A stretch of 35,624 bases of DNA from contig JACNGQ010000126.1 in assembly GCA_014384025.1 (NCBI GenBank), forward strand, positions 1 through 35,624. Direction: 5' to 3'. Shown in pieces: positions 1 through 35,624 of the stretch. A program made the position numbers and the translations under genes. The stretch comes from Planctomycetota bacterium. Lineage in GTDB: Bacteria; Planctomycetota; Phycisphaerae; Sedimentisphaerales; Anaerobacaceae. Below the pieces are notes generated by a model. It was not told the origin of the DNA and did not search any database. It saw nothing but the letters and a program-made list of their open reading frames with translations. Position 1 is the first letter of the stretch, and each line of letters starts with the position of its first letter.

Positions 1-48
1 TCTGATGAAGGAGAGACGCCGAAAATGAACTCCGAGGCTTATCTTCAT
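1..48 (-). CDS. Possible start of the next gene after gspF (partial, runs off the window)
   Basis: An ATG at 46-48 on the minus strand overlaps the gspF stop codon in a four-base ATGA arrangement, and the frame stays open for 16 codons to the window edge (MKISLGVHFRRLSFIR). A G-rich stretch about six bases upstream could act as ribosome binding site. Overlapping ATGA starts are typical of translationally coupled operon genes. A basic leader ahead of a prepilin would fit after gspF, but the hydrophobic prepilin segment is outside the window, so no product is assigned. The alternative is that this is out-of-frame sequence of a frameshifted gspF. Confidence 0.25.
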   Translation of the reverse strand, partial: MKISLGVHFRRLSFIR

Positions 49-662
49 GCCATTCCCCCGAGTGAGTCAAATATGGTTTTAAAGCGAGGGACAATAAAAG
101 CCATTATAAATATAATTATCAGGGTAATAAAACACATTACAAAGATCGGATAAGCCGTGGCCCCTTTAATCTTTTTGGCTAATCTATCACGGCTGTCAAA
201 ATATTTAGCTAAATGACTCAACGCTTCTCCCATATTACCGCTCGTTTCACCTGCTAAGATCAATGCACGAGACAAGTGGTTGAAAACCTTGGGAAATTCC
301 GCAAGACCGTCCGAGAAAGACTCCCCTTTCTTAACCTTTTCCGAAATAGTCTCCAGAACCGGCTGAAGGCTTGAATTGTCCGCATCTTCGGCAATTGTAT
401 CCAAAGCTATTGTAATAGGAATTCCTCCCTCGATCATTGTTGATAGCTGCCAGCAGAGTGCTGCAAGGTCCGCTGATTTGATACGTTTGAGGCTGATTGC
501 ACGCTTCTTTTTTGAAACACTCGTAGTTATCTCATCGACAGAAATAGGTGTAAATCCCTGCTCCTGAAGATAGCCAAGCACATCAGTTGATGAAGCAGCC
601 TTCACAAGGCCTTTCTTCTGTCTCCCTGATGAATCCCGAGCAACATATTTATAGCTTTTCAT
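45..662 (-). CDS. gspF: Type II secretion/type IV pilus inner-membrane protein GspF/PilC, N-terminal half only
   Basis: GspF/PilC is the polytopic platform protein that couples the assembly ATPase to pseudopilus or pilus growth in the inner membrane. The protein begins MKSYKYVARD, a typical family start, then has a linker and the first GspF domain (about residues 65-190) with the conserved ALCWQLSTMIEGGIPI and LILAGETSGNM stretches, and a hydrophobic segment near 170-190 followed by IVPRF. It then stops at residue 205 (SLGGMA, stop TGA at 45-47). The family is usually about 400 residues with a second GspF domain, which is missing here. A GAAGG ribosome binding site lies just before the ATG. 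It is downstream of gspE on the same strand. It is either a truly truncated gene or a frameshift; only 44 bases remain before the window edge, so the two cannot be separated. Confidence 0.8.
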   Translation of the reverse strand: MKSYKYVARDSSGRQKKGLVKAASSTDVLGYLQEQGFTPISVDEITTSVSKKKRAISLKRIKSADLAALCWQLSTMIEGGIPITIALDTIAEDADNSSLQPVLETISEKVKKGESFSDGLAEFPKVFNHLSRALILAGETSGNMGEALSHLAKYFDSRDRLAKKIKGATAYPIFVMCFITLIIIFIMAFIVPRFKTIFDSLGGMA

Positions 663-974
663 ATTTCAAACCTTCTCAAAAGAACATCCATCTGTCCGGC
701 TGTCTATGATTCTGAATATAAGCCGAGGAAGTCACTTGCGAAGCAGGACTTTGTCCAACCATATAGCAAATGCGTAATTTTCTTGCCCTCTCACGGCTAT
801 ATTTTATCGGTGTCTAAAAACATCGAGTTTAACGAAAATCATTTCGTATTTTCACAAACCCAGACCCCATTTTTATGAGCAAAGCCGGGCTTTTTTATTT
901 TATACAGGAAAAATTTGGCCCGCCCACTCCTATAAAAAATCCATGACGCCGATAAAAAGCACCAGATACTAATC
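663..974. other. 312-base gap between gspE and gspF, nothing recognised
   Basis: No convincing gene, promoter or RNA is visible. A weak five-base hairpin followed by a T-rich run lies near 882-902 on the plus strand, but no plus-strand gene precedes it, so I do not call it a terminator. Confidence 0.5.
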
Positions 975-2729
975 TCATCCTGTATAAGCTACACTAATAA
1001 CCTCTTCGGCGGTTGTTAAACCAGCCAATGCTTTATTTACACCGCTTTCAAGCAAACCTCCGTATCCTCTTTTGCGTGATGCCTCTCTTATCTGCTGCTC
1101 GCTGCTACCGGCAACTATCAGATCTCTTATTTCATCATCCATAACCAAAAACTCAAATATGGGTAACCTGCCCAAACAACCTGATCCACCACAGGCTGAA
1201 CAGCCTTTGCCATGATAGAAGACAGGATTCTTGGTCTTCTTAGGATCAATCTTCAAACGCTTAAGAACCTCCTCACTCAAGGTTACAGGTTCTTTGCAGT
1301 GTTCGCAGATTTTTCTGACCAATCGCTGGGCTACTATCAAATTCAGCGACGAAGCCAACAGATATCGCTCAATACCCATATATAACAATCTGCTTATCGC
1401 ACTTGGAGCATCATTGGTATGAAACGTGCTCAAAACAAGATGACCCGTCAAAGACGCCTTTATTGCAATTTCGACCGTTTCCTTGTCCCTAATCTCACCT
1501 ATTAGAATTATATCCGGGTCCTGTCTTAAAATTGCCCTCAGGCACTTTGCGAAATCGAGCTCGATTTCCGGCTTAATCTGAATCTGGTTAATTCCCCCAA
1601 GACGATATTCGACGGGGTCCTCAACGGTTGTAATATTCTTTGTCGGATCCTTGACATAATTCAAAGCAGAATACAGGGTGGTACTTTTACCACTGCCCGT
1701 CGGTCCTGTTACAATCATTATCCCGTGCGGCCTCGTCAACATGCCCTTAAACTCTTCGAGAAGTTTAGGCTCAAGTCCAAGTTGCTCCAACTCGTGTTTT
1801 ACCGCCGAGGCATCCAGTATTCGCATAACAACTTTTTCGCCATATATAGTGGGAATTACCGAGACTCGAACGTCTATATGCCGGCCGGATGTCTTTATTT
1901 TGAATCGGCCATCCTGGGGAAGCCTGCGCTCGGCAATATCCATTCTCGCAATAATCTTAATTCGGGCAATTACCGCAGCCTGCATTTTTTTGGCCGGAGG
2001 TACCATATCACGGAGTACACCATCAATTCGCATACGAACCATCATTGTTTTTTCCTGAGGTTCGATATGTACATCACTTGCTCTGCTTTTGACCGCCTGA
2101 CTCATGAGCAGGTCAACAAATCGAATCACAGGTGCTTTATTTGCATCTTCCTCACCGCTGATATCCGATTCATCGGCTTCTTCTGAAAGTATTCCTTCTT
2201 GATCGACTTCACCCTCTACCAGGGTACGAAGCTGTTGTTCTTCAAGATCCGAACCGTGATAAATCAACTCTATGGTCTTTTGAATTTCACGAGGTGAGCT
2301 GATTGCCGGCTTAATCTGGCGCTTTATTTTCAGCGCAACCGTATCTAAAGCGACAACATTAAGCGGATCAGCCATGACAACGACAACTTTGTCATCAACC
2401 TCATTTATAGCTACAAGACAAAATCGCTTGGCGATACTTTCAGGCAACAATCGAGCGATATCCATGTCTACCACGTTCATCTTGCTGGTATCGCCCAGAC
2501 GGATGTATTCCATAGAAAGGTGCTCAGCCAAAGCAAGAGTAACATCCTCATGATTGAGCTTCTCAAGTCGGAGCAATATCTCCCCCAGACGTCCCCCTCG
2601 CTGGCTTTGCTCGTCCAGAACTTTTTCTAATTCTTCACGGGTCAAAAGACCTTTGGAAACAAGCAATTCGCCAAAAGGTAGAGTAGCTTGCGCTTCAGAA
2701 ATCTTTGAGATGGTTTTTGCCGAGGCCAT
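975..2729 (-). CDS. gspE: Type II secretion/type IV pilus assembly ATPase (GspE/PilB family)
   Basis: Cytoplasmic hexameric ATPase that powers extension of a pilus or pseudopilus. At 584 residues it is a normal length. An N-terminal MshEN-type domain (about residues 15-160) is followed by the T2SE ATPase core (about 195-580). Visible motifs are the Walker A GPTGSGKST near 341-349, the Asp box around TTVEDPVEYR, the Walker B LRAILRQDPDIILIGEIRD and the His box LVLSTFHTND. A zinc-binding tetracysteine (CEHC and CSAC) lies near 480-525, typical of GspE/PilB and absent from PilT retraction ATPases. The GGAGG before the ATG is about 13 bases away, a little long. The truncated gspF follows 312 bases downstream on the same strand, the normal order of the two genes. 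It could serve type II secretion or type IV pili; the sequence alone does not decide. Confidence 0.93.
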   Translation of the reverse strand: MASAKTISKISEAQATLPFGELLVSKGLLTREELEKVLDEQSQRGGRLGEILLRLEKLNHEDVTLALAEHLSMEYIRLGDTSKMNVVDMDIARLLPESIAKRFCLVAINEVDDKVVVVMADPLNVVALDTVALKIKRQIKPAISSPREIQKTIELIYHGSDLEEQQLRTLVEGEVDQEGILSEEADESDISGEEDANKAPVIRFVDLLMSQAVKSRASDVHIEPQEKTMMVRMRIDGVLRDMVPPAKKMQAAVIARIKIIARMDIAERRLPQDGRFKIKTSGRHIDVRVSVIPTIYGEKVVMRILDASAVKHELEQLGLEPKLLEEFKGMLTRPHGIMIVTGPTGSGKSTTLYSALNYVKDPTKNITTVEDPVEYRLGGINQIQIKPEIELDFAKCLRAILRQDPDIILIGEIRDKETVEIAIKASLTGHLVLSTFHTNDAPSAISRLLYMGIERYLLASSLNLIVAQRLVRKICEHCKEPVTLSEEVLKRLKIDPKKTKNPVFYHGKGCSACGGSGCLGRLPIFEFLVMDDEIRDLIVAGSSEQQIREASRKRGYGGLLESGVNKALAGLTTAEEVISVAYTG

Positions 2730-3369
2730 CTGATTATTATTACCTCCACTTCAAATTCGGCTTCTATCTCAGTACAAAGCAGTTTTTGATTTAAATACAA
2801 ACAATTCCCTTAATTCTGCTTTCACCGTGATAGTAAATGCCTTCACAGATAGAGTAGTTTTCGGACAATCCGCAGAGCTAATTTACATCTATCTTGTAAC
2901 TCAATGATATAAGACGTAGAACTTCCCTGCATTTATACAGAATACCTACAACCTTGAAACATAATTAAATGCTTGTTAATAAGGGTATTAAAGCAGTAGC
3001 AGGCTATAAGAAGGTCGATTTCCACAGACTATATGGGTGAAACAAGTGTGCTGTATTTGTAAATCCGGTTATGGTTTATAGGACAATTCGGCAACGTTAG
3101 TTTTATCAGAAACAAAATTTCCGTTTCAAGTTCGGTACAATCAATACAACCCTCATAATTATAATCAAAAGCATAAATTCCTTTGTTGTTTAGCCCTCCA
3201 TTTTTATTGACTTAGTTTAACGTCCTTAGACAATCGCCGGGCAGATTTCCTGCCGGTTAACTAATTTCTAAAGGGCTTTGTACTAAAATCCTTGACGAAA
3301 CAGCCGGAACCATTATTATTTGTATTAAATGGAATAATGTTCTCAGGTAAGTGAAAAAATAGTAATCCC
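2730..3369. other. 640-base AT-rich gap between gspE and the tRNA
   Basis: No gene is supported. It contains an imperfect hairpin at 3237-3256 (a CCGGGCAG/CTGCCGG stem with one bulged base) and, at its end, the promoter of the tRNA. The rest is AT-rich with no recognisable structure. Two minus-strand frames near 3257-3476 only read through the antisense of the tRNA. Confidence 0.5.
3292..3319 (+). promoter_or_regulatory. Probable sigma-70-type promoter of the tRNA-Leu gene
   Basis: TTGACG at 3292-3297 and TATTAT at 3314-3319 are separated by 16 bases, placing a start site near 3326, about 45 bases before the mature tRNA. The match is five of six bases at -35 and good at -10. No other plus-strand gene is nearby for it to serve. 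Confidence 0.5.
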
Positions 3370-3453
3370 GCGGATGTGGCGGAATTGGCAGACGCGCAGG
3401 CTTCAGGTGCCTGTGGGCTTTGGCTCGTGGAGGTTCGACTCCTCTCATCCGCA
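3370..3453 (+). tRNA. tRNA-Leu (anticodon CAG)
   Basis: A complete class II tRNA. The 7-bp acceptor stem pairs GCGGATG (3370-3376) with CATCCGC (3446-3452), with discriminator A at 3453. The anticodon stem CAGGC/GCCTG encloses the loop TTCAGGT (3402-3408) with anticodon CAG at 3404-3406, reading CTG codons. The long variable arm (about 3414-3428) is typical of tRNA-Leu, and the T arm carries GGTTCGACTCC. The 3' CCA is not encoded. Its last 19 T-arm bases recur exactly at 4329-4347 in a tRNA remnant. Confidence 0.95.
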
Positions 3454-3533
3454 TTCATTAGCTTTGTCACGAACAACCGACGATTTTACGCCTTTGGCTG
3501 AGTTTCTATACAGACTTCTGCTCTTCTGTAAAG

Positions 3534-4181
3534 CTAAAGGACACCCGGCAAGAACATATAACGTGTTTTCGATGCATATTCCTTATAGGATATATCCTGC
3601 ATGAGAATGTTTTCTTCACGTTTTGCCCGCAAATATGAGAACAGAGCGTGCAGAATACATATGTAGCAGTTGTGTGATGAGAAAGCCAACGATATGACTG
3701 CCAGATCATAAATCGTATATAGTAAATAAAGCGGATGACGAACAATTCCATACAACAAGTCTGTTTTGATACCTCGGTTTGCCGGTACAAGGCCAAAAGA
3801 CCGTCCAAGGTTGATAATGCAAATTGTTGATATAAATGCTGTTACGATCATTACCACATATGCCGTTGGTACTACAAAGGGATGAATCGGTTTTGCCTGG
3901 CTCGTATACAGGTATGTTATAAAGGTGCCACCAATGGCTGCGATCCAGTCCCCAACATTTCTTGAAGTTAGTTTCGAAGGGCGCCTTAATAGAAAGACCA
4001 ATGTAATACTCGTGTTTCTAAACAGCAGGGCAATTAACAGTGTCACACACGTCCCGGTAGCCAGGCGAATTATACTGTCGTAAATGTAGCAGGAGAAGAA
4101 TGATGCAACTGCAATGTTTACCAACCAGTGCATCAAGTTGTGGTGTTTGGTCCAGATTTTGAGATCAGAAAAATTCAGCAT
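3534..4181 (-). CDS. Isoprenylcysteine carboxyl methyltransferase/PEMT-like integral membrane protein
   Basis: A 215-residue polytopic membrane protein with about five hydrophobic segments. The C-terminal third has the signature of the ICMT/phospholipid methyltransferase-like fold: GIVRHPLYLLYTI (about residues 145-157), then a hydrophobic helix and REENILMQDISYKEYASKTR near the end, matching the family pattern of RHP, then EE, then YxxY. Such enzymes use S-adenosylmethionine to methylate lipid-linked or hydrophobic substrates; the bacterial substrate is generally unknown and cannot be read here. The ATG at 4181 has no clear ribosome binding site. The gene stands alone, antisense to the tRNA, between a complete tRNA-Leu and a half-tRNA repeat, which suggests a small acquired segment. 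Family assignment is fairly safe, function is not. Confidence 0.75.
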   Translation of the reverse strand: MLNFSDLKIWTKHHNLMHWLVNIAVASFFSCYIYDSIIRLATGTCVTLLIALLFRNTSITLVFLLRRPSKLTSRNVGDWIAAIGGTFITYLYTSQAKPIHPFVVPTAYVVMIVTAFISTICIINLGRSFGLVPANRGIKTDLLYGIVRHPLYLLYTIYDLAVISLAFSSHNCYICILHALFSYLRAKREENILMQDISYKEYASKTRYMFLPGVL

Positions 4182-4312
4182 TGGATTATTGAATTAACAA
4201 ACATTTCTTATACAGATTGCTTATCGGGCTTCCAATATCCTCTACAATACATACTTTATTCACTTCGTCAGATTCGCATTGAGACTTTTGACGATTCTAA
4301 TCCTGCCTATTT

Positions 4313-4355
4313 GCCTGTCTCCAGGTCGGTGGAGGTTCGACTCCTCTGTCCAGCA
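4313..4355 (+). pseudogene. 3'-half tRNA remnant (tRNA-Leu-like), possible attachment-site scar
   Basis: The segment reads like the 3' half of a tRNA: the 3' side of an anticodon stem (GCCTG), a variable-arm-like stretch, a T arm identical to that of the tRNA-Leu upstream, a seven-base acceptor 3' strand and a discriminator A. Bases 4329-4347 are identical to 3427-3445 (19 bp). I find no complementary 5' acceptor strand (GCTGGAC would be needed) or D arm upstream, so it is not a functional tRNA. Confidence 0.6.
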
Positions 4356-4523
4356 TTAAACCTGATTTAATATTCTTAAAACAGCCTTTTTGGCCTCATA
4401 TCAAACATATATCACTCGATTTAACGAAATTCGTACGAATAAGTCGATAAATAAGAAATAAGCGAATCCTCGTTTTCACGGGAACCGGCGATAAGTTCGC
4501 TTAGCTTGCTTGTTAAGAGCGCT

Positions 4524-5348
4524 ATGCTTGAAATATTACAAGATTTAGAATACGCCCTTGGCGGAACAGTGCGGCTCAGCCCCGTAGTTTTGGTCGGGCC
4601 TGGGTTGGTTTGTGTTGTAGCCGGGTTATTTATTTGGCTCGGCGGACTGGGCTTTAGACAAATTTTAGTTGCTGTAGCAGGAGCAATTACCGGGGGTATT
4701 TGTGGCTTTTTTGCAATCGGCCAAAATATCATCTCGGCCGCGTTCACGGCGGCTCTTGCTGCAGCACTCGCAATGCTGTTTGAAAGGATATTTATCACAA
4801 TACTTACAGCCGCATTGACGGCGGTACTTGCCTTTATCGTTTTAGCAAGGCCCTATGTTGAAAATACACAACAGGAAACTGTGATAAGTCCTGGTGAAAT
4901 ACCATCTCAGGATGTTGCTCTCGGTGTTCGCGAAAGTGCGGAAAAAATGAAAACCAGTATAATTAACGCCGGTCAAAAGGTAAAACACGCTTGTTTACAG
5001 ATGCCGGTGTATAACTGGGCGATAATAATGGTGTTGATACTGATTTGTATAGTGGCGGGATTTTCGCTTTGGCAATTAGCATCGGCTTTGTGCTGTTCGA
5101 CTCTGGGAACGGTGCTAATCTTCGCAGGGATGATTCTGCTGTTGTTGAATAAAGGTTCAATGCCTGTCAGCATCATCAGCAGCAGGTCATCATTCTATGT
5201 CGCCGTATTTGCGGCAATGATGGCTTTCGGAACAACTGAACAGTTGTTACTTTGCAAAGAACCAAAAACATCCCCCACTGTAAAAAGTCAAACGGGCGGA
5301 AATACACAAAAACCCAAACAGACAAGAAAAAGATGGTGGGGGACATAA
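4524..5348 (+). CDS. Hypothetical multi-pass membrane protein (TMEM198/DUF4203-like)
   Basis: 274 residues from the ATG at 4524; an in-frame TTG at 4506 is an alternative, and neither has a clear ribosome binding site. Four closely packed hydrophobic segments in the first 110 residues are rich in Gly and Ala (GLFIWLGGLGFRQILVAVAG), followed by a polar linker (about 115-155), three more hydrophobic segments (about 160-245) and a basic Lys/Thr-rich tail ending KRWWGT. The Gly-rich helices with an FRQIL turn resemble the TMEM198/DUF4203 type of membrane protein. The next gene, 57 bases downstream, is similar in style, so the pair may be distant paralogues in one operon. No catalytic motif is visible and no function is assigned. 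Confidence 0.7.
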   Translation: MLEILQDLEYALGGTVRLSPVVLVGPGLVCVVAGLFIWLGGLGFRQILVAVAGAITGGICGFFAIGQNIISAAFTAALAAALAMLFERIFITILTAALTAVLAFIVLARPYVENTQQETVISPGEIPSQDVALGVRESAEKMKTSIINAGQKVKHACLQMPVYNWAIIMVLILICIVAGFSLWQLASALCCSTLGTVLIFAGMILLLLNKGSMPVSIISSRSSFYVAVFAAMMAFGTTEQLLLCKEPKTSPTVKSQTGGNTQKPKQTRKRWWGT

Positions 5349-5405
5349 CCGGACCTTGTTCCGGAAAAAAGTCCGACTTAAAAGAAGTTTAAGGAGAAAC
5401 AAATA

Positions 5406-6092
5406 ATGGATTGCGTTACTATCCTTGCACAGGCGGTTGAAACTGCTTCCTCAGGCGCCGCAGAAGAAGCTGTAGTCCCAATGGAGTCCTTTTGGAATTA
5501 TATTATCTCCCTCGATCGAGTCGAAGCTGTAACTTTCATATCTTTCGGCGTGGTCTGTCTTATGTACGGCTGGCGCGTCTTCAAAATATTAGTCGTAATC
5601 AGCTTTGCCCTGCTGGGTATGTTCCTGGGAGTATCAATAACCAACAAAATAGTCGGCCTAAATAATCAGCTTGCCGGCGGACTGGTAGGCATGGGTGTGC
5701 TTGCAATCCTTTCGATACCTCTGATGCGATGGGCTGTAAGCGTGTTGGGAGCCGTGGCAGGTGGAATACTCACCTCCAGTATATGGTATGCTTCCGGATT
5801 GCCCGAAAGATACATCTGGGCCGGAGCGCTTATCGGCATGGTTGCCGGCGGAATGATTTCATTCATAATTTTTAAAGTCGCCGTTATTCTCTTTTCAAGC
5901 CTCAGCGGCGCCAGTTTAATCATGGTCGGATCCCTGGCTCTTTTATATCTTCATCCTGCAACTTCAACTCGATTGGAAGAAATAGTATTTACTAAAAAAT
6001 GGTTTCTGCCCACACTCCTGATGGCTCCGACATTAATAGGCCTCGTCCTGCAAAATAAATTTGTAAAAGACTCCAAAGACTGGGACATGTAA
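5406..6092 (+). CDS. Hypothetical multi-pass membrane protein (TMEM198/DUF4203-like)
   Basis: 228 residues with a strong AAGGAGA ribosome binding site ahead of the ATG. After a 35-residue N-terminal stretch there are about six hydrophobic helices (residues 38-210), with a WRVFKILVVISFALLG segment that parallels FRQILVAVAGAITGG in the preceding protein, and repeated Gly/Ala-rich helices. It ends in a short charged tail. Taken with the preceding gene it looks like the second member of a two-gene membrane operon. The resemblance to TMEM198/DUF4203 rests on helix pattern and Gly-rich motifs only. There is no signal peptide cleavage site or enzyme motif, and the role is unknown. Confidence 0.75.
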   Translation: MDCVTILAQAVETASSGAAEEAVVPMESFWNYIISLDRVEAVTFISFGVVCLMYGWRVFKILVVISFALLGMFLGVSITNKIVGLNNQLAGGLVGMGVLAILSIPLMRWAVSVLGAVAGGILTSSIWYASGLPERYIWAGALIGMVAGGMISFIIFKVAVILFSSLSGASLIMVGSLALLYLHPATSTRLEEIVFTKKWFLPTLLMAPTLIGLVLQNKFVKDSKDWDM

Positions 6093-6194
6093 GGCCAACA
6101 CTTTTGCTTTGCTCAAATTCGCAGTAATGCCATCGCATGCGCATCCGCACCTGCATAACCTCTGTTTTTGCTTTCGCAGGAAAGTACAGGAGTG

Positions 6195-6231
6195 AAGGCG
6201 TATATAGAAGATATTAGCGCTCTTACGCCTT
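6195..6231. promoter_or_regulatory. 8-bp inverted repeat overlapping a -35 box, possible operator
   Basis: AAGGCGTA (6195-6202) and TACGCCTT (6224-6231) are perfect reverse complements 21 bases apart. The right arm covers the first two bases of the -35 hexamer of the beta-helix gene promoter. No T-run follows, so it does not look like a terminator for the preceding membrane gene; an operator or leader hairpin is more likely. Confidence 0.35.
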
Positions 6232-6258
6232 GCAAAAGCGTATGTGGTTTGGTATAAT
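6230..6258 (+). promoter_or_regulatory. Sigma-70-type promoter of the beta-helix gene
   Basis: TTGCAA at 6230-6235 and a perfect TATAAT at 6253-6258 with the optimal 17-base spacing. The start site would be near 6265, giving a leader of about 95 bases before the ATG at 6360. Confidence 0.6.
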
Positions 6259-6359
6259 CTATGTTAGACTAAATGCGAGTAGAGTTTCTAGGATGTGCCT
6301 ATCCTAAATGGATGAAATTTTCGTTCGGGAGCTATAAAATCATTTTCGGGAGATACGAA

Positions 6360-7652
6360 ATGAAGCGAGTTATGCAAATAAAAGTTATGCTATTACTATT
6401 ATTTGCAACCTGTGGCCTGGCAGGCATTAACAGGGTTCCTTCGGATTATCCTACTATCCAGGTGGCTATCGATGCAAGTATGGATGGCGATACTGTCCTT
6501 ATAGCTCCCGGTACTTATACCGGCGATGGTAACAGAGATATCGACTTCAAGTGTAAGGCCATAACAGTTAAAAGCGAACAAGGCCCTCAAACGTGTATTG
6601 TAGACTGTCAGGGATCGGAAGACGAACCACATCGAGGCTTTTTCTTCCATAGCTATGAGGATGCCAATTCTGTCGTACAAGGCTTCACTATTATCAACGG
6701 ATACGCATCCCGAGGTGGTGGGATATTCTGCCAAAACGCTAGCCCACATATTTTAGACTGCCTGATAACAGAGAATACTGCCTTAGAAGGTGGTGGAGTC
6801 AAATGTCACTATTCAAATCCAACTATCACACGTTGTATTATCCGGAATAATTCCTCCAATTATGGCGGTGGAGTAGGAATTGGGATAACAGGCGATACGT
6901 CGTCGCTGCTGACGATGACCAACTGCTTCATCACCGGTAATAAGGCCAAGAGAAGCGGCGGTGGAATATATTGCATAGGGAAGGTTAATCTTTTGAATTG
7001 CACAGTCTTTGGCAACTCCGCCGGCGTTGAAGGTGGTGGTATATCCTTTTTCTTGGTAGTTGGGGAAAGAATAAAGAATTCAATTCTATATGGAAATATG
7101 TCATCCACAGGTAGTGAAATTGCTATTGTTACGCCTCTACCAGGTGCTGGAGGAGGAGGCTATAGGCCTTTGTTTCAGATCACACATAGCATAGTTGGAA
7201 GTGACCCAAATGCTATTTATTTTACATTTTTTGATGGTTATATTTATGGAGAATGGCTGTATGCTGATCCACTCTTTGCTAATCCCGGCTACTGGGATCC
7301 GAATGGCACGTCAGACGATCCTAACGACGACTTTTGGGTAGAGGGTGATTATCATTTGAAATCTCAGGCTGGTAGATGGGACCCGAACAGCGAAAGCTGG
7401 GTTCAGGATGATATTACAAGCCCATGCATCGACTCTGGCGATCCGAATAGCCCAATCGGCCATGAACCGTTTCCAAACGGCGGAATCGTTAATATGGGTG
7501 CTTATGGCGGCACAGCTGAAGCAAGCAAATCATACTTTGGTAAGCCTGTTTGCGAGACTATTATTGCCGGTGATATAAATGGTGACTGTAGAGTAGACAT
7601 CAAGGATTTGGCTATCATGATTGCCCACTGGCTGGAGGATAATACACCCTGA
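6360..7652 (+). CDS. Secreted right-handed beta-helix protein with C-terminal dockerin-like repeat
   Basis: 430 residues from the ATG at 6360, chosen because a signal peptide (MKRVMQIKVMLLLLFATCGLAG) starts there and GGAGA precedes it; the frame extends 29 codons further upstream without either. Residues about 25-330 show parallel beta-helix coils: the opening VPSDYPTIQVAIDASMDGDT is the usual start of Planctomycete pectate-lyase-like folds, followed by repeated GGG-I-F/C turns with N-rich ladders. The C terminus carries one dockerin-like calcium-binding segment (AGDINGDCRVDIKDLAIMIA, then HWL), with the Asp/Asn spacing of an EF-hand-like loop, as in many Planctomycete exported proteins. No catalytic residues can be assigned, so it may bind or degrade polysaccharide. 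It has its own promoter and terminator. Confidence 0.85.
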   Translation: MKRVMQIKVMLLLLFATCGLAGINRVPSDYPTIQVAIDASMDGDTVLIAPGTYTGDGNRDIDFKCKAITVKSEQGPQTCIVDCQGSEDEPHRGFFFHSYEDANSVVQGFTIINGYASRGGGIFCQNASPHILDCLITENTALEGGGVKCHYSNPTITRCIIRNNSSNYGGGVGIGITGDTSSLLTMTNCFITGNKAKRSGGGIYCIGKVNLLNCTVFGNSAGVEGGGISFFLVVGERIKNSILYGNMSSTGSEIAIVTPLPGAGGGGYRPLFQITHSIVGSDPNAIYFTFFDGYIYGEWLYADPLFANPGYWDPNGTSDDPNDDFWVEGDYHLKSQAGRWDPNSESWVQDDITSPCIDSGDPNSPIGHEPFPNGGIVNMGAYGGTAEASKSYFGKPVCETIIAGDINGDCRVDIKDLAIMIAHWLEDNTP

Positions 7653-7685
7653 TAGTCGTCACTATACATTGTACCGAAGACTAAT

Positions 7686-7727
7686 AAAGGTTTGAAGATA
7701 GAAAGGCCGTCAACCTTTTATTTTATT
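7686..7727 (+). terminator. Probable intrinsic terminator of the beta-helix gene
   Basis: AAAGGTT (7686-7692) pairs with AACCTTT (7712-7718), extended by two pairs across a bulged T, and is followed by the T-rich run TTTTATTTTATT. It begins 34 bases after the stop codon. The loop is rather large (about 14-19 bases). Confidence 0.5.
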
Positions 7728-7820
7728 CTGCCAAATATATATTTAGAATAATAGAGAAATTTGTTTCATGGAAGTATCATGAACCCCTTATTGACGGGAG
7801 ATGTGTTTGAACGGGACAGT

Positions 7821-7955
7821 TTAATAACGCTTGAAACTTCTATATATCTCGATTTTGCTCTCCCATTTATGGGAGTCAATCCCGGGCGCAACAGACTCGT
7901 TTGCTTGCCACAATTTACGTAAACGCTTCCAAAGAAATCCAAACATTACTTTCAT
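7821..7955 (-). CDS. Small basic protein, 44 residues, unknown function
   Basis: An ATG at 7953-7955 is preceded five bases upstream by a full GGAGGTGAG ribosome binding site, the best Shine-Dalgarno sequence in this part of the window. A perfect TATAAT lies 30 bases upstream of the ATG. The product starts MKVMFGFLWKRLRKLWQ, a basic and aromatic segment that would form an amphipathic helix, continues NESVAPGIDSHKWES and ends KIEIYRSFKRY. The stop is TAA at 7821-7823. It lies downstream of a PEP-CTERM gene on the same strand but separated from it by a hairpin, so it is probably transcribed on its own. I recognise no family. The start signals support it; the short length does not exclude chance. 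Confidence 0.5.
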   Translation of the reverse strand: MKVMFGFLWKRLRKLWQANESVAPGIDSHKWESKIEIYRSFKRY

Positions 7956-7984
7956 ATCTCACCTCCATCCGAATTATTACATCT

Positions 7985-7990
7985 ATTATA
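7985..7990 (-). promoter_or_regulatory. -10 box for the 44-residue small gene
   Basis: On the minus strand a perfect TATAAT lies 30 bases upstream of the ATG at 7955, leaving a leader of about 22 bases that holds just the ribosome binding site. No good -35 hexamer is seen at 16-18 bases, so this is a partial promoter match. Confidence 0.35.
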
Positions 7991-8130
7991 CTATAAAAGC
8001 TGTTTTTTACGCCAGTAAACGCAGAATGCCCCCTTAAAGCCCGTAATAGCGTGCTTATAAAGACAACAAAACTTATTATCGGCCTATGGCAAAAAGTTTT
8101 TTTTGCACCCGTGTTCCCTACATAGGATGA

Positions 8131-8161
8131 TTGGGCTGCGAATCAAACAATCACAGCCCAA
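8131..8161 (-). terminator. Hairpin downstream of the PEP-CTERM gene, possible terminator
   Basis: TTGGGCTG (8131-8138) and CAGCCCAA (8154-8161) form a perfect 8-bp stem with a 15-base loop, 24 bases beyond the stop codon of the minus-strand gene. There is no T-run directly after it, so it may instead protect the mRNA 3' end. Confidence 0.4.
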
Positions 8162-8185
8162 GGAGTAGGTAAAAGACGTACTTTC

Positions 8186-8842
8186 TTATTTCCTGCGTTT
8201 TCTTAATAAAGCCAAAGAACCAAAACCCAGCATAGCAATTGTTGCCGGCTCTGGAATTGACATCGCGCCACTGAAACCATTACCCCCGGCATAACCGCCA
8301 GCCAGCATCTCGGCAAAGCTGCGATAGTTAGTCCCGCTACCGCCCTGCAGAGAAAGCTCAAAATCAAGTCCCTGAGTCTGCGTATAAAGGATACTGTTCA
8401 ACGCGGCTGAACCAATCGCCTTGCCCGCATCGGTTATTACGATATCAGTAATATCTGTCTTAAAAGCAGTGTAAATCCCTGCTACCGTACCGATAGTTTG
8501 CAGATCCCCTGAACCAAGCGTGCCCGTCATGTAAACCGCGCTCTTATCTGCGTTGGTAATCATGATGGTCGGGCTGCTTATTGGTTTAACATCGTAATAA
8601 CTTCCACTGCCGCTTATCACAAGGGTGGGAATATAAACCAAAGAGCCGGTTAGAGCATCGTAGTTACTGCCCATTCCCGCATCGATGGTGATATTCTGAT
8701 TAAAGCTCAGTGTGCTGGCTCCATCATATTCCCAGCTTCCCCCTGTGCTCGAATCAGGGCTGAATTCAATTGCCGGCGTTGCGAGCGCCGGCACTCCGGC
8801 ACAAACCAGCAATGTGAAAATCACTATTACTAACCTTTTCAT
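8186..8842 (-). CDS. PEP-CTERM sorting-domain exported protein
   Basis: 218 residues from the ATG at 8840-8842, chosen because GAGGGGA lies seven bases before it and a signal peptide follows (MKRLVIVIFTLLVCAGVPALA); the open frame extends 26 codons upstream without such signals. The mature part is rich in Gly, Ser, Thr and Asn with beta-strand character. The C terminus is a textbook PEP-CTERM signal: IPEPATIAMLGFGSLALLRKRRK, that is, a PEP motif, a hydrophobic helix and a basic cluster. Such proteins are exported, then cut and anchored by an exosortase; no exosortase is in this window. A second PEP-CTERM gene lies upstream on the same strand but 290 bases away, so they need not share a transcript. 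The protein's own function is unknown. Confidence 0.88.
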   Translation of the reverse strand: MKRLVIVIFTLLVCAGVPALATPAIEFSPDSSTGGSWEYDGASTLSFNQNITIDAGMGSNYDALTGSLVYIPTLVISGSGSYYDVKPISSPTIMITNADKSAVYMTGTLGSGDLQTIGTVAGIYTAFKTDITDIVITDAGKAIGSAALNSILYTQTQGLDFELSLQGGSGTNYRSFAEMLAGGYAGGNGFSGAMSIPEPATIAMLGFGSLALLRKRRK

Positions 8843-9132
8843 TTTTTGTCCCCTCAATACTAACTGTATATATTTAATTTCTATCCGTTTTGTTTTTGTG
8901 CTGTGGATTACTCGCAACATCCCGAGTAGTTTTCTTAAATCCGTTGAATTCGCATTACTCCATTTATTCAGTAGCTATTGTCTCTTAAAAGTCCCCCCCC
9001 TTTCTGCCGGCCACTGCTACAGCCGACTTTTCATTTCTGGTTAGCCTTATTAACTGGTTGATATGAATCTTTTTCCCCCCAAAATATCAAAGCAAATTGC
9101 AAGCCCTGGAAAAGGCCTGTTTTATCCCATTG

Positions 9133-9900
9133 TTATTTCGTGTATGCTCGGGCCTTTTTCCTCCGCAGCAGGCTGAATACCCCCCCCAAGCCGAGTAAAG
9201 CAATTGTCGCCGGTTCCGGTACCGCTGTAATATAGTCCTGTTGTCCATTATAAGAAAAGACTCTCAGGTCCGCCCTCGGTCCGGTGCCATCCAGAGAGTG
9301 CAGCATATTATTGGCCGCAGCCGAATCAAGATAGTCGGCACGGAAACCACGAATTCCAGCAGTGCCATCCACTGTCACATCCCACCCTAACGAAGACGTT
9401 GGAAGGTCCTCGTGGACAATCTCCCAAACGGCCGCACTAAAAGCTGCTGCCTTGGTGTTCTGCGCGTAAGTAAATGTGCCGCTGCCAATCCATGACGGGT
9501 CGAAGTACCTGCCCCAAAGTTCCTGCAGATATTTGGCTTTGGATGTACCCATTGGGCCTCCTAAAAGAGTTGTCGGAACAGGCCCGTCTGCCGGCATAAT
9601 TACATCGTATGTCAATGTGTTGCTTGACGTCAGCTCCGCCCATTCGATACAGAAGGCACCAATCGGTCCGTCGGACCAGATTTTTCCTTCATTCGTGCCG
9701 TAGGTCTTATCGAGCATATAAACTCCGGCATATGCGGGAAGACCTTCGTAGCCGGCAGCCCAAACTTCTATTATGTCACTTGCCCCATTACCCGTTTTGG
9801 CTATATCCACCGTGCCAAGAGGGGTGGCCTTTGTTGCGGACGGCAAAATCATAACAACAGCCGCAAAGAAAACCATTGACAGCTTTAACAACTTCATCAT
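9133..9900 (-). CDS. PEP-CTERM sorting-domain exported protein
   Basis: About 255 residues. Two adjacent ATG codons (9898-9900 and 9895-9897) lie four and seven bases after GGGGAG; an in-frame TTG further upstream overlaps that ribosome binding site and is unlikely. The N terminus is a signal peptide (MKLLKLSMVFFAAVVMILPSATKA). The mature domain contains IEVWAAGYEG, GAFCIEWAEL and YLQELWGRYF, followed by NTKAAAFSAAVWEIVHED. This pattern occurs in PEP-CTERM proteins that I recall as a recurring group, but I cannot name a domain. The C terminus, AVPEPATIALLGLGGVFSLL and RRKK, is a clear exosortase signal. It is unrelated in its mature part to the neighbouring PEP-CTERM protein, so the two are not simple duplicates. 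Confidence 0.88.
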   Translation of the reverse strand: MMKLLKLSMVFFAAVVMILPSATKATPLGTVDIAKTGNGASDIIEVWAAGYEGLPAYAGVYMLDKTYGTNEGKIWSDGPIGAFCIEWAELTSSNTLTYDVIMPADGPVPTTLLGGPMGTSKAKYLQELWGRYFDPSWIGSGTFTYAQNTKAAAFSAAVWEIVHEDLPTSSLGWDVTVDGTAGIRGFRADYLDSAAANNMLHSLDGTGPRADLRVFSYNGQQDYITAVPEPATIALLGLGGVFSLLRRKKARAYTK

Positions 9901-10428
9901 TTCTCTCCCCAAATTAAATCTCTTCTCACATCTCTTTGCTGTAAACTACCCACAGCAGCAATTCATTTCACAGAGCCCCCCACCGTACTGGTCCTGCTAT
10001 ATGGACATCTGTATATTCTTCGCTTTTTACAACTGACCGCCTGTTAAAACAAAACCGGCATCCGGATCTGCTTTATTCAGGTACATCAATCAATTTAACC
10101 TGGGTGCTCAATTGAGGAAATTCGAGTACCCCCCATTTCGATTTTGATCACCCCCCGGAAACTACTTATTACAAAGGTAAGTTTATCCTATTTGCCCGCA
10201 AAAGTCAAGAGTTTTCAGTAGCAATACACTTTTACAGCTTAATTTTCACCGCCACATCCCATTGCCTGGGTAAAAACAAAATAGTTTTGGGACCTTGCAG
10301 GCATTAGGCGCACAATTATTTCCGGATTTTTTACTTTAAAATCGAGTTATTAAGATCAACAAAAAAGGCCTTTCGGCACGAAGGGACATTCGACATTCTG
10401 ATAATACAAAAACCGTAGAAAGGAATAT
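9901..10428. other. Upstream region of the second PEP-CTERM gene, with G6 tracts
   Basis: No gene is supported. On the coding (minus) strand of the downstream PEP-CTERM gene there are runs of six G at 9976-9981, 10129-10134 and 10151-10156. I see no clear sigma-70 or sigma-54 promoter here. Confidence 0.4.
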
Positions 10429-10590
10429 ATGGAAATGCTCGATTTGGCGGCAAAATGGATGCGACTAAAAAAATTGGGGCTGACCGTGTGGAGACCAGCC
10501 CCCCAAATAGAAGAAAGGAGTAGTATTATGTTCGCAATGAGACGAGCAACCGCTTTAAATCATAATTCAAGATATAGACGCATAATCTAA
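10429..10590 (+). CDS. Possible small protein, 53 residues
   Basis: The ATG at 10429 follows AAAGGA by four bases. The frame reads MEMLDLAAKWMRLKKLGLTV, then WRPAPQIEERSSI, and ends in a basic stretch (MFAMRRATALNHNSRYRRII). A second in-frame ATG at 10528 has its own strong AAAGGAG seven bases upstream and would give a 20-residue basic peptide. Against it, the frame overlaps a good minus-strand terminator hairpin (10467-10506), which constrains the middle of the sequence for another reason. No family is recognised. The two well-placed ribosome binding sites in one short frame are the only positive evidence. Confidence 0.3.
   Translation: MEMLDLAAKWMRLKKLGLTVWRPAPQIEERSSIMFAMRRATALNHNSRYRRII
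10467..10506 (-). terminator. Intrinsic terminator of the cadherin-like repeat gene
   Basis: On the minus strand TTGGGGGGCTG (10506-10496) pairs with CAGCCCCAA (10482-10474), allowing for two unpaired G, and is followed directly by seven T (10473-10467). It lies about 375 bases beyond the stop of the 1019-residue gene, the only minus-strand gene upstream of it. Confidence 0.6.
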
Positions 10591-10879
10591 AAAACTATAT
10601 CGGACCTTCCCGCCTGTTGTTTCTCTCGATTACGCTTGCTCTATATATATTATACTCGATATTTGACAAAATGCCAAATCCAATTTCTTAAAATACAATG
10701 TTCATTCGAATAGAAATTATACATTCTTTGATGTGAATACATACGTTCCAACAGGCATGATGAAAACACTTTTGATCGTAAAAAATAACTATGTTTGACA
10801 GGAGATTATGGAACCATTCGGGCGAGTCGCTAATAAACTTCCTCAAATAACCCGATCCCTGATTCCCCTTGAGCGGAAC

Positions 10880-13800
10880 TTATTTCCATTCAACGACGGC
10901 ATAGATATAATCTACCGATGTTTTTCTCTTGGCAACATCATCATTGTTTTGAACCCGGAACTGAAGGGAATTTACCTTTTCGGGTGTGTCCACAAAACTC
11001 GTAACGTCCCATAAATCAGTTGACTCGTTTGTCTCTCCTGAGTACACAGGAGCATTTATTGACGCCCAAGCCATCGGATTATCAGGCCAGCCCGTGCCGG
11101 CGGTCCATTGCAATTTGCCCTCAGGAAATTCTTCCTGCTCAAAGTGCTCCACATAAACAACAACAGATGATATTTTGGCCCCTTCCGGAATATATACCTT
11201 TGAAAAATCATAGGATGTATATAAACCGGAATCGGTTTCCCGCCTATCGTTGTCACTGGCCTGGACAACAATGCTTTTGTCGGCTACAGATAATATCTTC
11301 CTGCCGGTTTTGACCGGCTCGCGTTCTTCGCTGCTCGGGGCAACTTCAACAGGTATATCTGCCAGACCAACATTGATGGTAAATGGCTGGGTACTTGAAG
11401 CCGGAGTACTACCGCTGTCCGCAACCCTGACCGCTACATCATTAGCACCAGTTTGTTCGCTGGTCGGTGTCCATTTTATCAAACCGGTCACTGCATCTAT
11501 AGTCATACCCATTGGTTCGATGATTAAAGAATAAACCAGCGTATCCAATATATCCGGGTCAGTTGCTTTCACATCATAATTATATTCCTTGCCTACTGTA
11601 GCAGTAGTTACCGGTGATGAAGTAAATGTTGGTGCATCATTGACAGCCTCAACCTTAACTCTCACAGCGGCTGCATCAGTTCCACCTTTGCCATCACTTA
11701 CAGTGTAAGTAAACGCATCGTCACCGTAAAAATTCTCATCGGGAGTATAACTCAGCGTGTTATCGCCGTTAATACTGACCGAGCCGTTCTTGCCTTGAGT
11801 AACAGATGCCACCTTAAGCGGGTCATTTTCCACATCGCTGTCATTCGTTAGCACATCAATCGATAATACTTTTTTATCCTCCAGTGTTGTCGCAGTGTCA
11901 TCCTTGGCAGTCGGCCTGTCATTAACCGCCTTGACTGTTATTAACACCGTTGCAACATCGCTTTCTGCCGTCTTGTCGCTAACCTTGTAGGTAAAGCTGT
12001 CTGAGCCGTTGAAATTCTCCTTTGGCGTATAGCTAAGCTTTGGTGATTTCCCTGCTATCCCTTTCAAGCTGCCGTTAGCCGGCCCTTTTACCACAATGTA
12101 GGTCAGTAAATCTCCATCGGGATCATTTCCCGTTAAGCTAATCGAAACAGGCTTGTCTTCCTGTGTCATTACACTGCTGTTATTGGCTGTCGGTGCATCA
12201 TTGACGGCATTAACAGTAATTGACACGGTTGCAGTATTGCTGTCCGCCCTCTTATCGTTGGTCTTGAAGGTAAAGCTGTCTGAGCCATTGAAATTCGCAT
12301 TTGGTGAGTATATCAGCCTTGGGGCTTTCCCTTTTAAGCTCCCATGGGATGGACCGGTTACAACAAGATAGGTTATTACATCCCCGTCGTCATCGCCGCC
12401 TGCTAAAGTAATCGATATCGACTCATCCTCCTGCGTCGTTGCACTGTCGCTATATGCCATCGGCGGGTCATTGGCAGGCGTAATTGTAATTGACACGGTC
12501 GCAATAGCGCTGTCCAGTTTCTTGTCGTTGATCTTGAAGGTAAAGCTGTCTGACCCGCTGAAATTTGCCTTTGGTGTATATATAAAACTGGGAGCAGTCC
12601 CGCTTAAAGTTCCATGGGACGGGCCTTTTACAACACTGTAGCTCAATGAATCTCCGTCCGGGTCATTGCCCTTCAAGTCAATCGATACAGGCTTGTCCTC
12701 CTGAGTACTCACACTACCATTATTTGCAGTCGGCGCATCGTTGACCTCCTTGACCCTAACATTCACAGTAGCTTTATCAGTTCCGCCTTTGCCGTCACAG
12801 ATAGTATAAGTAAAAGAATCGTTGCCGTTAAAGTTCGCATTGGGGGTATAGCTCAAGGTGTTATCGGTGTTAATACCTACGGAGCCATTCCTGCCCTGAG
12901 TAACAGCAGTCACGCTAAGTGAGTCGCCATCCTTGTCGGTATCGTTCGTCAGGACATCAATTATCGATATCGGCGAGTCTTCCCTGGTGCTTACTTTGTC
13001 ATCCTGAGCATTCGGCTTATCATTGGCCGCCAATACTGTTATTGAAACAGTCGCGATACCGCTGTCCGCCGTTTTATCGTTGACCTTGAAAGTAAAGCTG
13101 TCTGTCCCGCTGAAATCCGGATTCGGAGTATATTTGACGTTTGGTACTGTACCGCTCAGTTTCCCGTGTGAGGGATTTGTTACAATAACATAGGTCAGCT
13201 CATCTTCGTTGGCATCATAGCCTGCCAGAGTAATCGATACCGACGAGTCCTCATCTGTCGCCACATTGTCGTCCCTGGCTACCGGCGGGCTTTCCCTGAA
13301 CATCGTACCGGCATAACTGGCTGTCGGAGCGTCGTTGACCGGGAGTAACTTGATAGACACGGTTGCTTCTGCGCTGTCCGTTGTCCCGTCATTGACCTTG
13401 AAGGTAAAGCTGTCCGTGCCGTTGAAATTCTCATTTGGTGTATAAGCCAGGTTCGGCCCCGTCCCGCTCAAATCACCGTCAGTCGGTCCCTTTACAACAT
13501 TGTAAATCAACGCATCCCCATCAAGGTCACAACCAGATAAGGTAATCGATACCAGCGTATCCTCCTGTGTGGTTACACAGATATCATCAACTGTCGGCGG
13601 GTCATTGACCGCTGTTACTACTATTATTACTGTTGTGGGAACACTGTCCACAGTACCATCGTTAATAACGAAGGTAAAGCTGTCCGTCCCGTTAAAATTC
13701 GGCTGGGGTGTATATGTCAGCTTCGGTGCCGTCCCGCTCAGACGCCCATGGGACGGACCTGTCACAACATTATAAGTCAGCGCATCACCATCCGGGTCAT

Positions 13801-13939
13801 TACCAATTAAAGTGATAGACACCGGCGTATCCTCTTCCGTCATCACGCCTTCACCTTCAGCCGGACCGGCGCTTATAGCCGAAATACTAAGTAATATAAC
13901 CAGACAGAGCACACCTCTTACAACCTTTGTCACCAACAT
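10880..13939 (-). CDS. Large secreted protein of tandem cadherin/Ig-like repeats
   Basis: 1019 residues; GGAGG precedes the ATG by seven bases. The N terminus is a signal peptide (MLVTKVVRGVLCLVILLSIS, then AISAGPA). Residues about 33-767 are eight tandem repeats of about 90 residues in the bacterial cadherin-like/Big_9 style: each has an EDxPVSI opening, a DPDGDxLTY calcium-site-like motif, a GPSHGxLSG turn, YTPxxNFNGxDSFTF and an AVND end. Repeats 4 and 8 are a second subtype (DVLTNDxD, VTQGxNGSV). Residues about 768-860 form a putative-Ig (He_PIG-like) domain, and 861-1019 a distinct C-terminal domain with a DLWDVTSFV stretch that may bind ligand. There is no PEP-CTERM, sortase or dockerin signal, so the attachment mode is unclear. 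A role in surface adhesion or polysaccharide binding is inferred. Confidence 0.88.
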   Translation of the reverse strand: MLVTKVVRGVLCLVILLSISAISAGPAEGEGVMTEEDTPVSITLIGNDPDGDALTYNVVTGPSHGRLSGTAPKLTYTPQPNFNGTDSFTFVINDGTVDSVPTTVIIVVTAVNDPPTVDDICVTTQEDTLVSITLSGCDLDGDALIYNVVKGPTDGDLSGTGPNLAYTPNENFNGTDSFTFKVNDGTTDSAEATVSIKLLPVNDAPTASYAGTMFRESPPVARDDNVATDEDSSVSITLAGYDANEDELTYVIVTNPSHGKLSGTVPNVKYTPNPDFSGTDSFTFKVNDKTADSGIATVSITVLAANDKPNAQDDKVSTREDSPISIIDVLTNDTDKDGDSLSVTAVTQGRNGSVGINTDNTLSYTPNANFNGNDSFTYTICDGKGGTDKATVNVRVKEVNDAPTANNGSVSTQEDKPVSIDLKGNDPDGDSLSYSVVKGPSHGTLSGTAPSFIYTPKANFSGSDSFTFKINDKKLDSAIATVSITITPANDPPMAYSDSATTQEDESISITLAGGDDDGDVITYLVVTGPSHGSLKGKAPRLIYSPNANFNGSDSFTFKTNDKRADSNTATVSITVNAVNDAPTANNSSVMTQEDKPVSISLTGNDPDGDLLTYIVVKGPANGSLKGIAGKSPKLSYTPKENFNGSDSFTYKVSDKTAESDVATVLITVKAVNDRPTAKDDTATTLEDKKVLSIDVLTNDSDVENDPLKVASVTQGKNGSVSINGDNTLSYTPDENFYGDDAFTYTVSDGKGGTDAAAVRVKVEAVNDAPTFTSSPVTTATVGKEYNYDVKATDPDILDTLVYSLIIEPMGMTIDAVTGLIKWTPTSEQTGANDVAVRVADSGSTPASSTQPFTINVGLADIPVEVAPSSEEREPVKTGRKILSVADKSIVVQASDNDRRETDSGLYTSYDFSKVYIPEGAKISSVVVYVEHFEQEEFPEGKLQWTAGTGWPDNPMAWASINAPVYSGETNESTDLWDVTSFVDTPEKVNSLQFRVQNNDDVAKRKTSVDYIYAVVEWK

Positions 13940-14706
13940 AATTAATCCTCCGAATGAAGTTTAATGTTTCGAATAGACATTCACGTTAACAAACATGCCT
14001 TATGAAACAGAAAACAAATAAATCTTGTTCAGCTTAATGCTCCTCCGTAAAACGTTGAACATTTCCTAATACTTCCAGATGCTTATATTACAATTCCTTA
14101 TTGGCTCATTATTGCAGTGACTTCTCGCTCCCATCGGTATTTTACAGAAGCCCGACATTATGAACCTGAAAAAAGCTACGCAAGTTTACATTTGCATTTT
14201 CTGAAATGCAAGTTTTTTTTTCGATAAACTTGCAATAATAATTACCCATTTTAACTTTGCGAAATCCTATATCTTTGTTATCCCCTGTAATAAATAGAGT
14301 TACCGCTATTTGCCCCGACTCAAAAATTACTTGTTTTTTTTTGGATCGCAAATGCCCCATCTTAACACAAAGCATAATTAATTCGTATAAAATGCTGTTA
14401 TACAAATACTTATACTGATAACGCTGCAATTAGAAGAAATAGGCCTGCCACACTCAATTATGCAAATACTTTTGTGGATTTCCGCTCTTGTGTGGAAGGA
14501 TAATGTGAATCGGTTAGTTTGAACTAACTACTAAACTCATTAAAATCGTCTGTTATTTCGTTTCTCCAATAATCCCGTAAAATGGCCTTTTTCCGCTTCG
14601 AATTTCTTCAGAGTGGTTCGTTATCGAGTTAAAAACATCGCTTCATTGAAGTCTGCTGTTATATGAATGTTTTTCAGGCGAGCCAAGCCAGTGTTTGTCC
14701 CAGGAC
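13940..14706. other. 767-base AT-rich gap between repeat protein and response regulator
   Basis: No gene is supported. A minus-strand 95-codon frame at 14142-14429 begins with TTG, lacks a ribosome binding site and resembles nothing I know. The notable content is the cluster of competing hairpins at 14180-14233. A short 6-bp hairpin (GTTAGT/ACTAAC) lies at 14513-14528. Confidence 0.45.
14180..14233. repeat. Compact cluster of mutually exclusive inverted repeats
   Basis: GCAAGTTT occurs at 14180-14187 and 14208-14215, and its reverse complement AAACTTGC at 14226-14233. Between them TTGCATTT (14192-14199) pairs with AAATGCAA (14204-14211) around the loop TCTG, and is followed after one G by nine T (14213-14221). 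The second GCAAGTTT overlaps AAATGCAA, so the two hairpins cannot form together. In the plus direction the first hairpin plus T9 looks like an intrinsic terminator, although no plus-strand gene precedes it. Confidence 0.45.
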
Positions 14707-15372
14707 TCATAATTCGAGACTTATCAGATTCTCAAAGATAGCAATCTTGACTAAGTCAGCTATAGTATGAGCACCGAGTTTTTTCATGATTCTCCGGCGG
14801 ATCGCCTCGATAACCCTGCTACTTACGACCAGATCTAAAGCAATCTGTTCGGTAGATTTACCTTCGGCAATGAGTTGCAGCACTCTACATTCCCTGTTTG
14901 TCAGGAACGATAACGTTGAATCAGCATCAGTTGCCAGACCTTTAACATAGTCATCAATGACAATACTTGTTATTTTGGAGCTGAGGTAACTCTCGCCGGC
15001 GGTTACTGCCCATATTGCCTTAACAAGCTCGTCGAGCGGACCTTCTTTTAAGACATAGCCGGTAGCACCGGCCTCAAGCATGCGGGCGACAAATCGCCGG
15101 TCGGAATGTATTGAGAGTGCAATCACCTTGATTTGAGGAAACTCGTTGATAATCTTACGTGTAGCCTCAACTCCATTGAGATTTGGCATAGTTATATCCA
15201 TAACAACTACATCGGGTAACAGTTCCCGCGCCCGCTCAACCGCTATTCGTCCATCTTCAGCCTCACAGACTACTTCTATATCAGGCTGTTTCTCAAGCAG
15301 CAAACGCAAACCCTCACGTACAATTGCATGGTCTTCCGCCAACAGAACTCGTATCCGTCCCAATTCCTGCAT
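14707..15372 (-). CDS. NarL/FixJ-type response regulator with LuxR DNA-binding domain
   Basis: 221 residues from the ATG at 15370-15372 (an upstream in-frame TTG adds 14 residues without a family counterpart). The receiver domain (about 7-125) has the acidic pair AED, the phosphoacceptor Asp59 in VVVMDITMP, and Lys109 in GYVLKEG. The C-terminal LuxR-type helix-turn-helix (about 153-215) has LTNRECRVLQLIAEGKSTEQ and RRRIMKKLGAHTIADLVK; its recognition helix (VVSSRVIEAIRRR) is more divergent than in the sister protein. It is clearly paralogous to the regulator upstream, sharing the IVREGL, EAEDGR, DVVVMDI and NGxEATR stretches. It lies 404 bases downstream of that gene, so it may have a separate promoter. 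The kinase upstream is the obvious candidate partner, by inference. Confidence 0.93.
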   Translation of the reverse strand: MQELGRIRVLLAEDHAIVREGLRLLLEKQPDIEVVCEAEDGRIAVERARELLPDVVVMDITMPNLNGVEATRKIINEFPQIKVIALSIHSDRRFVARMLEAGATGYVLKEGPLDELVKAIWAVTAGESYLSSKITSIVIDDYVKGLATDADSTLSFLTNRECRVLQLIAEGKSTEQIALDLVVSSRVIEAIRRRIMKKLGAHTIADLVKIAIFENLISLEL

Positions 15373-15775
15373 ATTAATCTCAATCTTTTTGCTCAAACAA
15401 TACCAGCGAACCAATACTCATATTCTTACAAGGAAGTACACTTCGGCGTATGCTCCCTCAAGAAGGTCAATGGCCTGCTCACTAAGATCAGCTCTGAGCA
15501 TCCATTCTCAAAGACGTACATATCAAAGTAGCAGGCCAGTGACCGCAACAACTTACTCAACACTTTTATTTTCGATAACTTAACCGGTGACGCAAAGAAG
15601 TATAATCCTCTATTTTAGATAGGATATTCCGCGAGAGTATAATAAAAACCTGTATGTTTATGATGTGTGAGTTCGGGCAACTTCCTGCAAATGCGACTTT
15701 TTGGCCGTATAGTTTCGAAATGAAAGTCCTAAAAATAAGCTCAACCGAACATATACCGTGTTCAGACAATATCAA
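15373..15775. other. 403-base gap between the two response regulators
   Basis: No gene, terminator or clear promoter is visible. It must carry the leader of the downstream response regulator if that gene is transcribed separately. Confidence 0.4.
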
Positions 15776-16423
15776 TTAGAATTCCAGCGAAGTCAGTCCC
15801 TCTCGAACGGCATATTTTGTTAGCTCAGCTACGCTGGACATGTTGAGCTTGTTCATGATCTGGCGGCGATTTGCATCTGCAGTTTTGGGGCTTATGTGTA
15901 GTATACGCGCTATTTCTTTTATCGTCTTGCCTTCTGCTATAAGCTGCAAGACTTGGCGTTCCCGGCTTGTGAGCTTAGGTTTTGCACCAGACTCGATTCT
16001 TTTGGTCTTTTGTACATAATCGTCGACGACTACATTTGTGATTCGAGGACTCAGATAACATCTGTCCTGGGATACTGATTCCAAAGCTCTAATCAGTTCA
16101 TCAAAGAGATATGATTTAAGAATGTATGCAGATGCTCCTGCTTCAAGTGCCTCCATCACAATGTGTTTATCGGAGTGCATCGATAATGCTATTACCTTGA
16201 TATTTTTGTTTTCTTGAAGAATAAGGCGAGTTGCCTCTATACCATTCAGTGTAGGCATACTTATATCCATGACTACAACATCCGGGCAAAGCTCCTTTGC
16301 AAGTTCAACCGCTGCACGTCCATCCTCTGCTTCGGCAATAACTTTCATATCGGATTGATGTTCAATCAAAGATTTTAATCCCTCTCTGACAATCCCATGG
16401 TCATCTGCGATTAGTATTCTCAT
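15776..16423 (-). CDS. NarL/FixJ-type response regulator, partner of the multi-PAS kinase
   Basis: 215 residues with AAAGGAG well placed before the ATG and only 14 bases after the stop of the kinase gene, so the two are almost certainly one operon. The receiver domain (1-120) has the acidic residues ADD near the start, phosphoacceptor Asp53 in VVVMDISMP and Lys103 in AYILKSY. The LuxR/GerE helix-turn-helix (about 148-205) has LTSRERQVLQLIAEGKTIKE and HISPKTADANRRQIMNKLN, close to the family consensus. It is expected to be phosphorylated by the upstream kinase (HisKA_3 kinases normally pair with NarL-type regulators) and to control transcription. Target genes are not evident. Confidence 0.95.
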   Translation of the reverse strand: MRILIADDHGIVREGLKSLIEHQSDMKVIAEAEDGRAAVELAKELCPDVVVMDISMPTLNGIEATRLILQENKNIKVIALSMHSDKHIVMEALEAGASAYILKSYLFDELIRALESVSQDRCYLSPRITNVVVDDYVQKTKRIESGAKPKLTSRERQVLQLIAEGKTIKEIARILHISPKTADANRRQIMNKLNMSSVAELTKYAVREGLTSLEF

Positions 16424-16437
16424 TCTCGCATCTCCTT

Positions 16438-19400
16438 TCAGGAAGCCGTAACACTGGACTCCAGAGGGACAGCCACTGTGACACGAGTTCCCTGACCAGG
16501 TCTCGACTCAATATCAAAACTGCCGTCTATGTACTCCAGTCTCTCCTTCACATTGAACAGGCCAAATCCACCTTTCTCCTTGTCCGGAGATTTGAGTCCT
16601 GATAGCTCGAATCCGGTACCATCGTCTTCAACAATAACCTGCACTCTATGGACTAACTTGTCAATACAAACTTTAACTTTTTTTGCGTTTGCATGCTTAA
16701 CCACATTCGTCAGGATTTCTCGAACAGCTTGAAACAGGACCACAGACATATCCTGGTCAAGTTTGAGCTTACGTGTTTTAGATTTGAACTCAGACTTGAT
16801 TCCGCTTTTTCGTATCATTTGTTCGGTTAGCAACGATTCCACAGCAGCTACGAATCCAACTTCATAGAGAACAGGATTACTGAGGTCGAAAGCTAATGAA
16901 CGTGTATCCTGCATTGCCTTATCTATTAATTCACAGGCGTGACCAAGCGATTCCGATATATTAGATTCTGATGCTATTGCCTGTATTGACTGGAGTTCCA
17001 ATTTGGCCAAAGCCAGTTTCTGGCCTATGTCGTCATGCACTCCCGTCGCAATTCGCCGCCTCTCACGTTCTTCAGCAAACAGTAGTTCAGAGGCAAGTGA
17101 CTTCAACTGCTTCTGGTAATCCAGAAGCTTCTGCTGCGTTTTTTTGCGATCGGTTACATCGTATGCAATAGCATACATGACGCCTTCATCTACAACGGGA
17201 TGTGAAGTCCAGGACAGCCACTTATATGAACCGTCTTTACAACAGTAGCGGTTTTCAAAGCCAATCACTTTAGACCCACTGGATAACTCCTCTTTAACAA
17301 CATTTCGTGTTTTCTCTCTGTCGTCGGGGTGGATAAAATCAAAGAAGGGCTTTTTAAGAAGCTCTTCTGAAGAATATCCAAGCAATTGTTCGAAAGAGGA
17401 ATTAACCCTTTTAAAGTAACCATTTAAATCCGCAATACAAATCAGGTAACCAGTCATATTAAAGATTCTCTCGATCTCTTCTTCTGACTTCTTGCGCTCA
17501 GTGATGTCCTTTGTGATTCCGACAAGTTCGGTGATATTCCCATCCTCGTCTCTGACGGATGTCAGCGACAAAAGGATTTCAATGTCCTGCCGGTTCTTGT
17601 CGATGCAGGTTGCTTCAAGACCTGGTATGTCTTTTCCCTCCATTAGATCTGCAATCATGGCCTCTAAAACATGCAGGTCTTCGTCTTTATAAAGAATGCT
17701 GACAGGTTTTCCAATAGCTTCTTCTTTTCGATAACCATATAATATTTCAGCACCTTTATTCCAGAAAGTAATATTTCCAGCGATATCGGTGGTAATAACT
17801 GCGTCTGTAGTGGAGTCAATAATGATTGAACTCTTTTTCATCGCCTCCTCTGCCTGCTTGCGCTCAGTGATGTCGGAAAAGACACCATCTGCGTACTTTA
17901 TTCCGTTCTTTTCATAAGCGCCAATCGACCTGTCATGAAGCCAAATCCATTCGCCGTCTTTCCTCCTGATTCTGTATTCAACATCAAGCTGAACTTCCTC
18001 TTCAAACACCGCTTCGAACGCCTTATTCACTCTCTCAACATCGTCTGGATGAATTCTTCCGAACCAAAGCCGCTCACCTTCTTCATAAATCTCTTTCGGA
18101 GTATATCCGTATATCTTCTCTATATTCGAGCTGATAAATGTAGTTTGGCCGTTTTGATCGGTTGTCCACACAACATCCGGAATATTTACTATCAGTGAAC
18201 GGTATTTCTCCTCACTCTCCTTCAAAGCCTTCTCCGCTTGCTTACGCTCGGTGGTATCAATATATGCGGTTTGTATGGCCGGGCGACCCTGATATTCAAT
18301 TCTGCTCGCATAAATCTCCACCCAGCAGGTGCTGCCGTCTTTTCGTATCCAGCGAAACTCATAACGAGCAGGCACCGGTTTTCCGGCGATTCGATCCCGA
18401 TGCCTTGCCCAGATAAGCTCGCGGTCCTCAGGATGTACCATCGACTGTAACTGCTCCGGAGAGGCGGCTAATAATTCATACTTGCTATAGCCTGTGGTTG
18501 AAGAGAAGGCCTTGTTAAGGAATACCATCCGCCCATCCTGGACTATCGCCAGTCCCTGAAGGGAATTGTCAACCAGGCCATGATACGCTTCTTCCATGCG
18601 CTTGCGCTCTGTGATATCAGTTACAACACCAAGGATAGCCGTCCGTCCTTCATACTGGATTAGCTTGCTTGAGTTGATTGCGTCTATTCTTTCGCCCGCT
18701 TTATTTATCAATGCATATTCGTATGGCGGAATCTCCAGGCCCTTCGAATGCCTTCTGAAATTTTCCTTTACCAGGTCCAGCGACTCCGGCGCAATCAAGG
18801 TAAGAAAGTCAAAATCAGGAGAGTAAAGTTCCTTTCTCTCATATCCTGTTATTTCTTCGCATTTTTTATTGGCATACACTACTTTGCCGGCTTTGTTTAT
18901 AAAAATCATATTGGGAGACTGCTCGGCAAGACTCCTGAACTTCTCCTCGGATTCTCTTATAGCTTCCTCCGCTCGCTTGCGCTCCGTAATATCACGAGAA
19001 AAAACGGCAAATCGACCTGCTTCTCCCTTGGAATCAAGAATCGGATAAACACTATTTTCGAACCAACGATCCTCACGTCGATCTTCAAAACGATCTGGCT
19101 CTCGTTTGCTTGCGATCTCTAAGCCTTTCATTTTTCTCTGCTCTGCCAAAGCAGGGGGCAGATAATCATAAATGATTGTACCTATCATATCACTGCGAGT
19201 TCCACCGAGGTTTCTTGCCATCCTGTCATTTAGGTCGATGATAAGCCCATCTCGATCAATCAACAGCCCCAAATCCGTGGTTGCATTCAAGAATGCTCGT
19301 GTTGTCTCCTCACTCTGCTTTAATTCCTTTTCGAATGCCTTTTGCTCTGTTATATCTCTGATAGTACCGGTTATGAACTTGTGCCCGGTTATAGAGTCGA

Positions 19401-20967
19401 TAAATAAGGATTTTTTGGTTGATATCGTATGTAATTCACCGTGCCATGTTATTTCTTCTTCACTGAGGTCTGTTTGCCCACTTTCTAAAACAAAACTGTC
19501 TCTTTCCCAGAACTTGTCAGCTTGTTCTTTGGCGAAAAGGTCATAGTCACTTTTGCCGATAAGTTCTTCTCCGGGGCGGCCCATGACTTTACAGGCTGCG
19601 TCGTTTAACATAAACCACCTGTGCTCCTGGTCTTTTACGAAAAAAGGATCATCCAATGTATTAATTATATTAGTTATGAATTCCTTCGACCTTTTCAATT
19701 CATCCTGAGCCTTCTTGCGCTCGGTGATGTCCCTAAAAATGCCCATTAAACATGTTTTTCCTGCTAATGTTATCAGAGATGAGTTAACATCAGCGTAGAA
19801 AACGCTGCCGTCTTTTCTTTTTACCGGAATATTACGGGCAAGATTAAATTCATTTTTCGACTGTTTCTCAAATTGTTCTATAACATAGGGCAGAGCCTCC
19901 TCGGGGTGAATATCAGAAACTCCAATATTTTCAATTTCTTCCAGGCTATAACCAAGCATTTCACACGACATTCTATTGGCGGCAAAGAATTTTTTTGTTT
20001 CCAGGTCCGCCACGAGTATTCCGTCATTAGCGTTATCAAAAATAGATTTAAATTTGTGTTCACTTTCCCGCAGTGCCTGCTCCATCAATTTTTGATTGGT
20101 TATATCTCGCGCACTCCCTACTACACCAGTTATGTCTCCTTCTTCGTTTCTCAAAATTCTATCATTCACTTCAAGGACAATAACCTCCCCATTTTTCTTT
20201 CTAATCTCAACCTGGTGAGGTCCGGGAGGCTTGCCGGTTTCTCTGGCTTCCTCAAGCATGCCAAGGGCTTGTTTGTTAAGTGGACTGTCTGTTGCGAAAG
20301 AGGTCCACTGTTGACCGATTAACTCTTGAGCACTATAGCCGGTTATCTTCTCACACTGAGGACTGATATAAGTCAGGATAAAATCAGGGTCATGCATAAA
20401 GATTATCTCATTGACATGCTCGACGAGAGTTTTATATTTCTCCTCACTCGTTTTGAGTTTGCTTTCCAACTGTTTGCGCTCGGATATGTCTCTGACTATG
20501 GCCTGGATTAATGTTTTTCCGGAAATTTCAAGCCGATTCAAGGACACTTCTGCATCAAATGCACTGCCATCGTATCGGAAATGTCTCCATTCAAAAAACT
20601 GGGGTTTCCCCTGCATAACCAGATGGATTTTCTCCAGCGCTTTCTCTTTGGATTCCCGGCCGTCAGGTTGGAATTCAGGGGAATAAGAATCATAAGGCGT
20701 TTTGCCTATAATCTGCTCAGGCGTGCAGCCGAACATTTCGAAAGCTTTAGGATTACACTCGATGAATCTGTCAGCCTCCATAAGAAATATAGTATCATTC
20801 GCATTCTCAAATAAAGCACGGTATCGCGTCTGAGTATCGTGCACTGGTTGTTCTATTTTGTTATGCATGGTAATATCTCGGCTGGCGTGCTCCAATTTCC
20901 CACTGTTTGTGGGCTGTTCTTTATCCTGTTCAATGCGTTTCTTCCTGTTGTTTCCGGTATTACGCAT
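16438..20967 (-). CDS. Cytoplasmic sensor histidine kinase with ten PAS domains (NarX/DegS-type kinase core)
   Basis: 1509 residues; GAGGTG lies five bases before the ATG. After about 40 polar residues there are ten consecutive PAS/PAC units, about 124 residues each, recognised by openings such as SEEKYKTLVE or SEEKFRSLAE and by PAC ends such as RDITERK, SDITERK and YDVTDRK. The tenth ends near residue 1280. The HisKA_3 dimerisation domain follows, with ERERRRIATGVHDDIGQKL and the phosphoacceptor His1311. The HATPase domain (about 1400-1500) has the N-box EILTNVVKHAN (Asn1421) and G-boxes DDGTGF (1448-1453) and GGFGLFNVKERL. There is no membrane segment or signal peptide, so it senses intracellular or diffusible signals. 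The number of PAS units is unusually high. No Cys-His haem or flavin-binding motif was identified with confidence. Confidence 0.95.
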   Translation of the reverse strand: MRNTGNNRKKRIEQDKEQPTNSGKLEHASRDITMHNKIEQPVHDTQTRYRALFENANDTIFLMEADRFIECNPKAFEMFGCTPEQIIGKTPYDSYSPEFQPDGRESKEKALEKIHLVMQGKPQFFEWRHFRYDGSAFDAEVSLNRLEISGKTLIQAIVRDISERKQLESKLKTSEEKYKTLVEHVNEIIFMHDPDFILTYISPQCEKITGYSAQELIGQQWTSFATDSPLNKQALGMLEEARETGKPPGPHQVEIRKKNGEVIVLEVNDRILRNEEGDITGVVGSARDITNQKLMEQALRESEHKFKSIFDNANDGILVADLETKKFFAANRMSCEMLGYSLEEIENIGVSDIHPEEALPYVIEQFEKQSKNEFNLARNIPVKRKDGSVFYADVNSSLITLAGKTCLMGIFRDITERKKAQDELKRSKEFITNIINTLDDPFFVKDQEHRWFMLNDAACKVMGRPGEELIGKSDYDLFAKEQADKFWERDSFVLESGQTDLSEEEITWHGELHTISTKKSLFIDSITGHKFITGTIRDITEQKAFEKELKQSEETTRAFLNATTDLGLLIDRDGLIIDLNDRMARNLGGTRSDMIGTIIYDYLPPALAEQRKMKGLEIASKREPDRFEDRREDRWFENSVYPILDSKGEAGRFAVFSRDITERKRAEEAIRESEEKFRSLAEQSPNMIFINKAGKVVYANKKCEEITGYERKELYSPDFDFLTLIAPESLDLVKENFRRHSKGLEIPPYEYALINKAGERIDAINSSKLIQYEGRTAILGVVTDITERKRMEEAYHGLVDNSLQGLAIVQDGRMVFLNKAFSSTTGYSKYELLAASPEQLQSMVHPEDRELIWARHRDRIAGKPVPARYEFRWIRKDGSTCWVEIYASRIEYQGRPAIQTAYIDTTERKQAEKALKESEEKYRSLIVNIPDVVWTTDQNGQTTFISSNIEKIYGYTPKEIYEEGERLWFGRIHPDDVERVNKAFEAVFEEEVQLDVEYRIRRKDGEWIWLHDRSIGAYEKNGIKYADGVFSDITERKQAEEAMKKSSIIIDSTTDAVITTDIAGNITFWNKGAEILYGYRKEEAIGKPVSILYKDEDLHVLEAMIADLMEGKDIPGLEATCIDKNRQDIEILLSLTSVRDEDGNITELVGITKDITERKKSEEEIERIFNMTGYLICIADLNGYFKRVNSSFEQLLGYSSEELLKKPFFDFIHPDDREKTRNVVKEELSSGSKVIGFENRYCCKDGSYKWLSWTSHPVVDEGVMYAIAYDVTDRKKTQQKLLDYQKQLKSLASELLFAEERERRRIATGVHDDIGQKLALAKLELQSIQAIASESNISESLGHACELIDKAMQDTRSLAFDLSNPVLYEVGFVAAVESLLTEQMIRKSGIKSEFKSKTRKLKLDQDMSVVLFQAVREILTNVVKHANAKKVKVCIDKLVHRVQVIVEDDGTGFELSGLKSPDKEKGGFGLFNVKERLEYIDGSFDIESRPGQGTRVTVAVPLESSVTAS

Positions 20968-21068
20968 TTTTTCACCTCTTTTTAGACTAATTTAGTTTTA
21001 TATGCAAACATGTGGTCACAACAGAGATGAGACTTGAGGCTTGTTAGATTTCTTCTATGATGCTACTC

Positions 21069-21087
21069 ACATAGTTGTCCACTATGT
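21069..21087. promoter_or_regulatory. Small inverted repeat, possible operator
   Basis: ACATAG (21069-21074) and CTATGT (21082-21087) are perfect inverted copies separated by seven bases, about 100 bases upstream of the kinase start. A binding site for the NarL-type regulators encoded by the operon is possible but only inferred. Confidence 0.25.
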
Positions 21088-21166
21088 TTCTTTAACAAAT
21101 TATAGTTTGGAAGTAAACAGAAATATCGAGTAAGGATTTTAGAAACGGCTCAGAGATTTGGCAGAG

Positions 21167-21195
21167 TTGACAATTTAGCCCGCCTTGCCAGGATA
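21167..21195 (+). promoter_or_regulatory. Possible promoter of ffh
   Basis: A perfect -35 TTGACA at 21167-21172 is followed after 17 bases by AGGATA (21190-21195), a weak -10. It would give a leader of about 205 bases before ffh, including the hairpin at 21370-21387. Confidence 0.35.
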
Positions 21196-21369
21196 AACCC
21201 CTGCTGAAGACAAGTAAAGTGTACTGTATTGCCCTTCTATAGCCGACTATCAGTCCTTACACAATCATAACTGGAATTCCTGCGGCAGATTTTGTTCTTG
21301 CAGAATCGCCCCCGCAACCTTATAATTTTCACTTCGCCGTGCTGTCGAAAGTTCGACGTTACGGTTAGC

Positions 21370-21387
21370 CCCCCAATAACCTGGGGG
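21370..21387 (+). promoter_or_regulatory. Hairpin in the ffh leader
   Basis: CCCCCA (21370-21375) pairs with TGGGGG (21382-21387) around a six-base loop, followed by ATTCTTTTA and then, 21 bases later, the ffh ATG. It could be a weak terminator for antisense or upstream transcripts, or a leader structure. ffh has no visible Shine-Dalgarno, so the structure could matter for its translation. Confidence 0.35.
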
Positions 21388-21408
21388 ATTCTTTTAGAAC
21401 ATTAAAAT

Positions 21409-22836
21409 ATGTTTGAATCATTAACTGAAAAATTTAACTCCGTTTTCCGGTCGCTGGCCGGACGGGGACGGATTACCGAAGCCAACGTCTCGGATGCTAT
21501 GCGGGATGTACGCAAAGCCCTCCTCGAAGCGGACGTCAGCTACAACGTCGTAAAGCAGTTCTGCAAAGACGTTACAAAGGCAGCCATGGGTGCCGAGGTA
21601 ATAAAAAGTCTTCATCCGGGCCAGGTCATGGTAAAAATCGTAAGCGAAGAGCTGACAAAATTGATGGGGCCTGTCGATACCCGCATCTATTTCGTCTCGC
21701 CCGGGCCTACAGTAATTATGTTGGCCGGCCTGCAGGGTTGCGGCAAGACAACCACCGCGGCAAAACTCGCAAAATACCTCGTCGCAAAGGGTAAAAAACC
21801 ACTCTTAGTGGCCAACGACCTCCAGAGGCCGGCCGCTATCGAACAGTTGATTATCCTCGGTCAACAGATAGACATTGACGTTTACAGCGAAGACAGCAAA
21901 AACGCCGTGAAAGTCGCCAAAAACTCCCTAAAACATGCCAAAGAAAACGGTCACAACGTCGTAATAATTGACACCGCAGGCCGACTGCACATCGATCAGG
22001 AAATGATGACCGAAGTTGCAAACGTCGCAAAGGCCGTCAGTCCACACCAGATATATCTTGTCTGCGACGCTATGACAGGTCAGGACGCCGTCAATTCAGC
22101 CAAAGAATTTAACAAACGCCTCGAGCTTGACGGAGTTATTCTCACGAAACTCGACGGTGATGCACGCGGCGGAGCGGCACTGAGCGTAAAAGCCGTTACC
22201 GGAAAACCCATCAAGTTCATCGGCATAGGCGAAAAGCTCGAAAAGCTCGAAGAATTTCATCCCGACCGCATGGCAAGCAGAATTCTCGGTATGGGCGATG
22301 TAGTAACACTCGTCGAAAAAGCCCAGGAACATTTCGAGGTCGAAGAGGCCCAGAAGCTGCAAGTGAAAATGGCAAAAGGCAGCTTCGGTTTCGATGATTT
22401 CTTAAAGCAGATGCAGGCCGTCAAAAAGATGGGTGGCATTAAGGATATGATGAAAATGATGCCCGGAATGGGCGGGCAGCTCAAAGACGTTGACCTTGAC
22501 GGCGTCGAACTCAAACAAACCGAAGCGATTGTCTATTCGATGACACCCGCCGAACGCCGCGACCCGGATATTATAGACTCCTCAAGACGAAGACGTGTCG
22601 CCGCAGGCGCCGGCGTGTCGGTTAACGATGTATCCAGCCTCGTAAAAACATTCAAACGCAGCCGTGATATGATGAAAGCAATCAGCGGCGGAAGCTTCGG
22701 CGGCCTCAAGAGCCTGCTGTCCGGCGGCTTAAATATGGGAGCTCTGAACCAAATGATGAGCGGAGGAAAAAAAATAAAGCAGCGCTCAAAAAGAAAAAAG
22801 ATCATAAGGCGAAGAGGAAAAATTAAGAAACGATAA
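21409..22836 (+). CDS. ffh: Signal recognition particle GTPase Ffh (SRP54)
   Basis: 475 residues, normal for the family. Ffh binds the 4.5S/6S SRP RNA and signal sequences of nascent membrane proteins and delivers ribosomes to FtsY. The N domain (1-85) starts MFESLTEKFNSVFRSLAGRG and contains ALLEADV. The G domain has G1 GLQGCGKTTT near 106-115, DTAGRLHID near 188, and G4 TKLDGDARGG near 246. The Met-rich M domain (about 325-430) contains MMKMMPGMGG and the RNA-binding SMTPAERRDP and SRRRRVAAG stretches. The tail is unusually basic (KKIKQRSKRKKIIRRRGKIK). No ribosome binding site is visible before the ATG, but the N terminus matches the family exactly. A sulfatase gene, not rpsP, follows about 95 bases downstream. 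Confidence 0.98.
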   Translation: MFESLTEKFNSVFRSLAGRGRITEANVSDAMRDVRKALLEADVSYNVVKQFCKDVTKAAMGAEVIKSLHPGQVMVKIVSEELTKLMGPVDTRIYFVSPGPTVIMLAGLQGCGKTTTAAKLAKYLVAKGKKPLLVANDLQRPAAIEQLIILGQQIDIDVYSEDSKNAVKVAKNSLKHAKENGHNVVIIDTAGRLHIDQEMMTEVANVAKAVSPHQIYLVCDAMTGQDAVNSAKEFNKRLELDGVILTKLDGDARGGAALSVKAVTGKPIKFIGIGEKLEKLEEFHPDRMASRILGMGDVVTLVEKAQEHFEVEEAQKLQVKMAKGSFGFDDFLKQMQAVKKMGGIKDMMKMMPGMGGQLKDVDLDGVELKQTEAIVYSMTPAERRDPDIIDSSRRRRVAAGAGVSVNDVSSLVKTFKRSRDMMKAISGGSFGGLKSLLSGGLNMGALNQMMSGGKKIKQRSKRKKIIRRRGKIKKR

Positions 22837-22932
22837 AGTGTAGTTGTCATTCCGGTATAAGGTTGTCACCCCTGCAAAAACAAGGGATATATTCCTTTGA
22901 TTTCTTGAAATTTGCTTATGGGAAAAACCATT

Positions 22933-24381
22933 ATGAATAAAAGCTTAAACCGTCGTAACTTTCTAAAGATTGCCGGCGCAACGGCCCTCGGTGCTGTACT
23001 GGCCGGCTGCACGGATGAACTCATCCAAAGTGCAGGCGGCCCGGCTGACAAGCCTAACTTCATTATCATTTTCTGCGACGATTTGGGCTATGGCGACCTC
23101 GGCTGTTTCGGCTCAAAGAAACACCGAACACCAAACATCGACCGGATGGCTGATGAAGGAATGCGCTTTACGAGCTTCTATGTAACCAGCGGCGTATGCA
23201 CACCGTCCCGGTCGAGCCTGATGACAGGCTGCTATCCCCGCCGAGTAAACATGCATCAGGACAGCGACAACCTGTGTGTCCTGTTCCCCGTAGGCAAAAA
23301 GGGACTCAATCCGAATGAAATCACCATAGCTGAAGTGCTAAAGTCACGGGGCTACGCCACAGTTTGTATTGGCAAGTGGCATTTAGGTGACCAGCCCGAA
23401 TTCCTGCCCACAAGCCAGGGCTTCGATTACTATTACGGTATCCCCTACAGCAATGATATGGGCGCAAGAAAAAACTCCAACCGCCCCCCCCTGCCGTTAC
23501 TGCAAAACAAAAAAGTCATCGAGGCACCCGTCAACCAGAACACGCTTACAAAGCGATACACAGAGCAGGTAATAAATTTTATCACAGCTAATAAGGACAA
23601 ACCATTCTTCGTTTACCTGCCACACACGATGCCGCACAATCCCGTCCATTCCAGCGATAACTTCCGCGGCAAGTCCGCAAACAACGGCTACGGCGACTGC
23701 GTGGAAGAAATTGACTTCTCCACAGGACAGATTCTCCAAACGCTAAAGAACCTGAACATAGATGACCGCACTCTCGTTGTCTTCACATCCGACAACGGCG
23801 CAGCTCAGCAATGGGGCGGAAGCAACCTTCCGCTTTCCGGATTCAAAGGCAGTACAATGGAAGGCGGTATGCGTGAGCCGGCCATTATGCGATGGCCGGG
23901 CAAAATCCCCGCAGGAAAAACCTGCAACGAATTAGCTTCTACACTGGATCTGATGCCGACATTAGCGCTGCTGGCAGGTACAAAGGCCCCAACCGACCGC
24001 ATAATCGACGGTAAAAACATCTGGCCGCTTATGACAGGTAAAAGAGGTGCAAAATCGCCGCATAAGACATTCTATTATTACCAGATGGATCAATTGCAGG
24101 CCGTACGCTCCGGAAAATGGAAATTGCATTTGCCCCTCAAGATGAAAAAACGAAACTGGGGAAAAGGAATACCAGATACACCCCTTAATTTGTATAATCT
24201 TCAAGCCGATATCGCCGAGACAAACAATGTCGCAGACCAGCATCCTGATGTGGTTAAGCGTCTTTTCGCTATGGCTGAAAAGGCACGCCGGGACCTTGGC
24301 GACGTCGATCGCGAAGGCACAGGCCAGCGACCTGCCGGCCTGGTTGTAACACCGAAGCCTTTGTTGTTCTCATCGAAATAG
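22933..24381 (+). CDS. Tat-exported lipoprotein sulfatase (S1 family, Cys type)
   Basis: 482 residues from the ATG at 22933; in-frame starts upstream (22912 TTG, 22918 ATG) add a few residues. The N terminus NRRNFLK is a twin-arginine motif, followed by GATALGAVLAGC, a lipobox with Cys26. The sulfatase domain shows metal-binding Asp residues in FCDDLGYGDLG, the formylglycine motif CTPSR at 89-93, GKWHLG, HTMPHNP and TSDNGA, and a Lys in GFKGSTMEGG. Cys89 would need conversion to formylglycine by a maturation enzyme not encoded here. It would remove sulfate esters from polysaccharides or glycans at the cell envelope; the substrate cannot be read. It lies between ffh and an SRP-M-like gene, an unusual place for a catabolic enzyme. 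Confidence 0.93.
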   Translation: MNKSLNRRNFLKIAGATALGAVLAGCTDELIQSAGGPADKPNFIIIFCDDLGYGDLGCFGSKKHRTPNIDRMADEGMRFTSFYVTSGVCTPSRSSLMTGCYPRRVNMHQDSDNLCVLFPVGKKGLNPNEITIAEVLKSRGYATVCIGKWHLGDQPEFLPTSQGFDYYYGIPYSNDMGARKNSNRPPLPLLQNKKVIEAPVNQNTLTKRYTEQVINFITANKDKPFFVYLPHTMPHNPVHSSDNFRGKSANNGYGDCVEEIDFSTGQILQTLKNLNIDDRTLVVFTSDNGAAQQWGGSNLPLSGFKGSTMEGGMREPAIMRWPGKIPAGKTCNELASTLDLMPTLALLAGTKAPTDRIIDGKNIWPLMTGKRGAKSPHKTFYYYQMDQLQAVRSGKWKLHLPLKMKKRNWGKGIPDTPLNLYNLQADIAETNNVADQHPDVVKRLFAMAEKARRDLGDVDREGTGQRPAGLVVTPKPLLFSSK

Positions 24382-24409
24382 AACATGAGTAAGAGTAACA
24401 GGAAAATAA

Positions 24410-24742
24410 ATGACGATAAAAAATAATATGTCAATTGAGCAATACCTTGTCAAAGTTGCCCGCTTTTCCGATAACGAATTCGGCAAACTGATTCGAAATC
24501 AATTCAAGGATATGGAAGGCAGCAGTGAGCTGGGTATGTTGGCCGCACCCACCCCTGAGGAATTGGCACAATTGAAAAAAGCCGTGGCGATAATGACCCC
24601 GGCTGAAAAACAAAACGCCGACAGCCTGACTGACGAACAAACGCAGAGAATCGCCGACGATGCCAAAATTGACCCGGCAAACTTCGCGATCTTCATCAAC
24701 GGTTACGCCTTATATCGCAAAAGTATTTTGCCGCACAAATAA
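24410..24742 (+). CDS. Small protein resembling a stand-alone SRP54 M domain
   Basis: 110 residues; AGGA lies six bases before the ATG at 24410. Residues 1-45 are polar and helical (IEQYLVKVARFSDNEFGKLI). Residues about 50-106 parallel the M domain of the Ffh encoded nearby: KKAVAIMTPAEKQNADSL aligns with AIVYSMTPAERRDPDII, and QRIADDAKIDPANFAIFING with RRVAAGAGVSVNDVSSLVKT. The Arg-rich SRP-RNA-binding SRRRR motif of Ffh is replaced by TDEQTQR, so it probably does not bind SRP RNA the same way. The gene is cytoplasmic, lies 28 bases after a sulfatase and about 190 bases before rpsP, in a cluster that begins with ffh. A duplicated and degraded M domain with a new role is the inference; a chance helical resemblance remains possible. 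Confidence 0.6.
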   Translation: MTIKNNMSIEQYLVKVARFSDNEFGKLIRNQFKDMEGSSELGMLAAPTPEELAQLKKAVAIMTPAEKQNADSLTDEQTQRIADDAKIDPANFAIFINGYALYRKSILPHK

Positions 24743-24804
24743 GGCGCCGAATCCGTAAAAATCAGAATCATAGCAAAATAAAGCAAAATTTTGCTAAAAG
24801 ACAC

Positions 24805-24833
24805 TTGGATTTTCCGGGAAAATGTTGTAGATT
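24805..24833 (+). promoter_or_regulatory. Promoter of rpsP
   Basis: TTGGAT (24805-24810) and TAGATT (24828-24833) are 17 bases apart, giving a start near 24840 and a leader of about 90 bases. Just upstream is a perfect 14-base AT-rich palindrome AGCAAAATTTTGCT (24782-24795). Confidence 0.45.
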
Positions 24834-24865
24834 CCTAAATTACACATTTTTAAATTGTAAACGCG

Positions 24866-24897
24866 TTCCGTGATTTGCACAGAATCAGACCACGGAA
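24866..24897 (+). promoter_or_regulatory. Leader hairpin upstream of rpsP
   Basis: TTCCGTG (24866-24872) pairs perfectly with CACGGAA (24891-24897) around an 18-base loop, in the predicted rpsP 5' leader and 32 bases before the ATG. Ribosomal protein operons are often controlled through leader structures; whether this one is, is inference. Confidence 0.4.
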
Positions 24898-24928
24898 ATT
24901 GATTATATATTAATGAAAGGAAAAAATT

Positions 24929-25612
24929 ATGGCAGTAAAGTTAAGAATGACCAGGATTGGCAGGCGGCACAGGCCCTTTTTTAGAATCAATGCGGTCGAA
25001 TCCCGCACGCCGCGAGATGGCAGAATTCTCGAAAAGCTCGGTCATTACGACCCTATTGAAAAGGACCAGGCCAAGCAGATTGTCCTCAATAAGGAGCGTG
25101 CAGAGTATTGGCTCAGTAAAGGAGCAGTACCATCCGATACGGTCTCTCAAATTCTGCTTCGGCAGGGTATAAAACATAAATACGCCGAAGATAAAGCTGC
25201 ACGACAGGCAAAAGCCCGGTCAATAGCCATCGCCAAAGGCAAGCTGTTCAATAAGGCTCAAAAAATAGCCGTCCAGAAAGAAGCTGAAGCAAAAGCAAAC
25301 GCTGAAACTGAGGCAAAAGCCAAAGCTGAAGCTGAAGTAAAGGCAAAAGCTGAAGCTGAGGTAAAAGCCAAAGCGGATGCCGAGGCAAAGGCTAAGGCAG
25401 AAGCAGAAGCTAAAGAAGCCGAAGAAAAGGCCAAAGCTGAAGCTAAAGCAAAAGCCGAAGAAGAGAAAGCCAAGGCAGAGGCCGAATCTAAGGCAAAAGC
25501 CGCCGAAGAAGCCCAGGCACAACCTGAGCCCGAGGCAAAGCCAGAGGCTGAGTCTGTGGAGGAAAAGGCAGAGACCGAAACCAAGGCCGATGAAGAAAAA
25601 ACCGAAGAGTAA
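24929..25612 (+). CDS. rpsP: Ribosomal protein S16 with long Ala/Lys/Glu-rich tail
   Basis: 227 residues, preceded by AAAGGA. Residues 1-82 are a normal S16 ([20 protein letters not shown], then [14 protein letters not shown] and the [11 protein letters not shown] end), a small-subunit protein needed for 30S assembly. Residues about 85-227 are an extension almost wholly of Ala, Lys and Glu (repeats of the type AEAKAKAE, then EEKAKAEA), expected to be one long charged helix, ending in an acidic segment with Pro (QPEPEAKPE) and DEEKTEE. S16 is usually 75-90 residues; C-terminal extensions occur in some lineages, but this one is longer than the core. The DNA here is correspondingly repetitive. 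The next gene in most bacteria, rimM, is missing and trmD follows. Confidence 0.97.
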
Positions 25613-25680
25613 AAACTTCGTTCATCAAATACTATGATATACAGCCCCACATTTTGCGTGGGGCTTTTGACAAAGAGCCG

Positions 25681-28389
25681 ATGCGCGTCGATGTTCTTAC
25701 ACTTTTTCCGGAAATGTTTGAATCGCCCCTGGGCTGCTCGATATTAAACAGGGCACAGGAGGCGTCCCTGGTCGAAATAGTCCTTACCGACATTCGGGAC
25801 TTCGCCGCTAACAGTTACAGAAAGGTTGATGATAAACCTTATGGCGGCGGCCCGGGTATGGTCATGATGCCGGGCCCGGTTTTCGACTGCTTCGAACACG
25901 TCCAAAAATTATCACCCGACAAAGGCCGCGTTATCCTGCTTACCCCGCAGGGCCAAAGATTCGACCATAAACAAGCTGTTGAACTAAGTAAAGAAAAACG
26001 GATAATATTAATAGCCGGAAAATACGAAGGCTTCGATGAGCGGATTCGTCCCGGCCTCGACGCCGAGCAAATATCCATAGGAGATTATGTCTTAAACGGC
26101 GGCGAATTAGCTGCTATGGTAATCATCGATGCGGTTGTAAGATTATTACCCGGCGTTCTCGGCGATGAGGACTCATCGAAGGATGATTCCTTCAGCGAAG
26201 GCCTTTTGGAATACCCGCAATACACAAGACCGGAGGTCTTTCGCGATATGAAGGTTCCTGATGTTCTGTTAAGCGGCGACCACGCAAAAATAGCCGAATG
26301 GCGCCGCCGGCAGGCACTCGAACGAACTAAACAATGGCGTCCCGATTTGCTCCAAACAAAACCGGACCAAGAGGATGGAAAAAAAATGAAAATAAAAGCA
26401 GAATCCGCAAATGTAAAATCGAACTCACAAAGTAAACCCGCGCCGGTCAGCTTTAAATCACTCGGTCCCGTCCCTGACCTCGAAGAGCATGTCCAGCCAG
26501 ACTGGTGGCGCAGAATTTTCAACTCTACCTACCTGAAAACAGATGGAGATGTTATCGATGATGCACAAATAACCGCCAAAGAGGTTGACCTGTTCTCAGA
26601 CATCCTGAAATTCTCGCAGCAGGAAAAAATCCTAGACCTTTGTTGCGGACAGGGACGCATCACCCTTGAACTGGCAAGACGGGGATTCACCAACGTCGAA
26701 GGGCTGGACCGCTCCCGATACCTGATTCAAAAGGCAAAAGCCCAGAGCAAGAAAGAAAAACTGTCTGTAAAGTTCAGAGAAGGAGACGCAAGAAAACTGC
26801 CTTATCAGCCGGACACTTTTGATGTGGTTATGATTCCCGGAAACAGTTTCGGCTATTTCGAAACTCCGCAGGATGATGTCAGGGTACTCAAAGAGGTCTT
26901 CAGGGTATTAAAGCCCTGGGGCAAAATTCTTATTGATGTCGCCGACGGCGAATTTATGAAAAGACGTTTCAAACCAAGGTCATGGGAATGGATAGATAAA
27001 AATTACTTCGTATGCAGAGAGCGTTCACTGTCCAAGGACAAACATCGCTTAATCTCAAGAGAGGTTGTCACTCACGTTAAAAAAGGCGTAGTCGCGGACC
27101 AGTTTTATGCCGAACGCCTTTACACACGCAAGAACCTGGACGAGCTTTTTGCCGCGGCGGGTTTCAAAGATATTGCAGTACACAGCGAAATTTCAGTAGA
27201 CTCCAAACGCAACCAGGATCTCGGCATGATGGAAAGACGCATCACCTTAACAGCAACAGCCAGAAAGGAATGGACGCCCCATAAAAAAACAAAGGAGCTG
27301 ACCCATAATCTCGTTGTGATTTTAGGCGACCCCGCAAAACCAGATCCTTTAAAACCACTTTGCGTTTTTGACGATGATGATTTCTACACAATCGACCAGA
27401 TGAAAAACGCCTTAAGAGACCTTAACAAATACAGCATCAACTACCTCAACAATCACGACAGCTTATACAACGACCTGGTCAAATTAAAACCAAAAACAGA
27501 CCTGTTCCTGAATCTCTGCGACGAAGGCTTTTATAACGATGCCCGTAAAGAGCTGCATATACCCTCTATGCTGGAAATCCTTGACTGTCCGTACACGGGC
27601 GGCGGCCCTCAGTGCCTGGCTTTCTGTTACGACAAGTCGCTCGTTCGCGGCATCGCCATGGAAATGCAGGTTCCCGTGCCGGAAGCCTTCTTTATTAAAC
27701 CCCAGGACGATACTTTTGAGCTTCAGTTCTCTTTCCCCGTGATTGTAAAACCCAACTTCGGAGATTCCAGTTTCGGGATAACCCAGAGAAGCGTCGCAAA
27801 CTCAATTGAAGAGCTTGTAAATGCCATCTCGGAAATAAGAGAACAATTCGGTTACGAAAAACCGATACTTGTGGAAGAATTTCTCACCGGCAAGGACCTG
27901 ACAGTCGGCATCATTGGAAACACCCCCGAATCTTATATCGTTCTGCCCATTATCGAAGAAGATTACTCCGCCCTGCCGGAGGGTCTTCCTAAATTATGCG
28001 GCTATGAAGCCAAGTGGATGCCCGATTCGCCTTACTGGAACCTCAAATCAATTCCTGCTAATCTGCCAGAAGATACGGAAAAAATTCTTGTCGAAAGCTG
28101 CTTGAAGCTGTTCGAAAGACTCGACTGCCGCGACTATTGCAGGCTCGACTGGAGACTGGACTCTAACGGAACTCCAAAACTTCTTGAGGTAAATCCCAAC
28201 CCCGGATGGTGCTGGGACGGCCATCTGGCAAAGATGGCAAATCTGATTGGACTGTCCTATTCGGAAATGCTGGGAGCTATCATGTCCGCCGCCGAAAACC
28301 GCCTGAACATTCAGAACCCGGCCGATAAAGATGCCGCGGCCAGACAACCGCTGCAGCAGACGCAACCCAACACACAACAAAATAAATGA
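25681..28389 (+). CDS. trmD: Fusion: TrmD tRNA (m1G37) methyltransferase - class I methyltransferase - ATP-grasp ligase
   Basis: 902 residues from the ATG at 25681 ([18 protein letters not shown], the usual TrmD start; the frame is open to a TTG at 25654). Residues 1-230 are TrmD, a knotted SPOUT enzyme that methylates G37 of tRNAs: [40 protein letters not shown] and a [10 protein letters not shown] end. Residues about 260-530 are a Rossmann-type SAM methyltransferase with motif [11 protein letters not shown] near 316 and later [17 protein letters not shown]. Residues about 543-870 form a D-Ala-D-Ala-ligase-like ATP-grasp: [55 protein letters not shown] and LEVNPNPG near 836. The last two domains may make a peptide-like bond and a methylation on an unknown substrate. 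TrmD is normally about 230-260 residues. Met236 lies at the junction, in an A8 run (26379-26386). Confidence 0.93.
26379..26386 (+). repeat. A8 run at the trmD/methyltransferase junction
   Basis: Eight A precede TGA here, read in frame as GGA AAA AAA ATG AAA. With seven A the TrmD frame would read AAA AAA TGA and stop, while the ATG at its end would start the methyltransferase frame with a four-base ATGA overlap. GAGG at 26371-26374 lies 11 bases before that ATG. The run therefore decides whether this is one gene or two. Confidence 0.85.
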
Positions 28390-28430
28390 ACTCGAACAGG
28401 CGCAGAATAACAAAATTCTTTATGTAAAAT

Positions 28431-28450
28431 CGGCGGGCTTCAGCCCGCCG
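28431..28450. terminator. Intrinsic terminator between convergent genes
   Basis: CGGCGGGC (28431-28438) and GCCCGCCG (28443-28450) form a perfect 8-bp GC stem with the tetraloop TTCA. It is followed by CTTCTCTTT on the plus strand and by ATTTTA on the minus strand, so it may serve both trmD and the convergent membrane gene. Confidence 0.7.
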
Positions 28451-28506
28451 CTTCTCTTTGTCATCCATGCCGATTTCTCAAATCACACAATTTCATCCAC
28501 AAACGT

Positions 28507-29247
28507 TTATTGCAGCTCATGCCAGACATAAGCCCCCGGTTCCAAAGGCAATATATACTCTCCATAATGCCTAAAATCCGATGGAGGAATTTTCATATTT
28601 CTCATCCCTATATCCACGCCCCAAATGCCAATAAAGCCACCCCATGAAATCTTGATCTTACGATTACCATTTTCTTCCACAAAAGGATTAACACGTCGTG
28701 GTTTCAATACTCTCAACGATTTAGGCCATGCATCGGAAGGTATACGTGTAAAATGATTAATCTTAAAATATTCTTCACCCAGTGTTCCTATCCAATCTCG
28801 TATGGCTTCAATATCAGCTTTGCTTCTTATTCGGTCTCTAAAACCATATGTAAAAGGCTTGTAAGCAAACCAACGCATATCCGAATCATCAGGAATAAAG
28901 AAAGGTATGATAAACAATACAATAAACAATAATGGAATCGCGATTTCGGCAACGATTAGAGATTTCTTCTTCCCAGAGTATTTTTTCCAGCCCCGAAATA
29001 ATCTCACAATACTTGTAAAAAAACAGAAAATAATGAAACAACCTATAACAGGATATAACATGGTAATATAAGCTAATGTTATTTCATAGGGACTGAATCT
29101 ACCACAAAGATAATCCAGTACCCACAAAGGGATAAGGATCGTCAATATAATTGGCAGAACAAGAAAAATGAGTTTAGACTCTTTCCAGTTGCTTCTCGGC
29201 CTTCTATCTCCTGTTTCTGCCGCTTGTATATTCTCTTTTGTATCCAT
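28507..29247 (-). CDS. Hypothetical membrane protein with C-terminal soluble domain
   Basis: 246 residues on the opposite strand to its neighbours, with GAGAG before the ATG. Three transmembrane helices are likely at about 26-46, 55-80 and 97-118, separated by short polar loops (RGWKKYSGKKK). Residues about 125-246 form a soluble domain with RDRIRSKADIEAIRDWIGTL, a WPKSLRVLKPRRV stretch, KISWGGFIGIWGVDIG and a C terminus EPGAYVWHELQ. I recognise no family and no catalytic motif. It interrupts the run of plus-strand genes between trmD and three sulfatases, and is probably a later insertion into the cluster. Confidence 0.7.
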   Translation of the reverse strand: MDTKENIQAAETGDRRPRSNWKESKLIFLVLPIILTILIPLWVLDYLCGRFSPYEITLAYITMLYPVIGCFIIFCFFTSIVRLFRGWKKYSGKKKSLIVAEIAIPLLFIVLFIIPFFIPDDSDMRWFAYKPFTYGFRDRIRSKADIEAIRDWIGTLGEEYFKINHFTRIPSDAWPKSLRVLKPRRVNPFVEENGNRKIKISWGGFIGIWGVDIGMRNMKIPPSDFRHYGEYILPLEPGAYVWHELQ

Positions 29248-29433
29248 ATCTCACTAACTCTCCAAATCCGCTATATTAAGAGTTCTTAAAAGCTATAAAA
29301 TCATAGGCTGCTCAAATCCTCTGCGAGATTTTCGCTTTCTTTCTTGATATCTCGTTCCTTTACATTTATATCTATAATAGATAAAAATAAGCCCAAAAGT
29401 CAATACTCTAAGTAAAACAATTGGGAGAACAAA

Positions 29434-30852
29434 ATGAAGAATTTCAACCGACGCGATTTTCTATCTCTGGCGGCAGGCGGCTCGGTGGCTGCAGCAATGT
29501 CTTTAACCGGCTGCGAGCAAAACCTTGCCGAAGGCCGCACTGCCGCAAAAAGACAACCGAACATAATTATGCTGGTGACCGACGACCATCGAGCCGATGC
29601 TATGGGCTGTGCCGGAAATCCTATCATCCAGACGCCGAATATGGACAACTTGGCCGCAAACGGAGTAAGGTTTACAAACGCCTTTGTTACAACCTCTATA
29701 TGCGCTTCCAGCCGTGCCAGCATCTTCACCGGCCAGTGGACCCGCCGACACGGCATCAAAGGCTTTAATACGCATTTCTCCGAAGAAGCCCTTGCCCAAA
29801 CTTACCCGATGCTCTTAAGTCAGGCCGGCTACCGAATCGGCTTTATAGGAAAGTACGGTGTCGGGCCTAAAAAAGACCTGCCCATCGACAAATACCACTA
29901 CTGGAAGGGCTTCCCCGGCCAGGGCAAATACGAAAATAAAGACGAAAACGGAAACTACAAACACCTCACTCAGATTATGGGCGAGCAGGCGATTGAGTTC
30001 CTGCAAGGCTGCTCACAAGACCGGCCTTTCTGCCTGTCAGTAAGCTTCAAGGCCCCTCACGTTCAGGACAGCGACCCGCGCCAGTTCATTTACGACCGCG
30101 CTTATTCCGACCTGTACAAGGATGTCACTATCCCGACACCGGAAACGGCCGACCGCCGTTATTTTGACGCCTTGCCCGAATTCCTGCGAAATTCCGAGGC
30201 ACGCCGGCGTTGGGATATACGTTTCCCGAATCCCGAAAAATTCCAGGAATCCGTCAGAAGCTATTACCGCCTTATAACCGGTGTCGATGTTGTCATAGGG
30301 AAAATCCGAGAAAGGCTAAAACAGCTCAGCCTTGACGACAATACCGTGATAATGCTCATCGGCGACAACGGTTTCTATCTCGGCGAGTACGGCCTTGCAG
30401 GAAAATGGTTTCCACACGAGCTGTCTATCCGCGTTCCGCTTCTCGTTTACGACCCCAGAGCAAACAGCAAACGCCGCGGCCTTACCCTCGACCAGATGGC
30501 GCTCAACGTGGACATCGCACCGACTATCCTGGAGCTGGCTCACCAGAATATCCCACAGCAAATGCAGGGCCAAAGCCTTGTGCCCCTGCTAAAAGGCAGA
30601 AAGCCGAGATGGCGGACCGAATTCTTCTACGAGCATCCATTCGAGCACAAAACCATCGCCAAAAGCGAGGCGCTCCGCACTAAGCGATATAAATACGCAC
30701 GCTATATTGACTATGATTACGAGGAGCTTTATGACCTGGAGAACGACCCGGCCGAGACAATAAATCTCGCAAAAGATGAAAAATATCAAAAGACTTTAGC
30801 ATCCCTGCGAAGACGCTGCAACCAGCTTGCCAAAAAGGCCGAAGCCGGTTAA
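29434..30852 (+). CDS. Tat-exported lipoprotein sulfatase (CxSSR type)
   Basis: 472 residues; GGGAGAA precedes the ATG. The N terminus has a twin-arginine motif (NRRDFLS) and a lipobox (MSLTGC, Cys27). The sulfatase core has the metal site TDDHRADAMG, the formylglycine motif CASSR at 80-84 in which Ser replaces the usual Pro, GKYGVGP, SFKAPH, IGDNGFYLGE and a Lys in AGKWFPHELS. A near-C-terminal ELYDLENDPAETINL is the usual S1 end. The CxSxR motif and the DDHR metal site place it in a different S1 subgroup from the sulfatase near ffh. It is the first of three sulfatase genes in a row with gaps of about 22-30 bases, so they are probably one operon. The substrate is unknown. Confidence 0.93.
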   Translation: MKNFNRRDFLSLAAGGSVAAAMSLTGCEQNLAEGRTAAKRQPNIIMLVTDDHRADAMGCAGNPIIQTPNMDNLAANGVRFTNAFVTTSICASSRASIFTGQWTRRHGIKGFNTHFSEEALAQTYPMLLSQAGYRIGFIGKYGVGPKKDLPIDKYHYWKGFPGQGKYENKDENGNYKHLTQIMGEQAIEFLQGCSQDRPFCLSVSFKAPHVQDSDPRQFIYDRAYSDLYKDVTIPTPETADRRYFDALPEFLRNSEARRRWDIRFPNPEKFQESVRSYYRLITGVDVVIGKIRERLKQLSLDDNTVIMLIGDNGFYLGEYGLAGKWFPHELSIRVPLLVYDPRANSKRRGLTLDQMALNVDIAPTILELAHQNIPQQMQGQSLVPLLKGRKPRWRTEFFYEHPFEHKTIAKSEALRTKRYKYARYIDYDYEELYDLENDPAETINLAKDEKYQKTLASLRRRCNQLAKKAEAG

Positions 30853-30874
30853 TAAAAAAAAGGAAAGAGTAACA

Positions 30875-32305
30875 ATGGATCGACGTCAATTTCTTCGTTC
30901 AGCAGCCGGCGGCACTGCCGCAGTAATGTTACATTTGACCGGCTGTAAAAGTGCACCTGCCAAAAACAGAAATACTGCAAAACAGCCGAACATACTATTC
31001 ATAATGGTCGATGACCTCGGCCCCGAGTGGTTAAGCTGCTACGGCGGACAGGAAATGAAAACCCCCAACATCGACATGCTCGCCGAAGGAGGAATGCGAT
31101 TTACTAACGCCTACTCTATGCCCCAGTGCACACCGACCCGCGCTACGCTGCTGACCGGTCAGTATCCGTTCCGCCACGGCTGGTGCAACCACTGGGATGT
31201 CCCCCGCTGGGGGGCCGGATGCCATTTCGATCCCAAGTACAACTATTCTTTTGCACGCATGCTCAAAAAAGCCGGCTACGTAACCGCCGCCGCAGGCAAG
31301 TGGCAGATTAACGACTTCCGTGTCCAGCCCGATACAATGCAGCAGCACGGCTTCGACGAGCACTGCATCTGGACCGGCTACGAATCACAAAACCCGCCCA
31401 GCGCAGAACGCTACTGGCACCCGTATATTAACACTAAGCAGGGCAGCCAAACATATAAAGGCAGATTCGGAACCGACGTATTCGCCGATTTCCTGATCGA
31501 CTTCATGAAACGCCGCAAGAGCGAGCCGATGATGCTGTACTTCCCTATGGTACTGACACACGGCCCGCTCACCACCACACCGCACGACCCCGATGCCGAA
31601 GGCAAAATGGAGCAGTTCAAAGCGATGGTTCGCTACACCGACCTTGCCGTTGGCCGGCTCATCAAAACACTGGACGAGCTTAACATTCGCGATAATACAA
31701 TCGTATTCTTCACAACCGACAACGGCACAAGCGGGGGTATCAGTGCACGTATGAATGGCCGACTCGTCAAAGGCGGCAAAGCCTCCCTCGGCGAACCCGG
31801 CCCAGGTGCCCCGTTCATCGTCAACTGCCCCGGCCTCGTACCCGCCGGCGTTGTCACAGACGCCCTGACCGACTTCACCGATATGATGCCGACCTTTGCC
31901 GAATTAGCCGCTGCCAAATTGCCGAAAGACGTCACCATTGACGGCCGTTCCATCGCAAAGCTCATCCTCGGCAAAACAAACGATTCACCCCGAAAATGGA
32001 TTATGGCTATGGGCTTTGGAGCCGCCAGACTTACCGCCGAAGGCGTCACGCCCAAAATGAAATTCACCGACCGCGTTGTGCGCAACAAACAATATAAGCT
32101 CTGGGTATTGAACGGCAAAAGCGCTAAATTATTCGACCTGCTCGCCGACCCGGCTGAGACTAAAAACCTCATCGACAGCACTGACTCAAAGGTTATCGCC
32201 GCACGAAAAAAACTCGAAGCCGTCATATGTACTTTCCCCGCTGAGGACGCCAAGCCGAAATACGACCCGACACCACCTCAGCCCTGGGACAAAAAACCAG
32301 ACTAA
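30875..32305 (+). CDS. Tat-exported lipoprotein sulfatase (CxPxR type)
   Basis: 476 residues from the ATG at 30875, which follows AGGAAAGAG; an in-frame extension upstream lies inside the previous gene and precedes the twin-arginine signal. The signal is MDRRQFLRSAAGG with lipobox LTGC (Cys24). Motifs are MVDDLGPEWLSCYGG, CTPTR (85-89), GKWQINDF, TTDNGTSGG and LFDLLADPAETKNL. In place of the usual HxPH it has PMVLTHGPL. The C-terminal tail after LEAVI is Pro-rich (DPTPPQPWDKKPD). It lies 22 bases after the previous sulfatase and is probably co-transcribed with it. The substrate cannot be inferred. Confidence 0.93.
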   Translation: MDRRQFLRSAAGGTAAVMLHLTGCKSAPAKNRNTAKQPNILFIMVDDLGPEWLSCYGGQEMKTPNIDMLAEGGMRFTNAYSMPQCTPTRATLLTGQYPFRHGWCNHWDVPRWGAGCHFDPKYNYSFARMLKKAGYVTAAAGKWQINDFRVQPDTMQQHGFDEHCIWTGYESQNPPSAERYWHPYINTKQGSQTYKGRFGTDVFADFLIDFMKRRKSEPMMLYFPMVLTHGPLTTTPHDPDAEGKMEQFKAMVRYTDLAVGRLIKTLDELNIRDNTIVFFTTDNGTSGGISARMNGRLVKGGKASLGEPGPGAPFIVNCPGLVPAGVVTDALTDFTDMMPTFAELAAAKLPKDVTIDGRSIAKLILGKTNDSPRKWIMAMGFGAARLTAEGVTPKMKFTDRVVRNKQYKLWVLNGKSAKLFDLLADPAETKNLIDSTDSKVIAARKKLEAVICTFPAEDAKPKYDPTPPQPWDKKPD

Positions 32306-32333
32306 TACAACCTAACAGAAAGGAAAACGGCAA

Positions 32334-33725
32334 ATGGAACAATTAAGCCGACGCGAATTCCTATATCGTACAGCCGGCTGTGCTGCAGCAGCGGCGATGT
32401 CTTTGGCCGGTTGTGAAACCAAACCTGTCGAAAAAGTCTCAACCCAAAAACTGCCGAACATCATCTTCATCATGGCAGACGATTTAGGCTACGGCGACCT
32501 TGGCTGTTACGGCCAGAAGAAAATAAAAACACCCAACATCGACCGGCTTGCCGCCGAGGGCACGCGTTTCACAGATTGCTATGCAGGCTCTACCGTCTGT
32601 GCACCCTCTCGCAGCGTTCTGATGACCGGCCAGCACACCGGCCATACCCGCGTCCGCAATAACATGGGCAAGGTAGGAGGCACCCTCGTTCTGGACAACG
32701 GCTCACCACAAAGACGCGTCCCGCTCGAACTGCAAGACATTACCGTCGCCGAAGTGCTCAAACAGGCCGGCTATGCAACCGGCATAACAGGCAAATGGGG
32801 TCTCGGCGAACCGGACAACAACGGCATCCCCAACAAGCAGGGCTTCGATGAATGGTTCGGCTATCTAAACCAAAGGCGTGCGCACACCTACTATCCGCCC
32901 TACCTGTGGCACAACGAGCAAAAGCAAATTTTCGAAGGTAACGCAAACGGCCGGCGAGAAAAATATTCTCACGACATGTTCACGGATTTTGCCCTCGATT
33001 TTATTCAGCGCCATAGCCACGGACCCTTTTTCCTGTACCTGCCCTATACCATCCCGCACGCACTGTATGAAATCCCCAGTACAGTTCCATACACAGACAA
33101 ATCCTGGCCTGCCGACGCAAAGGTACACGCCGCAATGATTACACGAATGGACACCGACATAGGCCGTATTATGGCATTGCTGAAGAGCCTTACAATTGAC
33201 AACGATACGCTCGTGTTCTTCTGTTCGGACAACGGGGCCGCAAAACGCTGGGACGGGATTTTCGACAGCTCCGGCCCGCTGCGCGGGAAAAAAACCGATT
33301 TGTTCGAGGGCGGCATCCGAACTCCTATGATTGCCCGATGGCCCGGTAAAGTCGCCGCCGGCCAAACCAGCAGCGCCGTCTGGTACTTCGCAGACCTTAT
33401 GCCCACACTTGCCGAATTAGCCGGTATCAGGCCGCCTTCGAGCATCGACGGCATAAGTGTTCTGCCAACCCTGCTCGGCAAGCCTCAGAGAACAGATGAC
33501 CGTTTTCTGTACTGGGAATTTCTTACGAACAATTTTCAGCAGGCGGTTCGCTGGCGCAACTACAAGGCTCTACGCCAGGCCCCGGACAAACCTCTTGAAC
33601 TGTACGATTTGAGTAAAGACATCGCCGAAGAGCACAACATCGCCGCCGAAAATCCTGATGCAATTGCCAGATTTGAGGCTTATCTGAAAACCGCCCGAAC
33701 TTATTCGCCAAACTGGTCCATTTAA
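32334..33725 (+). CDS. Tat-exported lipoprotein sulfatase (CAPSR type)
   Basis: 463 residues, with AAAGGA upstream of the ATG. The twin-arginine motif SRREFLY is followed by a lipobox (MSLAGC, Cys27). The S1 sulfatase core is canonical: MADDLGYGDLGCYG, CAPSR at 89-93 as the formylglycine site, GKWGLG, YTIPHALYE, CSDNGA and a Lys in LRGKKTDLFEGG followed by IRTPMIARWPG. The end LYDLSKDIAEEHN and a short tail fit the family. Its closest relative by eye in the window is the sulfatase at 22933, with matching DDLGYGDLGC and CxPSR stretches, which suggests an arylsulfatase-A-like subgroup. It lies 28 bases after the previous sulfatase and about 210 bases before rplS, which has its own promoter. Confidence 0.94.
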   Translation: MEQLSRREFLYRTAGCAAAAAMSLAGCETKPVEKVSTQKLPNIIFIMADDLGYGDLGCYGQKKIKTPNIDRLAAEGTRFTDCYAGSTVCAPSRSVLMTGQHTGHTRVRNNMGKVGGTLVLDNGSPQRRVPLELQDITVAEVLKQAGYATGITGKWGLGEPDNNGIPNKQGFDEWFGYLNQRRAHTYYPPYLWHNEQKQIFEGNANGRREKYSHDMFTDFALDFIQRHSHGPFFLYLPYTIPHALYEIPSTVPYTDKSWPADAKVHAAMITRMDTDIGRIMALLKSLTIDNDTLVFFCSDNGAAKRWDGIFDSSGPLRGKKTDLFEGGIRTPMIARWPGKVAAGQTSSAVWYFADLMPTLAELAGIRPPSSIDGISVLPTLLGKPQRTDDRFLYWEFLTNNFQQAVRWRNYKALRQAPDKPLELYDLSKDIAEEHNIAAENPDAIARFEAYLKTARTYSPNWSI

Positions 33726-33826
33726 AAAAGCCGTATGAAAAAAAAACGGACGAATAGCTGCAAGTCTCAAATCTGTTCAAATTTGGCGCCTGAACGCCCA
33801 AAAACTACATTTTTTCAAAAAAGTGC

Positions 33827-33854
33827 TTGTCTTTAAGCCAAAGATGGCTATACT
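33827..33854 (+). promoter_or_regulatory. Promoter of rplS
   Basis: TTGTCT (33827-33832) and TATACT (33849-33854) are 16 bases apart, with a predicted start near 33861 and a leader of about 75 bases. A separate promoter explains how rplS can be expressed although sulfatase genes separate it from trmD. Confidence 0.5.
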
Positions 33855-33935
33855 ACTGCGATTGTATCAACTATGAGTGTTCATGTGCGCTTGTGCTTTT
33901 CGCTCTTGTGCACTTTTTAATTAGGAGATAAACCA

Positions 33936-34304
33936 GTGAAAACAGTAATATTGGATGCGGTTGAAAGCAAAAGTTTGAAGAAAAAAATACCGCACTTCGA
34001 AATAGGCGATATTGTAGATGTCCACTGCCGCATAAAAGAGGGCGACAAAGAGCGCACCCAGATATTTGCCGGAACAGTTATCGCCCGCAAGGGCCGCGGC
34101 ATTAACGAAACCTTCACAGTCAGGCGAATGGTCGGTAACGAGGGTGTCGAAAGAATCTTCCCGCTTCATTCGCCCAACGTCCTTAACGTCAGGGCCATCC
34201 GAAGCGGCAAAACAAGACGGGCAAAGCTATATTACCTCCGCAAGCGAACCGGCAAATCAGTCAGGCTCTCTCAGCGGCACAGTACCCACACCATCTCAAA
34301 ATAA
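33936..34304 (+). CDS. rplS: Ribosomal protein L19
   Basis: 122 residues, normal for L19, a large-subunit protein at the interface with the 30S subunit. It starts with GTG, preceded by TTAGGAGAT. Family stretches are PHFEIGDIVDVHCRIKEGDK (15 on), TQIFAGTVIARKGRGINETF, TVRRM and GVERIFPLHSPNV, and the basic end KLYYLRKRTGKSVRL. It belongs to the rpsP-trmD-rplS group of most bacteria but is separated from trmD by about 5.5 kb carrying a membrane protein and three sulfatases. yraN follows 20 bases downstream. Confidence 0.98.
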   Translation: MKTVILDAVESKSLKKKIPHFEIGDIVDVHCRIKEGDKERTQIFAGTVIARKGRGINETFTVRRMVGNEGVERIFPLHSPNVLNVRAIRSGKTRRAKLYYLRKRTGKSVRLSQRHSTHTISK

Positions 34305-34323
34305 TAATACTGTGGCCCCCATA

Positions 34324-34791
34324 ATGTTTTGTCTGTCCCGAGTTTATCGAAGGCAGAACGGTCGAAAATTCTATCTGGGGCTTCTATTTAATATGTTGGG
34401 TATGCTATTAAACAAGCGAAAGCTGCTGGCCGATCGCGAATTGCTCGGCCGATGGGGCGAAAAACGCTGCCACGGATTCCTCAAAAGAAAAGGCCTAAAA
34501 ACACTCACACGCAACTTTTCCTGCAAAACCGGCGAAATCGATCTGATTATGGTTGATACCGACAGGACTATCGTCTTCATCGAGGTCAAAACCAGGACGG
34601 ACGAAACCTTCGACTCGGTCGAATCTTCTATTACGGCCCACAAGAAAGCCAGATTAATCAGGACCGCCCGTTATTTTCTCACAACCCACAAAATCGACGA
34701 CAGGCCTTTTCGCTTTGACGTTGTTACAATAGTCCTTGGCCAAAAAGGTTTCCCACAGATTAGGCATTACCAAAACGCTTTCGTACCGTAG
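34324..34791 (+). CDS. yraN: YraN family (UPF0102) nuclease-like protein
   Basis: 155 residues from the ATG at 34324; ATG codons at 34393 and 34402 are alternatives and none has a clear ribosome binding site. The frame runs further upstream only through the antiphase of rplS. The core begins LGRWGEKRCHGFLKRKGLKT, then has the PD-(D/E)XK-like active site: Glu and Asp in CKTGEIDLIMVD and EVK in TIVFIEVKTR. This matches the YraN/UPF0102 fold, related to Holliday-junction resolvases; the cellular role is not firmly known. It ends five bases before tatD and follows rplS by 20 bases, so the three genes probably form an operon, an arrangement common for yraN near rplS. Confidence 0.9.
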   Translation: MFCLSRVYRRQNGRKFYLGLLFNMLGMLLNKRKLLADRELLGRWGEKRCHGFLKRKGLKTLTRNFSCKTGEIDLIMVDTDRTIVFIEVKTRTDETFDSVESSITAHKKARLIRTARYFLTTHKIDDRPFRFDVVTIVLGQKGFPQIRHYQNAFVP

Positions 34792-34796
34792 AAACA

Positions 34797-35570
34797 ATGG
34801 AACTTATTGATACACATTGCCATTTAACGTTCGAACAGTTGTCCGATGACATTGAGGCTGTTTTAGCTCGAAGTGTCCTTGAAGACGTTACCGGCTGGAT
34901 TACAGTCGGCACCGACCCGCAACAGAACCTCAAAGCGGTCGAACTCGCCGGAAAATTCGAGAATATGTACGCCGCTGTCGGAATCCATCCGCACGAAGCA
35001 AAAGATGTAACCGCCGAAACTCTAACAGAATTGAAAGAGCTTGCACAAGGTGAAAAGGTTGTAGCCCTCGGCGAGACAGGCCTGGATTTTCATTATAATT
35101 TTTCAAGTAAATCCGACCAGAAGCGGGCCTTCGCTGCCCAGTTGAAAATCGCCAAAGAATTGAATCTGCCAGCAATCATCCATTGCAGAGAGGCTTTTGA
35201 TGAAACAATGGAAATTTTAGACCAATATGGTCGGGATTTGAGGGGCGTGGTTTTCCATTGCTTCAGTGGCTCGGCCGAGCAGGCAAAGATTATTCTCGAT
35301 TATGGTTTTTATATCTCGTTCACCGGCGTAGTTACCTTCAAAAACGCCGACATTATCCGCAATACCGCCAAACTCATACCAACCGACAAATTAATGCTCG
35401 AAACCGATTGCCCCTATATGTCACCGGAACCGATGCGAAAGCAAAAAATAAACGAGCCTGCCCTTATGATTCACACCGCCAGGTATCTGGCCGAACTAAA
35501 GCAGATGGACTTAACCGATTTCGCCAATGCCGTTACAGCCGCCAGCAAGTCTTTCTTCGACCTGCCCTGA
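34797..35570 (+). CDS. tatD: TatD family metal-dependent deoxyribonuclease
   Basis: 257 residues, typical length. TatD enzymes are TIM-barrel metal-dependent hydrolases with DNase activity on damaged or fragmented DNA. The metal ligands are visible: DTHCHL at 4-9, GETGLDFHYN in the middle (metal-bridging Glu), IIHCREAFDE, VVFHCFSGS and LETDCPYMSPEP near the end. It begins five bases after yraN and has no clear ribosome binding site, so translation is probably coupled. No frameshift or unusual residue is seen. Confidence 0.97.
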   Translation: MELIDTHCHLTFEQLSDDIEAVLARSVLEDVTGWITVGTDPQQNLKAVELAGKFENMYAAVGIHPHEAKDVTAETLTELKELAQGEKVVALGETGLDFHYNFSSKSDQKRAFAAQLKIAKELNLPAIIHCREAFDETMEILDQYGRDLRGVVFHCFSGSAEQAKIILDYGFYISFTGVVTFKNADIIRNTAKLIPTDKLMLETDCPYMSPEPMRKQKINEPALMIHTARYLAELKQMDLTDFANAVTAASKSFFDLP

Positions 35571-35578
35571 GTCAACCA

Positions 35579-35624
35579 CCTCCACCAAAGGTGGAGGCTT
35601 GAGGACTGGCCTCTAAAAGAGGCC
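35579..35624 (+). terminator. Two tandem hairpins after tatD, possible terminator
   Basis: CCTCCACC (35579-35586) pairs with GGTGGAGG (35590-35597) around AAA, and GGCCTCT (35608-35614) pairs with AGAGGCC (35618-35624) around AAA. The second stem ends exactly at the window edge, so a T-run cannot be checked. Confidence 0.5.

Follow-up and report, generated by a model that had tools for sequence, protein, structure and literature searches.

Few cellular machines are as conserved as SRP. In Gram-positive bacteria it has an accessory protein called YlxM, which is encoded beside ffh and is a helix-turn-helix protein that binds SRP RNA and is not known to be related to the M domain. In plants, the M domain of cpSRP54 works without SRP RNA and with cpSRP43 as a partner, while the GTPase domain is kept. 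A further type is mL105, an M domain without the NG domain that lies at the tunnel exit of the mitoribosome and touches bL23m (PMC7326499). It is stabilised by extensions of bL24m and uL29m and faces the insertase (PMC9576764). mL105 is known from the mitoribosomes of Tetrahymena and Polytomella (a ciliate and a green alga, respectively), where it sits at the tunnel-exit place of Ffh (PMC7326499; PMC9576764). Here, a 110-aa protein of a Planctomycetota bacterium is shown to be an Ffh M-domain homologue that stands alone, encoded by a real and conserved gene of the ffh-rpsP-trmD cluster. The window referred to below is the whole stretch of 35,624 nucleotides that was analysed (contig JACNGQ010000126.1 of assembly GCA_014384025.1).

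The small gene and its neighbourhood

The gene order in the window is ffh, a sulfatase gene, the small gene, rpsP and trmD (Table 1), with 1.57 kb from ffh to the small gene and 186 bp from the small gene to rpsP; the next conserved neighbour after rpsP is the TrmD part of the trmD fusion. The original prediction, made from the letters of the DNA, had located the open reading frame near ffh and rpsP, and both its ends and its neighbours were given correctly. The source genome harbors one complete Ffh and a normal SRP RNA of the small type (65.3 bits), so that Ffh itself is not RNA-free and the SRP looks standard.

Some features of the neighbours were observed in passing. The trmD fusion is a single 911-aa frame that is also found near full length in one relative (L015), most relatives having the TrmD part alone at this place, and bS16 carries an Ala/Lys/Glu-rich C-terminal extension of roughly 110–140 residues. 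In about ten loci, that of the window included, the ffh-rpsP cluster contains the sulfatase gene with a Tat signal; in most others the small gene directly follows ffh.

Table 1. Features of the window around the small gene (positions of the window).
Feature	Position	Strand	Remarks
ffh	21409..22836	+	complete Ffh, 475 aa; SRRRRVAAGAG RNA site intact; basic C-terminal tail
Ffh M domain (SRP_SPB)	22384..22674	+	presumed parent of the paralogue
Sulfatase gene with Tat signal	22912..24381	+	between ffh and the small gene
Shine-Dalgarno-like AGGA (aacAGGAaaataaATG)	24396..24403, +/- 3 nt	+	few nt 5' of the ATG; read from the sequence, putative function
M-domain-like gene	24410..24742	+	110 aa, ATG start
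LTDEQTQRIADDAKI, residues 73-87	24626..24670	+	counterpart of the Ffh RNA-binding helix (SSRRRRVAAGAGV in the Ffh of the same genome)
rpsP (bS16)	24929..25612	+	conserved downstream neighbour
trmD	25654..28389	+	in-frame fusion with a SAM methyltransferase and an ATP-grasp domain of the D-Ala-D-Ala-ligase-like type

Kinship with the Ffh M domain and divergence from it

The Pfam model SRP_SPB (PF02978) matches the 110-aa protein at 19.5 bits (E 0.0013), below its curated cut-off of 27 bits, and it matches 23 of 30 relatives at E up to 0.1, with a best E of 0.0006. A six-frame search of the 6.7-Mb genome with this model gave two matches only at E up to 1, Ffh at 111.8 bits and the small ORF at 19.3 bits. 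The protein has a second match in the genome (G000:C420, E 0.075), apparently by chance. In a BLASTP comparison with the Ffh of the same genome, residues 51–103 align with Ffh 367–419 over 53 aa with 26% identity (E 6e-5 for this single comparison), with MTPAE unchanged and the R(I/V)A core in common, and the columns that can be aligned between the small family and Ffh M domains amount to about 50–70 at 25% identity. Profile–profile comparison of the family with the Ffh M domain by HHalign resulted in a probability of 90.9% and a score of 43.6 over 49 columns, the controls reaching 11.5 (NG domain), 13.3 (reversed M domain) and at most 16.3 (30 column shuffles of the M domain). In the class outside the order, the family profile gave weak matches in five genomes (E 2e-4 to 7e-3) on Ffh-encoding loci, with the match placed within the M domain by its coordinates in L063, L064 and L067 and the assignment made from the presence of Ffh on the locus alone in the other two; one more weak match, in G065, was not Ffh. 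When the PDB sequences were searched with the protein or the family profile, only chance matches came up, with no SRP protein and no mL105 among them, and an NCBIfam scan of the protein gave nothing above cut-off.

The AlphaFold2 model of the small protein (pLDDT 82.8, pTM 0.76) has seven helices, at residues 9–17, 23–33, 39–45, 49–61, 64–68, 75–85 and 89–105. Its best Foldseek matches are SRP54 M domains, with probabilities up to 1.00 and E-values of 0.05 or more, and structural alignment gave a Z of 9.4 with 2ffh_A (rmsd 3.3 over 87) and of 8.7 with 1hq1_A (rmsd 3.1, 76/76 residues), compared to at most 4.1 for unrelated homeodomains. The mitoribosome chains 8apn_Ub, 6z1p_AT, 7pkt_S and 9i05_AI are also found among the fold matches (Z 6.3–7.2), and the matching mitoribosome chains include those of Toxoplasma and Chlamydomonas. 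The predicted fold is that of an M domain, with a Z of about 9 being moderate for a small helical protein. The stand-alone M-domain-like protein of the original prediction is thus supported in both homology and fold, solved M domains lying clearly above all unrelated folds. Its alignment of the C-terminal half with the Ffh M domain stands as regards MTPAE and R(I/V)A, but the likeness is not confined to that half, since in the superpositions residues ~6–110 span the entire M domain; likewise, the profile match that it had named as a check is real by HHalign but stays under the curated limit in Pfam.

A resemblance by chance, with no kinship, would be in keeping with the Pfam score of the single protein and with the absence of SRP proteins from the PDB sequence search results. 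However, the profile–profile score exceeds every control, the top structural matches are M domains, and the family-profile matches outside the order fall on Ffh loci, so that this highly improbable reading is already largely refuted. Each of the measures is moderate and the combined case is strong, making it nearly certain that the small protein is homologous to the M domain.

The family differs from Ffh in what it has lost and in what it has fixed instead. The SRP RNA-binding motif SRxRR(I/V)AxGxG was found in 0/126 small proteins compared to 113/115 Ffh of the same loci, in the form (S/P)RR(R/K)R(I/V)(A/S)xGxG, and the lack of the Arg-rich motif that had been noticed in the window protein therefore holds for the family. 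In the window, SSRRRR of Ffh corresponds to DEQTQR in the small protein, and across the family the Arg-rich site is exchanged for conserved L, D, E/Q and D. The net charge changes accordingly from +4 in Ffh to -2 in the family for the RNA-site stretch and from +3 to -3 for the whole domain. Methionine drops from 10.0% in Ffh M cores to 2.9%, and a Pfam scan of the 110-aa ORF did not find an NG GTPase domain. The finger-loop region is exchanged for a nearly invariant GxSELAMLAAP motif, and the last helix retains the hydrophobic stretch AIFINGYAL. The nearly invariant features comprise R29, F32, G37, SELAML around 39–44, P47, E51 and AVAIMT at 58–63, followed in the C-terminal part by L73-x-D75-E-Q77, D84, D88 and IFxNGY at 94–99 (with N97). 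Since many of these are not common to Ffh, the protein has been remodelled towards a separate role, and the invariant residues that it does not share (R29, F32, G37, P47, E51, L73 and N97) imply a partner of its own.

Distribution, origin and start codon

The small gene was found in 139 of 161 genomes of the order (apparently Sedimentisphaerales) and in 63 of the 66 of good quality. The three good genomes that lack it have no ffh match either, the locus probably not being assembled in them, and in two ffh-bearing genomes of lower quality the contig stops where ffh ends or inside the sulfatase gene; no true absence was seen among the genomes of the order examined. Outside the order, no member was found in the samples of the class (298 genomes) and the phylum (392 genomes), which overlap and gave weak Ffh-type matches only. 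Conservation beside rpsP in other Planctomycetes had been named as a check; the gene is conserved beside ffh and rpsP within one order but not in Planctomycetota at large. The family is new and order-specific, M-domain proteins themselves being already known, and a literature search for papers on such a protein gave no result.

The genes represent 135 distinct loci, of which 119 have a flank that reaches ffh and the other 16 no ffh in the available flank. In all 119, ffh lies upstream on the same strand, in 65 the small frame abuts or overlaps its 3' end, and an in-frame fusion with ffh was seen in none. The small gene is most simply explained by a partial tandem duplication in the ancestor of the order, which would have copied the 3' end of ffh.

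Additionally, when 149 genomes of the phylum were searched with SRP_SPB, M-only proteins were found in two further Planctomycetota families, namely f44 (three genomes, G409, G314 and G424; loci L180, L181 and L183) and f48 (seven genomes, G318, G342, G362, G379, G396, G411 and G426; loci L182 and L184–L189). The f44 gene is upstream of ffh in G424, and the f48 genes lie 10–22 kb from ffh where both are on the same contig and encode a conserved APKNRLPKDWKP-like tail at the C-terminus. Both probably have separate origins, and it appears that M domains became free-standing on more than one occasion in Planctomycetota.

In 31 of the 119 loci (about a quarter), all with overlap, no ATG, GTG or TTG is present near the start of the small gene, that is, from 12 codons before to 4 codons after model position 1 (L011, L017, L020, L022, L026, L040, L045, L089, L122, L138, L141 and L146 are examples). 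Three of the 31 have a TTG/GTG at +6 and in one a TTG occurs within ffh, 70 codons upstream; the remaining loci show none of these codons back to the preceding in-frame stop. The small gene is in the -1 frame relative to ffh in 31/31 of these start-less loci and the ffh stop is TAA/TAG in 30/31; TGA as a stop would have made an NTG codon, and several relatives have ATGA or GTGA. ACG occurs in 26/31, where it spans the third- and second-last sense codons of ffh, and ATA in two more. Restricted to loci with K/R then R in ffh, ACG is found in 23/26 start-less compared to 9/25 separated loci (Fisher p 1.4e-4, phylogeny ignored), and the window, L003, L004, L005 and L008 have an ATG at exactly the ACG position.

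The body of the small gene is under purifying selection in the start-less loci (median dN/dS 0.14). Codons 6–25, which lie upstream of most internal Met codons, have a median dN/dS of 0.27 there compared to 0.26 in separated genes; as they are equally constrained, they are most likely translated in the start-less loci. The junction in the small frame has a dN/dS of 1.07 (unconstrained). As judged from these comparisons, the best reading would be near-cognate initiation at ACG, aided by ribosomes that are finishing Ffh. Position -2 is favored as the start because several separated relatives have an ATG there and ACG is enriched there, an NTA codon overlapping the ffh stop or a near-cognate codon at model position +4 being less favored alternatives. 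Shine-Dalgarno strength does not separate these hypotheses, since the C-terminal codons of ffh (R/K-G-K) yield AGAGG/AAAGG-like words anyway, and a perfect AAGGAGG was found in two loci only (L141 and L146). In the proposed scheme, the out-of-frame overlap with the Arg-rich C-terminus of Ffh would bar an ATG at the start site and leave a near-cognate codon, nearly always ACG.

The -1 frame shared by 31/31 start-less overlapping loci and an A_AAA near the end of ffh in many loci could also point to a frameshift, in which a -1 slip near the ffh stop would give an Ffh with the small domain appended and hence with two M domains, the second one RNA-blind. Nevertheless, in L112, L120, L132 and L138 the open overlap contains no homopolymer slip site, six loci offer only two open -1 codons before the ACG site, and the window and other separated genes have an ATG of their own, several at exactly the ACG position, all of which makes a slip quite unlikely. 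Initiation at ACG, if true, would represent a non-AUG start conserved in nature and imposed by the overlap with ffh, and if this start is real, gene finders that accept only ATG, GTG and TTG would truncate or miss the small gene in about a quarter of genomes.

Possible role and comparison with known systems

The best explanation that emerges, with a probability of roughly one half, is an ffh-derived M-domain accessory protein of the SRP or the ribosome that is made together with Ffh. The protein would be translated from the mRNA of ffh, in most cases by ribosomes coming directly from the completion of Ffh, so that its dose would follow that of Ffh, and it would act as a protein-binding module independent of RNA and GTP. 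This is suggested by the loss of the RNA site and the GTPase, the reduced number of methionines, the kept fold and the linked expression. Two docking sites can be proposed: the uL23/uL29 region of the ribosomal tunnel exit, which is the site of both the M domain of Ffh and mL105 of mitoribosomes, or Ffh/FtsY; once docked, the small protein would tune the engagement of ribosomes by SRP. A role at the tunnel exit or bound to SRP is proposed because of the mL105 precedent. A stronger version, in which an order-wide and obligate M-domain subunit free of RNA site and GTPase is bound to the ribosome exit or to SRP as a bacterial counterpart of mL105 and is in many genomes regularly initiated at ACG within ffh, is considered tentative and rather unlikely as a whole.

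On the other hand, the preserved M-domain fold, which builds a hydrophobic groove, and the AIFINGYAL stretch of the last helix would suit a holdase that itself binds hydrophobic segments or transmembrane helices outside SRP in the manner of a mini-chaperone. Yet the methionines that give the groove its plasticity fall from 10% to 3%, so that a dedicated partner is more probable than the binding of signal peptides in general; the GxSELAMLAAP motif likewise suggests one specific partner over many segments, and the operon linkage points to SRP. The original prediction had named two possible roles, modulation of SRP and unaided binding of hydrophobic segments; the second, a holdase, is seen as an improbable alternative.

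About equally doubtful is a kept fold with a task unrelated to targeting, for which the linkage to ffh would only mark the birthplace. The strong divergence from Ffh (26% identity over 53 aa, own invariant residues, reversed charge) agrees with this, and an acidic, Met-poor protein may have left the SRP pathway altogether while remaining in the operon. Additionally, the sulfatase gene that parts ffh and the small gene in the clade of the window indicates that tight coupling to ffh is not obligatory. Nonetheless, the small gene remains with ffh across the sampled families of the order, in better agreement with an accessory protein of SRP or the ribosome. An order-wide copy of the M domain without its RNA site shows that free-living bacteria, too, can employ this domain anew as a protein module, which has been proposed for mitochondria.

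Compared to the f44 and f48 proteins, the small family has in common the SRP_SPB domain without NG in a separate ORF. It differs in that the former have frames of about 200–320 aa (one of 684), score above the Pfam cut-off, lie mostly further from ffh and keep part of the RNA-site arginines (e.g., LRKREVAFKSG). With the Ffh/SRP54 M domain itself (PF02978), the small protein shares the predicted fold over residues ~6–110, MTPAE with the R(I/V)A core and the gene position on the ffh side, whereas it has no NG GTPase, no SRxRR...GxG site and no basic tail, is Met-poor and acidic, and has another finger-loop region. Plant cpSRP54 differs by its retained GTPase domain. YlxM binds SRP RNA whereas the small family lacks the RNA site, and no match of the small protein to the YlxM family was found in the Pfam and NCBIfam scans. 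A profile search of PDB chain sequences did not show significant sequence similarity between mL105 and the small family at the sensitivity used, the link being one of fold only; mL105 is a eukaryotic, fixed ribosomal subunit, whereas the small protein is a putative ribosome binder, and the two are alike in being NG-less M domains that exist as separate proteins.
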